Source of the DNA: Billgrantia tianxiuensis
Lineage (GTDB): Bacteria; Pseudomonadota; Gammaproteobacteria; Pseudomonadales; Halomonadaceae
Direction: 5' to 3'
Assembly: GCF_009834345.1 (NCBI RefSeq)
Contig: NZ_CP035042.1
Location: forward strand, 2,542,001 to 2,606,000
Length of the DNA stretch: 64,000 bases
Numbering within the stretch: the stretch's first letter is position 1; every line of letters starts with the position of its first letter. The notes below the pieces were generated by a model. The model ran no database searches, had not been told where the DNA came from, and was given only the letters and a program-made list of their open reading frames with translations. The translations under genes and the position numbers were made by a program. Shown in pieces: positions 1-64,000 of this stretch.

Positions 1-175
1 GTACCGGGGCAAAACGCAGCGTGCCGTAGACGAAGACCGCATGCTCGCCTTCGTCGATCTCGGGAAGATGATCGGGGCGGTCATAGGTCAGGGGGCTGAG
101 CATGGTCAGCCATAGCCAGCCCACTATGGCCAGCAGGGCAGCAGACGCAGCGAGAACGACATGAGACAGGCGCAT
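1..175 (-). CDS. gamma-glutamylcyclotransferase-like (GGCT/AIG2) protein, N-terminal part
   Basis: Only the first 58 codons are inside the window; the gene runs off the left edge. Reading leftward from ATG at 175, the product starts with a hydrophobic segment (about residues 5-27, a membrane anchor or signal sequence) and then shows VFVYGTLR at about 47-54, the hallmark glycine-loop motif of the GGCT/AIG2 fold. Family members cyclise gamma-glutamyl amines or peptides to 5-oxoproline, but the catalytic glutamate lies beyond the edge, so activity cannot be judged. The membrane-anchored N-terminus is less usual for the family. It is divergent from smrA. Confidence 0.7.
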   Translation of the reverse strand, partial: MRLSHVVLAASAALLAIVGWLWLTMLSPLTYDRPDHLPEIDEGEHAVFVYGTLRFAPV

Positions 176-189
176 ACACGCTCCTTGTC

Positions 190-228
190 TTCGAGAAGGG
201 TGTTCGAGAAGAGTGATCGAGATGGGCT
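190..228. repeat. 13-bp tandem repeat, about three copies, between GGCT-like gene and smrA
   Basis: Units starting at 190, 203 and 216 share the core TTCGAGAAG-GTG. The first two differ at one base and the third has decayed. The repeat lies in the 150-bp divergent region between the leftward GGCT-like gene (start 175) and smrA (start 326). I see no other clear signal in that region. Confidence 0.6.
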
Positions 229-325
229 CTATCCTGCCACGGCCGGACAGCGACTGTCCGGTTCTACCCCAGCACAAGGCTCTGTTAGGATGCGAAGTAT
301 GGCTCGACCACAGCGGAGGATGCCC

Positions 326-919
326 ATGGCCCAGTCGACACACGAGGATCAGGACTTCAGGGCGTTGATGGGAGATGTGAAGCCGCTACGCAGACACGCC
401 AATCGAGCCGACCCGGGCCAGCGCCGACGCCGGCCCACGGAGGCCCAACTGGCACGGCGCGAGAGCGCTCAGGCGGAACTCGCTCGGGACAGCTTTCTGT
501 CGGACGATTTCGTCGAACTGCTGCCACCGTTCGATCCCATCGAGTTTCGCCGCGATGGCATCCAACAAGGCGTCGTCGACCGCCTGCGACATGGCGGCTA
601 TCCCGCCCAGTCACGCTTGCATCTGTTGCGTCGCCCGCTGGCCGATTGCCGGCGAGCGCTACCGCCCTTCATTCACGAAGCCTATGCCCATGACCTGCGC
701 TCGCTGCTGATCGTGCACGGCCGGGGGCAGGAGGTCGACAGTCCGGCCAACGTGCTGCGCTCCTACCTGGCCAAGTGGCTGGCACAGTTCGAGGAGGTAC
801 AGGCGTTCGTCTCTGCGCAGCAAGCCGATGGCGGACTGGGCGCCACTTGGGTAATGCTGCGCAAGAGCGAGCGGGCGAGGGCGGCAAACCGCGAGCGTCA
901 GCAGAAGCGGCGCGGCTGA
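326..919 (+). CDS. smrA: Smr-domain DNA endonuclease SmrA (YdaL-type)
   Basis: The 197-residue product matches the SmrA/YdaL subfamily over its whole length. It has an N-terminal region with the EFRRDGIQQGVVDRL element (about 73-87), an LHLLRRPL segment (98-105) that replaces the LDLHG motif of other Smr proteins exactly as in E. coli YdaL (LNLL), and the conserved HGRG loop at 131-134, with the Smr fold ending near 181. Smr domains nick or cut branched DNA or RNA; the cellular role of stand-alone SmrA is poorly defined. ATG 326 is chosen because a GCGGAGG Shine-Dalgarno sits 6 bases upstream; ATG 320 would abut that site. The frame is open from 161, but the upstream part looks non-coding. 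Confidence 0.88.
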   Translation: MAQSTHEDQDFRALMGDVKPLRRHANRADPGQRRRRPTEAQLARRESAQAELARDSFLSDDFVELLPPFDPIEFRRDGIQQGVVDRLRHGGYPAQSRLHLLRRPLADCRRALPPFIHEAYAHDLRSLLIVHGRGQEVDSPANVLRSYLAKWLAQFEEVQAFVSAQQADGGLGATWVMLRKSERARAANRERQQKRRG

Positions 920-950
920 GCCCTGGAATCCACGAAGCCAGAAGCTAGGC

Positions 951-995
951 GTCTCAAAAACCAGGGTCCCAAAAACCAGAAGTCATAAAAACCAT
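951..995. repeat. 15-bp tandem repeat x3 downstream of smrA
   Basis: Three 15-bp units begin at 951, 966 and 981, each containing a CAAAAACCAG-like core (TAAAAACCAT in the third). They lie between the smrA stop (919) and the terminator of the opposite-strand cysI operon, and supply the A-rich tract (T-rich on the minus strand) next to that hairpin. Confidence 0.7.
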
Positions 996-1024
996 GAAGC
1001 CGGCACTCGGCCGGCTTCATGGTT
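990..1024 (-). terminator. Rho-independent terminator of the cysI-DUF934 operon
   Basis: A perfect 14-bp stem (990-1003 pairing with 1011-1024) with a 7-base loop lies 15 bases past the DUF934 stop. On the minus strand it is followed by TTTTT-rich sequence from 990 back to 986. smrA converges on it from the other side and may also end here, though no T-tract follows on the plus strand. Confidence 0.8.
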
Positions 1025-1038
1025 ACGCCAAAGGGTCT

Positions 1039-1572
1039 TTATGCCAATGCCGGCTCGGCGCGCTTCACCGCTTCGCGCATGCGCCGACGGAACAGCGGCT
1101 CGTCGACGTCGACGGCCGGCTGGTAGGCACGGCTGAAGGCGTTCAGTGCCTGCAGAGCGTCCTCCAGCCACTGGTCCTCGCGCAGTGACAGGGCGTCGAA
1201 GCCACAGCGGGTGAGGAAGAAGGCCTGATCGACCAGCACGTCGCCGATAGCGCGGATCTCCCCCGCGTAGCCGTAACGCTCACGCAGCAGACGCGCCAGG
1301 CTGTAGCCGCGACCGTCGGTGAACTTGGGGAAGTCGATGGCGATCAGCGGTGCTGCAGCCAGCTCTTCGGCCAGTTCCGGTGTCAGCTCGGTATCGCTGG
1401 CCAGCCACGGGGCCAGCTCCTGGCTTCCCTCCAGCACCTGCCAGCGTGCCAACGGCACGATGGCGGGGGAGGCGGGCAGTGCCGCATCCTCTTCGCGAAT
1501 CAGCACCCAGCGGTCTTCGGCCGGCTTGCCGCCACGAATGAAGGGGCGCACGGAGACGTTCTGATCAGGCAT
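1039..1572 (-). CDS. DUF934 protein, sulfite reductase accessory
   Basis: The 177-residue protein carries the family signature DFPKFTDGRGYS at about 80-91. Genes of this family almost always follow a CysI-type sulfite reductase, and a role as an accessory or electron-delivery partner of that enzyme has been suggested from context; it is not proven. Here its ATG (1572) overlaps the end of cysI by 8 bases, so the two are translationally coupled. An AAGGAG Shine-Dalgarno lies 8 bases upstream of ATG 1572. The same frame extends 81 bases further upstream, but that part is antisense-like shadow of cysI. Transcription ends at the hairpin at 990-1024. Confidence 0.85.
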   Translation of the reverse strand: MPDQNVSVRPFIRGGKPAEDRWVLIREEDAALPASPAIVPLARWQVLEGSQELAPWLASDTELTPELAEELAAAPLIAIDFPKFTDGRGYSLARLLRERYGYAGEIRAIGDVLVDQAFFLTRCGFDALSLREDQWLEDALQALNAFSRAYQPAVDVDEPLFRRRMREAVKRAEPALA

Positions 1573-3215
1573 ATACCCGCTCCTTGAAAGGCTTGAGGCC
1601 GATACGGCGATAGGTTTCGATGAAGGTTTCGCCCTCGACACGCTCACCGACATAGACTTGCAGCACTTTGTCGATCACCTCGGGCACGCTTTCGCGGTCG
1701 AACGAAGGGCCGAGGATCTTGCCCAGCGAAGCTTCGTTGCCCTGAGCGCCACCGAGCGAGATCTGATACCACTCCTCACCCTTCTTGTCGACGCCGAGGA
1801 TGCCGATATGGCCGACGTGGTGATGCCCGCAGGCATTCATGCAGCCTGAGATATTGAGGTCCAGGGGCCGAGGTCGTAGAGGTAATCGATATCCTCGAAG
1901 CGCTCCTGAATCGCCTGGGCCACCGGAATGGACTTGGCATTGGCCAGGGCGCAGTAGTCACCGCCGGGGCAGCAGATCAGGTCGGCGAGGGTACCCACGG
2001 TGGGGTTGGCCAACCCGAGCTCATCCAACCGGTGCCAGAGCTCTTCCAGGCGATCCACCGCCACGTCGGCCAGCACCAGGTTCTGCTCGTGGGTGACGCG
2101 AATCTCGCCGTAGCTGAACTCGTCGGCCAGGTCTGCCACCTGATGCATCTGCTCCCAGGTCAGGTCACCGGGCGAATGGCCGCTGCGCTTGAGCGACAGC
2201 GTCACCGCCTTGTAGCCCGGTACCTTGTGTCCATGCACGTTATTGGTCACGAAGCGGGCGAAGGCCCGGTTCTCGCCGCGCAGGCGCTCGAACTCGGCAA
2301 TCGCCTCGTCGCTGACGGCGCGGCGCTCCGGATCGACGAAGTGCGACTGCATCGCGTCGACGGCTTCACGGGTCAAGGTCTGCGGTCCATCCTTCAGATG
2401 CGCCCATTCGGCGTCGACCCGGCGGCGGAATTCCTCGACGCCCAGCGCCTTGACCAGGATCTTGATGCGCGCCTTGAACTTGTTGTCGCGGCGGCCGAAC
2501 TGGTTGTACACGCGCACCAGGGCCTCGAGATAGGTCAGCAGATGCTGCCAAGGCAGGTCGTCGCGCACCACCTCGCCGATCATCGGCGTGCGGCCGAGGC
2601 CACCGCCGGCCAGCACCTTGACGCGCACTTCGCCGTGTTCGTCACGCCACAGGCGCAGGCCCACGTCATGGACCTGGATGGCGGCACGATCCTCGGCGGC
2701 ACCCGTCACCGCGATCTTGAATTTACGCGGCAGGTAGGTGAACTCGGGATGGAAGGTCGACCACTGGCGAATCAGCTCGCACCATGGACGCGGATCGACC
2801 TCTTCGTCCTCGCAATGCCGGCGAACTGATCGGTGGAGGTATTGCGAATGTCGTTGCCGCTGGTCTGGATGGCATGCATCTGCACGCTGGCCAGCTCGGC
2901 CAGCATGTCCGGCACCGTCTCCAGCTTCGGCCAGTTCAGCTGCAGGTTGGTGCGGGTGGTGAAGTGTCCGTAGCCGCGATCGTAGTCGCGAGCCAGATCG
3001 CCCAGCTTGCGCAGCTGATAGGAGGCCAGCATGCCGTAGGGGATGGCAATACGCAGCATGGGTGCGTATCGCTGGACGTAGAGGCCGTTCTGCACGCGCA
3101 GCGGCAGAAATTCCTCGTCGCTGATGCGGCCGGCCAGATAACGGTTCATCTGCTCGCGAAACTGGGCGACGCGTTCATTGACCAGTGTCTGATCATGGGT
3201 GTCGTAGCGGTACAT
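1565..3215 (-). CDS. cysI: assimilatory sulfite (nitrite/sulfite) reductase hemoprotein, two apparent frameshifts
   Basis: Catalyses six-electron reduction of sulfite to sulfide for cysteine synthesis using siroheme coupled to a 4Fe-4S cluster. After correction the product is 550 residues, the usual size of the single-subunit Pseudomonas/Halomonas type. GHFTTRTNLQLNWP at about 83-96 belongs to the first SiR half. The cluster/siroheme ligands read as Cys416-x5-Cys422 and Cys459-x3-Cys463 (contexts ICCPGGDYC and NISGCMNACGHHH). The frame breaks near 2812 (one G short) and at the G run 1864-1867 (one G short). All family-conserved blocks are present in three successive frames, which argues for sequence error rather than a dead gene. 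The DUF934 gene follows with an 8-base overlap. Confidence 0.9.
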
Positions 3216-3352
3216 TCAGCCGGTCCTGCTGCTAGGGGATTGGCGAAGCGTCAGGGGGCACCATAACGCCCCGCGATATTCTATGAAAGAATAAATATTC
3301 ATATTTTTTATACGTAAAGACATATAAAGCGTCAAGAGGGTCTCCCACCTGA
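3216..3352 (-). promoter_or_regulatory. AT-rich leader upstream of cysI
   Basis: This 137-bp gap between the MATE stop and the cysI start includes an AT-rich stretch (about 3275-3330) in otherwise GC-rich DNA, the expected place for the cysI promoter and CysB-type activator contact. I cannot fix a -35/-10 pair with confidence: TTTACG followed 17 bases later by TTTATT is one weak possibility on the minus strand. Confidence 0.4.
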
Positions 3353-4681
3353 TCAGAACTGCACCCTGAGCCACTGGCGGCGCTGCCAAATCGCGGCAAA
3401 CCACAGCGAGTTCAAGCAACGGTAGCCAAGCTGCACCCACCAGATACCCAGCAGCCCTTGCTCCATGGCCACGCCGACCCACCAGGCCAGAGGCAGGAAG
3501 ACCAGCCACTGCAGGCTGAGGGTGGTCGTCATCACGGTACGGTTGGCCCCGGCGCCCAGCAGTGCCTGTCCCAATACCAGGGCAGCAGCATCCAGCACGA
3601 TCATCACGGCAGTCAACTGCAGCGGCAGCCGGGCCAGGGCGATCAGCTCGGGGTCATGCAGGAACAACCCCAGGACATGCTCGGGCCATAGCATCATGGG
3701 CAGCGCCAGTGACGCCAGGCACAGCCAGGCCAGACGCACAACGTCCCAGCCCCAGCGATGCGCCTCACCATGGGCTTGTTCACCGAGCGACTGGCCCACC
3801 AGGCTCATCGCGGCCATGCCCAGCCCCACACCGGGCAGGATCAGCAGCAGCGACAGGTTCACCAGCACGTGGCCCACCGCCACGCTGGCGGTATCGATCT
3901 GGCCCAGGATCCAGAACAGTACGGCGTAACCGGCAGCGAACCATAGCTGCTGAAAGGAGTGCGGCGTGGCCAGGCGCAGGGTCGTCAGCAGCGTGGGACG
4001 TTCCGGCAGACGCGTCATGAAACCGCAGGCGACGGCATGACGGGTGCTGATCCAGGCCCACAGACCGAGCCCGGCGAGCAGCGAAAGGGAGGTTCCCGCG
4101 CCAGCGCCTGCCGCCCCCATGGCGGGCAGCCCGAGGTAGCCGAAGATCAGACAGATGCTGGCGAGCACGTTGACGACGTGCATCACCAGCATGATGCGCA
4201 GGTAGAAGCCGCTCTGCTGGATACCGTTCCAATAGCCGCGAAAGCAGAAGATCATCGCCACGGCGGCGAGCGACAGCACTCGCCAGCGGAAGTACTCCAC
4301 CGCGACGTCGGTGACCTCGGCGCTGGGGTTGAGCCATCCCAGCAGCCATGGCGCCTGCCACAGGCAGAGCAGGGTAACGGGCAGCGACACGAGCAGGGCA
4401 ATCGCAAGCCCGGCATTGAGCGGCAGGGCACGCTGGTGCCAGGCCTGTTCGCCGTGCCGCCAGGCGGTCTGTGCCTGCACCCCCGACGAAAGCCCGAACA
4501 CCAGCGCGGTGATCAGGAACATGGCGTAGCCACCGATACCCACGCCGGCCAGCGGCACTTCGCCGAGCGAGCCGACCAGGGCCGCATCGATCAGATTGAT
4601 CAGGCTCTGGGTGACCATGGCGGCGATGATCGGCAGAGCGAGGCGCAGGATTCTCCGGCGGCGAATGGAGTCGGGTAACAT
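3353..4681 (-). CDS. MATE-family multidrug/Na+ antiporter
   Basis: A 442-residue, very hydrophobic protein with about 12 predicted membrane segments arranged as two pseudo-repeats. The first helix region RRILRLALPIIAAMVTQSLI with following NLIDAALVGSLGE is typical of the NorM/DinF-type MATE family, which exports cationic drugs or metabolites in exchange for Na+ or H+. Substrate cannot be told from sequence. The ATG at 4681 has no clear Shine-Dalgarno, and its leader is occupied by a perfect 15-bp tandem duplication. It lies downstream of metH but is separated from it by a strong terminator. Confidence 0.85.
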   Translation of the reverse strand: MLPDSIRRRRILRLALPIIAAMVTQSLINLIDAALVGSLGEVPLAGVGIGGYAMFLITALVFGLSSGVQAQTAWRHGEQAWHQRALPLNAGLAIALLVSLPVTLLCLWQAPWLLGWLNPSAEVTDVAVEYFRWRVLSLAAVAMIFCFRGYWNGIQQSGFYLRIMLVMHVVNVLASICLIFGYLGLPAMGAAGAGAGTSLSLLAGLGLWAWISTRHAVACGFMTRLPERPTLLTTLRLATPHSFQQLWFAAGYAVLFWILGQIDTASVAVGHVLVNLSLLLILPGVGLGMAAMSLVGQSLGEQAHGEAHRWGWDVVRLAWLCLASLALPMMLWPEHVLGLFLHDPELIALARLPLQLTAVMIVLDAAALVLGQALLGAGANRTVMTTTLSLQWLVFLPLAWWVGVAMEQGLLGIWWVQLGYRCLNSLWFAAIWQRRQWLRVQF

Positions 4682-4682
4682 C

Positions 4683-4712
4683 CGTACTATCGGTTCGCGT
4701 ACTATCGGTTCG
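4683..4712. repeat. perfect 15-bp tandem duplication in the MATE leader
   Basis: Two identical units of CGTACTATCGGTTCG occupy 4683-4697 and 4698-4712, ending one base before the MATE start codon. The copies fall where the ribosome-binding site should be, so they may have altered translation of the exporter. Confidence 0.85.
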
Positions 4713-4716
4713 TCTG

Positions 4717-4743
4717 AAAAACGCCCGTGCCGGTGGCACGGGC
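4717..4743 (-). terminator. Rho-independent terminator of metH
   Basis: GCCCGTGCC (4723-4731) pairs perfectly with GGCACGGGC (4735-4743) across a 3-base loop, and the minus strand continues into TTTTT (4721-4717). It lies 19 bases after the metH stop. Confidence 0.9.
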
Positions 4744-4762
4744 GGCGTCGAATGGCGACATA

Positions 4763-8462
<3,700 letters not shown>

Positions 8463-8543
8463 GGGTCGGGTCTATCTCCAGCGAAGTCACGTCCAGGGTT
8501 TGGGGCCGCCCGCGGATTCTTGTGGGCTACGGGCGTAGGCGGT

Positions 8544-8560
8544 CATGTCGGCCCGACATG
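8544..8560. promoter_or_regulatory. perfect 8-bp dyad between metH and nfuA
   Basis: CATGTCGG (8544-8551) and CCGACATG (8553-8560) form an inverted repeat around one base, 82 bases upstream of the metH start and 145 bases upstream of nfuA. A dimeric regulator site is possible; it does not resemble the MetR consensus. The rest of the 242-bp divergent gap holds a CATAAT at 8646-8651 that could be an nfuA -10, with no well-spaced -35. Confidence 0.4.
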
Positions 8561-8704
8561 GTAGCAAAACCAGCGCCTTGAGGGCAGGGCTGGTCAAAAA
8601 CCGAGCAAAACAGTCGGGATTGTCTCGAAGCAGGCTTTTGCTTACCATAATGGCATGTCACCTATGGCCGGTCCGCGCGACCGTGCCCGACCAGCGAGAA
8701 CACC

Positions 8705-9295
8705 ATGAGCGAGATCATCCAGATTACCGACAGCGCCCAGGACTACCTCGCCGAGCTGCTCGAGAAGCAGAACGTCGAAGGGATCGCCGTGCGCATCTTC
8801 ATCACTCAGCCGGGTACGCCCTATGCCGAGACCTGCCTGGCCTACTGTCGGCCTGGCGAGGAGGAGCCCACCGACCAGCGACTGGAGCTCGAGAAGATCG
8901 TCGTACTGGTCGACAAGAACAGCATTCCCTTCCTCGAGGAGGCGGTAGTCGACTTCAATGCCGATCGCATGGGCGGCCAGCTCACCATCAAGGCGCCCAA
9001 TGCCAAGATGCCCAAGGTCAACGCCGACAGTCCGCTCGAGGATCGCGTCAACTACATCCTCTACAGCGAAATCAATCCCGGCCTGGCTGCCCACGGCGGC
9101 GAGATCAAGCTGGTCGAGCTGACCGAGGATCAGGTGGCGGTGCTTGCCTTCGGCGGCGGCTGCCAGGGCTGCGCCGCGGTCGACCTGACCCTCAAGGAGG
9201 GTGTGGAGAAGACCCTGATGGAGCGTATCCCTGAGCTGGCCGGCATCCGCGACGTGACCGACCACACGGATACCACCAACGCCTACTATCGCTGA
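8705..9295 (+). CDS. nfuA: Fe-S biogenesis protein NfuA
   Basis: A 196-residue carrier that accepts 4Fe-4S clusters and delivers them to target enzymes, especially under oxidative stress or iron limitation. The N-terminal half is a degenerate A-type domain (contains CLAYCRP at about 43-49). The C-terminal Nfu domain has the cluster-binding Cys153-x2-Cys156 in GGCQGC. Length and domain order match E. coli NfuA (191 residues). Transcribed divergently from metH. The downstream hairpin at 9390-9414 may end the transcript. Confidence 0.93.
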
Positions 9296-9374
9296 CATTC
9301 GAAACGGCGAGCCGCATTTCGCGGCATCGCCGTGGTTCGTACAGGGTGCACCCGCCCGCAAGGGCGCCGGGCAT

Positions 9375-10418
9375 TCAGCGGACGCTCTCGGAAGGCTCCA
9401 CTTTGGAGCCTTCCTGCGTTTCGGCTCCCCGTTCCGCACGGCGTGAGGGCTTTCCTTCCTCGTCAGGCTGCCAGGTACGCCGCATCAGCTCCGCTTCCAG
9501 TGTGCGCAGGCGTGCCGCCTGCTCGTCGATGTGGCGTTTCTGGTCCTCGATGCGGGCCTGCAGCAGCGACTGCTCGTGGCGCAGGGTATCGATGCGCTCT
9601 TCGGCACGGCTCCTGGCCCACTGGGTCTCGCGATGCTGCTTTTCCTCCTTGGCCAGCGCCGCCTGGGTCTCGTGCAGCTGCCGCTGCATGTTCTCCTGGC
9701 GCTTCTCGAGTTGCGCCACCGTGGCGTCGTGTCGCTTCTCTGCCGACATTCGCTCCTGACGCGCCTCGTCGAGCAGGCTCATCAGGCGCGCCTCGGCAGC
9801 CTCGTGGCGCTGCTCTTCCTGGTTCAGGCGCGCCAGTTGCTGGGCGTCACGGTCGGCCAACGCCTGCTGGTGCGCCTGCATCTGCTGCTCATTCTCTCGC
9901 TGCAACTTGTCGAGCTGCTGCAGGGTTCGACTCAGGCGCTGTTCCAGTTGGCGTGAGCGCTCCTGCCACTGGTCGCGCTCGCTCTCGACCTTCGCCAGCG
10001 CGGCACTGCGCTGCTCGAGCCGTTGCTCCGTGCCCGCCAGGTGCGCCGACAGAGCGGCTTCGCGCTGCTCGGCATTTTCCACCTGGCGCTGCGCCTCCTG
10101 CATGGCAGCCTGCACATCCGCCACACGGCGATCGGCCTCTTCGCGGTAGCCCGACAGCGCCTCTCCAGCGGCCTCCTGAGCCTTGTGCCACAAGCTTTCC
10201 GCCAATCTCAGTACCGGTTCCGGCATTGCCTGGGAAGCGGGCAGGTCGCGGCTGGCTTCGCGCTGAAACCGCCACTCCCTCAGGTGATCGCTGATGGTGG
10301 TGAAGCTGCCGGTTCCCAGCACGTCGCGAATTTTCTGAACGCTGGGCGCTTCCCCCTTGGCCAGCAGGGTCTCGATGGCCTGCTGGACGTCCACGTACTG
10401 CACACCGCTGCGTGCCAT
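9375..10418 (-). CDS. KfrA-like DNA-binding coiled-coil protein
   Basis: The 347-residue product starts with a KfrA_N-type helix-turn-helix domain (about residues 1-115; VQQAIETLLAKGEAPSVQKI and the following GTGSFTTISDHL segment are typical). It continues as one long coiled coil rich in Glu, Gln, Arg and Ala from about 85 to 325. Plasmid KfrA proteins bind operators near their own promoter and polymerise through the tail; chromosomal copies are of unknown function. ATG 10418 is preceded by AAGGAGA. It is divergent from a tyrosine recombinase, and the shared 266-bp region holds several dyads (10538-10617), suggesting autoregulation. No frame break is seen. Confidence 0.82.
   Translation of the reverse strand: MARSGVQYVDVQQAIETLLAKGEAPSVQKIRDVLGTGSFTTISDHLREWRFQREASRDLPASQAMPEPVLRLAESLWHKAQEAAGEALSGYREEADRRVADVQAAMQEAQRQVENAEQREAALSAHLAGTEQRLEQRSAALAKVESERDQWQERSRQLEQRLSRTLQQLDKLQRENEQQMQAHQQALADRDAQQLARLNQEEQRHEAAEARLMSLLDEARQERMSAEKRHDATVAQLEKRQENMQRQLHETQAALAKEEKQHRETQWARSRAEERIDTLRHEQSLLQARIEDQKRHIDEQAARLRTLEAELMRRTWQPDEEGKPSRRAERGAETQEGSKVEPSESVR
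9390..9414. terminator. strong hairpin at the 3' end of kfrA-like gene, downstream of nfuA
   Basis: An 11-bp perfect stem (9390-9400 with 9404-9414) and 3-base loop lies inside the last codons of the kfrA-like gene, 95 bases past nfuA. Only TTT follows at 9419-9421 on the plus strand, so termination of nfuA is plausible but not certain. Confidence 0.5.
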
Positions 10419-10537
10419 GACGGTCTCCTTGTGTGGTGGCTGATCCTTGCGTCACGCGGCAGGCGTCGCTTGTTGTTACCGTTCCATGCGCCCGCTCGGA
10501 TACCTAAGCATAGCGACTTTCGTCCAAGGCGGAAAGA

Positions 10538-10617
10538 TAATTACATTAAACGTAATTACGTAATTTACATAATGAAAAACGATAGAAATTCAAGATTACC
10601 TGTCTTATCTTGAATTT
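10538..10617. promoter_or_regulatory. dyad cluster and probable promoter between kfrA-like gene and recombinase
   Basis: The AT-rich centre of the divergent region holds three inverted repeats. TAATTAC (10538-10544) pairs with GTAATTA (10552-10558). CGTAATTACG (10551-10560) is a self-complementary palindrome. A perfect 11-bp arm pair, AAATTCAAGAT (10586-10596) with ATCTTGAATTT (10607-10617), flanks a 10-base spacer. On the minus strand TTGAAT (10593-10588) and TATGTA (10571-10566) form a -35/-10 pair with 16-bp spacing. The long dyad would cover that -35 box, the layout expected for autorepression by the KfrA-like protein. Binding is inferred, not shown. Confidence 0.55.
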
Positions 10618-10684
10618 TTAGCCACTACACGGGACACTTCCACACAGAGACGACAAGCGCGGCGCAGGGCAGACGACACGAGCG

Positions 10685-11919
10685 ATGCACGAACGAGAGT
10701 TACACGAGCAAGATCTGCACGAAGAGGGCGGCAGCGACGCCACTATGCACCAGAGCGAGGAACGGAACCCGGCTCGCCATGTAGCAGGAGGCGATCCCAT
10801 TCCGTCGGCTGCGGTGATGGCCAACGCGAATAGCGCTGCTCGTATCGCGGCCAGCAGCGATGCCGAGGCCGTGGCCCTGTGGCTTGCCGAGTTCCGTGCC
10901 AGCCCACAAACTCTGCGGGCCTATCGCCGGGAAGCCGAGCGACTGTTGCTGTGGCTGGAGCATCAGGGCCGGGACCTGGGGCAATTGCGCCGCCAGGACC
11001 TGGATACCTTTGAAGCCTTCCTGGCTTCGCCCGCGCCGCGCCACCTCTGGGTGGGGCCGCCACGACCTCGACACGCACCGGATTGGCGGCCGTTTCGCGG
11101 ACCGCTGTCACCGGCCAGCCGCAGGCAGAGCCTGGTGATCCTGCAAGGCATGTTTGCCTGGCTGGTCGAGGCAGGGTGGGTTGCACACAACCCGTTCCGC
11201 TTGATGCGCGACAAGCGCCGCCGCCTCGACAATCGGCGCGCGGGTGTCGATCGCTACCTGGAGCGCCCGCTGTGGGAGTGGCTGTGGCAGTGGCTCACCC
11301 GCCCCCTGGAAGATGGCGCCAACGCTCGCGAGCGTTATCTATGGCAGCGTCGGCGCGTGATATTCGGCTTCGCTTACCTGCTGGCACCGCGTATCGGCGA
11401 GATGGCCGGCGCCGAGATGGGCGACTTCTTTCAGCGCGAAGGGCGCTGGTGGTGGCGCGTAGTGGGGAAGGGCGACAAGGCTGCCCGGATACCGGTGCCC
11501 GACGACATGCTGGTCCTGCTGCGCGAGTGGCGGCGTGAACTCGACTTATCCGCCGAGCCTGCGCCCGGGGAGGTAGGCCCCGTGCTGCGCGGCCTGGACG
11601 GCCAGCGTGGCCTGGGCGACAACCAGCTTTACCGCCTGATACGCGACACCTTTCGCCAGGCCGCCTCGGTCCTGGAAACCGAGGCCGGCGATACGGCGAC
11701 GGCACAGGTGGCGCGGCTGCGCAGCGCCACGCCTCACTGGCTACGCCATACCGCGCTCACGCATCAGGCCCAAGCCGGCGTGGAGCTGCGCTACCTGGCC
11801 AGCACCGCCCGCCATGCCGACTGGACACCACCGCACAATACCTCCATACCGAAGATGAGGAGTGGCATCGCCAACAGTCGGCCCATGGATTGCCCGGCAG
11901 GGCGGCCGAACCGGTATAA
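10685..11919 (+). CDS. tyrosine-family site-specific recombinase, one apparent frameshift
   Basis: The 411-residue corrected product has an N-terminal SAM-like core-binding domain (about 57-170) and a C-terminal catalytic domain containing every expected residue: Arg236 (LAPRIGEM), Lys262/265 (GKGDK), His351 and Arg354 (TPHWLRH), His377 and Tyr386 (ARHARLDTTAQYLH). The frame breaks at the CC near 11817; one extra C restores the last two catalytic positions and a stop at 11917-11919. Without that correction the frame runs into sufE and gives a false fusion. The start is uncertain: ATGs at 10685, 10745 and 10817 are possible and none has a good ribosome site. The first 15 residues are His/Glu-rich. 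It is not XerC or XerD, and no phage genes or att sites are nearby. Confidence 0.82.
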
Positions 11920-11920
11920 T
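11890..11920 (+). promoter_or_regulatory. candidate sufE promoter overlapping the recombinase stop codon
   Basis: A consensus TATAAT lies at 11915-11920, overlapping the corrected stop of the recombinase and 27 bases before the sufE start. The best -35, TTGCCC at 11890-11895, has a long 19-bp spacer, so strength is uncertain. Confidence 0.45.
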
Positions 11921-11947
11921 GGTGGACAAGCCAATACGGGAGACGAC

Positions 11948-12379
11948 ATGACTACCGAAGCCACGGCCGAACAGGCCCAGCAGGCGCTGCTGGAAGAGTT
12001 CGAGATGTTCGATAACTGGATGGATCGCTACCAGTACATCATCGACATGGGCAAGCAGCTGCCGGCGTTTCCGGAAGAGTGGAAGACCCCGGAGCGCAAG
12101 ATCCAAGGCTGCCAGTCGAACGTCTGGATACACCACTGTCGCGAAGGTGACGTACTGCACTTCGATGCGATATCGGATGCAGCCATCGTCTCCGGCCTGA
12201 TCGCGGTACTGATGCGCATCTACAACGATCGGCCTGCCACCGAGATTCGCGATACCAGCCCGCATTTCCTTGAGGACCTGGGGCTGGACAAGCACCTTTC
12301 GCCGACGCGCAGCAACGGGCTGCATGCCATGCTCGGCAAGATCTACGAGGTTGCCGAGAAAGAGGTCGCCTCGGCCTGA
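11948..12379 (+). CDS. sufE: cysteine desulfuration protein SufE
   Basis: SufE takes persulfide sulfur from a cysteine desulfurase (SufS or CsdA) and hands it on for Fe-S cluster assembly. The 143-residue length matches the family, and the acceptor cysteine is Cys55 in KIQGCQSNVW. ATG 11948 follows GGGAGA. There is no suf operon around it: it stands alone behind the recombinase, as the CsdE-like stand-alone copies often do. Together with nfuA 2.7 kb away it is the second Fe-S gene in this stretch. The 3' end overlaps the convergent RHH gene by 37 bases. Confidence 0.92.
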   Translation: MTTEATAEQAQQALLEEFEMFDNWMDRYQYIIDMGKQLPAFPEEWKTPERKIQGCQSNVWIHHCREGDVLHFDAISDAAIVSGLIAVLMRIYNDRPATEIRDTSPHFLEDLGLDKHLSPTRSNGLHAMLGKIYEVAEKEVASA

Positions 12380-12750
12380 CGCCGGCCCGGTGTGAGCGCG
12401 ACGACATGGCGTCGACGCTCACGCTCGAGAATACGCTCGCTATCCAGGCTGGCAATCGAGACATCCCGCGCCACAGGGATTTCACCCGACAGCTGCAGCG
12501 CCTGGTAGCGACCGCAGCAAACGCGCAGGAAAGAGGCGAAGTTGGCAGGATCGTGCCCAGCCTCCGCGCACTCCCGCGAAAGCTTCGCCACCAGTTGGCT
12601 CAAGGTAAGCCCGTCGCGCCGGCCGATCTCTTCCAGTATCGCCCAGAAGAAGCGCTCCAGGCGCACGCTGGTGGAGACTCCGTCGAGGCGCATGGAGCGC
12701 GTCTGGGGCTCCCAGAGCTGCGGTTCGGCACCGATGAAAAGCCTGCACAT
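12343..12750 (-). CDS. ribbon-helix-helix domain protein
   Basis: A 135-residue protein of the RHH_4 family often seen in Proteobacteria. After a conserved start MCRLFIGAEPQLWEPQTRS, the segment from about 22 to 60 (RLDGVSTSVRLERFFWAILE followed by a helix-turn-helix-like EIGRRDGLTLSQLVAKL) forms the predicted strand-helix-helix, with FASFLRVCCGRYQ following. Members are assumed to bind DNA; targets are unknown. ATG 12750 follows GGGAGG. The C-terminal 30 residues look poorly conserved and overlap the end of sufE by 37 bases, so a further frame error near the 3' end is possible. Confidence 0.75.
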   Translation of the reverse strand: MCRLFIGAEPQLWEPQTRSMRLDGVSTSVRLERFFWAILEEIGRRDGLTLSQLVAKLSRECAEAGHDPANFASFLRVCCGRYQALQLSGEIPVARDVSIASLDSERILERERRRHVVALTPGRRQAEATSFSATS

Positions 12751-12832
12751 ACCTTTCCTCCCTTGCTGGCCCGGTCGACCTCTTCATCATGGTGTCAGGC
12801 ACGAGCCAGGGCAAGGCGGTGTCGCGGGGAGC

Positions 12833-13414
12833 CTAATGTTCGATTCGGGTACCCAGCACGGCCAGGAACTGGGCCAGCCATGCAGGATGGGCGGGCCAGG
12901 CCGGGGCGGTGACCAGCTTGCCGTCGGTGACCGCATCGTCCACCGCGATGTCGGCATAGCGTCCGCCGGCCAGCTCCACCTCGGGACGGCAGGCAGGGTA
13001 GGCCGAGCAGGTACGCCCCTCCAGCACCCGGGCAGCCGCCAGCAGCTGGGCACCATGACAGATCGCCGCCACCGGCTTGTCGGCCTCGAAGAAATGACGC
13101 ACCAGGCCAATGACCTTATCGTTCAGGCGCAGGTATTCCGGTGCGCGTCCGCCGGCGATGACCAGACCGTCATAATCGGCCGGATCCACTGCGGCAAACT
13201 CCGCGTTGAGGGTGAAGCGATGACCCGGCTTCTCGCTATAGGTCTGGTCCCCTTCGAAATCATGAATGGCGGTGGCAATGCTGTCACCGGCCCGCTTGTC
13301 GGGACACACGGCGTCGACGCGATGCCCCACGGCCTGGAGGGCCTGGAACGGCACCATGGTCTCGTAGTCTTCGGCAAAGTCGCCGCACAGCAAGAGCAGT
13401 CGCTTGGCAGGCAT
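12833..13414 (-). CDS. DJ-1/PfpI family protein
   Basis: A 193-residue single-domain protein of the class I glutamine amidotransferase-like superfamily. The nucleophile elbow is AICHGAQLL with Cys119-His120, and the family's acidic partner is probably Glu15 (AEDYE). Members act as glyoxalase/deglycase-like enzymes, chaperones or peptidases; which applies here cannot be said. The start is set at ATG 13414, five codons inside the longest frame, because GAGGAGA lies directly upstream. It stands alone between the RHH gene and yidD. Confidence 0.85.
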
Positions 13415-13500
13415 GGCGTGTCTCCTCATCGACTCGTTGTGGTGGGTATGCCACGGATCAGTCTGTCACCGATGAGTCGGAGGAGGGTGGTAGCGGGCTA

Positions 13501-13869
13501 CTACAGGCGCCTGGTCTCGGCGCCCTGGCCTGCGCCATGGTGATGGCGACAGCGGAAATGCTCGTCGAGTTCGGGATCTTCGCGGCAGAGCCGCTCGCTG
13601 GGTCCGCCGGGTACGGGATCGATGCCCCCGCCACTACCCGGATGGCAGCGAGCGATGCGCTTGGCGGCGAGCCAGCCGCCGCGCAGCGGGCCATGGACCT
13701 GAATGGCTTCCACCGTGTAGTGCGAGCAGCTGGGCCAGAAGCGGCAGCGTGGGCCCAGCAGGGGGCTTATCACCAGTTGGTAGAGCCTGACCAGGCCGAT
13801 CATCGCGAGCCCAAGCGCGCCGCGTAGCAATCGGCCAAGGCGGGCGAGCCAGGCCGCCAGGCAGGGCAT
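13501..13869 (-). CDS. yidD: membrane protein insertion efficiency factor YidD
   Basis: The 122-residue protein carries the family core [20 protein letters not shown] (about 32-51), with conserved cysteines at 42, 48 and 75 and the tail motif [12 protein letters not shown]. YidD assists YidC-dependent insertion of inner-membrane proteins. It is usually encoded next to rnpA and yidC; here it is detached and follows hisI by 3 bases on the same strand. The start may be internal (ATG for Met23), since most relatives are 70-90 residues. The C-terminal 30 residues after DPVP are variable in the family. Confidence 0.85.
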
Positions 13870-13872
13870 GGC

Positions 13873-14325
13873 TCAGCGCCCCTCCGCCGGATTGCGGTAG
13901 AGGATTTCCGGGTCGATCAACGGCTCGCTGGTGATGCGCGCCTCGCCGTTTTCAAGGGCTACGTAGAAACAGCTGCGCCGCCCGGTATGGCATGCGGGGC
14001 CGGTCTGTTCGACCTGCAACAGCAGCGTGTCGCCGTCACAATCGAGGCTGGCTCCGCGCAGATGCTGCTGCTGGCCCGAGGATTCTCCCTTGCGCCACAG
14101 CTTGCCGCGAGAGCGCGACCAGTAGCAGACACGCCCGGTGGCGAGGGTCTCTTCCAGCGCCTCACGGTTCATCCAGGCCATCATCAGCACTTCGCCGCTG
14201 TCATGCTGCTGGGCGATGGCGGGAATCAGGCCATCGCCGTTGAAACGCGCGGCCTCGAGCACCTCGGCTAGCGGCACACGGGAGTCGAGCTCGGCACGCT
14301 CGAGTTGCTTGAAGGTATCGGTCAT
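13873..14325 (-). CDS. hisI: phosphoribosyl-AMP cyclohydrolase
   Basis: Third step of histidine synthesis, opening the purine ring of PR-AMP. The 150-residue monofunctional enzyme shows [12 protein letters not shown] (46-57), [18 protein letters not shown] (67-84), and the metal-binding stretch [21 protein letters not shown] (95-115) with the Asp and Cys ligands. The HisE domain fused in E. coli is absent. It is separated from the rest of the his pathway, with zur 20 bases upstream and yidD 3 bases downstream, so these three may be cotranscribed. Confidence 0.94.
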
Positions 14326-14345
14326 GGCATATCCGTCGCGTAGTT

Positions 14346-14797
14346 TCAGGCACGCACCGCCGCATTCAGGCAGGCGTCACAACTGCCCAGCAGCTCGATG
14401 GTCTGACGCTCGACGCGAAAGCCCAAGGTGCGTGCCTGGGCGCTGAGTTGAGCGTTGACGTCATCCAGATGCAGCTCCTCGACACGCCCGCAGTGGCGGC
14501 AGATCAAGAGCTGGAAGCCATGTGCATGCTCGGGGCAGGGACAGGCGACATAGGCATTGAGCGACTCGATGCGATGCACCAGCCCTTGCTCGATGAGGAA
14601 ATCGAGCGCTCGATAAATCGTCGGCGGGCGGGCTGCCGCATGCTCGACGGCGAGCCGATCGAGCAGTTCATAGGCTTTCAGGCCCCCGCTGGCCCCGGCA
14701 ATCATCTCGAGCACACGGCGTCGGATCGGGGTGAAGCGAACCCGCGCTGCTGACATTGTCTCTCGGCCTGCGCAAGCAGGGCAGTGGCGTCGGTCAT
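14346..14797 (-). CDS. zur: Fur-family zinc uptake regulator Zur, one apparent frameshift
   Basis: A winged-helix metalloregulator of 150 residues (corrected). The DNA-binding half contains [15 protein letters not shown] and [20 protein letters not shown]. Structural zinc is held by two cysteine pairs, ICRHCG and GSCDACL. Starting at ATG 14756 drops the family N-terminus. Restoring one G at the run 14741-14743 joins it to [19 protein letters not shown] starting at ATG 14797, which matches the usual Zur N-terminus. Zur represses zinc import when zinc is sufficient. No znu genes lie here. It sits 33 bases downstream of the ATP-grasp gene on the same strand. Confidence 0.85.
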
Positions 14798-14830
14798 GGG
14801 AGAACCGGTATCTCGGGAACAGAGTCCATT

Positions 14831-15826
14831 CTACGTGCTGACACAGGCCGGGGCCAGCTCGGGTTCAGGCAGGTCCTTGAGTTCACCACGACGGGAGAAA
14901 TGGCGCTGAGCAAAGGCGACCCTCTCCTTGACGTTCAGGCGATCGGACTGTTTCTCCACCAGATCGAGGCGCGAGCGCAGCCCCTCGCCGTTAGCCATTT
15001 GAATGGCAAGCCCCGGACGGGCGTTGAGTTCAAGCAGCATAGGGCCCCGGTCACGGTCGATCACCATGTCGGTGCCCAGGTAGCCAAGCCCGGTCATTTC
15101 GTAACAGCTCGCCGCCAGCTCGAGCAGATTCGTCCAGTCGGGAATGCGCAGGCTGGCGAGCTCGTGGCCGGTATCCGGATGGTCGCGCCGGGAACGATCG
15201 AACTGAACGCCACGCACCGCTGTTCCCGTGGCAATATCGAGCCCGACGCCCACCGCCCCCTGGTGCAGGTTGGCCTTGCCATCGGAGGCTGCCGTCGACA
15301 GACGCATCATGGCCATGACCGGGTAACCGCGGAAGACGATCACGCGAATGTCGGGTACACCTTCATAGGTGTACTCGGAGAGCTTCTCGTCGAAGTTGAT
15401 CAGCGCCTCGATCATCGCCACGTCGGGCGCGCCACCCAGGGAGTATAGCCCCGACAGGATGTTGGAGATATGGCGATGCAGATCCTCCAGGCTCAGCTTG
15501 GCACCGCTGGGTTTGACGAAGCCGTCATTGTCGACCCGCTCGATGACCAGGATGCCTTTGCCACCGCTGCCCTTGGCCGGCTTGATGGCAAAGCCGTTGT
15601 GCCCGGCGATCATGTTGCCCACCCGCTTGACCTCGAATTGGGTGGTCACGGTGCCGATCAGGGCAGGGGTGGTGATACCGTACTGCTCAGCCAGCAGCTT
15701 GGTCTTGAGCTTGTCGTCCACCAGCGGGTAGAGGCGTCGATTGTTATAACGCCCGATGTAACGAATGTTGCGCCGGTTCATGCCGATGATACCGCGACTC
15801 AGAAGCTGGCTCGGCCGTGCCCACAT
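14831..15826 (-). CDS. RimK-related ATP-grasp ligase (alpha-L-glutamate ligase-like)
   Basis: The 331-residue protein has the ATP-grasp nucleotide loop KPAKGSGGKG (82-91) and the metal-binding C-terminal strand LLELNARPGLAIQMAN. It matches the family annotated as alpha-L-glutamate ligase-related. Such enzymes form an amide bond between a carboxylate and an amine, but the acceptor and donor for this branch are unknown to me. It is the last gene of a three-gene leftward operon (retropepsin-like lipoprotein, inactive transglutaminase membrane protein, ligase), with only 4 bases between it and the preceding stop. Conserved co-occurrence of the three families is established, and in pseudomonads the set has been linked to osmoadaptation. 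Next to ectABC that role is plausible here too. Confidence 0.85.
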   Translation of the reverse strand: MWARPSQLLSRGIIGMNRRNIRYIGRYNNRRLYPLVDDKLKTKLLAEQYGITTPALIGTVTTQFEVKRVGNMIAGHNGFAIKPAKGSGGKGILVIERVDNDGFVKPSGAKLSLEDLHRHISNILSGLYSLGGAPDVAMIEALINFDEKLSEYTYEGVPDIRVIVFRGYPVMAMMRLSTAASDGKANLHQGAVGVGLDIATGTAVRGVQFDRSRRDHPDTGHELASLRIPDWTNLLELAASCYEMTGLGYLGTDMVIDRDRGPMLLELNARPGLAIQMANGEGLRSRLDLVEKQSDRLNVKERVAFAQRHFSRRGELKDLPEPELAPACVST

Positions 15827-15830
15827 GATG

Positions 15831-17336
15831 TCAATCCTCGGTGACCGGTTTGAAGCGCCTCAGCTCGAGCAGGCGGTATCCCGTGTAGTTACCCAGCAGC
15901 AGGATCAAAGCCATGATGATGAGCTGTACGCCCAAAAAGTTGAAGGTGATATGGCGTATCCACGGGTTGTTCATGGCGAGATAAGCCAGTACGGCAGTAA
16001 TGAGGCTTCCGCCGCCCTGAATCAAGACCTCCTTGGGACCTTCTTCTTCCCAGAGGATCGACATACGCTCGATGGTCCAGGCCAGAATGATCATCGGGAA
16101 GAAGGTGATCGTCAGGCCCGCATTGAGCCCCACCCGATAGGAGAGCACGGAGAAGATCGAGATGATGGCGATGACCGTGATGATCACCGCCGACACTCGC
16201 GCGACCAACAACAGGTTGAGATACGACAGGTAGTTACGTATTACCAGCCCCACCGAAACGATCAGCAGGAAGCCGATCAATCCAGTGGGCAGGGTCGTCT
16301 GGATGAAGGCCAGTGCGATCAACACGGGCATGAAGGTGCCCGAGGTCTTGATCCCGACGAGAATACGCAGGAACACTACCACCAGCGCCCCGATAGGAAT
16401 CAGCAGGATGGTCTGGAACAGCGCCTGCTCCTCCAGCGGCAAGCTGTGGATCGAGAAGTTGAGCAGGGTGTCGTCGACCAGCTGGCTGCGTACCGCGGCC
16501 GCGGCGGGCTGGCTGCGCGAAAGCATGGAGAAGGTGACCCGCGAGTTGGTGCCGCCCTGTACCTCGAGCACTGCGCGGCCCCCGGTTTCCCACAGCAGCA
16601 GGTTTTCCGGCTGGCCCTGGTCGGCAGTGCGCGGGTTGAACAGCGCCCAGTTCTCCTCGTCCGCAAAGACCATGATCCATGACGTCAAGGTCTGGCGCCG
16701 ACGCCCATCCTCGAGCACGAGCCCGCTCACTTCGCGCGCATGCACCCCGGCCTGGTTGAGCAGGCGCACCAGCAGGGGGGTGCGATCGAACTGGGTCAGC
16801 AGCAAGCGGGCGTTCTCGCCTTGACGCTCTGCGTCGAAATCGCGGATCAATTCCCGAGTGAAGGTATAGGGATCGGCACTGCGCGCCCAGGCACGTTCGA
16901 TCACCTGGGCCGCCGCTGTGTCGTAAGGACGCTCCCAACTGACTTCACGCAGTGCCGGACGAGCGATCTGACGCTGTCGCCGGTCATCGGTCACCTGCAT
17001 GCGCACGGAGTAATAAAGCTGCTGGCTGCCTGTTGCCCGTCGAATCGACCACTGCGCGCGACGACCGGTTTCGTCCTGCAGGAACGACAGCCCATAGCCC
17101 GGTGAGGCGGTATTCTCGGTCAGGATCCGGTAGCCGCGCTGATGCGAGGGCAATGCCAGCTCAACGCGCACAGGATCGCCCACGGCCGTGAAGTCGACGA
17201 TGGCCTCGACCTCCCATACCTGGCGCTGCTCACCGGGGGTCCACGGCACTTCCATTTGGATATGGCGATGCAGGCTTGTGCCGATGCCGAGCGCCATCAG
17301 CAGGCCCACGATGAGATAGAAGGGCAGTCGTGACAT
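15831..17336 (-). CDS. inactive transglutaminase-like domain fused to a multi-helix membrane domain
   Basis: The 501-residue protein begins with an N-terminal membrane anchor (about 4-22), followed by a periplasmic part with a transglutaminase-like fold (about 170-290) and a C-terminal block of about seven membrane helices (330-490). In active transglutaminases the second motif reads HAW; here it is TSWIMVF, and the nucleophile cysteine position in the helix before LLVRLLNQAG carries no Cys, so the triad is missing. This is the conserved state of the family, which therefore probably binds rather than cuts peptides. It lies between the retropepsin-like lipoprotein and the ATP-grasp ligase, suggesting a membrane scaffold linking cytoplasmic ligation to periplasmic sensing. 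Confidence 0.85.
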   Translation of the reverse strand: MSRLPFYLIVGLLMALGIGTSLHRHIQMEVPWTPGEQRQVWEVEAIVDFTAVGDPVRVELALPSHQRGYRILTENTASPGYGLSFLQDETGRRAQWSIRRATGSQQLYYSVRMQVTDDRRQRQIARPALREVSWERPYDTAAAQVIERAWARSADPYTFTRELIRDFDAERQGENARLLLTQFDRTPLLVRLLNQAGVHAREVSGLVLEDGRRRQTLTSWIMVFADEENWALFNPRTADQGQPENLLLWETGGRAVLEVQGGTNSRVTFSMLSRSQPAAAAVRSQLVDDTLLNFSIHSLPLEEQALFQTILLIPIGALVVVFLRILVGIKTSGTFMPVLIALAFIQTTLPTGLIGFLLIVSVGLVIRNYLSYLNLLLVARVSAVIITVIAIISIFSVLSYRVGLNAGLTITFFPMIILAWTIERMSILWEEEGPKEVLIQGGGSLITAVLAYLAMNNPWIRHITFNFLGVQLIIMALILLLGNYTGYRLLELRRFKPVTED

Positions 17337-17342
17337 TTCTCT

Positions 17343-17383
17343 TCCTTGCAGATAGGTCCTTTAGAGAGGTCCTTGCAGATAGG
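17343..17383. repeat. 14-bp direct repeat (27-bp period) upstream of the membrane gene
   Basis: TCCTTGCAGATAGG occurs at 17343-17356 and again at 17370-17383, inside the 63-bp gap between the lipoprotein stop and the start of the transglutaminase-like gene. On the coding strand it lies immediately upstream of the start codon. Confidence 0.6.
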
Positions 17384-17399
17384 GCGATCAGGCTCGGTA

Positions 17400-18254
17400 T
17401 CAGCCTTCTTCTTCATCCCTGTCGTTGACTTCGTCCTGCGGCGCCTCGGAGGCCGGACGTCCCCCTGGGAACTCTGGGCGTGGATGAATGTAGTTTTCCG
17501 CCACGTCGATCAAGGCGATGTCCATCAAGAAGCGACGTCCCAGCAGCACCGGATAGTTGAGATGAGTACGGTCGCTCAGGGTGAATTCTACTGTTTCACG
17601 AATGGGCCCAAGGGTCATCAATAGACTGACCACCGGACGCGATTCGCTGCCTGCGGCCTGCAGGATGCGGACCCGGCGCTCGACCGGGCGCTCGATCCAT
17701 TCATCCCGGATATGCTCGACGAAGACATCATCGTCGGTAAGGCCCAGCTTGAAGCGTACCCAGTCCTCGCCATCGCGCTCGAAGCGCGTGATGTCCGTGG
17801 CCGACAGGGCAGAAGTGTTGGCCCCCGAATCCACCCGCGCGCGAAGATAAGTGCCGACATCAGGCAGCCCGATCCATTCAGCGCGACCGACCATTTCCTT
17901 GGCCGCAAGCGTTTCGCTGAGCTCAGTGTTGCACTCTGCGGGTACCAGCACCGGCTCGTCGCCACGACGCTGCTCCAGCCGCTCGATATCGCCACGCAGA
18001 TGACGCAGCGTGACACCAGCGTCGCGCAACTCGGCGAGCAGCTCGGCCTGGTGACGGCCGTTGGCAGCGAGGGCGTCGGAGCGATCGCAGCTCTGGACGA
18101 TCCGCTCCTCGAGCTGGCCGATGCGAGTCTCGAAGGCATCGGGACTCAATGTGGGTTCGGGCTCGGAATGAGAACCGGGCGTGAGGGCGCATCCGCTGAT
18201 CAACAATGAACTCAGCAACCAGGGTATGGGTGCGGATAGCGTTCTCGGTCGCAT
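17400..18254 (-). CDS. retropepsin-like (DUF785/RimK-LysX) lipoprotein
   Basis: The 284-residue protein has a lipoprotein signal with lipobox LISGC (Cys22). A coiled-coil stretch (about 40-98) follows, then a retropepsin-like domain with the catalytic-type motif ARVDSGANTSAL (Asp142-Ser-Gly). It is often annotated as an ATP-dependent zinc protease on weak grounds; the fold is that of a single-lobe aspartic protease that dimerises. First gene of the operon with the inactive transglutaminase/membrane protein and ATP-grasp ligase. The acidic tail ends DEEEG. No frame break. Its promoter should lie in 18255-18500, where a 6-bp dyad is visible. Confidence 0.85.
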   Translation of the reverse strand: MRPRTLSAPIPWLLSSLLISGCALTPGSHSEPEPTLSPDAFETRIGQLEERIVQSCDRSDALAANGRHQAELLAELRDAGVTLRHLRGDIERLEQRRGDEPVLVPAECNTELSETLAAKEMVGRAEWIGLPDVGTYLRARVDSGANTSALSATDITRFERDGEDWVRFKLGLTDDDVFVEHIRDEWIERPVERRVRILQAAGSESRPVVSLLMTLGPIRETVEFTLSDRTHLNYPVLLGRRFLMDIALIDVAENYIHPRPEFPGGRPASEAPQDEVNDRDEEEG

Positions 18255-18556
18255 GTGGGTCGACAGCCTCCGGTCGGGCTACGGGCTAGGCGCAGCGGCA
18301 GTGGGCTTGCTTGATGGGCTCGGGTTTCGTTGCTCGAAACATGACGGAGGATGATAAGGATTTCGAGGTGGCGTTGTCCAACGTCGCGACAGACATCCAA
18401 TTTAACATAATATACATTATGCGAACTTTGATCCCAGCGAGGTTCTCCTGACATGCGCCGGGCTGACACGCCCGTGCAGGCACATGCACCACGTCCATAC
18501 GAAGAACCCCGGCCAGTGCCAGGGTTCTCCATATCACCGCGAACCACCGAGGCCCG
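18255..18556. promoter_or_regulatory. 302-bp gap between ectC and the retropepsin operon
   Basis: Contains the ectABC terminator (18503-18528) and an AT-rich patch at about 18400-18425 with a perfect dyad, CATAAT (18406-18411) and ATTATG (18416-18421). On the minus strand that patch supplies CATAAT/TATTAT-type -10 boxes about 150 bases upstream of the lipoprotein gene, but no convincing -35. Open frames across the gap lack a ribosome site and homology, so I call no gene. Confidence 0.45.
18503..18528 (-). terminator. terminator of the ectABC operon
   Basis: An 11-bp stem (18503-18513 with 18518-18528, one G-U pair) and 4-base loop lies 29 bases after the ectC stop. The following T-tract is weak. 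Confidence 0.6.
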
Positions 18557-18952
18557 TCAAATCTCGTCGGGCGGCGCGTAGGAACCATCCTCGCGGTGCA
18601 CTTCCTTGCCGGTGATCGGCGGCGTGAACACGCAAGCCAGGTGCATGGTCTTGTGAGCCCGCAGCAGATGCTCGTCGTGCTGGTCGAGTATGTAGATATC
18701 GCCGGGCTTGATCGGCCATATCTTGCCGTCGGCCAGAGTTTCCACTTCACCTTCACCTTCGATGCAGTACACCGACTCGTAGTGATGCTTGTAGTGGATA
18801 TGCGTCTCGGTGCCTTCGTAGATCCGCGTGATGTGGAACGAGAAGCCGCCGCCGTCATTGGCGAGCACCAGGCGCGTACTGTCCCAGGTTCCGCTTTCCG
18901 ACTTCACCAGCCGGTCCGTCTTGCGCGCTTCCTCGAGATTGCGAACGATCAT
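18557..18952 (-). CDS. ectC: L-ectoine synthase
   Basis: Cyclises N-gamma-acetyl-L-2,4-diaminobutyrate to ectoine, the last step of compatible-solute synthesis. The 131-residue cupin is full length and contains the iron-binding positions Glu59 (HHYES), Tyr87 and His95 ([11 protein letters not shown]), offset by two from the numbering of the Paenibacillus enzyme. The frame is open 171 bases further upstream, but ATG 18952 gives the family start MIVRNLEEA. It is last in the operon, 83 bases after ectB, and followed by a hairpin. No ectD hydroxylase, ectR or lysC-type aspartokinase follows. Confidence 0.97.
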
Positions 18953-19035
18953 CTTTCTCGTATCTCCGTTCAATCCATAGACCGGCCGGCTGCAGGCACA
19001 GCCGGCCGCTAGTTCGTCTGCGTAGGTTCGCGAAC

Positions 19036-20382
<1,347 letters not shown>

Positions 20383-20961
20383 TTAGATGCGGCGCGTGTC
20401 GAAGGGGCCGATACGCACGAGATTCTCGGGATCGTGTTCACCGCCGAGTTGATCCGTGGAGAAGTATTCACGGCTGTTGAGGGGAGCCTGCCAGCGATCG
20501 GCGAGGCGGCGGAAGAGCCCCCAGGACGCCTGGTTATCAGGTGTGATGGTGGTTTCCAGGTGATGAACCTCGGCCAGCTCAGGGCGGCTCATGACGGCCT
20601 CGACCAGGCGCCGGGCCAGGCCGGTGCCGCGGGCTTTCTCACCCACCGCGACCTGCCACAGGAAGTAGGTATCCGGGGCATTGCTCTTCACGTAGCCGGA
20701 TACGAAACCGACGATTTCGCCCTCTTCGTCGGTGGCAACGGCACAGGTATTGCGGAACTGCGTAGCCAGCAGCAGGTAGGCGTAGGCGGAATTGACGTCG
20801 AGCGGGGGGCAGGACTTGACCAGTTCATAGATTCCCCAGCCGTCGTCTGGGTTGGGCTTGCGAATGAACAGTGGCGAGGCATCACTACCAACCACGGCGT
20901 CGGCCACACTGGGGCGAGCCAGGTCGGCGGAGGGCGTAAAAGGCTGCGGTGTCACGTTCAT
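20383..20961 (-). CDS. ectA: L-2,4-diaminobutyrate gamma-acetyltransferase
   Basis: Acetyl-CoA-dependent GNAT enzyme, second step of ectoine synthesis. The 192-residue product carries the acetyl-CoA loop QVAVGEKARGTGLARRL (103-119) and the family block SCPPLDVNSAYAYLLL (50-65). From memory it is close to identical to the Halomonas elongata protein, the main clue to the organism. ATG 20961 is chosen because it gives the family N-terminus MNVTPQPFTPSADLA; the frame extends 96 bases upstream through promoter DNA. Two promoter-like elements lie upstream, fitting the salt-regulated dual promoters known in H. elongata. Confidence 0.98.
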   Translation of the reverse strand: MNVTPQPFTPSADLARPSVADAVVGSDASPLFIRKPNPDDGWGIYELVKSCPPLDVNSAYAYLLLATQFRNTCAVATDEEGEIVGFVSGYVKSNAPDTYFLWQVAVGEKARGTGLARRLVEAVMSRPELAEVHHLETTITPDNQASWGLFRRLADRWQAPLNSREYFSTDQLGGEHDPENLVRIGPFDTRRI

Positions 20962-20993
20962 GGTAAGGCTTCGCTGTAGCGATGTTGCGGATA

Positions 20994-21021
20994 ATGATAA
21001 CAGGGCTTGCCGGCAAATCAA
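20994..21021 (-). promoter_or_regulatory. ectA proximal promoter
   Basis: On the minus strand TTGATT (21021-21016) and TATCAT (20999-20994) are spaced by 16 bp, with the -10 box 33 bases before the ectA ATG. Confidence 0.55.
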
Positions 21022-21060
21022 AATTGGAGTTATGGCTACGCCACAATTGCATAACAAAAA

Positions 21061-21089
21061 ATTATCATCGCTGACGGAAAGCCACGCAA
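21061..21089 (-). promoter_or_regulatory. ectA distal promoter
   Basis: On the minus strand TTGCGT (21089-21084) and GATAAT (21066-21061) are spaced by 17 bp. The -10 box ends 100 bases before the ectA start, giving a second, longer leader. Confidence 0.5.
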
Positions 21090-21216
21090 TTCACCACCAC
21101 CTCCCCGCCTTGTTCGTCCTTGAAGCTTGTTCTTCCCTGAAGGAAGCGGTATTCGAATGACCATTCACCCGAATGAGTCTAGTCCAGGATGGCACGGCAG
21201 GCAGGGCCTGAAACGA

Positions 21217-21244
21217 CATCGGGCCACCTGATGGTGGCCCGATG
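21217..21244 (-). terminator. gor terminator hairpin
   Basis: A perfect 12-bp stem (21217-21228 with 21233-21244) with loop TGAT lies 24 bases past the gor stop, separating gor from the ectABC promoters. The T-tract after it is short. Confidence 0.65.
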
Positions 21245-21268
21245 AAAGTAGGCGGCTCGACGCGCCGT

Positions 21269-22629
21269 TCAGTGACGCGACAGCGTACGCATGGTGACGA
21301 ACTCTTCGGCAGCCGTTGGATGGATGCCAACCGTGGCATCGAAGTCCGCCTTGGTCAGGCCGGCCCTCACGGCGATGGCGATGCCCTGGATCAGCTCACC
21401 GGCCTCCTCTCCCACCATATGGGCGCCAACCACCACATCGCTGGCATCGTCGACGATCAGCTTCATCAGGCAGCGCTCCTGGCTGCCGGAAAGCGTGTGT
21501 TTCATGGGACGGAAATCGGTGCGGTAGACACGAATGGCTTCGTATTGCTTGCGCGCCTGCTCTTCCGATAGCCCCACCGTTCCGATGTTGGGGTGGCAAA
21601 AGACCGCGGTGGCAATGTTGCGGTAATCCATCGGCGCCGGTCTTGCATCGCTGAAATGCTGCTGCACCAAGTGCATCGCTTCCGCCAGGGCCACGGGCGT
21701 CAACTCCGGCCCGCCGGTGACATCGCCCAGTGCCAGGATAGATGGCACTGACGTCTCGAAGCGATCGTTCACCTTGACGGTACCGTCGGCATTGAGTTCG
21801 ACGTTCAGAGCATCGAGTCCGAGCCCCTCGAGATTGGGTTTACGACCGGTCGCCGCCAGCACGGTATCCACTGCAAGCGTCTCGCCGTTGGTCAGCGTCA
21901 CTCTCAAGCCGTCCTCGACCTTGTCGATGCGCTCGATGTTAGTCTCGAAGTGCAGATTGACCCCCTTGATGGCCATCTGCTCCCGGGTAAATTCACGAAC
22001 TTCACGGTCGAAGCCACGCAGGAACAACTCGCCGCGATAGACCAGGTGGGCTTCGCTTCCCAGCCCATTGAAGATGCTGGCAAACTCCACGGCGATGTAG
22101 CCGCCACCGAGGACCAGGAAGCGTCGCGGCATACGCTCCAGATCGAACACTTCGTTGGAGGTCACGGCCAGCTCACGGCCAGGAAAGTCGGGGATCCAGG
22201 GCCAGCCACCGACGGCGACCAGAATCTTGGCGGCGGAGAAGCGCTGTCCGGCGACCTCGACGCAATGGGCATCTACCACGCTTGCCCGGCCATTGATCAG
22301 GCGCACTCCGGCATTCTCCAGTAGACGCCCGTAAATCTCGTTGAGCCGTGAGATCTCGCGAACCTTGTTGTCACGTAGCGTTGCCCAATCGAAGCGCGGC
22401 GCTTCGGGCAATTCCCAACCGAAGCCACGAGCATCCAGGAAGGCATCGTGGAAATGCGCGGCATAGGAGTAGAGCTTCTTGGGAACGCAGCCTACATTGA
22501 CACAAGTACCCCTAGATAGCGATCCTCGGCGACGGCCACCCGGGCGCCTGTCGCCGCGGCGGTGCGGGCGGCACGGACCCCACCGGAGCCGGCGCCAATG
22601 ACGAACAGGTCATAGTCGAAATCAGACAC
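21269..22629 (-). CDS. gor: glutathione-disulfide reductase, one apparent frameshift
   Basis: NADPH-dependent FAD enzyme that reduces GSSG to GSH in the cytoplasm. Corrected length is 453 residues. The FAD loop is [11 protein letters not shown] (10-20), the redox disulfide is Cys43/Cys48 in [13 protein letters not shown], which separates it from lipoamide dehydrogenases, and the catalytic His437-Glu442 pair is in HPTAAEE. The frame breaks at the C run 22509-22512, right at the redox motif; one more C repairs it. GTG 22629 with GAGGAG upstream gives the family start ([13 protein letters not shown]). Upstream of and on the same strand as ectABC but with its own terminator; divergent from the carbonic anhydrase. 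Confidence 0.92.
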
Positions 22630-22807
22630 TCGATTCTCCTCGTCTTGCCGGGCCATGGATGACAGGACCGGTCCAATCGGGCGATTTTACCAGTGCCATG
22701 CCGGTGTGTAGAGCCGGCCCTCTCCGCCGCAGCCGGTTGACCGCCAGGGCATGCGGCGGTAAAAGAGGCGCTCCATCCAACCCTCCCCCTGGCCAACGGA
22801 CCTCATC

Positions 22808-23464
22808 ATGGACAAGGAAATAGCGACCCTGCTCGACAATAACCGCGCATGGGCAGAGCGGATGTGCGAGGAGGACGCAGACTATTTCACACGTCTGTCG
22901 CGCCAGCAGAATCCCGATTATCTCTGGATCGGTTGTTCGGATAGCCGCGTGCCGGCCAACCAGATCGTGTCGCTGCCGCCGGGGGAGGTCTTCGTTCACC
23001 GTAACGTCGCCAACCTGCTGCATCACAACGATATGAACGCCCTCTCGGTGGTGCAGTATGCCGTCGATGTACTCAAGGTCAGGCACATCATGGTGGTGGG
23101 ACATTACGGCTGCGGCGGGGTGCGTGCGGCCGTGGCCGGTGGCGAATGCGGCATGGTGGATTACTGGCTGCATTCGGTGCGCGAACTCTACAGTCTTCAC
23201 CGCCCTGCCCTCGCCGGGCTTACCCTCGAGCAGCAGATCGACCGCATGTGCGAATTGAACGTGCGGGCCCAGGTCAACAACCTGTGTCGCACCAAGATCG
23301 TCCAGCTCGCCTGGCAACGCGGCCAACCCTTGTCCGTCCATGGCTGGATCTATGGACTCGGTGATGGCCGGATCACCGATCTCGACTGCACCGTGAAGGG
23401 GCTGGATCAGGTGGCTACGCTTTATCGTATCGATCGCATCGAAGCGACGCCCGATGCCTGCTGA
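22808..23464 (+). CDS. can: beta-class carbonic anhydrase
   Basis: Interconverts CO2 and bicarbonate in the cytoplasm. The 218-residue protein has the zinc ligands Cys43, His99 and Cys102 and the Asp45-Arg47 dyad (IGCSDSRVPAN; VGHYGCGGV), with length and order as in E. coli Can (220). It is divergent from gor with a 178-bp gap, and followed 59 bases later by the prolidase gene on the same strand. Confidence 0.95.
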   Translation: MDKEIATLLDNNRAWAERMCEEDADYFTRLSRQQNPDYLWIGCSDSRVPANQIVSLPPGEVFVHRNVANLLHHNDMNALSVVQYAVDVLKVRHIMVVGHYGCGGVRAAVAGGECGMVDYWLHSVRELYSLHRPALAGLTLEQQIDRMCELNVRAQVNNLCRTKIVQLAWQRGQPLSVHGWIYGLGDGRITDLDCTVKGLDQVATLYRIDRIEATPDAC

Positions 23465-23523
23465 GCCGGGTCGCCGCCACGCCACCTCATACTGCAAGCG
23501 ACATTCAGCGCTGGGAACATGAC

Positions 23524-24846
23524 ATGTCCGACCCACTTGCCGCGCTTCAGCGCGAACATCTTCAGCACCTCGAACGCTACTATGCCGAAACACTGGCCGC
23601 CCTCGGCTACGACGGCGTACTGATTTACAGCGGCCGGCCAACCCTTCACTTCGGCGACGATCAGTACGCCAGCTTTTGCAGCTATGGCCATTTTCAGCAC
23701 TGGACGGGACAATCCGGACTCGCCCACAGCTGGCTGTTGGTCCAACCGGGCCAACCGACCCGCTGCTTCTTTCATGCGCCGGACGACTTCTGGCACCTGC
23801 CGCCCCAGTTGCCCGACCAGGCATGGACCGAGCATCTCGAGGTCGCGGTGGTGCGCGACGCCACACCACCGCGACTCGGCGCGGGCCGCTTCGCCGTGAT
23901 CGGCGACGTCGATCGCGCAACCGCCCAGGCCCTTGGAGTCCACGCCCCTGGAGTAGAGTGCAACCCAGCGGACCTGCTGGCCGCCCTCGACGAGGGCCGC
24001 TTGCGCAAGAGCGCGTACGAGATCGCCTGCCTCAACGAGGCCAATCGTATGGCCATGCTCGGCCATCGCGCTGCGCATGAGGCCTTTCTCGCAGGCGGCA
24101 GCGAACTCGATATCCAGCTCGCCTATCTGCAGGCCTCACGCCAGCGCGAAAGTGAGCTGCCTTATGGCAACATCGTCGGGATCGGTCCTCATGCCGCAGT
24201 GCTGCACTACCAGCATTACGATAGTGAACCACCGCGCTCCCGCCCCAGCCTGCTGGTGGATGCGGGGCATCGCTTTCGCGGTTACTGTGCCGACATCACC
24301 CGCACCTGGCCGGGAACCGACACCGACCCGCTCTTCGCCGACCTGATCGCAGGCATGCACGACATCAAGCAGCGCCTCGTTGCAGCAGTGGCACCAGGCA
24401 TCGAGTTCGTTGCCTTGCACGAGCGGATGCACCACCTGCTCGGCGAACTGCTGGTAGCGAGTGAACTCGTCACCGGATCCGCGGAAATGGCCGTCGAAAG
24501 CGGTATCACCCGGGCCTTCTGCCCCCATGGGCTCGGCCATCTGCTCGGCCTCCAGGTTCACGACGTTGCCGGCCGCCAGGCAAGGGATGGCACTGTCTTG
24601 CCGCCGCCTGCCCAGTATCCGGCGCTGCGATTGACACGGGAACTGGAAACGGGAATGACGGTCACCATAGAACCGGGACTGTACGTCATCCCCATGCTGC
24701 TCGAGCCGCTAAAGGCAAGCCCTGTCGGCCGTGAAGTGAACTGGACGCTGGTCGAGCGCCTGGCACCTCATGGCGGCATTCGCAGCGAGGATAACGTAGC
24801 GGTAACGTCAGATTCCGCCAGGAATCTGACAGCAGACTTCGAGTAA
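23524..24846 (+). CDS. pepQ: Xaa-Pro dipeptidase (prolidase)
   Basis: A 440-residue M24 metallopeptidase that splits dipeptides with C-terminal proline; close relatives in Alteromonas hydrolyse organophosphates as a side activity. The two-metal site is formed by Asp246 (LLVDAG), Asp257 (ADIT), a His in CPHGLGHLLGLQVHD, a Glu in TIEPGLYVIPM and Glu422 (RSEDN). The N-terminal creatinase-like domain (1 to about 160) is also present. Proline release could matter to a halophile, as proline is a compatible solute. The stop codon lies in the first unit of a 15-bp triplicate repeat. Confidence 0.93.
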   Translation: MSDPLAALQREHLQHLERYYAETLAALGYDGVLIYSGRPTLHFGDDQYASFCSYGHFQHWTGQSGLAHSWLLVQPGQPTRCFFHAPDDFWHLPPQLPDQAWTEHLEVAVVRDATPPRLGAGRFAVIGDVDRATAQALGVHAPGVECNPADLLAALDEGRLRKSAYEIACLNEANRMAMLGHRAAHEAFLAGGSELDIQLAYLQASRQRESELPYGNIVGIGPHAAVLHYQHYDSEPPRSRPSLLVDAGHRFRGYCADITRTWPGTDTDPLFADLIAGMHDIKQRLVAAVAPGIEFVALHERMHHLLGELLVASELVTGSAEMAVESGITRAFCPHGLGHLLGLQVHDVAGRQARDGTVLPPPAQYPALRLTRELETGMTVTIEPGLYVIPMLLEPLKASPVGREVNWTLVERLAPHGGIRSEDNVAVTSDSARNLTADFE

Positions 24847-24879
24847 ACGACCTTCGAGTAAACGACTTTCGAGTAAGCG
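24835..24879. repeat. 15-bp tandem repeat x3 carrying the pepQ stop codon
   Basis: Units at 24835-24849, 24850-24864 and 24865-24879 share TTCGAGTAA. Because 15 is a multiple of three, each copy repeats the stop codon TAA in the same frame (24844, 24859, 24874). The repeat ends two bases before the YheT start codon at 24882. Confidence 0.85.
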
Positions 24880-24881
24880 AC

Positions 24882-25920
24882 ATGAGTGAACGGCGGCCGC
24901 CAGCCGACTTTGCTCCCCGCGCGGGTTGACCAATCCGCACGTGCAGACCTTGCTGCCACGTCTGTTGCCTCGGCCACGGCTCGCTCGCGATGTCGAAATC
25001 CTGGAGCTTCCCGACGGCGACTTCGTCGAGCTCAACTGGATCCGTCCGAGCCCCCTCGCCGGTACGGCACCGATCTTCGTGCTGTTCCATGGCCTCGAGG
25101 GCTCGTTTCATTCTCCCTACGCCCGCTGGCTGCTGGCAACGGCCAGCCAGATGGGCTGGCGGGCGCTGCTGATGCACTTCCGTGGCTGTGGCAATCGGCC
25201 GAATCGGCTGCCTCGCGCCTATCACAGCGGCGACACCGCCGACGCCTACTGGCTGATCGCCGAGCTGTCGCGCCGCTACCCCATGGCGCTGAAGATCGCT
25301 GCGGGCGTCTCGCTGGGTGGCAACATGTTGCTCAAGCTGGTAGCCGAACAGGGCGGTGGCGGCCTCGATCTGGCCGGTGCCATCGTGGTGAGCGCACCGC
25401 TCGACCTCGCCGCCAGCGCCGACACCCTGCACCAAGGCTTTTCACGGGTTTACGAACGTCACTTGCTTAGTGCGCTGAAGCGTAAGGTGGAGCCGCGGCT
25501 GGCCCGAGGCGAACTCCCCCTGACGCTGGATACCCAGGCGCTGGCACGAATCGACAGCCTGCGTGGCTATGACGATGCAGTCACCGCACCGCTACATGGC
25601 TTCCAGGATGCCGCCGATTACTATCGACGCGCTTCCGCCGGACGCCTGCTTGGCGACATCGAGCTTCCCACCCTGATCCTGCATGCCGCCGACGATCCGT
25701 TCATGCCGGCGGGTTGTTCGAGCGCTTGCCGCGCCCCGCCGACGCGGTGCGTCTCGAGATCAGCCGCCATGGCGGTCATGTCGGGTTTATGGAGTGGCAT
25801 GGTCGACGCCTGCACCCGTGGCTGGCGCGACGCCTGGCCCATGAACTGGCCTGTTGGGCCGATACCGGGGCGTCATGGCGCTCGGCCATGCACCGCCACC
25901 TCAGCCGATCGGACAGCTGA
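24882..25920 (+). CDS. YheT-family alpha/beta hydrolase, two apparent frameshifts
   Basis: The corrected 346-residue product matches the YheT/ABHD1-3 group: the opening [18 protein letters not shown] after MSERRPPAD, an oxyanion region [10 protein letters not shown], the nucleophile elbow [20 protein letters not shown] with the catalytic Asp, and HGGHVGF with the His. Substrate is unknown; relatives act as esterases. The frame breaks at the G run 24923-24925 (N-terminus) and at 25711-25713; one G at each joins the three frames. The uncorrected frame starts inside (24926) and reads through into msrA antisense. It converges on msrA, overlapping it by 20 bases. Confidence 0.8.
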
Positions 25921-26515
25921 CTCCGGTACCTTTCAGTCCGCAATACCCTGCGGGGTTCTTGTGCAGATACTGCTGGTGGTACTCCTCCGCCAGATAGAAG
26001 GTATCGAGTGCGCTGATTTCCGTGGTGATCCGCCCTCGCCCGGCCTGGGCCAGTGCATACTGATAGGCGTCGCGACTGCGCTTGGCAGCGTTCAACTGGG
26101 CATCGTCGGTGGTATAGATCGCCGAGCGATACTGGCTTCCGATGTCGTTGCCCTGGCGCATGCCCTGGGTCGGATCGTGCGCCTCCCAGAAGACCCTCAA
26201 GAGCGTCTTCAGGTCGACCTCGCGCGGGTCGAACACCACCTGAACCACTTCGGCATGGCCGGTCCGCCCGGTGCAGGTTTCCTCGTAGGTGGGATTGGGC
26301 GTCACGCCACCGGCGTAGCCCACCGCCGTGACATACACCCCGGGCAATTCCCAGAACAGCCGTTCGGCACCCCAGAAGCAACCCAGGCCGAAGACGATCT
26401 GCTCGTGTCCCTGCGGGAAGGGAGGCAGCATCGAGTGCCCGCTCACGGCATGGATTCCGGAGATTCGGATCGGTGTATCACGCCCCGGCAGGGCGTGGGC
26501 AGGTTCGACGGTCAT
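25901..26515 (-). CDS. msrA: peptide methionine sulfoxide reductase MsrA
   Basis: Repairs methionine-S-sulfoxide in proteins and free methionine. The 204-residue enzyme has the catalytic Cys46 in GLGCFWGAE and resolving cysteines Cys192 and Cys201 near the C-terminus ([15 protein letters not shown]), the E. coli-type three-cysteine arrangement. ATG 26515 follows GAGGA; the frame continues upstream over the tamB end but without homology. It lies 34 bases downstream of tamB on the same strand. Confidence 0.95.
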
Positions 26516-26549
26516 GGCACTGTCCTCGGGAGACGGGTCGGTTGCATGG

Positions 26550-29500
26550 TCATGGCTCGCTTTCCAGTCTGGGCGGCCGTCCGGGCCGAGTGAAGACATA
26601 GACCAGATCGATGGCCTGGGCGGCGCCGGATACCGCCTGCACGTAAAGATCGCGCCACAGCGTATAGCGCAGGGTGAGTTCGGCGATTGGCGAGAAGATA
26701 CCGACACCATAGCTGACACGTAGATCTTCTGTCAGGTAGCCACTCACCACGACCTGGCTCTCGTCGCCCACCCCGGTGGTTTCCAGCGCCAGGTCGTCGA
26801 TGCCGAAGGCTTGGCCGATGGCGCCCACGACACCTCCCGTCTGGCCCAGCGTCAGGCCAACCAGCGCGGCCGTCAGAGCGCCATCCGCGTCGCCATCCCT
26901 GGGGGCACGTCCGCGCAGCAGGTAGGAGAGCGCTCGCGCCTCGTCCATGGCCGGTTCAGAGAAAATCTCCAGGCTCGGCTCGGCGGCAAAGCCGGTCACC
27001 CGCAGGCCAGCAATGACGCCATCCTCGGTGATGTCCGGATTGCGAATGGCCTCGAAGTCGAGCAGTGGCTGATCCGGCGGACCGCTGAACAGCAGCTGGC
27101 CCTGGCGGATCAGCAGATCCTGGCCAAAGGCCCGGAAGCGGCCGTCGACCAGGTTGACCTCGCCAAACAGTTGCACCGGGCCATCCTGCTGACGTACCTG
27201 CAAAGTGCCGGCAAGCCCGGTTTCGAGGCCCGAGGCGGAGAGCATCATGTCCGGCCCGAGATGCAGCTCGAGGCGCACATCCAGTATCATGCCCGCCTCG
27301 CGCAGGGCGACAGCGGCCGCTTCGTCGTCGCCTGTGGTCGCCTGCAAGTCCTCGCGCCGCTGAGCCCGCGCCTCGTCACGCCGGGTGATGATGATCTCAT
27401 CGGGGCTGGGACTGACCGCCGCCGGCGGCGCTTCGCCGATCTCCAGCCTCGCCCATGGGACGCGTACATCGCCGCGCACCCGCAGCCGCTGGGGATCGAT
27501 GCGCACGGCGATTTCCGGCGCGATACGCAGTCGCCCGAACTGGGGAAGCGTCACCAGCAGCGGTCGCCGTGTACCGTCCAGATCCACGGCGATGCGCCAC
27601 TCGTCCAACGACGGCCAACTGGCGTTACCGTCGACCACCAGGCGTCCTTCGTCGCTGGCGACGTAGCCCATCAGGCGCGCACTATCGCCATTGAACTCGA
27701 TGCGTATGCGCCCATCCTCGACGATCAGCGGCACATCGAGCCCCGAGGCCTGTAGCCCGGTCAGTTCGAGCGCACCATCCAGGCTCGGGTTGTCGCGAGT
27801 TCCCCCGATCCGCACCCTGCCGGTCACGACGCCTTCCAGCGTATCGAGCCCCTCGGCGAGAGTGCGATAGCGCGACAGGTCGAGACCGTCGAGGACCAGG
27901 ACTCCATCGAGCTCACCGCGGCCTAGCGGATCATCGAGGCCGATGTCGAGGTTAAGACGACCGGCATCGCCAAGCGCCAGGTCGAGATCGAGATCCGTAC
28001 GGGTCTGGCTGGCGTTCAACCTCACGTTGAGGCGCGTATCCGGCATCGACCACGGCTGGCCGTAGATATCGAAGCCCTCGAGGTCCAGCTCACTGGCAAG
28101 GTCCGCCTCGACATTCCATTGGCGTCCTCCTTGTCGCCAGCGGGCCTGCAACTCGAGATCGGTGGCACCGCTGGCCTGCCAATCCTCGGGCAGCCACTCC
28201 TCGAGCAGCTCCATGGGCAAGCCACGCACCGACAGGGCGACCTGCCCCTGGTCGGCACTGGCCTGGAGCGTGTCGTCCAGGCATAGCTGGCCACCCTGCT
28301 GGCGGCGCAGGCAGAACGGCCGAACCTGGATGCGACCGGCTGCCAGATCGGCGTTGAATTCGATCGGCTCGTCGAGGCGCATGTCACCATGATCGGTATC
28401 GACCTCCAGAGGATCGATACGTCCCGTATAGCGCTGACGTTCGGTAGACAAGCCGCCCTCCAGGGTGAGTGCCACCCGTGACAACGGCATGCCTCGACCG
28501 GCGATGGCGGCAAGTTCCGCGCGATGGGACGACAGTCGACCCGCCAGGCCAAGCGTAACCTCACTGAAGCGCTGGCCGCCTGCGTTGAGACGCTCGATGA
28601 CGAGGTCCACGTCGAGTTCGGGATCGTCCAGACCGCGCACGCTGCCGGTGAGCTGCAGCGCCTCCAGGCGGTTGTCTTCGAAGGCCAGTTCGCTGCCCTG
28701 CAGGTCGAGGTTCAACTGCGGCCGCTCTGGCGTGCCGGCAGTGCGGAAACGCCCAGTCACGCTGCCGCTGAGCTCGTCGTGCAGGCTACCAAGTTCGGTG
28801 AGCGAGATATTCCCGCTGAGATCCATGCGTCGCTCGGAGATGGCACCATCTGCCGTGATGCGGTTGTTACCCTGGCGGAAATCGAACTCCTGGACCTGCC
28901 ATTGCATGTCGCTGTTGCCGGCCAGACGCGCCCGCAACGACAGAGGCAACTCCTGGAGTTCACCGTCTATGGCCAGGCGTGGCACATGCAACTGCCATCC
29001 TTCAGGCGTCTGGCTGAAGGCCACGTCGACGTTCCCGCTGAGGCGCCCCTCCATCGCTTCGGTGAACAGCCCCGGATCGACGTTGTCGAGGCGCGCGGTG
29101 GCCTCGAGGCTCAACCCTTCCCGCCACTCGACACTCCCCCGGCTGACCACCGAGGCATTGCCGAGGGCAAGCGAGAGCGGCGTCCAGGCGAAGTGCTCGA
29201 AATCTCCGCTTCCCGACAGCGCCACCCGGGTCAGAGGGATGTCGGGCCCTTCCAGCCGCATGGACAGCGCGGCAGTGTAATCCTCCAGGCTGCCCGAGGC
29301 TCTCAGCTCCAGATCCTCCACCACGAACGGCTCGGCGACGTCGGCTTCTTCGGTCTCGTCAGCCAGCGCGGCGGTCATCGGCAATGGCCATTGCAGGAAT
29401 TCACTCTGGGCGCTGGCGCTGAACGGCAGCGTGGGATCCAGCACGTCGGCGCGGGCCGTCAGGCGGGCATCCACGGGGCCGCTTGCCACCAGTTGGGCCC

Positions 29501-30794
29501 GCAGCTCTGCCAGGCTGCCATCGAGGTGCAGCTCAAGGCGCTGTCCGGCCAGCCCGGGCATCAACTCCGGCACCCACAAGGCGGCCTCGAGCCGCGCCTC
29601 GAGCGGATAGTCGTCATGCAGCGCAATCCGCGCGGTCAAGCGGGCATCGGCATCGAGGCTGGCAACTTCCAGCGCCGCGATTTCCACCTCCTGGCCACTC
29701 GCCTCGAAGGCGAGCGTCAGGTGCCGCAAGGTGTAGTCCACGGGGCCGCTCAGCTCCACACCATCGAGGTGGACCCGCGGTGCCGAGACGGTCAACGGCA
29801 GGCTGATATCGGGCAGCGCGATGCGCTCACGCTGGTCGAGCGGCACCGCTGCCTCGACAGCGGTCGCCGGCGCCTGCACGGCCTCGGCAGCCGCCAGGGC
29901 TCGTTCGTCCAGTACCGCCACATCTCCCGACTCATCCAGGGCCAGTGCAGTGGCAGCCGGAGGCATCGCGACCTGCAGCGCGACGAGCCGCGTCGGCAAC
30001 AGCGTGAGGCGCTCGTCCTCTGCCTCGATGCCGGTATGCAGACGATCCCAACCGATGCGAGTGCCGTCGGCGAGTCGTAGCTCGACATCTTCCACCTCGA
30101 GTTCCGGTGCAGAGATGTCGAGTGGAAAGCGAAACGGTGCGGGGGCTATCACCAACGGCTCATCTTCGAGTGGCTCGGTAGCTTGGGTCGGCGCTGCCAT
30201 CTCGTCCGCTCCCGGTGTCGATTCCGGCGTATCCGGCAGTTCGACACGCAGGCCATCGGCGCGGGAGGCTGCCAGGTGCAACTGGCTGTTCTCCGCCTGA
30301 GCTGCCGTCGCCAGCCGCTCGAGTTCGATCCGGGTGCCATCCGCCAGCTCAACCCTGGTGTCCTGCAATATCAGCTCACGGATTTCCATGGGTAGCGGCA
30401 GTTGGATGGGGTCGCCCACCTCGTTCGGCCGTGCCGCCTCATCCGGCTCGGCAGTCGCCGTTTCATGCAGCCGTACGCTTCCTCCCAGCATGGCCAGGCG
30501 CTCGATGCACAGGCGGCCGCGCAGCAGACAGTCGTCGGCCCAGGCGAGTTCGAGACGTTCGGCGGCGATCTCGACGGGGCCGGCCTCGAGCTGGAACCCA
30601 TGCAGCACCAGGCGATCCAGCGGCGCGCCTTCGACCCGCTCCAGTTGATAGAGCCCTCGCTTGGCTCCTTCCTCGAGCAATAGCCCGGCACCCCACGGCG
30701 ACAGCGCCAGGCCGAGCACGAGGATCACTACGCCGATCGCCAGCAGGGGCAGCACGATCAGCAGCCGAATGAGCGACCACAGCAGCAGGCGCAT
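26550..30794 (-). CDS. tamB: translocation and assembly module protein TamB
   Basis: A 1414-residue inner-membrane-anchored periplasmic protein that works with TamA in outer-membrane protein insertion and, as an AsmA-like protein, probably in phospholipid transfer to the outer membrane. A single N-terminal membrane helix (about residues 2-35) precedes a long beta-rich repetitive region of alternating hydrophobic residues (beta-taco groove) and the C-terminal DUF490 domain (about 1080-1414, ending [16 protein letters not shown]). The start is placed at ATG 30794, two bases after the tamA stop, rather than 39 bases upstream inside tamA. Longer than E. coli TamB (1259). No frame break in 4.2 kb. 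Confidence 0.93.
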
Positions 30795-30796
30795 TC

Positions 30797-32679
30797 TCAG
30801 AATTCCGGGCCGATGGCGAAGTGCAGACGCCACGAGTTCTCCTCGTCATCGAAGGGGTGAGCAATATCGAAACGCACCGGCCCGACGGGGGAAATCCAAC
30901 GTACGCCGAGGCCCGCACCGGTATTGAGGGTTTCCGGCCACCAGTCGTCGAAGGCGTCGCCGCTGTCGACGAAGGCTGCGCCCCACCAGTTGCCCGTCAC
31001 GCGCCGCTGGAACTCGACGCTGCCGGCCAGCATTTGCTGGCCGCCACGCAGCAGGCCTTCTTCATTGCGTGGCGCCAGGGTCTCGAAGCCATACCCGCGC
31101 ACCGAACGGTCGCCGCCAGTAAAGAAACGCAGCGAGGGGGAACCTGGGAGAAGTCGCTGGTTTCGATAGCCCCCATGGCCAAGCGAGTGACGAATCGCAA
31201 GTCGTCCCCCAGCATGCGTATCCATTCGGTATTACCCGTCATACGCAGGAAATCGGCACCCGATCCCCAGCTCGTGTCGGAATATTCGAAGGTGATGCGC
31301 TGGCGGTCGCCCCAAGTGGGGAAACGGGGGTCGCGGGTTCGTGTCCGCGACCAGCTTACCCCCGGGTAGTAGATGAAGACGCTCTCGGCTTCGCCGCCTT
31401 GGGTGAAGTCTTCGTAGGTGGCACGCACGAACAGGGTCTGCACCCAACGGTTGTCGAATTCCCAGCGCCGAGCCAATTCGACGGTCGCCTCGTTGCTGCG
31501 CGTATCCTCGTTGTCACGATGGCGCAGACCGTACTGGAAGCGGTACTGGTCACGCAGCGGATTGTCCAGCGGCAGCAGGTAGGTGCCGGTCAGCCGCTGT
31601 TCGGGCTGTGAGATGAAGAAGTCGTGATCGAGACTGTGGCCATAGCGGTTGATCCACGGCTGGTTCCAGCCGAAGTGCAGACGTGGGCCGACGTCAGTGG
31701 CATAGCCGATACCGGTCTCGAACTGATGACGATCGGCCGGAGCCAGGACCACGTCGACCGGCATGCTGGGACGCTCTGGGGCATGCAGGCGCGCGGCGGC
31801 AGCCAGCGCAGTGGCAGAGAGCCTCGGTCCGCTGACCATCTCCGTTTGCCTGGAAGGCGCTTGCGGCAACGTCGCCTCACCCTCGGTGGCCACCGCATTC
31901 CACCAGCCCAGCGTCGCAGGCGCCAGAGCCAGTTCGCGGCGCGCATCCAGTCGGGGACGCACGCTGACCGAACTGAACCAGTTGGTTTGTCCCAGGCGCT
32001 GGGCGTAGAGCGCCACCTGACCGGCGAGATAAGGCCCACCTGGCTCGAAGGGCGCCATGTTGCGCAAGCGGTCCTCGACGATATGGCTGCCACGGATCGC
32101 GATGTCGCCGAAGGCATAGCGGCGCCCGCTGTCGAGCGTGAGGTAGAGTCTGGCACTCTCGTCGAATGGACGCACTTCCATGCGTCGGTCGGTGAAGGAC
32201 CAGTCGAAATAGCCACGCTCGAGGGCGAGGTTGGCAAGCCGGTTGCGCATGCGATCCCAAGGTGCATGCTGTAGAGGGTCGCCTTCCGCCAGGGGAAAGG
32301 CGCCCACGGTATCGCGAAAGGGTTCGTCCTCGGCCGCCTCGCCTTCGAGACGAATGTCGAGCACTTCGATGACCACCTGCGGCCCCGGATCGATGGCGAG
32401 GTCGACGTGGCGCGGTGGATCCTGTTCGTCGAGGCGTGAGCGCACGCGCGGCTCGTAGTAGCCATAGACCCGCATGGCCTCGCGCGTTCGCCGTACCACC
32501 TCGCCTTCCAGGCGGCGACGGTCATACTGCGCGGCATCCAGCTCACCGAGGTAGTAACGGACATTGTCGGCAACGTCGCCATCCAACCCGTCGATGCGTG
32601 CCTCCAGTGCCAGCGCTCCATGCGCCATACCAAGACACAGGGCCGCCGCCCCCATGCGTGAGATCACGCCTATTCCCAT
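30797..32679 (-). CDS. tamA: TamA outer-membrane BamA-family protein, one apparent frameshift
   Basis: The corrected 627-residue product has a signal peptide (residues 1 to about 25, ending GALA-LE), three POTRA-like domains (about 27-290) and a C-terminal beta-barrel ending in the canonical aromatic WRLHFAIGPEF. The barrel contains RFFTGGDRSVRGYGFETL, the VRGY/F lid-lock motif of the Omp85 family. The frame breaks at the G run 31136-31140 just before that motif, and one extra G restores it. A GTG six bases upstream (32685) is an alternative start. A stretch at about 265-330 of low conservation makes it longer than E. coli TamA (577). It couples to tamB two bases downstream. Confidence 0.9.
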
Positions 32680-32730
32680 ATACACGGCTTCCCGACTCGA
32701 CTCCTGCCCGGCCCGTGAGAACCAGGCAAC

Positions 32731-33648
32731 CTATCGCAGAGCTTCCAGCCCTGCGCTGAGTGACAACTGTTCCTGACGCAACTCGCGCAACTCGGCCTCC
32801 ATCGACGCCAAGCGAGCCCGAAGACTCTCGATCGCCTGTGAGGCTTCCTCACTATCGGCGGTCGACTCGATCTCCCCGGCGAGATCGTCGAGGCGTGTCT
32901 CCAGGGCCACCGTGCGAGCCTGCAGGCGCTCCTCCAGAGTGGAGAGTTCCTGCTCCAGGAGCTGCTGAACGTGTTCGTCCACGGCTTCGAGCCGTTCATC
33001 GAGCGATGCTCTCACGCCCTGCTGACGTTCCGCCAGTTCATCTTGTAACGACTCCCATTCGGCGAGACGCTCGCCCTGGCGCTCGTTGGCCTCGGCCAAC
33101 GCCTCGATCCTTGCGACCAGGACCTCACGTCCCTCCTCCGCGACACGCTCAAGCGAATCGAGAGAGGCTCGCACCGCCTCGAGCAGAGCATCGCGATCTT
33201 CGGCCTCGCCGTCGAGTCGCTCGAGCCTGGAGGCAACATCGTCAATGCGCTCGTCCAGCGCTTCGAAGCGTGAGGCATCCCGCTCGGCAACCTGCTGCAC
33301 TTCGACTTCCAGGCCCGCCATCCGAGCCACCACCGACTCGGCATGCTCTTCCGTGGAGGAGAGCCGCGACTCGATGTTCTCGAGACGATCGCCGCGCCCT
33401 TCCTCCGCATCGAAGCGAGCATGCACGTTGGACATTCCCGAGGTGACCTGCTGTACCTCGGCGCTCAAGCGCTGAATCTCCTGCCACCCCAGCCATGCCA
33501 CGCCGAGCAGCATGGCCAGCAATAGCAGCACGGCAAACTTCAAGGGCCAAAGGCGCGGTTGCGGCTGGGAAACACGTCTCGGCCTTGTCAGGCTGGAATC
33601 CGGGTCGGGCACGATGGGACGTCGCTCGGAGGGACGCGCTTCGGGCAT
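32731..33648 (-). CDS. single-pass membrane protein with a long coiled coil
   Basis: I do not recognise a named family. The 305-residue protein has a short basic, proline-rich cytoplasmic N-terminus (1-35), one membrane helix (about 36-54, LKFAVLLLLAMLLGVAWLG), then an almost uninterrupted heptad-rich helix to the end, rich in Glu, Arg, Leu and Ala. By topology the coiled coil should be periplasmic. It lies 51 bases upstream of tamA on the same strand and downstream of the UDP-glucose dehydrogenase-like gene, so an envelope scaffold role linked to Tam is possible. That is inference from position only. Confidence 0.75.
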   Translation of the reverse strand: MPEARPSERRPIVPDPDSSLTRPRRVSQPQPRLWPLKFAVLLLLAMLLGVAWLGWQEIQRLSAEVQQVTSGMSNVHARFDAEEGRGDRLENIESRLSSTEEHAESVVARMAGLEVEVQQVAERDASRFEALDERIDDVASRLERLDGEAEDRDALLEAVRASLDSLERVAEEGREVLVARIEALAEANERQGERLAEWESLQDELAERQQGVRASLDERLEAVDEHVQQLLEQELSTLEERLQARTVALETRLDDLAGEIESTADSEEASQAIESLRARLASMEAELRELRQEQLSLSAGLEALR

Positions 33649-33726
33649 GTCAAACTCCTTCTAGGCAGGTGCGGCAGGCGCCTGTCCATTGTAAGCAGGT
33701 CCAGCGCCTGCACGCACACGGCTGCC

Positions 33727-35038
33727 TCAACGCGTCGCGCTTGGCTCCGCGGATCGGCCCTTCGACCGATACCGCGGTAGGTCAGTCCCCAACTGGCCAC
33801 ATGGCGGGGATCGTAGATGTTACGCCCGTCGAGCAGCAGCCGCTCGCGCAACAGCTCGGCCAGGCGCGGCCAATCCGGGTTCCAGTAGTGTTTCCACTCG
33901 GTGACCAGCATCAGCGCATCGGCACCTTCGCAGGCGGCATAGGGATCGCCATCGAACAGGCTCAGCAGTGGATGGTCGCCTATCTCGGCGCGCACGGCCG
34001 GGATGGCCGCAGGATCATGCAGCCGGACGTGAACGCCCTGGGCCCACAGCGCCCTGAGCAGCGTCAGCACCGGCGCATGATCGATACGCGCCGAGCCCGG
34101 CTTGAAGGCCGCTCCCCAGATCGCCAGGGTTCGTCCTCCAAGCTGTCCGTGGAAGTGGGTCCACAACTTGCGGAAGAGCGTCTCCTTCTTCTGCTCGTTG
34201 ATGTCCAGCACCTGCTCCAGCAGTGCCGAATGCCGGCCGCTGGCCTCTTGCACATCGGCCAGACGCATCAGGTCGCGTGAAAGATGGGGACCACCGAAGC
34301 CACAGCCGGGATAGAGATACTCATAGCCGATACGCGAGTCTGCCCCATGCCCTGGCGCACGTACTCGACGTCGACCCCCAGGCTGTCGGCGAGCCCGGCG
34401 ATCTCGTTCATGTAGCTGATGCGCGTGGCGAGCATGCCGATCGTCGCCAGCTTGGTGAGCTCCGCCGCACGACGAGGCATCAGTTGGATCACGTCGCGAC
34501 GGCGGTTGAAGGCGCGCAACAGCTCGCGCACCTGGGCCTCGGCACGCTCATCGTCGCAGCCCAGCAGCCAGCGGCCGGGGCGCGTGAAGCTGGCCCATGC
34601 CCGCCCCTCCTCGATCATGTCGACCAGCGCGACCGCACGCCGGCCGTTACCGCCGAGCCGCGCTTCCAGCCGTTCCGTCTCGCCGACGGGAAAGGTCGAG
34701 TTGTTGACCAGGGTCAGCGGTCCTTGGTGGCGCGAAGCGACCTGGACCACCAGCGCGTCGGCTTCCTCACGCTGCTCAGGAGACAATGCGAGCCACAGGA
34801 TGTCGATGCTTTCAGCCGAGGTGGCATCCTCACCGTTGGCCAGATGCAGGGTGCCCTGCTCCCGCCCCTCTTCGAGGCGGTCGAGCAGATCGGGTTCTCG
34901 CCGCAGCCAGTCGGCCGCTTGGAGTGCCGGCCAGCGCATGCTCTCGTGCGGCACCCAGCGCACCTGATGGCCAACCCAGGAGAGCGCGGCGGCGGCCGTA
35001 GCCGCCGCCAGCTCGCTGCCATGTATCTCGATGCGCAT
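33727..35038 (-). CDS. degenerate UDP-glucose 6-dehydrogenase-like protein, frameshifted
   Basis: Overall architecture is that of nucleotide-sugar dehydrogenases (N-terminal NAD domain, central helix with MNEIAGLADSLGVDVEYVRQ, C-terminal domain with TEWKHYWNPDWPRL and DGRNIYDPR). Key residues differ: the NAD loop GxGYVG reads GSELAA (residues 7-12), and the catalytic motif GFGGSCFPKD reads GFGGPHLSRD, without the cysteine. One frame break lies at the C run 34343-34346 (one base short). Uncorrected, the frame then runs to 33588, 61 bases into the next gene; a second missing base at 33758-33760 would give a normal end at 33727 and 437 residues. It overlaps or abuts galU at its start (GTG 35047 or ATG 35038). 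Confidence 0.75.
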
Positions 35039-35043
35039 GTCGC

Positions 35044-35933
35044 TCACCCCGCTTGGCTATAGCGAGCGAGCAGCTCGCGGAAGCCTTCGCCGAAGCGCGG
35101 ATGCCGACGGGCATAGACCAGCGTCGCCTCGAGATAGCCGAGCTGATGGCCGCAGTCGTAGGTCTTGCCGCGCATGCGCCAGGCGTCGACACCGTCGCGC
35201 TGGCGCAGCGTCTCGATGGCATCGGTCAACTGGATCTCGTCGCCGGCCCCCGGCGGGTCTCTGCCAGCAAGGGAAAGATGCTGCCCGGCAGCACGTAGCG
35301 GCCGATTACCGCCAGGTTGGAAGGCGCTTCCTCGCGCGCGGGCTTCTCCACCACGCCGGCCAGCGGGCAGGACTTGCCAGCGGCAGGCGGCTCGCCTTCC
35401 GGGCTCACGATGCCGTACTTGTGCACGTTCTCCCACGGCACGTCCTCGACCATCAGTTGCGAACGCCCGGTCGACTCGAAGGCATCGATCATGCCGGCGA
35501 GGTCGTTGCGCTCGAGTCCATCGTCATCGACCAGGACGTCGGGCAACAGCACCGCGAAGGGCTCGTCGTCGCCGATGACGGAGCGCGCGCAGAGCACGGC
35601 GTGGCCCAGGCCAAGCGGCTCGTGCTGACGCACACTGATGATATTGACGTCGGCAGGTACGATGGCGCGCAACTCGTCGAGCAGCTCCTGCTTGTTCTTC
35701 GCGGCGAGGGTGGCCTCGAGCTCGTAGTGGGTGTCGAAGTGGTTCTCGATGGCGCTCTTGCTGGCATGCGTCACCAGCACGATGTCGCGAATGCCGGCGG
35801 CAACCGCCTCACTGACCACGTACTGGATCACCGGGCGATCGACGATGGTGATCATTTCCTTGGGAATCGCCTTGGAGGCCGGCAGACAGCGGGTGCCGAA
35901 TCCGGCCACGGGCAGTACGGCCTTGCGAATCAT
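35044..35933 (-). CDS. galU: UTP-glucose-1-phosphate uridylyltransferase, one apparent frameshift
   Basis: Makes UDP-glucose from UTP and glucose-1-phosphate for surface polysaccharides. The corrected 296-residue enzyme starts with the nucleotide-binding signature KAVLPVAGFGTRCLPASKAI (4-23) and contains VEKP and the GDEIQLTD motif typical of GalU. The frame breaks at the G run 35255-35257, immediately before GDEIQLTD; adding one G gives ETPPGAGDEIQLTD. The UDP-glucose dehydrogenase-like gene follows with the stop and start nearly overlapping, so the two form an operon. A 14-bp imperfect tandem repeat lies just upstream of the start. Confidence 0.93.
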
Positions 35934-35950
35934 GGGTGCCTTCCTTGTCA

Positions 35951-35978
35951 GTTGGTGAACGGACGTTGGTGAATATCG
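35951..35978. repeat. 14-bp imperfect tandem duplication upstream of galU
   Basis: GTTGGTGAA begins both units (35951-35964 and 35965-35978); the remaining five bases differ. It sits 18 bases upstream of the galU start codon. Confidence 0.35.
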
Positions 35979-36100
35979 CTTCCCGGGTCTGTCCTTGATT
36001 CCGTCATGGGAAAGCCCGGGCAGCTACGGGTACAATGTGCATGATACCGAAGGTAAAGAATGTTGCCAGGGTGCCAGACCAATTGACACGGAGAGACCAC

Positions 36101-36820
36101 ATGAGCGCAACCCTCCACCACAACGTCGACCAGGGCGAGATTGCCAAGTTCGAAGCCCTGGCCAGCCGCTGGTGGGACCCGCACAGCGAGTTCAAGCCGC
36201 TGCATGACATCAACCCGCTGCGCCTGGATTTCATCGATGCCCGTTGCGGGCTCGCCGGCCGCAAGGTGCTCGACGTGGGCTGCGGCGGCGGGATCCTGGC
36301 CGAGGCCATGGCGCATCGAGGCGCTCGCGTCACCGGGGTCGACATGGGTGAGGCGCCGCTTGGCGTGGCACGCCTGCATGCGCTGGAGAGTGGCGTCGAG
36401 GTGGAGTACCGTCAGGCCAGCGCCGAAGCCATGGCTGCCGAGCAGCCTGGCGAATACGACGTGGTGACCTGCATGGAGATGCTCGAGCACGTTCCCGATC
36501 CCGGCTCGGTCATCCAGGCCTGTGCGGCGCTGGTGAAGCCCGGTGGCCATCTGTTCTTCTCCACCATCAACCGCAATCCCAAGGCCTATGCCCTGGCCAT
36601 CGTCGGTGCCGAGTACCTATTGCGGATGCTGCCCCGTGGCACTCATGAGTATCGCAAGTTCATCCGCCCCTCGGAGCTTGCCGGCTGGTGCCGTGAGCAT
36701 GGACTCTCCGTACGCGAGCAGAACGGTCTCACCTACAACCCGCTGACGCGCCACTATCGTCTCTCCAGCCGGGACGTCTCGGTCAATTATATGGTGCACT
36801 GCCGCCGGGAGCCGGCATGA
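36101..36820 (+). CDS. ubiG: ubiquinone biosynthesis O-methyltransferase UbiG
   Basis: SAM-dependent enzyme that performs both O-methylations of ubiquinone synthesis. The 239-residue protein has the SAM motif [14 protein letters not shown] (57-69), the family start region [23 protein letters not shown] (13-35) and the C-terminal YMVHCRR. ATG 36101 follows GGAGAGA; a longer frame from 36035 lacks a ribosome site. It overlaps the next gene by ATGA (36817-36820), and is divergent from galU. Confidence 0.95.
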
Positions 36821-37478
36821 CGTCTTCGCCCCGCGCACTGCTGTTCGACCTCGACGGCACGCTGGTCGACACCGCACCGGACCTGGCCCGCGCCACCAAC
36901 GCGCTACGCGCTCATCATGGCCTCGAGCCACTACCCTATTCGGTGATCCGCGCGCAGGTCTCCAACGGCGGCAGCGCGCTGGTTGCCCTGGCGCTGGGGT
37001 TGGACAAGGCGCATCGGGACCATGACGCGGCGCGCCAGTTCCTGCTCGACGCGTACGGCCAGGCCGTGGCCGAAGAGAGCTGCCTGTTCCCCACCTCGAC
37101 CGGCTGCTGGAGAGTTGGGAGGACCGGGGGCTGCCCTGGGGCATCGTCACCAACAAGCCCCGCGCCTATGCGGCACCGCTCGTCGAGGCGCTGGGATTGG
37201 CTCCCGGTGCGCTGCTGTGTGCCGACGACCTGCCGCAGCGCAAGCCGGCGCCGGAACCGCTATGGGCCGCCGCCGAACGACTGGACGTGCCGGCATCGCA
37301 GTGCTGGTACATCGGCGACCACCTGCGCGACATGCAGGCGGCCCGCGCCGCCGGCATGGTGGCCGTCGCCGTCGGTTACGGCTACATCGAAGAGGGAGAC
37401 GACTACCGGGAGTGGCCGGCCGACCTCTGGTTCGAGACCTGCGAGAAGCTGGTCGAGGCCCTGCTGGAGCCTGCCTGA
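36817..37478 (+). CDS. mupP: HAD phosphatase MupP/Gph type, one apparent frameshift
   Basis: HAD hydrolase of 220 residues (corrected) with nucleophile motif [12 protein letters not shown] (10-21), motif II IVTNKP and motif [12 protein letters not shown]. Its place directly after ubiG and next to yciK is the same as pseudomonad mupP, the N-acetylmuramate-6-phosphate phosphatase of the peptidoglycan recycling bypass; phosphoglycolate phosphatase is the alternative and cannot be excluded from sequence. The frame breaks at the C run 37089-37092; one more C gives [20 protein letters not shown]. Confidence 0.82.
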
Positions 37479-37501
37479 AATACCAGACAGGCCCCGTTTG
37501 C

Positions 37502-38260
37502 TTACTTGGGCGGTTGGGCGTCGAAGCGCTCGCCGTTAACCCCCCTGCTCTCCGGCCCGATCAGCCACAGATAGGTCGGCATGATCTCTTCCGGTGTACG
37601 CAGGGTTTCGGGATCCTCGCCCGGATAGGCATTGGCACGCATCTTGGTGCGAGTGGCTCCGGGGTTGATCGTGTTCACGCGCAGCGTACCGAGGTGTTCG
37701 ATCTCGTCGGCCAGCACCTCGGCAAACCCTTCGGTGGCGAACTTGGAGACGGCATAGGCACCCCAGAAGGCACGGCCTTTCCGCCCCACGCTGGACGAAG
37801 TGAAGACGACCGAAGCATCGGGAGAGGATTGCAGCAAGGGCAACAAGGCCTGGGTCATCCAGATCGGCCCATTGATGTTGACCTGCATGACCTGCTCCCA
37901 CAGCTCCGGATTGTACTGCTCGAACGGAGTGATGCGCCCCAGCAGCCCGGCGTTGTGCAGAATGCCATCGAGCCGGCCAAACTCCTTGTCCAGAGTCTCG
38001 GCCATGTCGTGGTAATCCTTGAGCGCGGCCCCTTCGAAATTGAGCGGATAGATGGCCGGTTGCGGGCCGCCTGCAGCCTCGATCTCGTCGTAGACCTTTT
38101 CCAGCTTGGCAATGGTACGACCCAGCAGTATCACTGTGGCGCCATGCCGGGCAAAGGCCAGGGCCGCCGCGCGGCCGATGCCATCACCGGCCCCCGTCAC
38201 GAGGATGATACGGTCGCGAAGCAGGTCGGCAGGCGCCGCATAGTCGATCTTGCAGGTCAT
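37502..38260 (-). CDS. yciK: YciK-type short-chain dehydrogenase
   Basis: A 252-residue SDR with cofactor loop TGAGDGIGR (22-30), NAG motif (HNAGLLG), a catalytic serine in FTSSSVGR and YAVSK. The family member YciK has no firmly assigned substrate. It starts 27 bases after the cpoB stop on the same strand, so it may be the last gene of the tol-pal block, and converges with mupP (23-bp gap, no hairpin seen). Confidence 0.88.
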   Translation of the reverse strand: MTCKIDYAAPADLLRDRIILVTGAGDGIGRAAALAFARHGATVILLGRTIAKLEKVYDEIEAAGGPQPAIYPLNFEGAALKDYHDMAETLDKEFGRLDGILHNAGLLGRITPFEQYNPELWEQVMQVNINGPIWMTQALLPLLQSSPDASVVFTSSSVGRKGRAFWGAYAVSKFATEGFAEVLADEIEHLGTLRVNTINPGATRTKMRANAYPGEDPETLRTPEEIMPTYLWLIGPESRGVNGERFDAQPPK

Positions 38261-38287
38261 CTTGGCTCCTTGAGCGGGGCCAGCCCG

Positions 38288-39058
38288 TTACAGGGACTGG
38301 CGCAGGAAATCGTTGGCAAGCCCGGCAGCGCTGCTGTCCGGATAGTCGTCACGCACGCGCTCGAGCAGTGAACGGCTCTGTTCGAGTTCGCCCTGGCGCG
38401 CCTTGATCAGGCCGAGCTTGTAAAGCGCATCGGGCACTTTGCTGCTCTGCGGGTAGTTGTCGATGACCTGGCGGAACGCGCCTTCAGCCTGGTCCAGATT
38501 GGCCTCGGCCGAGTGCAGTTCCCCCAACCAATAATAGCCATTGGCGGTCAGGCTGGTGTCGGGGTAGTCAGCGACGAACGCCTCGAAGGCCGCGATCGCC
38601 TCACCGAACTGGCGCGCCTGGACCTTGGCGAAGGCAGCCTGGTAGGCGGCCTGGGCGTCGGGGCTGTTACCGCTCGGCGAGGGCGTCTGGGCTACCTGCC
38701 TGGCCGATTCCTCATCGACCTGCGGATTGGCCTCGATACCGGCACTGCCCGCCATCAGCCGCTCATCGAGGTCGAGATACTGCTGGCGGGTCTGGTTGCG
38801 CAGCTGTTCGAGCTGGTGACGCAGCTCCTCGATCTGGCCTCGCAGTTGCTGGATCTCGCGCTGGTGTTCCTGCAACTGGTTGTACATCACCAGGCTGCCG
38901 CCGGCCTCTTCACGCACCTCGGCCTGTTCGAGAAAGCCCCGCGGTTGTGCGGTGCGGTCTTCCACGATCGGACGCTGCTGGGCTTCGACAAGGCTCATCA
39001 CGGACAGCGGGAGCACCAGGGCTCCCGCGCCGCACAGCCTTTTCAGACTGTGTCTCAT
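38288..39058 (-). CDS. cpoB: cell division coordinator CpoB (YbgF)
   Basis: A 256-residue periplasmic protein with a signal peptide (1-26), an N-terminal trimerising coiled coil (about 55-102, Gln/Leu heptads) and three TPR units (about 131-256, e.g. YYWLGELHSAEANLDQAEGA). CpoB coordinates peptidoglycan synthesis by PBP1B with Tol-driven outer-membrane constriction. It is 36 bases downstream of pal, the normal place. Confidence 0.95.
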   Translation of the reverse strand: MRHSLKRLCGAGALVLPLSVMSLVEAQQRPIVEDRTAQPRGFLEQAEVREEAGGSLVMYNQLQEHQREIQQLRGQIEELRHQLEQLRNQTRQQYLDLDERLMAGSAGIEANPQVDEESARQVAQTPSPSGNSPDAQAAYQAAFAKVQARQFGEAIAAFEAFVADYPDTSLTANGYYWLGELHSAEANLDQAEGAFRQVIDNYPQSSKVPDALYKLGLIKARQGELEQSRSLLERVRDDYPDSSAAGLANDFLRQSL

Positions 39059-39094
39059 GCTTCACTCCATAGGCGCGCGATTGCGCCAGTTCGC

Positions 39095-39631
39095 TCAGTA
39101 GGCAAAGACCACGCGACGGTTTTGGGCATGGGCATCTTCGCCGTTGCCACGCACCGCCAGGCGCTCTTCACCGTAGCTGACCACCTCGAGCTGCGACGGG
39201 GAGACGCCCTGCACCTCGAGGAAGCGCTTCACCGAGTTGGCACGACGCTCACCCAGCGCCATGTTGTACTCGCGTGTACCGCGCTCGTCGGTGTGCCCCT
39301 GCAGCACGACGCGCGCATTGCCGTTGGAGCGCAGGTAACGAGCATGCGCCACCAGCACGGATTCGAACTCGGGACGAATGGTGTCACGGTCGAAATCGAA
39401 GTAAATGGTACGGACTTCGGGGATACGGCCGTCGGCCTGCTGACCGGCGCGATCGCCGCTGACGCCGGTGCCACCGACCTGGCCAGAACCGGCGACACCG
39501 GTACCGACGCCGCCATCGGTGCGTGTGCCATCCATGGACCCGTCACGGCTGCCACCGGTGCTGGAACAGCCGGCAATCAGAGCCAGAGACAGGGCGATTG
39601 CCAGGGTTCTGGCATGCGACTTGAATTGCAT
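39095..39631 (-). CDS. pal: peptidoglycan-associated lipoprotein Pal
   Basis: A 178-residue outer-membrane lipoprotein with lipobox LIAGC (Cys22). A Gly/Thr/Ser-rich linker (about 24-70) is followed by an OmpA-like peptidoglycan-binding domain (about 73-178) with YFDFDRDTIRPEF and GHTDERGTREYNMALGERRA. The linker is unusually glycine-rich. ATG 39631 is used; the frame runs 21 codons further without a signal. It lies 41 bases downstream of tolB. Confidence 0.96.
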   Translation of the reverse strand: MQFKSHARTLAIALSLALIAGCSSTGGSRDGSMDGTRTDGGVGTGVAGSGQVGGTGVSGDRAGQQADGRIPEVRTIYFDFDRDTIRPEFESVLVAHARYLRSNGNARVVLQGHTDERGTREYNMALGERRANSVKRFLEVQGVSPSQLEVVSYGEERLAVRGNGEDAHAQNRRVVFAY

Positions 39632-39672
39632 CGTCAAACTCCTCAAAGGATTTCGAATGACACGTAGTTGCT

Positions 39673-40968
39673 TTAGTTCAAGAACGGTGACCACGCGGGT
39701 TCGCGCACGTCACCACGCGCCGAAGGCAACCGGTAGGACGCCCGTCCATCGGCCGACACGGCCCCCAACACCCCGCTGTTACCTTGCTGGGTGGCGAAGA
39801 TTACCATGGTCCCGTTGGGCGCAACACTAGGTGATTCATCCCAACGGGAGTCACTGAGAACGACCAGACGTCCAGACCCCAGGTCCTGGCGCGCCACCTG
39901 ATAACCGTTGCTGCTGCGGTGAACCAGGAACAGTGTTTCCCCATCCGGCGACAAGCGGCCCCGCGCATTGTAGTTGCCGGTAAAGGTCAGCCGCTCGACC
40001 TGTCCACCACCGAAGCTGTAACGGTAGATTTGCGGACCGCCACTGCGATCGGAGGTGAAGATCAGGCTACGACCATCCGGCGCCCAGCTGGGCTCGGTAT
40101 CGATGCTCGAGTTGTTGGTGATGCGCTCGAGGTTGCGCGAGCCCACGTCCATTACGTAGATCTCGGGCTGGCCGTCTTTCGACAGGGTCATGGCCAGACG
40201 CCGGCCATCGGGCGACCAGGCCGGCGCACCGTTGATGCCATCGAACGAAGCCAAGCGGGCGCGCTGGCCGGTGCCCACGTCCTGCACGTAGATGGCGGGA
40301 CGCTCCGTCTCGAAGGAGACATAAGCCAGCTTACGTCCATCCGGCGACCACGCCGGCGACAGGATAGGCTCACGCGAACTCAGCACCTGCTGGCTGTTAT
40401 GCCCATCGGCATCGGCAACGTACAGGGCGAACTGCATGTCCTGGTCCGTCCCTTGCGCCGTGACATAAGCGATGCGGGTCGAGAAAGCACCGCGAATGCC
40501 GGTGATGGCCTCGAAGATCTGGTCGCTGATGTAGTGGGCGCCGCCGCGCAGCTCATTGCTCCCCGCGCTGACGCTCTCTCCGATCATACGACGCTGGCCA
40601 CTGATGTCCATCAGCTCGTAGCGAATGCGATAGCCATCGGAACCACGACTGACATTGCCCACGACCAGGTAGCGGACATCGAGGGCACGCCACTGACCAT
40701 AGCGGACCTCATCGCCGGAACTGGGGCGATCGTACATGGCGTCGCGCGGCAGCGGAGCGAAGAAACCGCTTCGCTCCAGGTCGTCACTGATGATCTGGGC
40801 CACGTCTTCGGGCAGGCTTTCACCGTCGGTAGCGAATGGCACGACCGCGATGGGGGTCGCCCGGTCGCTGCCTCGGGTGATTTCGATAGTCAGATCGGAC
40901 TGGGCATGGGCAAGCGTGCCTAACATCAGCAGCAAGGCAGCCAGCCATGTGGTCATCAGGGCTTTCAT
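39673..40968 (-). CDS. tolB: Tol-Pal system periplasmic protein TolB
   Basis: A 431-residue protein with a signal peptide (cut after LAHA, residue 22), an N-terminal TolB domain (about 24-165) and a six-bladed beta-propeller whose blades carry the repeating [15 protein letters not shown]-type motif. It cycles between Pal and TolA. Its ATG shares one base with the tolA stop (TGATG), so the two are coupled. Confidence 0.97.
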
Positions 40969-42176
40969 CAGCGTACATCTCCCGGTGTGAAACGCAGATT
41001 GAACTGTCGAAAATCACGTTGTGCCGCTGGCGGCAATTGGCGCAGTTCGTTGAACGGTGCGGCGGCTTCCACTGCCTGGATAGCGGAGCGATCGAAACTG
41101 TTGTCACCACTACTCTGACTAATGGTAGCGCCAAACAATTCACCCGAGGGACCCAGCTGCACCTGAACGGTAGCGGAGAGACCGCCACTGGCTCCGGGCG
41201 GAATCACCCACGCCTGCTCCACTGCACGACGGACCAGGTTGATGAAGCTGTTCGCCGCTTCCTGGGCCTGCCGGGCATTGGCCACTGCGTCCGACTCACC
41301 CTCGATAGCACGATCAAGCCCCTGGGACGCGGCTTCGGCCGCACGCCGAGCTTCCTCTTCGCGGCGGCGTTGCTCCTCAGCCTCACGCTGACGCTGGGCT
41401 TCCTCTTCGCGGCGACGCTGCTCCTCGGCCTCACGCTGGCGCTGGGCTTCCTCTTCGCGACGGCGCTGTTCTTCCGCTTCACGCTGACGCTGGGCTTCCT
41501 CTTCGCGACGGCGCTGCTCCTCGGCCTCACGCTGACGCTGGGCCTCTTCCTCGCGGCGGCGCTGTTCCTCCGCCTCGCGCTGGCGTTGCTCCTCGGCCTC
41601 CTGCTGGCGACGCGCCTCCTCTTCGGCACGACGCTGGGCCTCTTGCTGACGCTGTCGCTCGGCTTCGGCCGCCTCTTCCTGCTGGCGCTGCCGTTCGGCC
41701 TCCTGCTCTTCACGCTGGCGAGCCAGGCGCTCCGCTTCCTCGGCGCGCCGCTGGGCTTCCGCCTCGGCGGCCTCACGGGTCTCCTGCAGCCGGCGTGCCT
41801 CTTCCTCGCGCGCCGCCTGCTCCTGCTCGGCCTGGCGGGCCTGCTCTTCGGCTGCCTGACGCTCGGCTTCCGCACGCGCCTGCTCTTCGGCCTGCCGCGC
41901 CTCCTCTTCCTGACGAGCCTCCTCCTCGGCTTGGCGTGCCGCCGCCCGCGCCCGAGCCTCCTCGGCACGCTGCGCCTGGTCGGTAGTGGTCTCGGTGCTG
42001 ACCAGCGTGGCCTGGACGATCGAACTCGAATCGGGCTCGACCGGCTGCCGCTGGGGCAAGGTGATAACACTGAGTATCACGACCAGTACATGCAGGCCGA
42101 TGGCAAGCAGCGCAGGCACGCCATAGCCGACAGGTTTGTCGTTTCTACGCGCAGGTCCGCGCTGACGTCGGGCCAT
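40968..42176 (-). CDS. tolA: Tol-Pal system protein TolA
   Basis: A 402-residue protein with an N-terminal membrane helix (about 20-40), a long Glu/Gln/Arg/Ala helical domain II (about 60-285) and C-terminal domain III (about 305-402). Domain II contains five copies of a 16-residue unit ([16 protein letters not shown]), encoded by a 48-bp tandem repeat. TolA links the TolQR motor to TolB-Pal across the periplasm. ATG 42176 follows TAGGAG; a GTG at 42215 would overlap tolR and lacks a site. Confidence 0.95.
41350..41589. repeat. 48-bp tandem repeat x5 in tolA domain II
   Basis: Five consecutive 48-bp units start at 41350, 41398, 41446, 41494 and 41542, mostly 85-95 percent identical by eye, and keep the reading frame. 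Recent unit duplication or loss would change the reach of TolA across the periplasm. Confidence 0.85.
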
Positions 42177-42207
42177 CACGTCTCCTACCTTCTTGTGCAA
42201 AAGGCGC

Positions 42208-42645
42208 TTAATCACGCGGCGGCGGCTCGGAAATCAGTCCAACATTGGCCACCCCGGCCACCTGCAGGGTGCTCATCAGGGTCACAATTTCGCCATAGGG
42301 CACGAAACGATCCCCACGCACCATGACCGGCGTTCCCGGTTGGCGATCGAGCAGGATGATCACGCGATCGCCCAGCTCTTCGAGATCGACGTTCATCTCT
42401 TCGCCGCCGATCGACAGGTAGTAGCCGCCTTCGCGATCCACCGACACGATGATGGGCTCGCGGTCCTCCTGGCTCTCGATCGGCTCGGAGGTGACCTGGG
42501 GCAGCTCGACCTGTACGCCCTGAGTCAGCATCGGCGCGGTAATCATGAAGATGACCAGCAGCACGAGCATGACGTCGATGAAGGGAACGACGTTGATCTC
42601 CCCCATCGGCTTGCGGCGGCCGCCGCGGTTGAACGGTCCATGCAT
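42208..42645 (-). CDS. tolR: Tol-Pal system protein TolR
   Basis: A 145-residue ExbD/TolR protein with one membrane helix (about 19-41, VPFIDVMLVLLVIFMITAPM containing the proton-pathway Asp) and a periplasmic domain. Forms the proton-driven motor with TolQ. It follows tolQ by 12 bases. Confidence 0.96.
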   Translation of the reverse strand: MHGPFNRGGRRKPMGEINVVPFIDVMLVLLVIFMITAPMLTQGVQVELPQVTSEPIESQEDREPIIVSVDREGGYYLSIGGEEMNVDLEELGDRVIILLDRQPGTPVMVRGDRFVPYGEIVTLMSTLQVAGVANVGLISEPPPRD

Positions 42646-42657
42646 GTCGCGTCTCCC

Positions 42658-43347
42658 TCAGGCGGCGCCGGTTTCGCTGCGCCCCTGCAGATTGCGGTGC
42701 AGGATGGAGTGGAACTCCTCGGCGAAGTCTTCGTACTTGCCCAGCAGCCGATCGGACTCGGACGACAGGCGGTTGTAGAAGATGACCGCGGGGATGGCGG
42801 CGAACAGGCCCATGGCGGTGGCGATCAACGCCTCGGCGATCCAGGGCGCCACAGTGGCCAGCGTTGCCTGCTGTGCCATCGAGAGCGACTGGAACGAGCC
42901 CATGATGCCCCACACGGTACCGAACAGGCCGATATAGGGGCTCGCCGAGGCTACCGTGGCGAGAAACACCAGATGCATGGTCAGGCGCTCCTCCTCCCGC
43001 GACCAGGCCACGCGCATGCTGCGCTGGACGCCGTCAAGGATGGCATCGGCACTCTTGGTCTTGGCCATCAAGCGATTGAATTCGCGGAATCCGGCACGGA
43101 AGACATGCTCGGCGCCCTGGGTTTCCTGCTCCGAAGGGGTCTCGCGATAGAGTTCGTTGAGATCGACACCGGACCAGAAGCGCTCCTCGAAGGTTTGATG
43201 CGCGGCACGTGCCCGGCGCATCACGAAGGTACGCTGGAAAATCACCACCCAGGAGAGAATCGAGCCTATCACCAGGATCAGCATGACCAGCTGCACCACG
43301 GTGCTGGCGCTCATGATCAGGTGCGGTATTGACATGGAGTCGTTCAC
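42658..43347 (-). CDS. tolQ: Tol-Pal system protein TolQ
   Basis: A 229-residue MotA/TolQ/ExbB channel protein with three membrane helices: about 17-37, and two after the cytoplasmic loop, in the region ASASPYIGLFGTVWGIM and WIAEALIATAMGLFAAIPAV, which carries the conserved Thr/Ala face of the motor. Starts 23 bases after ybgC. Confidence 0.96.
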   Translation of the reverse strand: MNDSMSIPHLIMSASTVVQLVMLILVIGSILSWVVIFQRTFVMRRARAAHQTFEERFWSGVDLNELYRETPSEQETQGAEHVFRAGFREFNRLMAKTKSADAILDGVQRSMRVAWSREEERLTMHLVFLATVASASPYIGLFGTVWGIMGSFQSLSMAQQATLATVAPWIAEALIATAMGLFAAIPAVIFYNRLSSESDRLLGKYEDFAEEFHSILHRNLQGRSETGAA

Positions 43348-43370
43348 GGGCTTCCTCGCTGATCTTGCAG

Positions 43371-43766
43371 TTAACCGTTAAGAACCGCGGCGAGTGCCGG
43401 CGGCCAGGGTGTGGGTTTGAGACGAACGGCATCCAGACAGGCGATGTCGACCCTCGCCTCGCATAAGGGTTCCCCGTCACGCATCACTATCTGCACGAAA
43501 CTCAACCGGCAGCGCCCATACGACAGGACGGCTGCCGAGACGTTAAGCTCATCGTCGAGGCGGGCGGGCTTGGCATAGCGACACTCCAGCCGATGCACGA
43601 CCAGTTGGATACCGGCTTCGAGCAGCTCGCGCTGGGTGAAACCGTGATGGCGCAGCCACTCGCTGCGTGCCCGCTCCATGTACTTGAGGTAATTGACGTA
43701 ATAAACGATGCCCCCGGCATCGGTATCCTCGATGTAGACACGCAGCGGCAGGAGAAAATCACTCAC
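43371..43766 (-). CDS. ybgC: acyl-CoA thioesterase YbgC
   Basis: A 131-residue hotdog-fold thioesterase of the Tol-Pal cluster with the catalytic aspartate in [20 protein letters not shown] (Asp16). Acts on short acyl-CoAs or acyl-ACP; its link to Tol is genetic. Overlaps the ruvB stop by 4 bases. Confidence 0.94.
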
Positions 43767-44809
43767 TGACGCACCTCGCCGCTCGCATCCAGGGCCTGCT
43801 CATGGGGCACCAGACCGAAATGCTGCCACGCCTGGCGAGTCACCACCCGCCCGCGTGCGGTACGCATCATCAGCCCCTGCTGAATCAGGTAGGGCTCGAT
43901 CACGTCCTCGATAGTATCGCGCTCCTCACCGATTGCCGCTGCCAGCGAGTCGATGCCCACCGGCCCCCCGTCGAACTTCTCGATCATGGCCAACAGCAGG
44001 CGGCGGTCCATGTGGTCGAGCCCATGATGGTCCACATGCAGCATATTCAACGCCTGATCGGCAATGGCGGCATCCACCTTGCCATCGGCGCGCACCTGAG
44101 CGAAGTCGCGCACCCGCCGTAGCAGGCGGTTGGCGATGCGCGGGGTGCCACGCGAACGCCGCGCCACCTCACGGGCGCCCTCACGGTCCGCCTCTACGCC
44201 GAGCAGCCGCGCCGAGCGCGCGACGATCTCGGTCAACTCCTCGATGTCGTAGAATTCCAGGCGCTGGACGATGCCGAAGCGGTCGCGCAGCGGCGAAGTG
44301 AGCAGGCCGGCACGCGTGGTGGCGCCCACCAGGGTGAAAGGCGGCAGGTCGAGCTTGATCGAGCGCGCCGCCGGTCCCTCGCCGATGACGATGTCGAGCT
44401 GGAAGTCCTCCATGGCGGGATAGAGGATTTCCTCGACAACCGGAGAGAGACGATGGATTTCGTCGATGAACAGCACGTCGCCCGGCTGCAGGTTGGTGAG
44501 CATGGCGGCGAGATCACCGGCACGCTCGAGCACCGGACCGGAGGTGGACTTGAGCCCCACCCCCATCTCGGCAGCAATGATATTGGCAAGCGTGGTCTTG
44601 CCCAGCCCGGGAGGACCGAACACCAGGGTATGGTCGAGACTCTCGTCACGCCCACGTGCTGCACTGATGAATATTTCCAGCTGCTCGCGCACGCGGGGCT
44701 GGCCGATATATTCGGCTAGCCGCTTGGGACGGATCGCGTGATCGACGCGATTTTCGCCCTCGCGCTCGTCGGCGGCGATCAAGCGGTCATTGTGCATCAT
44801 GTCGAACAC
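43763..44809 (-). CDS. ruvB: Holliday junction branch migration ATPase RuvB
   Basis: A 348-residue AAA+ helicase motor. Walker [10 protein letters not shown] (65-73), Walker [10 protein letters not shown] (113-121), arginine finger region PLRDRFG, and a C-terminal winged helix. Works with RuvA and RuvC on four-way junctions. Lies 95 bases after ruvA and overlaps ybgC by 4 bases. Confidence 0.97.
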
Positions 44810-44904
44810 TCGCGGCGTTCATGAAACATCCAGGGTAGCGGTCACTGTTTCAGCGGACAGGACGGTACGGGTGACTGGCCGGTCACGACAATGCATGACA
44901 CGAC

Positions 44905-45517
44905 CTAGCCGGCCATACGCCTGGTCAGGGCGGCCTTGATCAGAGCTTCGGTCGACAGGCCCTCTTCCAGCCCGAGAGCATCTTCGCCGCCTCGGTGGGC
45001 TTGTAGCCCAGACTGACCAGCGCTGCCTCGGCATCCGCCAGCGGATCCTGCCGTTCCCGAGCCTCGCTGGCCGGCGCCATAGCACCGGCAAGATCGGTCG
45101 CACCAGGGTGCTCCCAGTGCGGAAAGCGATCCCGCATCTCGATGATCAAGCGTTCGGCGGTCTTCTTGCCGACCCGGGCAGACGGGTGAGCGACTTGGCG
45201 TCGTCCTCCATCACGCAGCGGATGAACGCCGTCTCGTCCATGCCGGACAGAATCGCCAGGGCCAGCTTGGGACCGACTCCATTGACCTTGATCAGCGCAC
45301 GGAACAACGCCCGCTCCTGCTCACGCGCGAAGCCGAACAGCAGATGGGCGTCCTCGCGCACGGTGAGGTGCGTATAGAGGGAGACGGGCTCCCCCGCCCC
45401 AGGCAGCGCCACCAGGGTCGTCATCGAGGCTTCGAGTTCGTAGCCGACACCGGCCACGTCCACCACCAACCAGGGCGGCTGCTTCTCGAGCAGGGTGCCA
45501 CGCAAGCGTCCGATCAT
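44905..45517 (-). CDS. ruvA: Holliday junction protein RuvA, two apparent frameshifts
   Basis: Corrected length is 204 residues (E. coli 203). N-terminal OB fold ([12 protein letters not shown]), helix-hairpin-helix motifs including [14 protein letters not shown] and [16 protein letters not shown], and a C-terminal RuvB-binding domain ending [13 protein letters not shown]. The frame breaks at the C run 45173-45175, inside the second hairpin motif, and at 44971-44973. One base at each joins three frames into the family sequence with stop at 44905-44907. A 15-bp imperfect tandem repeat lies just upstream of the start. Confidence 0.92.
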
Positions 45518-45529
45518 GGCGACTTACAG

Positions 45530-45559
45530 TCCCATTCCGATAAATCCCGTTCCGAAATA
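45530..45559. repeat. 15-bp imperfect tandem duplication upstream of ruvA
   Basis: Units at 45530-45544 and 45545-45559 share TCCC-TTCCGA with about four mismatches. It begins 13 bases upstream of the ruvA start codon, covering the expected ribosome-binding region. Confidence 0.45.
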
Positions 45560-45671
45560 CGTCCAGGCCGAAGGCCCCTTCCTGGCGCCACTATACTGGT
45601 CGCTCAAGCGGCTGACCAGCCCATGGTAAACGGTGTTCGAGAATTATTTTGCCCAGGCCGCCGACCCGCCA

Positions 45672-46211
45672 TCAAGGGCGGTAATCACGCCAGGAGCCGC
45701 CTCGGCGTCGCGTGCGATGCCCGCCGAAACTGCCCTGGGTCAGCAGCCCGAGCCTGGCGTGGGCGTGGGTCAGGGCAATGGCGAGTGCGTCTGCGGCATC
45801 GGCCTGGGGAGAGCCGTCCAGCCCCAGAACCGCCACCACCATGTGCTGCACCTGAGCCTTGGTCGCCCCACCGCTGCCGGTTACCGCCTGCTTGATCTGA
45901 CGCGGCCCGTATTCGTGCACGGCCAGGCCGTGATTGGCGGCGCAGACGATGGCCGCTCCACGCGCCTGGCCGAGCTTGAGCGCGGAGTCCGGATTCTTCG
46001 ACATGAATACCTGCTCAATGGCCACTTCACCCGGGCGATACTCACCGATCAACTCGGCGATACCCGCATAGATGCGCGCCAGGCGCTGCGGCAAGTCAGC
46101 GTCCTGCAGGCGAATGCAGCCACTGGCCACATAGCGTGGTTGAGGCGTAGTGACATCGAGCACGCCGTAGCCGGTAATGCGCGAGCCGGGATCGATGCCG
46201 AGGATCAGCAC
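45672..46211 (-). CDS. ruvC: crossover junction endodeoxyribonuclease RuvC
   Basis: Resolves Holliday junctions by paired nicks. The 179-residue product has the catalytic Asp7 in LILGIDPGS, the acidic residue in [11 protein letters not shown] and the C-terminal pair in [16 protein letters not shown]. The start is GTG 46211 with GGGAG upstream; the longer frame from 46259 adds non-family sequence. The gene precedes ruvA but with a 154-bp gap. yebC, often between aspS and ruvC, is absent. Confidence 0.95.
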
Positions 46212-46273
46212 GCCAGGCTCTCCCGCTCGTGAGCGACCGACACGCACCCGGCATGGCATCGCTGGAAGCGTCG

Positions 46274-46304
46274 TGAAACCGGCGCCACATGGGCGCCGGT
46301 TTCA
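46274..46304 (-). terminator. hairpin between aspS and ruvC
   Basis: A 13-bp perfect inverted repeat (46274-46286 with 46292-46304, 5-base loop) lies 25 bases past the aspS stop. No U-tract follows on the minus strand, so it may attenuate rather than stop transcription into ruvC. Confidence 0.5.
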
Positions 46305-46329
46305 TTCATCGCATAGCTGGCTGGCGTAC

Positions 46330-48108
46330 TCACTCCTGCCCTTCCGACTTGACCTTCTGGCGCAGACGAATGTTGAGTTCGCGCAGTTGGTCGCCGCTCA
46401 CCTCGCCCGGTGCGTCGGTCATCAGACAGGCCGCACTCTGGGTCTTGGGGAAAGCGATCACTTCACGGATGGTGCGCGCACCGGCCATCAGCATCACCAG
46501 GCGGTCGAGACCGAAGGCCAGGCCGCCGTGGGGCGGCGCACCATAGTGCAGGGCGTCGAGCAGGAAGCCGAACTTCTCGCGGGCCTCCTCCTCGCCGATG
46601 CCGAGGATCTCGAAGACGGTGCTCTGCATCTGCTGGTCGTGGATACGGATCGAGCCGCCACCCAGTTCGGTACCGTTGAGCACCATGTCGTAGGCCCGCG
46701 AGAGCGCCGCGGCCGGGTTGGCCTTGAGCTCCTCGGGGCTGCACGAGGGCGAGGTGAACGGGTGATGCAGCGGGCTCAGGCGACCGTTGTCATCGGCTTC
46801 GAACATGGGGAAGTCGACCACCCACAGCGGCGCCCAGTCACGGGTATAGAGGTTGAGGTCCTCACCCAGCTTGACCCGCAGCGCACCCAGCGCCTCGTTG
46901 ACGATGCGCGCCTTGTCGGCGCCGAAGAAGACGATGTCGCCATCCTCCGCACCGATGCGGTCGAGCAACTCCTCGATCACGTTCTCCATGAACTTGACGA
47001 TCGGCGACTGCAGGCCCTCGAGGCCCTTGGCGCGCTCGTTGACCTTGATCCAGGCCAGACCCTTGGCGCCGTAGATGCCGACGAACTTGGTGTAGTCGTC
47101 AATCACCTTGCGCGACATGCTGGCCCCGCCCGGCACCTTGAGTGCCGCCACGCGACCGTCGGCGGCATTGGCCGGGCCGGAGAATACCTGGAAGTCGACC
47201 TGCTTCATCAGGTCGTCGACATCGACCAGCATCAGCGGAATACGCAGGTCAGGCTTGTCGGAGCCGTAGCGGTCCATGGCGTCGGCCCAGGTCATGCGCG
47301 GGAACGCCGGCAGCTCGACGTCGAGCACGTCCTGGAACAGCTCGCGGATCATGGACTCGGTGACGCCCATGATGTCCTCCTCCTCGACGAAGGAGGCCTC
47401 GATGTCGATCTGGGTGAACTCCGGCTGACGGTCGGCGCGCAGGTCCTCGTCGCGGAAGCACTTGGCGATCTGGTAGTAGCGGTCGAAGCCGGCCACCATC
47501 AGCAGCTGCTTGAACAGCTGGGGCGACTGCGGCAGGGCGAAGAAGCTGCCCGGATGGGTACGGCTGGGCACCAGGTAGTCGCGCGCGCCCTCCGGCGTGG
47601 CGCGGGTCAGCACCGGCGTCTCGATGTCGAGGAAGCCCTGCCCTTCGAGGAAGGCACGCACGTGGTGGGAAATGCGCGAGCGCAGGCGCAGCTTCTCGAT
47701 CATCTCCGGGCGGCGCAGGTCGATGTAGCGATGCTTGAGGCGCACCTCCTCGCCCACCTTGCCATGTTCGTCGAGCTGGAACGGCGGTGTGGCCGCCGTG
47801 TTCAGCACTTCGACATCCTTGGCCAGCACTTCGACCATCCCGGTGGGCATCTTGGGGTTCTGGGTGCCTTCGGGGCGCAGCCGCACGCGACCGGAGACGC
47901 GCAGCACATACTCGCTGCGCGCGCGGTCGGCCGTGGCGAAGGCCTCGGCGGTGTCGGGGTCGACCACGACCTGGGCGATGCCGTCGCGATCGCGCATGTC
48001 GAGGAAGATCACACCGCCGTGGTCACGGCGACGGTGAACCCAGCCGCACAGGGTGACCGTCTGGTCCACCAAGGTCTCGTTTAGCTGGCCGCAATAATGG
48101 CTGCGCAT
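46330..48108 (-). CDS. aspS: aspartyl-tRNA synthetase
   Basis: A 592-residue bacterial-type class II synthetase: N-terminal OB anticodon-binding domain (1 to about 110, [20 protein letters not shown]), class II motif 2 ([22 protein letters not shown] region), the bacterial GAD insertion (about 290-420) and motif 3 ([12 protein letters not shown]). Intact frame. Starts 54 bases after fmdB and heads the ruv block. Confidence 0.97.
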
Positions 48109-48162
48109 GTCGTATCCTGTTTCGTTAAGCGTTGTCTGTGAAATGGTCGGTATGGGTCACGG

Positions 48163-48435
48163 TCAGGCCGCGGCGCCGTCCTTCGCCGGCGCCTTGCTCT
48201 GCTTGCCTTCTCCGCCACCGCTCGCCGAGTCGCCGGCCAGGTTTTTCTTGCTGCCGGACTTGAAGTCGGTTTCGTACCAGCCGCCACCGGCCAGACGGAA
48301 GCCCGCGGCAGACACCAGGCGGCCGAGCTCGGGCGCTTCGCAGGCGGGGCAATCGGTCAGGGGGGCGGCGCTGAGCTTCTGGAGCTTCTCCAGTCGATGG
48401 CCGCAGGCCTTGCACTGATATTCATAGATGGGCAT
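48163..48435 (-). CDS. FmdB-family zinc ribbon protein
   Basis: A 90-residue protein with a rubredoxin-like zinc knuckle pair, Cys8-x2-Cys11 and Cys29-x2-Cys32, in MPIYEYQCKACGHR and LTDCPACE, then a Gly/Ser/Lys-rich tail. This small family commonly precedes aspS in gammaproteobacteria; function is not established, with regulation suggested by name. A promoter lies about 90 bases upstream. Confidence 0.9.
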   Translation of the reverse strand: MPIYEYQCKACGHRLEKLQKLSAAPLTDCPACEAPELGRLVSAAGFRLAGGGWYETDFKSGSKKNLAGDSASGGGEGKQSKAPAKDGAAA

Positions 48436-48525
48436 GGTTCAATTCACTCCTGATTCGACAGCGCGCAACCAACGGCGATATAGGGTCGAGCGGTGCACTT
48501 TCCAAGCCTGCCGTGAAAGCCCGAT

Positions 48526-48554
48526 AGTATAACGTGCCTGGCATGGCCTGTCCC
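48526..48554 (-). promoter_or_regulatory. promoter of the fmdB-aspS block
   Basis: On the minus strand GGGACA (48554-48549) and TATACT (48531-48526) are separated by 17 bp, with the -10 ending 91 bases before the fmdB start. Confidence 0.5.
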
Positions 48555-48589
48555 GGCCTTGCCACGGCGACAGCACAAGGAAAACCAGC

Positions 48590-49536
48590 ATGAAAGCCGT
48601 GATACTCGATGCCGCCAGCCTGGGGCCCGATATCGACCTTTCCGCCATCCGGGAACAGGTCGACGATCTCGAAGTCCACCAGGCCAGCACGACCGAGCAG
48701 AGTCGCGAGCGCCTGGTCGGCGCCCAGGTAGCCATCGTCAACAAGGTAGTGCTCGATGCCACTACCCTCGAGGCGCTGCCTGAGCTCAAGCTGATCTGCG
48801 TGCTGGCCACCGGCACCAACAACATCGACATGACCACCGCCGAGCGCCTGGGCATCGAGGTGCGCAACGTCACGGCCTATGGCACCGCCAGCGTGGCCCA
48901 GCACACGTTGATGTTGATCCTGGCCCTGGCCAATCGCCTGCCGCTCTACCAGCGCGACGTGGCGGCCGGACGCTGGAACGAGAGCCCTTTCTTCTGCCTG
49001 ATGGACCACGGCACGCTGCAGCTCGAAGGCAAGCATCTGGTCATCGTCGGCCAGGGCGAGCTGGGCAGCCGCGTCGGCGCCCTCGGCGAAGCCCTGGGCA
49101 TGCGTGTGAGCTTCGCCGCCCGCCCCGGTAACGAAGCCGCCGACAGCCGTCCCGGCATCGCCGAACTCGCCCCCGAAGCCGACGTCATCAGCCTGCACTG
49201 CCCGCTCACCGACGCCACTCGCCACCTGATCGGCACCGAGCGGTTGGCGACCCTCAAGCCCGATGCCCTGCTGGTGAACTGCGCCCGCGGGGGATCATCG
49301 ACGAAGATGCTGCACTTGCCGCGCTGCGAGAGGGGCGGCTCGGCGGTCTCGGCGTCGACGTGCTGCCGGCGGAGCCGCCGCGTGACGGCCATCCCCTGCT
49401 AGACGCCCTGAGCGAGCCCTTGAACCTGATCGTGACCCCGCACAACGCCTGGATCACCCCTGAAGCACGCCAGCGTATCGTGGCACTGACCAGCGACAAC
49501 TTGCGCCGCTGGAAGGCCCAGCGGGACGGAGCATGA
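48590..49536 (+). CDS. D-2-hydroxyacid dehydrogenase (hydroxypyruvate/glycerate type), one apparent frameshift
   Basis: The corrected 315-residue NAD(P)H enzyme shows the Rossmann loop GQGELGSRVG, catalytic Arg in NCARGGIIDEDAL, a Glu and the His of TPHNAW. Closest in feel to HprA-like glycerate/hydroxypyruvate reductases; 2-ketogluconate or phosphoglycerate-type substrates are not excluded. The frame breaks at the G run 49289-49293, exactly at NCARGG-IIDE, and one G restores it. The stop (49534-49536) overlaps the PfkB start by ATGA, so the three genes 48590-51402 form an operon. Confidence 0.85.
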
Positions 49537-50443
49537 CCATGCTGCATAACTCCATGCTTCACAACCTCGGCTCGATCAACCTCGACCACTTCTATCGGGT
49601 ACCGCACCTGGTCCACCCCGGCGAGACGCTGGCCAGCCGCAGCTATCAGGTCGGCCTCGGTGGCAAGGGCGCCAATCAGTCACTGGCCATGGCCCTGGCC
49701 GGCGGCCAGGTGTGCCACTGGGGCCGGCTGGGCCGCCAGGACGGCTGGGCTCGCGACCGGCTGGCCCGAGCCGGCGTCGACGTCACTTATGTCGAACTGG
49801 TGGACGAGCCCAGCGGCCATGCCATCATCCAGGTCGATGACCACGGCGAGAACGCCATCATTCTCTGTCCGGGGGCCAATCACGGTTTCACCCGCCACCA
49901 CCGCGAAGCACTGTGCGAGACGGCCAAGCCCGGCGACTGGCTACTGGTGCAGAATGAGTGCAACGCCTTGCCCGAGCTGCTCGAATGCGCACGCCAGCAA
50001 GGGCTCGCCATTGCCTTCAATCCCGCACCGATGAGCGACACGGTACTGGCACTGCCGCTGGAAGCCTGCCAACTACTGTTCGTCAACCGCGGCGAGGCCG
50101 CCTGGCTCGCCGGCCTACCCGAGACGAGCGACGCTCGTGTGCTGCTGGAAGGCTTGCACGAGCGACTGCCGAATACAGCAACGGTGCTGACCCTTGGTAG
50201 CGAAGGCGCCTGGTATCAGTCCGGCAGCGAACGTCACTTCCAGCCCGCACTGCCGGTGGAGCCGGTGGATACCACTGGCGCCGGCGATACTTTCATCGGC
50301 TACTTCATGGCGGCACTGCAAGAGCAGCGCTCCCTCCCCAATGCCTGGCGTTCGCCGCTCATGCCGCGGCGCTCGGCGTACAACGCCCCGGCGCCGCCGA
50401 CAGCATCCCGTCGCGAGACGAGGTCGAGCGGTTTCTAAACTGA
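49533..50443 (+). CDS. PfkB-family carbohydrate kinase (ribokinase-like), one apparent frameshift
   Basis: The corrected 303-residue kinase has the PfkB signature pair: VGLGGKGANQSLAMAL near the N-terminus and DTTGAGDTFIGYF (catalytic Asp in GAGD). Resemblance to ribokinase and the next gene, a nucleoside hydrolase that releases ribose, point to ribose phosphorylation. The frame breaks at the CC 50344-50345; one C gives ALAFAAHAAALGVQRPGAADS and a stop at 50441-50443. Start options are ATG 49533, 49539 and 49554, the last two within a 15-bp imperfect duplication encoding M-L-H-N twice. Confidence 0.82.
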
Positions 50444-50460
50444 CACCCCAAGGAGGCAAC

Positions 50461-51402
50461 GTGTCGCATTCGATCATCTTCGATACCGACCCCGGCGTCG
50501 ACGACGCCCAGGCCATCGCCATCGCCCTGCGTCATCCCGACATTGAGCTGCTCGGCTTGACCACCACCTACGGCAACGTCGACATCGAGACCGCCACCCA
50601 CAACGCCCTGCTGTTGAGCGAGCTGGCAGGCCGCGACATTCCCGTTGCCCAGGGTGCCGCCGGCCCCATGGTCAAGCCGCGCCACCCGGCGCCGGCCCAT
50701 ATTCATGGTGCCAATGGCCTGGGCAACATCGAGCTGCCCGAAGTGAAGGGGAAGAAAGATCCGCGCAGCGCCGCACAGTTCATCGTCGATACGGTCAACG
50801 CCCGTCCCGGCGAGGTCACGCTGGTCGCGGTCGGCCCGGTAGGCAACCTGGCTGCCGCCCTGCAGCTCGACCCGGCGCTCACCGAGAAGGTCAAGCGCGT
50901 GGTGATCATGGGCGGCTCGATCCGCGAGGGTGGCAACGTCACCCCGGTAGCCGAAGCCAACATGTTCAATGATCCTCATGCCGCCCAGCGCGTGCTCACC
51001 GCCGGCTGGCCGCTGACCCTGGTGGGGCTCGACGTTACCCACCGCTGCGTGCTCAGCCAGGCGCACATGCAGCGCATCGAAGCGGGCCAGGGCGAGCTGG
51101 GCAAGGTGCTGGCCGGCAGCTACGCCTTCTATCGCGACTTCTATCGCGAATTCCTCGGCATCGACGGCTGCTGCCCACACGACAGCTGCGCGCTGGCCTG
51201 GCTGCTGCGTCCGGAGCTGTTCACCACTGCGCCGGGGCACCTGTCTGTCGTCACCGAGGGCATCGCCGAGGGCCAGACCCTGTTCGCCCCCGAGGGGCGC
51301 GGCTTCATTCAGGATCGCTGGTCACAGACACCCTTGGCGGAAGTGTGCCTCGAGGTGGACGGCGAGGCCGTGGTGGAATGGATTGCCGACACCCTCGGCT
51401 AG
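50461..51402 (+). CDS. ribonucleoside hydrolase (IUNH family)
   Basis: Cleaves the N-glycosidic bond of nucleosides to base and ribose. The 313-residue protein has the calcium-binding signature DTDPGVDDA (8-16), VGPVGNLA, and the C-terminal HDSCALAW. GTG 50461 follows AAGGAGG; the longer frame upstream is PfkB shadow. Substrate preference (purine, pyrimidine or mixed) cannot be set from sequence. Forms an operon with the upstream kinase and hydroxyacid dehydrogenase. Confidence 0.93.
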   Translation: MSHSIIFDTDPGVDDAQAIAIALRHPDIELLGLTTTYGNVDIETATHNALLLSELAGRDIPVAQGAAGPMVKPRHPAPAHIHGANGLGNIELPEVKGKKDPRSAAQFIVDTVNARPGEVTLVAVGPVGNLAAALQLDPALTEKVKRVVIMGGSIREGGNVTPVAEANMFNDPHAAQRVLTAGWPLTLVGLDVTHRCVLSQAHMQRIEAGQGELGKVLAGSYAFYRDFYREFLGIDGCCPHDSCALAWLLRPELFTTAPGHLSVVTEGIAEGQTLFAPEGRGFIQDRWSQTPLAEVCLEVDGEAVVEWIADTLG

Positions 51403-51414
51403 GCTTCCTCGGCA

Positions 51415-51687
51415 TTAGAGACAAACGAAATTGTCCGGGTCGTGACACTCCAGCGCTTCCAGCTCGACGTGCGTGACCCGGGCATTCGGCGGCCCTTGCC
51501 ACAGCCAGTTGGCGACCTGATTGACCGCCTCGCCGTCGCCGCACAACATCACCTCCACCTGGCCATCGGCCAGATTCTTGGCGTAGCCGGTCAGGCCATG
51601 CTGCAGCGCCTGCTCCTGCACTGCACGGCGATACCACACACCCTGTACCTTGCCGGCCACCAGGGCCTTCACACAGCGTTTGCTCAT
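51415..51687 (-). CDS. acyP: acylphosphatase
   Basis: A 90-residue enzyme that hydrolyses acyl phosphates, with KVQGVWYR (13-20, catalytic Arg20) and GYAKNLADGQVEV (34-46, Asn38). ATG 51687 follows GAGGAGG. The frame stays open 201 bases upstream without homology. Convergent with the nucleoside hydrolase (12-bp gap). Confidence 0.94.
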   Translation of the reverse strand: MSKRCVKALVAGKVQGVWYRRAVQEQALQHGLTGYAKNLADGQVEVMLCGDGEAVNQVANWLWQGPPNARVTHVELEALECHDPDNFVCL

Positions 51688-51914
51688 TCGTCCTCCTCGC
51701 CTCGTCAGTTCCGAGCCCGCGTCTCGCGTCAAGTCGGCTTGGCGCGCTGCCATCAACGCACCGATATCCAGGCACGATTCCAGTCGGGCCTGCAAATGCT
51801 CTAATCTTGATAATAGGGATGCGGCCTCGCCACAAGCAACGGCCGCCCCAACGGAAGCGGTGCCACCCACTGCGCTCCACCACAACAAAGCATCCTCACA
51901 AGGGAGATAACGCC

Positions 51915-52952
51915 ATGCGGGTCTTCGATCACCCCGAGTTCGACCACCATCAGCAAATTGTCTTCGGCTGCGATGAAGCCAGCGGACTTCGAGCCATCAT
52001 CGCCATTCACGACACCCGCCGCGGCCCTGCCCTGGGCGGCCTGCGCATCTACCCCTATGCCGACGAGGACGACGCCCTCACCGACGTGCTGCGCCTGTCC
52101 CGCGGCATGACCTACAAATCGGCCCTGGCCGACCTGCCCCTCGGTGGCGGCAAGGCGGTCATCATCGCCAACCCGCGCACCGACAAGACCCCCGCGCTGC
52201 TGCGCGCCATGGGCCGGCTCGTCGAATCGTTGGGCGGACGCTACATCACCGCTGAAGACTCCGGTAGCGGCGAAGAAGACATGCGGCTGATTCGGGAGGA
52301 GACCCGTCACGTCAGCGGCCTGGGCCATGACGGCGAATCCGGCGACCCCTCGCCCTTTACCGCCCATGGCGTGTTCTGCGCAATGAAGAGCGCCGTGCGA
52401 TATTGCTTCGGTCGCGACGACATGAAGGGACTGCGTGTGGCCATCCAAGGCGTCGGTCATGTCGGTGCCCACCTCGCCCGGGAGCTGCACGAGGCGGGCG
52501 CCCAACTGGTGCTGACCGATGTCGATCGAGATAGCCTTGGCCTGCTCAGCGATGAGCTGGGAGCATTGAGTGTCGCTCCCGAGGAAATCTTCGATGCCGA
52601 GGTCGACGTATTCGCCCCTTGCGCCATGGGCGCTGTGCTGACGGAAGGCGTAGCCGGGCGGCTCAGGGCCAGGGCGATCTGCGGTGCAGCCAACAACCAA
52701 CTGGCCACCCCCGTGGTCGCGGAACTGCTGCATCGGCGGGGGATCCTCTACACTCCCGACTATGTGGCCAACGCTGGCGGCGTCATCGAGGTGGAAGCCC
52801 AGCGTCACGAGAACTACGATCGCGATGCCGTGATGCGCCACGTGGAGCGGATCGCCGCGACGGTCGATGAGATCCTGGCCCGTGCCCAGGCACAGGACAC
52901 CAGCCCGGCTGGCATTGCCGATCAGTTGGCCAGAGAGAGACTGCAGGGCTGA
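51915..52952 (+). CDS. leucine/valine-type amino acid dehydrogenase
   Basis: A 345-residue Glu/Leu/Phe/Val dehydrogenase. Catalytic lysines Lys68 and Lys80 ([14 protein letters not shown]) match leucine dehydrogenase numbering, and the NAD loop is [13 protein letters not shown]-dependent oxidative deamination of branched-chain amino acids is most likely. ATG 51915 follows GGGAGAT. Convergent with yihY across a hairpin. Confidence 0.9.
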
Positions 52953-52958
52953 ACCCGG

Positions 52959-52983
52959 CGCCGGGCGGCATGCCCGCCCGGCG
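52959..52983. terminator. hairpin between leucine dehydrogenase and yihY genes
   Basis: A perfect 10-bp GC stem (52959-52968 with 52974-52983) with a 5-base loop fills the 36-bp convergent gap. No T-tract follows in either direction. Confidence 0.55.
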
Positions 52984-52988
52984 ACGAC

Positions 52989-53894
52989 TCATTCCATCAT
53001 CAGCTCGCGCCTGACGATAACGGCGCTGTTGCGCGGCACGACGTTGCGCCCCTTGGCCACCAGGTAGCTGCGCGTGAAGGCCGCACCGAGCAGCAGGATC
53101 AGCGAGCTGTAGTAGACCCACAGCAGGATCATGACCACCGAACCGGCGGCCCCGTAGGTCGAGGCGGTCGCGGTATAGGCCAGATAGGAGGCGATGGCGC
53201 TGCGGCCCACGGCAAACAGCAGCGCAGTGACCAGCGCCCCCAACAGCACATCTCGCCAACCCAGGACCACGTCCGGCAACACCTTGAAGATGGTAGCGAA
53301 TAGCGCCGTGATCACAGCCAGGGAAATCAGGAATTCCGCTCCGGCCGTGAGCGGGCCAATCAGCGGCATGGCATCGCCAACCGCCTGTAGCATGGCGCGC
53401 AGCATGATCCCGACCAGCAGCGAGACGAGCAGAATGAAGCCGATCGCGAGCACCACGGCCAGCGACAGCAGGCGCTGCTTGAGAAACACCAGGATACTGT
53501 TACGGTTGGGCTTGGCGGTTACGCCCCAGATCATGTTGAGCGAGAACTGCATCTGGGCAAAGACCGTGGTAGCCCCCACCAGCAGGCCACCCACCCCGAG
53601 CAACGTCGGCAACACACCCGACTCCTCGATGCGTGACGACGCCACGGCTTGCTCGATTGCCCTCGCCGCTTCCGCACCCAAGGTTCCCTCCAACTGAGCC
53701 ACGATCTGCCCTTGAGCGGCATCCTCGCCGAACACCACGCCGATCACGGCAACGGCGATGATGACAGTCGGTGCAAGCGAGAACAGCGTATAGAAAGCCA
53801 GTGAACCGGCATAACTGAAGGCATTGCGTTCCAACCACAGGCTGATCGCCTGCTGAACCGTATTCCACCAGAACCTGAGCGAGAGACTGCGCAC
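52989..53894 (-). CDS. YihY/BrkB-family inner-membrane protein
   Basis: A 301-residue protein with about six membrane helices and the family stretches FYTLFSLAPTVIIAVAVIGV and YGAAGSVVMILLWVYYSSLILL. Once annotated as ribonuclease BN, which is incorrect; function unknown. Divergent from the NMN adenylyltransferase gene. Confidence 0.9.
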   Translation of the reverse strand: MRSLSLRFWWNTVQQAISLWLERNAFSYAGSLAFYTLFSLAPTVIIAVAVIGVVFGEDAAQGQIVAQLEGTLGAEAARAIEQAVASSRIEESGVLPTLLGVGGLLVGATTVFAQMQFSLNMIWGVTAKPNRNSILVFLKQRLLSLAVVLAIGFILLVSLLVGIMLRAMLQAVGDAMPLIGPLTAGAEFLISLAVITALFATIFKVLPDVVLGWRDVLLGALVTALLFAVGRSAIASYLAYTATASTYGAAGSVVMILLWVYYSSLILLLGAAFTRSYLVAKGRNVVPRNSAVIVRRELMME

Positions 53895-53968
53895 GACACC
53901 TCCTTGGCAATGAATTCCCTATCATTCAGCATATCCGATTGAATGCCTGATGTCGGCCAGTTGCGCAT

Positions 53969-53997
53969 TTGCAGCCCCACCGGGCCACGCCCATAAT
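53969..53997 (+). promoter_or_regulatory. promoter of the NadM-Nudix gene
   Basis: TTGCAG (53969-53974) and CATAAT (53992-53997) are separated by 17 bp, 35 bases upstream of the start codon, with GAAGGA as ribosome site. Confidence 0.55.
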
Positions 53998-54032
53998 AAG
54001 GCCCCCCCGAGCCACCAGCGAAGGATTCGCCG

Positions 54033-55109
54033 ATGAGCGATGCCGTTCACGAATTCGACTGTCTCGTCTTCATCGGGCGTTTCCAGCCGCCTCACCTGGG
54101 CCACCTGGCCGTCATCAACCAGGCCCTGCGCCAGGCGCGACAGGTGATCGTGCTGGTGGGCTCGGCCTGGCAGGCACGTTCGCTGCGCAACCCATGGCGC
54201 TTCGACGAACGCCAGGAGATGCTGCGTAGCTGCTTCGACGAGGAAGAGAATGCACGGCTGGAAATCGTGCCGCTGCTGGATGCGCTTTACAACGATGATG
54301 TCTGGGTGCGCGACGTGCAACGCAAGGTGCGCGACATTGCTGGCCACCATCACACCCGCCTGCCCCGCATCGGCCTGATCGGTGCCAGCCGCGGCCAGTC
54401 GAGCTACTACCTTTCGCTGTTCCCCCAGTGGGAATCGGTCAGCGTGCCGCTGGTCGACGGCATCTCCGCCAGCCAGATCCGCGAGCGGCTGTTCCGCTCG
54501 CCCTCTTCCACCGAAGACTACCTCAGCACCGGTGCGACCCATGACCTGCCGCCAGGCGTGTGCGAGACGCTACGCGATTTTTCCGGCAGCGACGCTCACC
54601 AGCAGTTGATGGAAGAGCAACGACTGCTCGAGCAGTATCGCCAGGCGTGGGGCAATGCCCCCTACCCGCCGATCTTCGTCACTGTCAACGCCGTGGTGGT
54701 GCAGTCCGGCCATGTGCTGCTGGTGCGCCGCACCGCCGCCCCCGGCAAGGGGCTGCTGGCCCTGCCCGGCGGCTTCATCAACCCCCACGAGCGACTGCTC
54801 GACGCCTGCCTGCGCGAGCTGCGCGAGCGCGTCCGCCTCAAGGTGCCGGAGCCAGTGCTCAAGGGCTCGCTGCGCGGCCAGCGACTGTTCGACGAACCCC
54901 ACCGCAGCTGGCGGGGCCGCACCCTGGCCGAGGCTTTCTACTTCGCCCTGCGCCCCGACCAGCAGCTTCCCCGGCTCAAGCCGGTCAAGGGCGGCGACCA
55001 CGCGCGCTGGGTGCCGCTGGCCGAACTCGAACCCGACAGTCTGTTCGAGGACCACTTCTTCATCATCCAGAATTTTCTCGGCCTGCCGGCCGATTTCGGC
55101 GGGATCTAG
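54033..55109 (+). CDS. bifunctional NMN adenylyltransferase/Nudix protein
   Basis: The 358-residue protein joins an NadM-type nucleotidyltransferase (about 1-190; FIGRFQPPHLGHL at 13-25 with the HxGH motif, and GISASQIRERL as the ISSSxIR equivalent) to a Nudix domain (about 212-350). The first makes NAD+ from NMN and ATP; the second in relatives hydrolyses ADP-ribose. The Nudix box reads GGFINPHERLLDACLREL followed by RERVRL: the REL and one Glu are kept, but the EExGL part is changed, so pyrophosphatase activity is in doubt. Intact frame. Converges with the LysR gene across a large stem-loop. Confidence 0.9.
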   Translation: MSDAVHEFDCLVFIGRFQPPHLGHLAVINQALRQARQVIVLVGSAWQARSLRNPWRFDERQEMLRSCFDEEENARLEIVPLLDALYNDDVWVRDVQRKVRDIAGHHHTRLPRIGLIGASRGQSSYYLSLFPQWESVSVPLVDGISASQIRERLFRSPSSTEDYLSTGATHDLPPGVCETLRDFSGSDAHQQLMEEQRLLEQYRQAWGNAPYPPIFVTVNAVVVQSGHVLLVRRTAAPGKGLLALPGGFINPHERLLDACLRELRERVRLKVPEPVLKGSLRGQRLFDEPHRSWRGRTLAEAFYFALRPDQQLPRLKPVKGGDHARWVPLAELEPDSLFEDHFFIIQNFLGLPADFGGI

Positions 55110-55117
55110 CTGCAGAT

Positions 55118-55260
55118 AAAAAGTGCTTCACGGGTTGGCGAGCGGCTCAAGCGCAAGGCGCCCGGAGCGCAGGAGGTGGAGCATATGGGGTATATGTGAC
55201 ACCTCCGAGCACCGCGTAACGCAGCGATTGGGCGGCGCAGCCAGCCGTGGAGTACTTTTT
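55118..55260. other. 143-bp imperfect stem-loop between convergent genes, possible bidirectional terminator or repeat element
   Basis: The outer arms 55118-55139 and 55240-55260 are inverted repeats with about three mismatches and a bulge, beginning AAAAAGT and ending ACTTTTT, so each strand ends in a T5 tract. Inside lie GGAGGTG (55172-55178) with CACCTCC (55200-55206) and a CATATGGGGTATATG core. It starts 8 bases after the NadM-Nudix stop, and its right end overlaps the LysR stop codon. Confidence 0.6.
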
Positions 55261-56177
55261 CAGGCTTGGAGGAAGTCCCGGGGCAACTTCATCATCTGCC
55301 GCCACAGCTTTTCGACCCCCGGCTTGTGCACCAGTGAGCAGCGGTACAGGCGGATCTCCAGCGGCACGTCCCATTTTTCGTCGCCGGCACGTACCAGGCG
55401 TCCGCTCTTGAGCTCTTCGCGAACGCAAAAATCGGGAATCCAGGCCAACCCCACGCCTTGCAGCACCATGCCCTTGAGGCCCTCGGCCATGGCGGTCTCG
55501 TAAACGGTCCGCAGGCGCAGGCGCAGCGGATCGTTCTTCAACAGCATGCGCACGCTGCGGCCGAGGAAAGCACCCTGGGTATAGGCCAGGTAGGGAATCG
55601 TATCCTTGCTCTCGAGACTGAAGCGCGGCTTGCCCTTGGCATCCGGCACGCTCACCGGCAGCATCTTGACCTGGCCGATGGAGAACGAAGGGAACACCTC
55701 GGCATCGAGCTGCATGGTGGCGTACTGGTCGTGGTAGGCCAGCATCAAGTCGCAGTTGCCTTCGCGCAGCACATGGATCGCCTCGCCCACGTTCATGGCC
55801 ACGAGCCGAGTCGGCAGTTCGCCCAGCCCTTCCTGCAGGCGTGAGATCCACTCAGGGTAGAAGCTCAATGCCAGCGAATGGGCGGCAACGATGTCCAGCG
55901 CCTCCCGCGCCATGGAAACGCCGCGTAAATGCCCCAGGCACTCGTTGAGTTGCTCGACCAGGTTGCGCGCCGTGACCAGGAACAGCTGCCCTTCCGGCGT
56001 CAGGTTAATGGGCGTGGTGGAGCGGTCGACGAGGGTCACGCCTACGGCCTGCTCCAAGGCACGAATCCGGCGGCTGAAGGCCGGCTGAGTGACATGGCGC
56101 TGCCGAGCGGAGGCGGAGAAGCTACGGGTGTTGGCCAGGGCCACGAAATCTTCCAGCCACTTTGTCTCGAGGTTCAC
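55260..56177 (-). CDS. LysR-family regulator, HypT/YjiE-like
   Basis: A 305-residue LysR protein with an N-terminal winged helix (about 1-60: NLETKWLEDFVALANTRSFS, then VTQPAFSRRIRALEQAVGV) and a C-terminal periplasmic-binding-like sensor. Resemblance to E. coli HypT (YjiE), the hypochlorite-responsive regulator, runs through both halves by eye. The start is GTG 56177 behind GCGGGAG; a TTG at 56198 is an alternative. The neighbour cls is upstream on the same strand, not divergent, so its target is not obvious. Confidence 0.85.
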   Translation of the reverse strand: MNLETKWLEDFVALANTRSFSASARQRHVTQPAFSRRIRALEQAVGVTLVDRSTTPINLTPEGQLFLVTARNLVEQLNECLGHLRGVSMAREALDIVAAHSLALSFYPEWISRLQEGLGELPTRLVAMNVGEAIHVLREGNCDLMLAYHDQYATMQLDAEVFPSFSIGQVKMLPVSVPDAKGKPRFSLESKDTIPYLAYTQGAFLGRSVRMLLKNDPLRLRLRTVYETAMAEGLKGMVLQGVGLAWIPDFCVREELKSGRLVRAGDEKWDVPLEIRLYRCSLVHKPGVEKLWRQMMKLPRDFLQA

Positions 56178-56294
56178 CGGGACTCCCGCTGACAGCAATC
56201 ACGATTCGAAAGGAATTCATCGTGCCCCAGAACATCTTGTTGAGGCAGCGCCTAATGTACCCCAGCCGCTCATTGAACCCAAGGAATTCACGCC

Positions 56295-57713
56295 TTACTG
56301 GATCGGCGCGGTGAGATAGGCCGCCCGTGACACCAGCTTGCTCCACAGCGGACGACGCTGCAGCTCGTCGTAGCTGATCCGGCGGCAGTCGGCGAAGTCG
56401 CGCTCGAGCATCAGGCGGACCTCGGCAGCGAAGTGGCGGTCGGGAATGAAAGCCGTGATCTCGAAATTGAGGCGAAACGAGCGGTTGTCGAGATTCACCG
56501 TGCCGACGGATGCCGCGACATCGTCGATCAAGATCACTTTCTGATGCAGGAAACCCGGCTGGTAGCGATACACCTTGACCCCGGCCCGCACCATGTCGGG
56601 GAGGAACGAGAAGGCGGAGAGATAGATCAGCAGGTGATCGGGGTGCTCCGGCATCATGATACGAACGTCGACCCCACGCATGGCGGCCAGGCGCAAGGCG
56701 TCCTGAACGCCCTGGTCGGGTACGAAGTAAGGGCTGGTGACCCAGAGTCGATCATGCGCGCTGTGAATGGCCTGCTGCACCAGCAAACTGGCGGTCTCCT
56801 GACGATCGGCCGGTCCCGAGGGCACGATGATCACGTTCTGGCACTCCTCGCAGGTGATCTGTGGCTCCCAGCACAGGTTGATGACCTCGCCGGTGGCCCA
56901 GTGCCAGTCCTCCCAGAAGGCTTCCTGCAGCCCCAGCACGCTGGGCCCGGTGAGTTTCAGGTGTGTGTCGCGCCAGGGGCCGTGCCGGGGATGCTGGCCC
57001 AGGTACTCGACACCGACGTTGAAGCCACCGAGCCAACCTTCGCGGCCATCCACCACCAGAATCTTGCGATGATTGCGGAAATTGAGCTGAAAGCGATGCT
57101 TGAAGCCACGGGAGGAACGGAACGCGCTGACCTCGACGCCACCATCACTCAATTCGCGCAGAAAACCTTCGGCCAGCTTGCGACTGCCAACCTCGTCGAA
57201 CAGGAAATAGACCCGCACGCCCCGTTCTGCCGCCCTCAGCAGATGCTCCTTGAGCCGGTGACCCAGCGCATCGTGGCGCACGATGAAGAACTGCACCAGC
57301 ACGTATTCCCGGGCACCATCGATACCGGCGAAGATGCTGTCGAAGGTGTCCTTGCCGTCGATCAAGAGCTCGGCCTGGTTGCCGCTGGTCAGCGGCATCA
57401 TGGCAAGCTGCTCCACGGCGCGAATGTCGGGGTTGCGCGCATCCGCCAGGTACGGCTCCAGGCGCTCGCGATAACGCGCCAGGATGCGTCGCAGCACGGT
57501 GTCGCGCTCGCCGCGGGCGGAAACGTAGCCATAGAAACGCGGCCGGCCGAAGATCCAGTAGGCCGGTACTGCCAGATAGGGAATGGTCACCAGGGAGATG
57601 ATCCAAGCCACCGCGCCCTGCGAGGTACGACTCGAGAGCAGCGCCAGGATCGCCGACAGGAAACCCAGCAGGTGTACCAGGAAAATCGCCAGGCCGAACA
57701 GCCAGGATGCCAT
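56295..57713 (-). CDS. cls: cardiolipin synthase
   Basis: A 472-residue phospholipase-D-type enzyme that joins two phosphatidylglycerols. Two N-terminal membrane helices (about 3-23 and 33-56) precede two HKD motifs, NHRKILVVDG and LHQKVILIDD. Cardiolipin content rises in salt-stressed bacteria, which suits this organism. ATG 57713 follows GGGAGA. Downstream of the fumarase terminator. Confidence 0.94.
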   Translation of the reverse strand: MASWLFGLAIFLVHLLGFLSAILALLSSRTSQGAVAWIISLVTIPYLAVPAYWIFGRPRFYGYVSARGERDTVLRRILARYRERLEPYLADARNPDIRAVEQLAMMPLTSGNQAELLIDGKDTFDSIFAGIDGAREYVLVQFFIVRHDALGHRLKEHLLRAAERGVRVYFLFDEVGSRKLAEGFLRELSDGGVEVSAFRSSRGFKHRFQLNFRNHRKILVVDGREGWLGGFNVGVEYLGQHPRHGPWRDTHLKLTGPSVLGLQEAFWEDWHWATGEVINLCWEPQITCEECQNVIIVPSGPADRQETASLLVQQAIHSAHDRLWVTSPYFVPDQGVQDALRLAAMRGVDVRIMMPEHPDHLLIYLSAFSFLPDMVRAGVKVYRYQPGFLHQKVILIDDVAASVGTVNLDNRSFRLNFEITAFIPDRHFAAEVRLMLERDFADCRRISYDELQRRPLWSKLVSRAAYLTAPIQ

Positions 57714-57758
57714 GATCTCTCCCTGAAAAAACAGCAGTCTGCAGCATACCTCAGACAA

Positions 57759-57788
57759 CAACGGCCCCGCCAGTTGGCGGGGCCGTTG
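57759..57788 (-). terminator. fumarase terminator
   Basis: A 13-14 bp near-perfect GC stem (57759-57772 with 57775-57788) lies 30 bases after the fumarase stop on the minus strand, followed by TTGTTGTCTG. Confidence 0.7.
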
Positions 57789-57818
57789 GCCTATGTAACT
57801 AGATATTCCGTACCAACA

Positions 57819-59324
57819 TCAAGCCCGCTCGGCAATGATCTCCTTCCACTTGGCGGGGCCGGTCTGATGCACCGAGGTGCCCTGGCTGTCGACCGCCACG
57901 GTGACCGGCATGTCCTCGACCTCGAACTCGTAGATCGCTTCCATGCCCAGGTCGGCAAAGCCCACCACGCGGGACTTCTTGATCGCCTGCGCCACCAGGT
58001 AGGCGGAGCCGCCCACGGCCATCAGGTAGACCGCCTTGTTGTCGCGGATCGCCTCGATCGCGGCTGGGCCGCGCTCGGCCTTGCCCACCATGCCCAGCAG
58101 GCCGGTTTCTTCCAGCATGGTACGGGTGAACTTGTCCATGCGCGTGGCGGTAGTCGGGCCAGCCGGGCCGACCACTTCGTCGCGCACCGGGTCTACCGGG
58201 CCGACGTAGTAGATGAAGCGCCCTTTCAGGTCGACCGGCAGCTCCTCGCCCTTGGCGATCATGTCGACCATGCGCTTGTGGGCGGCATCGCGACCGGTGA
58301 GCAGCTTGCCGTTGAGCAGCAGGGTGTCGCCCGGCTGCCAGGTCTGCACTTCTTCCGGGGTCACGGTATCCAGGTTGACGCGCTTGACGTTGTCTCCGGC
58401 CTCGCGGGTGATCTCGGGCCAGTCCTCGAGCTTCGGCGCCGGCAGTGCCGCCGGACCGCTGCCATCCAGGGTGAAATGCGCATGGCGGGTAGCGGCGCAG
58501 TTGGGAATGATCGCCACCGGCTTGTTGGCGGCATGGGTCGGGTAGTCCTTGACCTTGATGTCGAGCACCGTGGTCAGGCCACCCAGGCCCTGGGCGCCGA
58601 TGCCGCTCTTGTTGACCTTGTCGAACAGCTCCAGGCGCAGCTCCTCGGCGCGGTTGGACGGGCCACGCGCCTGCAGTTCCTGGATGTCGATGGGATCGAG
58701 CAGCGCTTCCTTGGCGATCTCCATGGCCTTCTCGGCGGTACCGCCGATGCCGATGCCTAGCATGCCGGGCGGACACCAGCCGGCGCCCATCTTGGGCAGC
58801 TGCTCGAGCACCCAGTCGACCACGTTGTCGGAGGGGTTGAGCATGGCGAACTTGCTCTTCGCCTCGCTGCCGCCGCCCTTGGCCGCGACGTGCACCTCGA
58901 CGGTATCGCCCGGCACCAGCTTGTGATGGATCACCGCCGGCGTATTGTCGCCGGTGTTCTTGCGCTTGCCGTCCGGGTCGGCCAGCACCGAGGCACGCAG
59001 CACGTTGTCCGGGTAGTTGTAGGCGCGACGCACGCCCTCATTGATCATGTCGTCGAGGCTCATGTCGGCCTCGAAGCGCACGTTCATGCCGACATGCACG
59101 AACACGGTCACGATACCGGTGTCCTGGCAGATCGGGCGATGGCCCATGGCGCACATGCGCGAATTGATCAGGATCTGAGCGATGGCATCCTTGGCCGCCG
59201 GATTCTCTTCCCGCTCGTACGCCGCCGCCATGGCGTCGATGAAATCCTTGGGATGGTAATAGGAGATGTACTGCAGGGCGTCGGCGACGCTCTGGATCAG
59301 ATCGTCCTGGCGGATCACGGTCAT
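57819..59324 (-). CDS. class I (4Fe-4S) fumarate hydratase
   Basis: Interconverts fumarate and malate in the TCA cycle. The 501-residue two-domain enzyme is the oxygen-sensitive FumA/FumB type. Likely cluster cysteines are in RPICQDTG, WCPPGMLGIGIGG and IPNCAATRHAH. An N-terminal alpha domain and C-terminal beta domain (from about 330) are fused as usual. ATG 59324 is used; the frame runs 10 codons further. Divergent from the pyruvate-oxidase-like gene. Confidence 0.93.
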   Translation of the reverse strand: MTVIRQDDLIQSVADALQYISYYHPKDFIDAMAAAYEREENPAAKDAIAQILINSRMCAMGHRPICQDTGIVTVFVHVGMNVRFEADMSLDDMINEGVRRAYNYPDNVLRASVLADPDGKRKNTGDNTPAVIHHKLVPGDTVEVHVAAKGGGSEAKSKFAMLNPSDNVVDWVLEQLPKMGAGWCPPGMLGIGIGGTAEKAMEIAKEALLDPIDIQELQARGPSNRAEELRLELFDKVNKSGIGAQGLGGLTTVLDIKVKDYPTHAANKPVAIIPNCAATRHAHFTLDGSGPAALPAPKLEDWPEITREAGDNVKRVNLDTVTPEEVQTWQPGDTLLLNGKLLTGRDAAHKRMVDMIAKGEELPVDLKGRFIYYVGPVDPVRDEVVGPAGPTTATRMDKFTRTMLEETGLLGMVGKAERGPAAIEAIRDNKAVYLMAVGGSAYLVAQAIKKSRVVGFADLGMEAIYEFEVEDMPVTVAVDSQGTSVHQTGPAKWKEIIAERA

Positions 59325-59473
59325 GTGCAAGGAACTCCTCGGCAGTGTCGGCATGCCCGCTTCTGATTCGCGAGCGCGAAGCGGCGGGCTCGAACGGGGG
59401 CGAATTATACCGTATCGCAGCCTGCTAGACAGGGTCGTGCCGCCAAGGTCGAATTTCTAAGGCAACGGCCATG

Positions 59474-59491
59474 GAAGATAACGGTATAAAA
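59474..59491. repeat. 18-bp direct repeat, left copy
   Basis: GAAGATAACGGTATAAAA at 59474-59491 recurs exactly at 61443-61460, flanking the pyruvate-oxidase-like gene. This copy lies 88 bases upstream of the gene and contains TATAAA (59485-59490), so it could also be promoter sequence. Confidence 0.8.
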
Positions 59492-59579
59492 GTTTCCATT
59501 TGTCTGCCTCCCGAGCCGGCTCTACGCTTGCCTGTAGCGCGATCATGGATTCGAACCCGCAACGATCAAGGAGCCGATC

Positions 59580-61367
59580 ATGCAACCCACCGTTTCCGAC
59601 TTCCTCGTTTCCCGCCTGCGCGAATGGGGCGTGGAGCGCCTCTATGGCTACTCCGGCGACGGCATCAACGGCTTCATGTCCGCCTTGCGCCGTGCCGAAG
59701 GCAACCCACGCCTGATCCAGCCGCGCCACGAGGAAGTGGCCGCCTTCATGGCCTGCGGGCATGCCAAGTTCAGCGACCAGGTCGGCGTCTGTGTCGCCAC
59801 TTCCGGTCCCGGTGCGGTGCATCTGCTCAACGGGCTCTACGATGCGCGCAAGGACCACATGCCGGCAGTGGCCATCGTCGGCCAACAGGCGCGCAAGAGC
59901 CTGGGTACCGACTACCAGCAGGAGTTGGACCTGATGGCGCTGTTCAAGGACGTGGCCAGCGAATACGTGCAGATGGTCACCGAGCCGGCCCAGGCTCGCC
60001 ACGTCATCGACCAGGCCATGCGCATCGCCCTCGCCCGCCGCACCGTGACCTGCGTGATCCTGCCCAACGACGTGCAGGACCTGCCCATGGAGGACCCGCC
60101 GCGCGAGCATGGCGCCGTGTTCTCCGGCGTCGGCTATCGCTTCCCTCAGCAGTTGCCGGAACCGGCCGACCTGGATGCCGCCGCCGCGATACTCAACCAG
60201 GGCGAGAAGGTGGCTATTCTCGCCGGCGCCGGGGTCAAGCACGCCGTCGATGAGCTCATCCGAGTGGCCGACCTCACCGGCGCCGGGATTGCCAAGGCGA
60301 TACTGGCCAAGACCATGGTCCCCGACGATCTACCCGGCGTGACCGGAGCCATCGGCTTGCTCGGCACCGAAGCCAGCGACCGCATGATGAAGGAGTGCGA
60401 CACCCTGCTGATGGTAGGCACGCGCTTCCCCTACGTGGAGTTCCTGCCCGAACCTGGCCAGGCTCGCGCGGTGCAGATCGACGTGGTACCGGAAGCGCTG
60501 GGCGTGCGTTATCCCACCGAGATCAACCTGCATGGCGATGCCGGCGCCACCCTGGCCGCCCTGGCCGAACGCCTCGAGCCAAAGGCCAATGACAAGTGGC
60601 GCAAGCAGGTGCAGGGCTGGATCGACGACTGGTGGGAGAAGACGGAGGCCCGCGCCGCCACCGAGGCCACGCCGATCAACCCCCAGCGAGTGTTCCAGAG
60701 CCTTTCGCCCCGGCTGCCCGAGAACGTCATGCTTACCTGCGACGTGGGTACGGCCACCAACTGGTACGCACGCAACCTGAAGATCCGCCAGGGCATGCTG
60801 GGCTCGGTCTCGGGCGGCCTGGCGTCGATGGGCAACGGCGTGCCCTACCTGATCGCAGCCAAGCTCTGCCATCCGAACCGCCCCGCCATCGCCATGGTGG
60901 GCGACGGCGCCATGCAGATGCTGGGCAACAATGCGCTGATCACCCTGGCCAAGTACTGGCAGGAGTGGGAAGACCCCCGCTGCATCGTGTTGGTGCTCAA
61001 CAACCACGACCTGAGCCAGGTGACCTGGGAGCAGCGTGTGATGGAGGGCGACCCGAAGTTCGACATCTCCCAGGAACTGCCCGAGTTCCGCTACGACCAG
61101 TACGCCGAGCTGCTCGGTTTCAAGGGTTTGGTCATGCGTGAACCCGACGACATCGACCGGGTGTGGAACGAGGCACTTACCGCCGACCGCCCGGTGGTCA
61201 TCAACGCCTACACCGACGGCGACATCGCCCCCCTGCCCCCGCATATCGAGTTCGAGCAGGCCAAGAGCTATCTCGCCTCGATGCTCAAGGGTGACTCCAG
61301 CGGTCTGCACAGCGCCAAGCTGTCGGCCAAGCAGATGGGACGCTCGCTTTTCAAGCGCAAGAAATAG
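59580..61367 (+). CDS. thiamine-diphosphate-dependent pyruvate oxidase-like enzyme
   Basis: A 595-residue TPP enzyme with the three usual domains: PYR (about 1-180, catalytic Glu in PRHEEVAAF), central FAD/nucleotide-type domain (about 195-335) and PP domain with the TPP motif GDGAMQMLGNN ... LNNHD. Closest in feel to pyruvate oxidase/PoxB-type proteins; the C-terminal tail SAKQMGRSLFKRKK could contact membrane as in PoxB. Acetolactate synthase-like or other decarboxylase activity cannot be excluded. A GATCAAGGAG site precedes ATG 59580. The gene is bracketed by an 18-bp direct repeat. Confidence 0.83.
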   Translation: MQPTVSDFLVSRLREWGVERLYGYSGDGINGFMSALRRAEGNPRLIQPRHEEVAAFMACGHAKFSDQVGVCVATSGPGAVHLLNGLYDARKDHMPAVAIVGQQARKSLGTDYQQELDLMALFKDVASEYVQMVTEPAQARHVIDQAMRIALARRTVTCVILPNDVQDLPMEDPPREHGAVFSGVGYRFPQQLPEPADLDAAAAILNQGEKVAILAGAGVKHAVDELIRVADLTGAGIAKAILAKTMVPDDLPGVTGAIGLLGTEASDRMMKECDTLLMVGTRFPYVEFLPEPGQARAVQIDVVPEALGVRYPTEINLHGDAGATLAALAERLEPKANDKWRKQVQGWIDDWWEKTEARAATEATPINPQRVFQSLSPRLPENVMLTCDVGTATNWYARNLKIRQGMLGSVSGGLASMGNGVPYLIAAKLCHPNRPAIAMVGDGAMQMLGNNALITLAKYWQEWEDPRCIVLVLNNHDLSQVTWEQRVMEGDPKFDISQELPEFRYDQYAELLGFKGLVMREPDDIDRVWNEALTADRPVVINAYTDGDIAPLPPHIEFEQAKSYLASMLKGDSSGLHSAKLSAKQMGRSLFKRKK

Positions 61368-61442
61368 CGTTCAAGCGCGAGACGCAACGGCGACTGGCCC
61401 AGCCATGGCCTCAGATGGGGCATGGCGGGTTGCTGCGCCCTT

Positions 61443-61460
61443 GAAGATAACGGTATAAAA
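61443..61460. repeat. 18-bp direct repeat, right copy
   Basis: An exact copy of the 59474-59491 sequence, between the pyruvate-oxidase-like stop and the nei stop (six bases from the latter). The distance between copies is 1969 bp. Confidence 0.8.
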
Positions 61461-61466
61461 ACGAGT

Positions 61467-62288
61467 CTAGCCAGGCTGACAGCTCGGGCAGCGATAGAGC
61501 CGGCGCGAGGCGACCATCAATCTCTCGATCGGCGTGCCGCAGGCATGGCAAGGGCGCCCATCACGCTCGAACACGGCGAATCGACACAGCCGCCGGCTTT
61601 CGCCTTGCCGCTTGGCGTCGGCCGCCCACTCGGCGCGGTTGGTCACGCCGGCCTGCTCATAGGCCTGCCGGGTCACATCGAGGATGGTCTGCGCCAGCCT
61701 TGCCTGCCGCTCAGCGTTCAAGTCCACCATGCGGGCCGTGGGCGGCAGCCCGGCGAAGAACAGGATTTCGGAGCGCAGGTAGTTGCCGATGCCGGCGAAA
61801 GGCGCCTGGTCGAGCAGCAGGCCACCCAGCCGGCGGCGCGCGAAACGCGGCTCGGTCAGACGCGCCATAGCCTGCTCCGGCGTGACCCCGTGAGTCAGCA
61901 GGTCGGGCCCGAGCCGGGAGAGAAACGGATGCTCGGCGAGCCTGTCGGCCGGCCACAGCGAGACATCCGAGGCGCTGTAGAGACTGGCCGAGCGCCCTTC
62001 CGCCGTCAGCCGTACGCGCAGCGAGCGCTCGGTATCGGGCTCACGCTCGGCGTCGTGCAGCTTCCATACGCCGTAGAGCTGATTGTGCGAATAGAGCACG
62101 CGACCGTCGTCGAAGCGGGTCAGCAGCGCCTTGCCCCAGCTGTCCACGGCCGTGACCTCACGCCCCATCAGCGAGTCGGCCTCGGCGGCCAGTTCGGGGA
62201 AGGCGAACCACACGGACTCCAGCCGCCTGCCGGCAAGCTGCTCGTGCAGGCGGTCGGCGGCACGGCGGATCTCAGGGCCTTCGGGCAT
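61467..62288 (-). CDS. nei: endonuclease VIII (Nei), DNA glycosylase/AP lyase
   Basis: Removes oxidised pyrimidines from DNA. The 273-residue protein starts with PEGPEIRRAADRL (Pro/Glu catalytic N-terminus), has the H2TH region (LLDQAPFAGIGNYLRSEILF) and a C-terminal zinc finger with CHACG and CPSC, as in E. coli Nei (263). Convergent with the pyruvate-oxidase-like gene. Confidence 0.94.
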   Translation of the reverse strand: MPEGPEIRRAADRLHEQLAGRRLESVWFAFPELAAEADSLMGREVTAVDSWGKALLTRFDDGRVLYSHNQLYGVWKLHDAEREPDTERSLRVRLTAEGRSASLYSASDVSLWPADRLAEHPFLSRLGPDLLTHGVTPEQAMARLTEPRFARRRLGGLLLDQAPFAGIGNYLRSEILFFAGLPPTARMVDLNAERQARLAQTILDVTRQAYEQAGVTNRAEWAADAKRQGESRRLCRFAVFERDGRPCHACGTPIERLMVASRRLYRCPSCQPG

Positions 62289-62360
62289 CCCTTTTCCTTA
62301 CGATCTCAGCAACGAATCCGGCGATCATGGCGCTCGGGGCTGATCCGCGGACAGGCCTAT

Positions 62361-62423
62361 GAGGAGGCGCTGTGAACCCATCCCTGGGCGCTACTTTTGC
62401 CATCCCTGGCAAAAGACCTCCTC
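62361..62423. repeat. branched palindromic element with two TCCC-loop hairpins
   Basis: GAGGAGG (62361-62367) pairs with CCTCCTC (62417-62423), enclosing two hairpins with the same loop: CCCA-TCCC-TGGG and the perfect 9-bp stem CTTTTGCCA-TCCC-TGGCAAAAG (62394-62415). The fold would be a three-way junction. It resembles a dispersed intergenic element of the kind common in Halomonas, but copy number cannot be tested here. Confidence 0.6.
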
Positions 62424-62517
62424 TTCGGCCTGCCCCCGGCGCCCCTCGCTCCGTGGCATTCTGACTCCTCGATATACGTAAGAGCATCTGTGGATTGGCG
62501 TCGCGAGCGAAGAGAGG

Positions 62518-62607
62518 TTGCCCGCCGCCGGAGCGCAGCAACCGGAGTTGACTTGCTGCTCAATGAGGATTGCGACGGTTCGACGCCTCGATACCGCCGG
62601 CGGGCAA
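62518..62607. repeat. 90-bp inverted-repeat element upstream of the uvrB stop
   Basis: TTGCCCGCCG (62518-62527) and CGGCGGGCAA (62598-62607) are perfect inverted repeats around a 70-base centre that itself has GGTTGC/GCAACC pairing at its left. It lies 32 bases past the uvrB stop on the minus strand. Function unknown. Confidence 0.45.
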
Positions 62608-62638
62608 GATATCGAGCGCAGCAGGCACTCAACGGCGC

Positions 62639-64000
62639 CTACCCCAAAGCCAGCTGCCGCTCCTTGAGCTCATGCAGCCGGTCTCGCAGCCTGGCCGCCT
62701 CCTCGAACTCCAGGTTCTGAGCCGCCTCGAACATGGCATCCTCGACCCGCGAGACCTCCTTGGCCAGATCGGTCGGTGAGAGTTCGCCGAGATCGTAGAT
62801 CGCCGCGCCCTCGGCCACCTTGCGCTCGCTGCGCCGCCCCTTGCCCTTGCGTCCCGGGGCCTGGGCCGCCTCCATGATGTCGGCCACCGAGCGCGTCACG
62901 GTGGTGGGCGTAATGCCGTGCTTCTCGTTGTGGGCGATCTGCTTGGCGCGGCGCCGCTCGGTCTCGTCGATGGCGCGGCGCATGGAATCGGTCACCCGGT
63001 CGGCATAGAGGATCGCCTTGCCGTGGGCGTTGCGCGCCGCCCGGCCGATGGTCTGGATCAGAGAGCGCTCGTTGCGCAGGAAGCCCTCCTTGTCGGCATC
63101 GAGGATCGCCACCAGCGAGACCTCGGGGATGTCGAGGCCCTCGCGCAGCAGGTTGATGCCCACCAGCACATCGAACTTGCCCAGGCGCAGGTCGCGGATG
63201 ATCTCCACCCGCTCCACCGTATCGATGTCCGAGTGCAGGTAGCGCACCCGCACGTCGTGTTCGTCGAGGTACTCGGTGAGGTCCTCCGCCATGCGCTTGG
63301 TCAGGGTGGTGACGAGTACCCGCTCGCCCACCTCGGCGCGCAGGCGAATCTCGGAGAGCAGGTCGTCGACCTGGGTCGAGGCCGGACGCACCTCGATCTC
63401 GGGATCGACAAGCCCGGTGGGGCGCACCACCTGCTCCACCACCTGGCCGGCGTGCTCGGCCTCGTAGGGCCCCGGGGTGGCCGAGACGAAGATCGTCTGC
63501 GGGCAGATGCGTTCCCACTCCTCGAAGGTCATCGGGCGGTTGTCCAGCGCCGAGGGCAGGCGGAAGCCGTACTCGACCAGGGTCTCCTTGCGCGAGCGGT
63601 CACCCTTGTACATGCCGCCGACCTGAGGAACGCTGACGTGGGATTCGTCGATGAACAGCAGCGCGTCGTCCGGCAGGTAGTCGAAGAAAGTGGGCGGCGG
63701 CTCTCCGGGATTGCGGCCCGAAAGATAGCGCGAGTAGTTCTCGATGCCGTTGCAGTAGCCCAGCTCGTTCATCATCTCGAGGTCGTAGAGGGTGCGCTGC
63801 TCCAACCGCTGGGCCTCGACCAGGCGGTCGTTCTTGCGCAGCCACTCCAGGCGTTCGACCAGCTCGGCCTTGATCGCATCGGCGGCCGAGATGATCGTCT
63901 CCCGCGGCGTCACGTAGTGGCTCTTGGGATAGATGGTCATGCGCGGCACCTGGCCGCGCACTTCACCGGTAAGCGGGTCGAACAGCCGGATCGAGTCGAT
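62639..64000 (-). CDS. uvrB: excinuclease ABC subunit B, C-terminal part
   Basis: The last 454 codons are inside the window and the gene continues past the right edge. Visible are domain 2/4 regions, the helicase motifs [34 protein letters not shown] and [12 protein letters not shown], and the C-terminal UvrC-binding UVR motif ([20 protein letters not shown]). UvrB verifies damage after UvrA loading and recruits UvrC. No frame break in the visible part. The Walker A motif and beta-hairpin lie outside the window. Confidence 0.97.

What the first reader, a model, noticed from the sequence alone, without database searches (positions are those of the whole stretch)
14831..18254. Retropepsin lipoprotein / inactive transglutaminase membrane protein / ATP-grasp ligase operon beside ectABC
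Three genes with 4- and 63-bp gaps encode a periplasmic lipid-anchored aspartic-protease-like protein, a membrane protein with a transglutaminase fold lacking Cys and His of the triad, and a RimK-related ATP-grasp ligase. The trio suggests a transmembrane circuit in which a cytoplasmic ligase makes a peptide-like product sensed or cut in the periplasm. The product is unknown. Comparative genomics has flagged the combination and pseudomonad work links it to osmoadaptation. Here it follows the ectoine operon directly on the same strand.
Basis: partly seen in the sequence, partly recalled or inferred. Interest (0 to 1): 0.75.

Follow-up and report, generated by a model that had tools for sequence, protein, structure and literature searches.

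The report
rlo envelope-stress operon beside dif
Three genes beside the ectoine genes of a salt-loving bacterium are the known rlo envelope-stress operon, and the two gene sets are kept apart by the dif site where chromosome dimers are resolved, so their neighbourhood marks a chromosome landmark rather than one shared operon.

Summary
Window 18254-14831 (- strand) encodes a retropepsin lipoprotein, a dead-transglutaminase/7TM protein and a RimK-related ATP-grasp ligase, with gaps of 63 and 4 bp. They match rloABC of Pseudomonas aeruginosa (PMC12239564). There, loss of the RloA proteases is harmful in low osmolarity, losing rloB or rloC cures it, and RloA cuts polyglutamate. So the trio is known, and the phenotype is hypo-osmotic, not high salt.

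New is the setting. ectC and rloA are separated by a dif site (window 18427-18400; no mismatch to a published dif), single in the genome. dif lies between them in 75 of 75 named halomonad loci holding both. ectC is within 15 kb of dif in 31 of 33 genomes lacking rlo. Outside the family neither operon is generally near dif. The adjacency reads as a terminus landmark, not an ectoine-rlo circuit.

Also new: in 10 loci with an intact transglutaminase triad (one clade) no rloA lies in the held flanks, against 45 of 49 with a broken or missing triad. The polyglutamate product is unproven.

The parts
17400..18254 (-). rloA: lipid-anchored retropepsin (lipobox LISGC by eye, Cys 22; linker; PF05618 domain with DSGA active site at D142)
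15831..17336 (-). rloB: one N-terminal TM helix, periplasmic transglutaminase-fold domain without Cys/His/Asp triad, 7TM domain
14831..15826 (-). rloC: RimK-related ATP-grasp ligase (TIGR02291, PF14397)
18400..18427 (-). dif, XerC/XerD chromosome dimer resolution site, AGTTCGCATAATGTATATTATGTTAAAT; one match in the genome
18351..18380 (-). promoter-like site TGGACA-18-TATCAT for rlo, both hexamers kept in the window and the ten relatives aligned
   Evidence: consensus match; 2 promoter-like sites found against 1.8 in shuffles of the region, so the conservation is the argument
18557..18952 (-). ectC, neighbour on the other side of dif, not part of the rlo unit

Best explanation
The trio is the rloABC envelope-stress operon. 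Most likely mechanism: RloC, on the cytoplasmic face of RloB, joins glutamates (inferred from its RimK relationship) into an acidic, polyglutamate-like chain or tag. The RloB membrane domain passes or presents it to the periplasm (inferred). RloA, held to the outer membrane by its lipid (inferred), cuts it back so that it does not build up; in P. aeruginosa loss of the proteases is harmful in low salt, and removal of rloB or rloC cures this (shown there, not here). The inactive transglutaminase fold of RloB probably binds the chain or RloA after having lost its own cutting function (inferred). The operon is not part of the ectoine unit: it starts just beyond dif, with its own promoter-like site, and sits next to ectABC in halomonads because both flank the chromosome's dif site.
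For: Families and order. The trio is kept in other gammaproteobacterial families: all three genes in 27 of the 29 best class loci outside the own genome (L050 shows no RloA in its short flank, L061 is cut off before RloC). RloA acts on polyE, and the epistasis with rloB/rloC is published (PMC12239564). The window RloA keeps the catalytic D142 and the arginines R206 and R229, which by spacing fit R114/R137, needed in P. aeruginosa (residue match inferred). RloB-RloC are one polypeptide in L076, and the modelled helices of RloB would put its C terminus in the cytoplasm (topology inferred). Own genome: one more RloA-like protein with a signal peptide by eye (L208) and one without (RimB-like) next to a RimK-like frame (L209). 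dif: 28 of 28 identical to a published dif, one match per genome in 109 of 121, FtsK-orienting KOPS pointing at it 15 of 16 in the window and 440 against 12 in named loci, between ect and rlo in 68 of the 69 linked genomes.
Against: No product has been seen in any organism. RloC could tag a protein or another molecule, and its substrate is inferred from RimK, to which P. aeruginosa RloC is 24% identical (PMC12239564). The 7TM domain has no convincing relative in the PDB, so 'export' is a guess. In Shewanella, disrupting a gene for an inactive transglutaminase with seven helices raised vesicle production (PMC12096838), which an exporter does not obviously predict. A position shared at dif does not exclude a selective reason for keeping both osmotic loci there. 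12 of 121 family genomes gave no dif match, and in the genus of G004, G044, G056 and G078 dif is near neither ect nor rlo.
Confidence: 0.6

Rival explanations
1. RloC adds glutamates to an envelope protein or peptidoglycan-linked molecule presented by RloB, and RloA trims this tag: a reversible modification rather than a free polymer.
For: RimK/RimB do this to RpsF in the cytoplasm; RloA also cuts polyE placed on proteins (PMC12239564); cell-shape and cell-wall drug phenotypes fit a modified envelope enzyme.
Against: The authors found no encoded periplasmic polyE target, and a cytoplasmic tag would have to cross the membrane with its carrier. Not tested here.
Confidence: 0.3
2. The trio and ectABC form one functional osmotic module, kept together by selection.
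For: Linked within 15 kb in 69 of 83 family genomes; ectC upstream of rloA in 75 of 80 named loci.
Against: dif lies between them in 68 of 69 linked genomes, the other having no dif match; ect stays at dif without rlo in 31 of 33; other genes (2-oxoacid dehydrogenase set, membrane-fusion protein, MFS transporter, kinase) sit between them in some of the six loci looked at; of 8 genomes outside the family with both, none has them on one contig (mostly drafts); rlo has its own promoter-like site.
Confidence: 0.08
3. The rlo-dif-ect order is kept for a reason tied to the terminus, such as timing of expression with division or protection of the dif surroundings.
For: ect and rlo linked in at least one genome of 14 of the 16 family genera with rlo; a tyrosine recombinase homologue also lies 5.4-11.8 kb from dif in the 52 loci measured.
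Against: Shared descent alone explains a conserved neighbourhood; insertions of several kb on either side of dif are tolerated.
Confidence: 0.15

Closest known systems
rloABC of Pseudomonas aeruginosa (Lormand et al., mBio 2025, PMC12239564; abstract, passages and two sections seen)
   Same: Same three families in the same order, secreted protease, inactive transglutaminase with 7TM, ATP-grasp
   Different: Location at dif beside ectABC; lipid anchor and N-terminal linker on the window RloA (not compared with P. aeruginosa RloA here); NCBIfam RloA/RloB models are matched only below their cut-offs; no function tested
RimK/RimB (ribosomal protein S6 glutamylation)
   Same: ATP-grasp glutamate ligase family paired with a retropepsin of the PF05618 family; a RimB-like frame beside a RimK-like frame exists elsewhere in this genome (L209)
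   Different: Cytoplasmic, no membrane partner; rloC is over the cut-off of TIGR02291 and under that of the RimK subfamily model
PgsB-PgsC-PgsA (poly-gamma-glutamate synthase)
   Same: Works-like idea only: cytoplasmic ligase plus membrane protein making a polyglutamate, with a degrading enzyme outside
   Different: Ligase is of another family; homology of the RloB 7TM domain to PgsC/CapC is not supported by profile comparison
dif/XerCD site of Proteobacteria (PMC2731167, passages seen)
   Same: 28 of 28 positions equal to the dif listed there for Neisseria meningitidis MC58, 26 of 28 to E. coli dif
   Different: Nothing in the site; the halomonad placement between ectC and rloA is what is added here. 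The H. [quoted passage not shown]

Membership tests
RloABC system | Secreted retropepsin (PF05618) with D-[ST]-G-A active site | tested here: met
   (1.3e-37); DSGA at D142; lipobox by eye and by a loose pattern in relatives; no signal-peptide program was run
RloABC system | Transglutaminase fold without catalytic triad fused to 7TM | tested here: met
RloABC system | ATP-grasp gene RloC next to them, same order | tested here: met
RloABC system | NCBIfam RloA/RloB models over their cut-offs | tested here: not met
   RloB 341 of 900 bits; RloA1-3 models 84-121 of 210-280 bits. The cut-offs look set for close orthologues of the Pseudomonas proteins (my reading), so this bears on naming, not on architecture
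RloABC system | Polyglutamate cleavage and low-salt phenotype | not testable with these tools
   Known for P. aeruginosa only (PMC12239564)
Poly-gamma-glutamate synthase PgsBC / CapC | Membrane subunit homologous to PF14102 | tested here: inconclusive
   No Pfam PF14102 match; hhalign E 0.1-0.5, scores inside the block-shuffled null and in one version under reversed controls; helix order of the two models looks alike by eye, which is not a test
Poly-gamma-glutamate synthase PgsBC / CapC | PgsB-type ligase in the operon | tested here: not met
   The ligase is ATP-grasp
dif site | 28-bp XerC/XerD motif, once per chromosome | tested here: met
dif site | KOPS oriented towards it and GC-skew change | tested here: met
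   15 of 16 KOPS; skew +0.009 over the 18 kb to the left, -0.030 to the right, a weak change whose maximum is 2.6 kb away
dif site | Xer recombination at the site | not testable with these tools
   Needs an experiment
Extended ectoine operon | Cotranscription with ectABC | tested here: inconclusive
   dif and an own promoter-like site lie between; no transcript data

The most novel reading that the evidence does not exclude
RloB-RloC is an alpha-linked counterpart of the Bacillus PgsBC machine: a membrane synthase/exporter of a periplasmic polyglutamate that works as an osmotic polyanion. Its depolymerising step was once done by the transglutaminase domain of RloB itself and was taken over by the retropepsin RloA. 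In halomonads this periplasmic osmotic system and the cytoplasmic one (ectoine) are both anchored at dif.
Probability: 0.2. Interest if true: 0.8.

Novelty: new member of a known kind. Interest (0 to 1): 0.5.

Why it matters
It corrects a tempting inference: a conserved neighbour of ectABC looks like part of osmoadaptation, yet the order is explained by both sets flanking dif. It gives a precise, testable dif for ectoine-producing halomonads. It also adds two clues to an unsolved system: RloB and RloC can be one protein, and an intact transglutaminase and a neighbouring RloA exclude each other in this sample (one evolutionary switch), which suggests that RloA replaced the periplasmic cutting step.

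Tried and rejected
CapC/PgsC relation of the RloB 7TM domain: the eye sees similar motifs and helix order, but hhalign gave E 0.2 (three tandem CapC proteins), 0.13 and 0.11 (classical PgsC), 0.098 (combined) and 0.29 (tandem CapC family). Scores of 16.5, 16.5 and 13.5 lie under the 95% points of 200 block-shuffled profiles each (18.9, 17.7, 16.6). With alignments A4/A5 it gave E 0.54, a lower score than both reversed controls, with or without secondary structure. Left as a weak lead.

An operator for an osmotic regulator in the ectC-rloA gap was my first reading of the conserved palindrome; it was dropped when the sequence proved to be dif.

Dropped before counts: G197's PF14402 match (20 bits, below the cut-off); a large frame at that place is a sodium:solute symporter. 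13 weaker second or third ectC matches were left out. In one search: the two ectC matches under the cut-off (G186, G318), second copies in G269 and G000 itself. The 59 loci are not a random sample: the 29 best of the class search, 8 weak ones of it (G282 and the own genome added), and 20 that I picked as most divergent (17 of the 65 matches, 3); the close relatives were left out.

Paper searches that listed no report of dif between ectC and rlo: (10 of 104 papers listed; 10 of 57 listed), with passages of PMC3187862, PMC2731167, PMC3025954 and PMC5638851. One search (rlo-like annotations with Halomonas and ectABC) found no paper. For the product. Iyer et al. 2009 was not held, so what it says of this gene set is recalled.
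Full report

WHAT IT IS. This is the rlo operon, named in P. aeruginosa (PMC12239564: abstract, passages, the discussion and the polyglutamate section seen). There, a mutant of all three RloA proteases cannot grow under hypo-osmotic conditions, and deleting rloB or rloC cures it. Purified RloA cuts 8 or 10 consecutive glutamates, not 6 or fewer. The window protein keeps the catalytic aspartate (D142) and two arginines, R206 and R229, whose spacing of 23 equals that of R114 and R137, which are needed in P. aeruginosa (the residue match is my inference). The same genome holds a second RloA-like protein with a signal peptide by eye (L208) and one without, RimB-like, next to a RimK-like frame (L209). 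The trio is therefore known. In Shewanella vesiculosa, disruption of a gene for an inactive transglutaminase with seven helices raised vesicle output (PMC12096838, passages).

THE NEIGHBOUR ectABC. In the window's family the 7TM gene is present in 83 of 121 genomes and ectC in 119 of 121. In 69 of the 83 the two are within 15 kb on one strand, ectC first. Of 80 named loci (the best of 504 confirmed relatives), 75 hold ectC upstream of rloA and 70 hold all six genes in order. Aligning the ectC-rloA gap of the window and ten relatives showed one block far more conserved than the rest. It is AGTTCGCATAATGTATATTATGTTAAAT at 18427-18400, equal in 28 of 28 positions to a dif site listed in PMC2731167 and in 26 of 28 to E. 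coli dif. Its 16-bp core occurs at one place in the 5,015,118-base genome with up to 2 mismatches. The 24-bp pattern with up to 3 mismatches occurs exactly once in each of 109 of 121 family genomes, and the backward control never. The FtsK signal GGGNAGGG (KOPS; PMC6199493, passages) points to the site in 15 of 16 cases in the window and in 440 cases against 12 in the named loci with dif (the loci are related, so these are not independent). The GC skew changes from +0.009 to -0.030 across it, a weak change with its maximum 2.6 kb away.

CONSEQUENCE. dif lies between ectC and rloA in 75 of 75 named loci that hold both; of the other five, two have dif upstream of rloA with no ectC found and three have no dif within 5 mismatches. 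In the whole-genome sample, 107 genomes have dif and ectC: 100 on one contig, 99 within 15 kb, 60 within 1 kb. 74 have dif and rlo: 69 within 15 kb. Of the 69 genomes with ect and rlo linked, 68 have dif and in all 68 it is between them; G022 has no dif match. ectC is near dif also in 31 of 33 genomes without rlo. Exceptions: G037 has ectC 153 kb from dif; in the genus of G004, G044, G056 and G078 dif is near neither; nine genomes with ect and rlo had no dif match. Against a general rule: outside the family dif and rlo are within 15 kb in 1 of 33 genomes, dif and ect in 0 of 21, and ect and rlo are on one contig in 0 of 8. Most of these genomes are drafts, and only 6 of the 33 and 5 of the 21 pairs are on one contig, so absence there is weak evidence. 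The gap can hold other genes; in six loci looked at, these include a 2-oxoacid dehydrogenase set, a membrane-fusion protein with a 1020-aa neighbour that was not scanned, an AraC regulator with a glycosylase and an MFS transporter, a DUF3833 gene, and a kinase. rlo has a conserved promoter-like site after dif. The H. [quoted passage not shown]); the site itself, its place between ectC and rloA and its spread over the family were not seen in the papers listed, of which only the first ten each were shown.

MECHANISM CLUES. I examined 59 loci of the 7TM family in their held flanks; they were chosen for diversity, not at random. In 10 the Cys-His-Asp triad is intact; none has an RloA-like gene in the held flank, and all 10 have RloC, in L076 fused to RloB in one protein of 838 aa. 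In the other 49 the triad is broken or the domain is missing, and 45 have RloA; the four without are L050, L074, L184 and L195. The flanks differ (1.5 kb for 29 loci, mostly 2-4 kb for the others). The 10 form one branch of the tree (support 100/99, one change), so this is one evolutionary switch, not ten. Of the 10 genomes, 6 have no PF05618 gene at all; G301, G221 and G407 have one elsewhere, and G153 has two, one of them beside its second, broken-triad locus. I infer that the periplasmic cutting step moved from the transglutaminase domain to RloA. The fusion places RloC at the C-terminal, by inference cytoplasmic, end of RloB. Together with the published epistasis this supports a product made by RloB/RloC and removed by RloA; polyglutamate is the best candidate, not shown.

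WHAT IS NOT SHOWN. The product, transport by RloB, and any effect of rlo in halomonads. A relation of the RloB membrane domain to the PgsC/CapC family would have fitted well, but the statistics do not support it.

VERDICT. A new member of a known kind in a noteworthy place.

Noticed in passing
window 10685-12379 (+): A tyrosine-recombinase gene (weak XerC match, below cut-off) runs into SufE in one frame here, while three relatives read have a 415-436 aa protein with the terminal catalytic box. A homologue is found in 73 of 80 named loci, on the rlo side 5.4-11.8 kb from dif in the 52 where that was measured.
   Followed up: partly
L209 3740-4720 (genome 3.37 Mb): The rimK-like gene beside the RimB-like gene is split over two frames in this assembly; with the recombinase and a completeness of 95.21 this may be assembly error.
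   Followed up: no
L067-L072, L082-L084, L087-L091: Proteins of about 1080 aa with two tandem CapC domains and a long extra part, downstream of a CHASE2 protein in L082 and of a gene resembling a histidine kinase by eye in L069; function unknown.
   Followed up: partly
L076-L080, L178-L182: A sister group of RloB with an intact transglutaminase triad and RloC next or fused; TPR proteins stand beside it in the four loci scanned (L076, L077, L078, L080).
   Followed up: partly
L076 (G301 contig C24): The fused RloB-RloC gene lies 3.7 kb from a dif-like site (2 mismatches), the only case within 15 kb in the sample outside the window's family.
   Followed up: no
L155, L158, L165; G074, G084, G115, G109: dif is turned round relative to the flanking ect genes in these; where rlo is present, dif is still between ect and rlo.
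   Followed up: no
window 13873-14756: A Zur-like regulator and hisI follow rloC on the same strand; the zur frame starts 74 bp after rloC.
   Followed up: no
L208 2941-3597: A second RloA-like protein in the same genome, with a signal peptide by eye and a very acidic C-terminal tail.
   Followed up: partly
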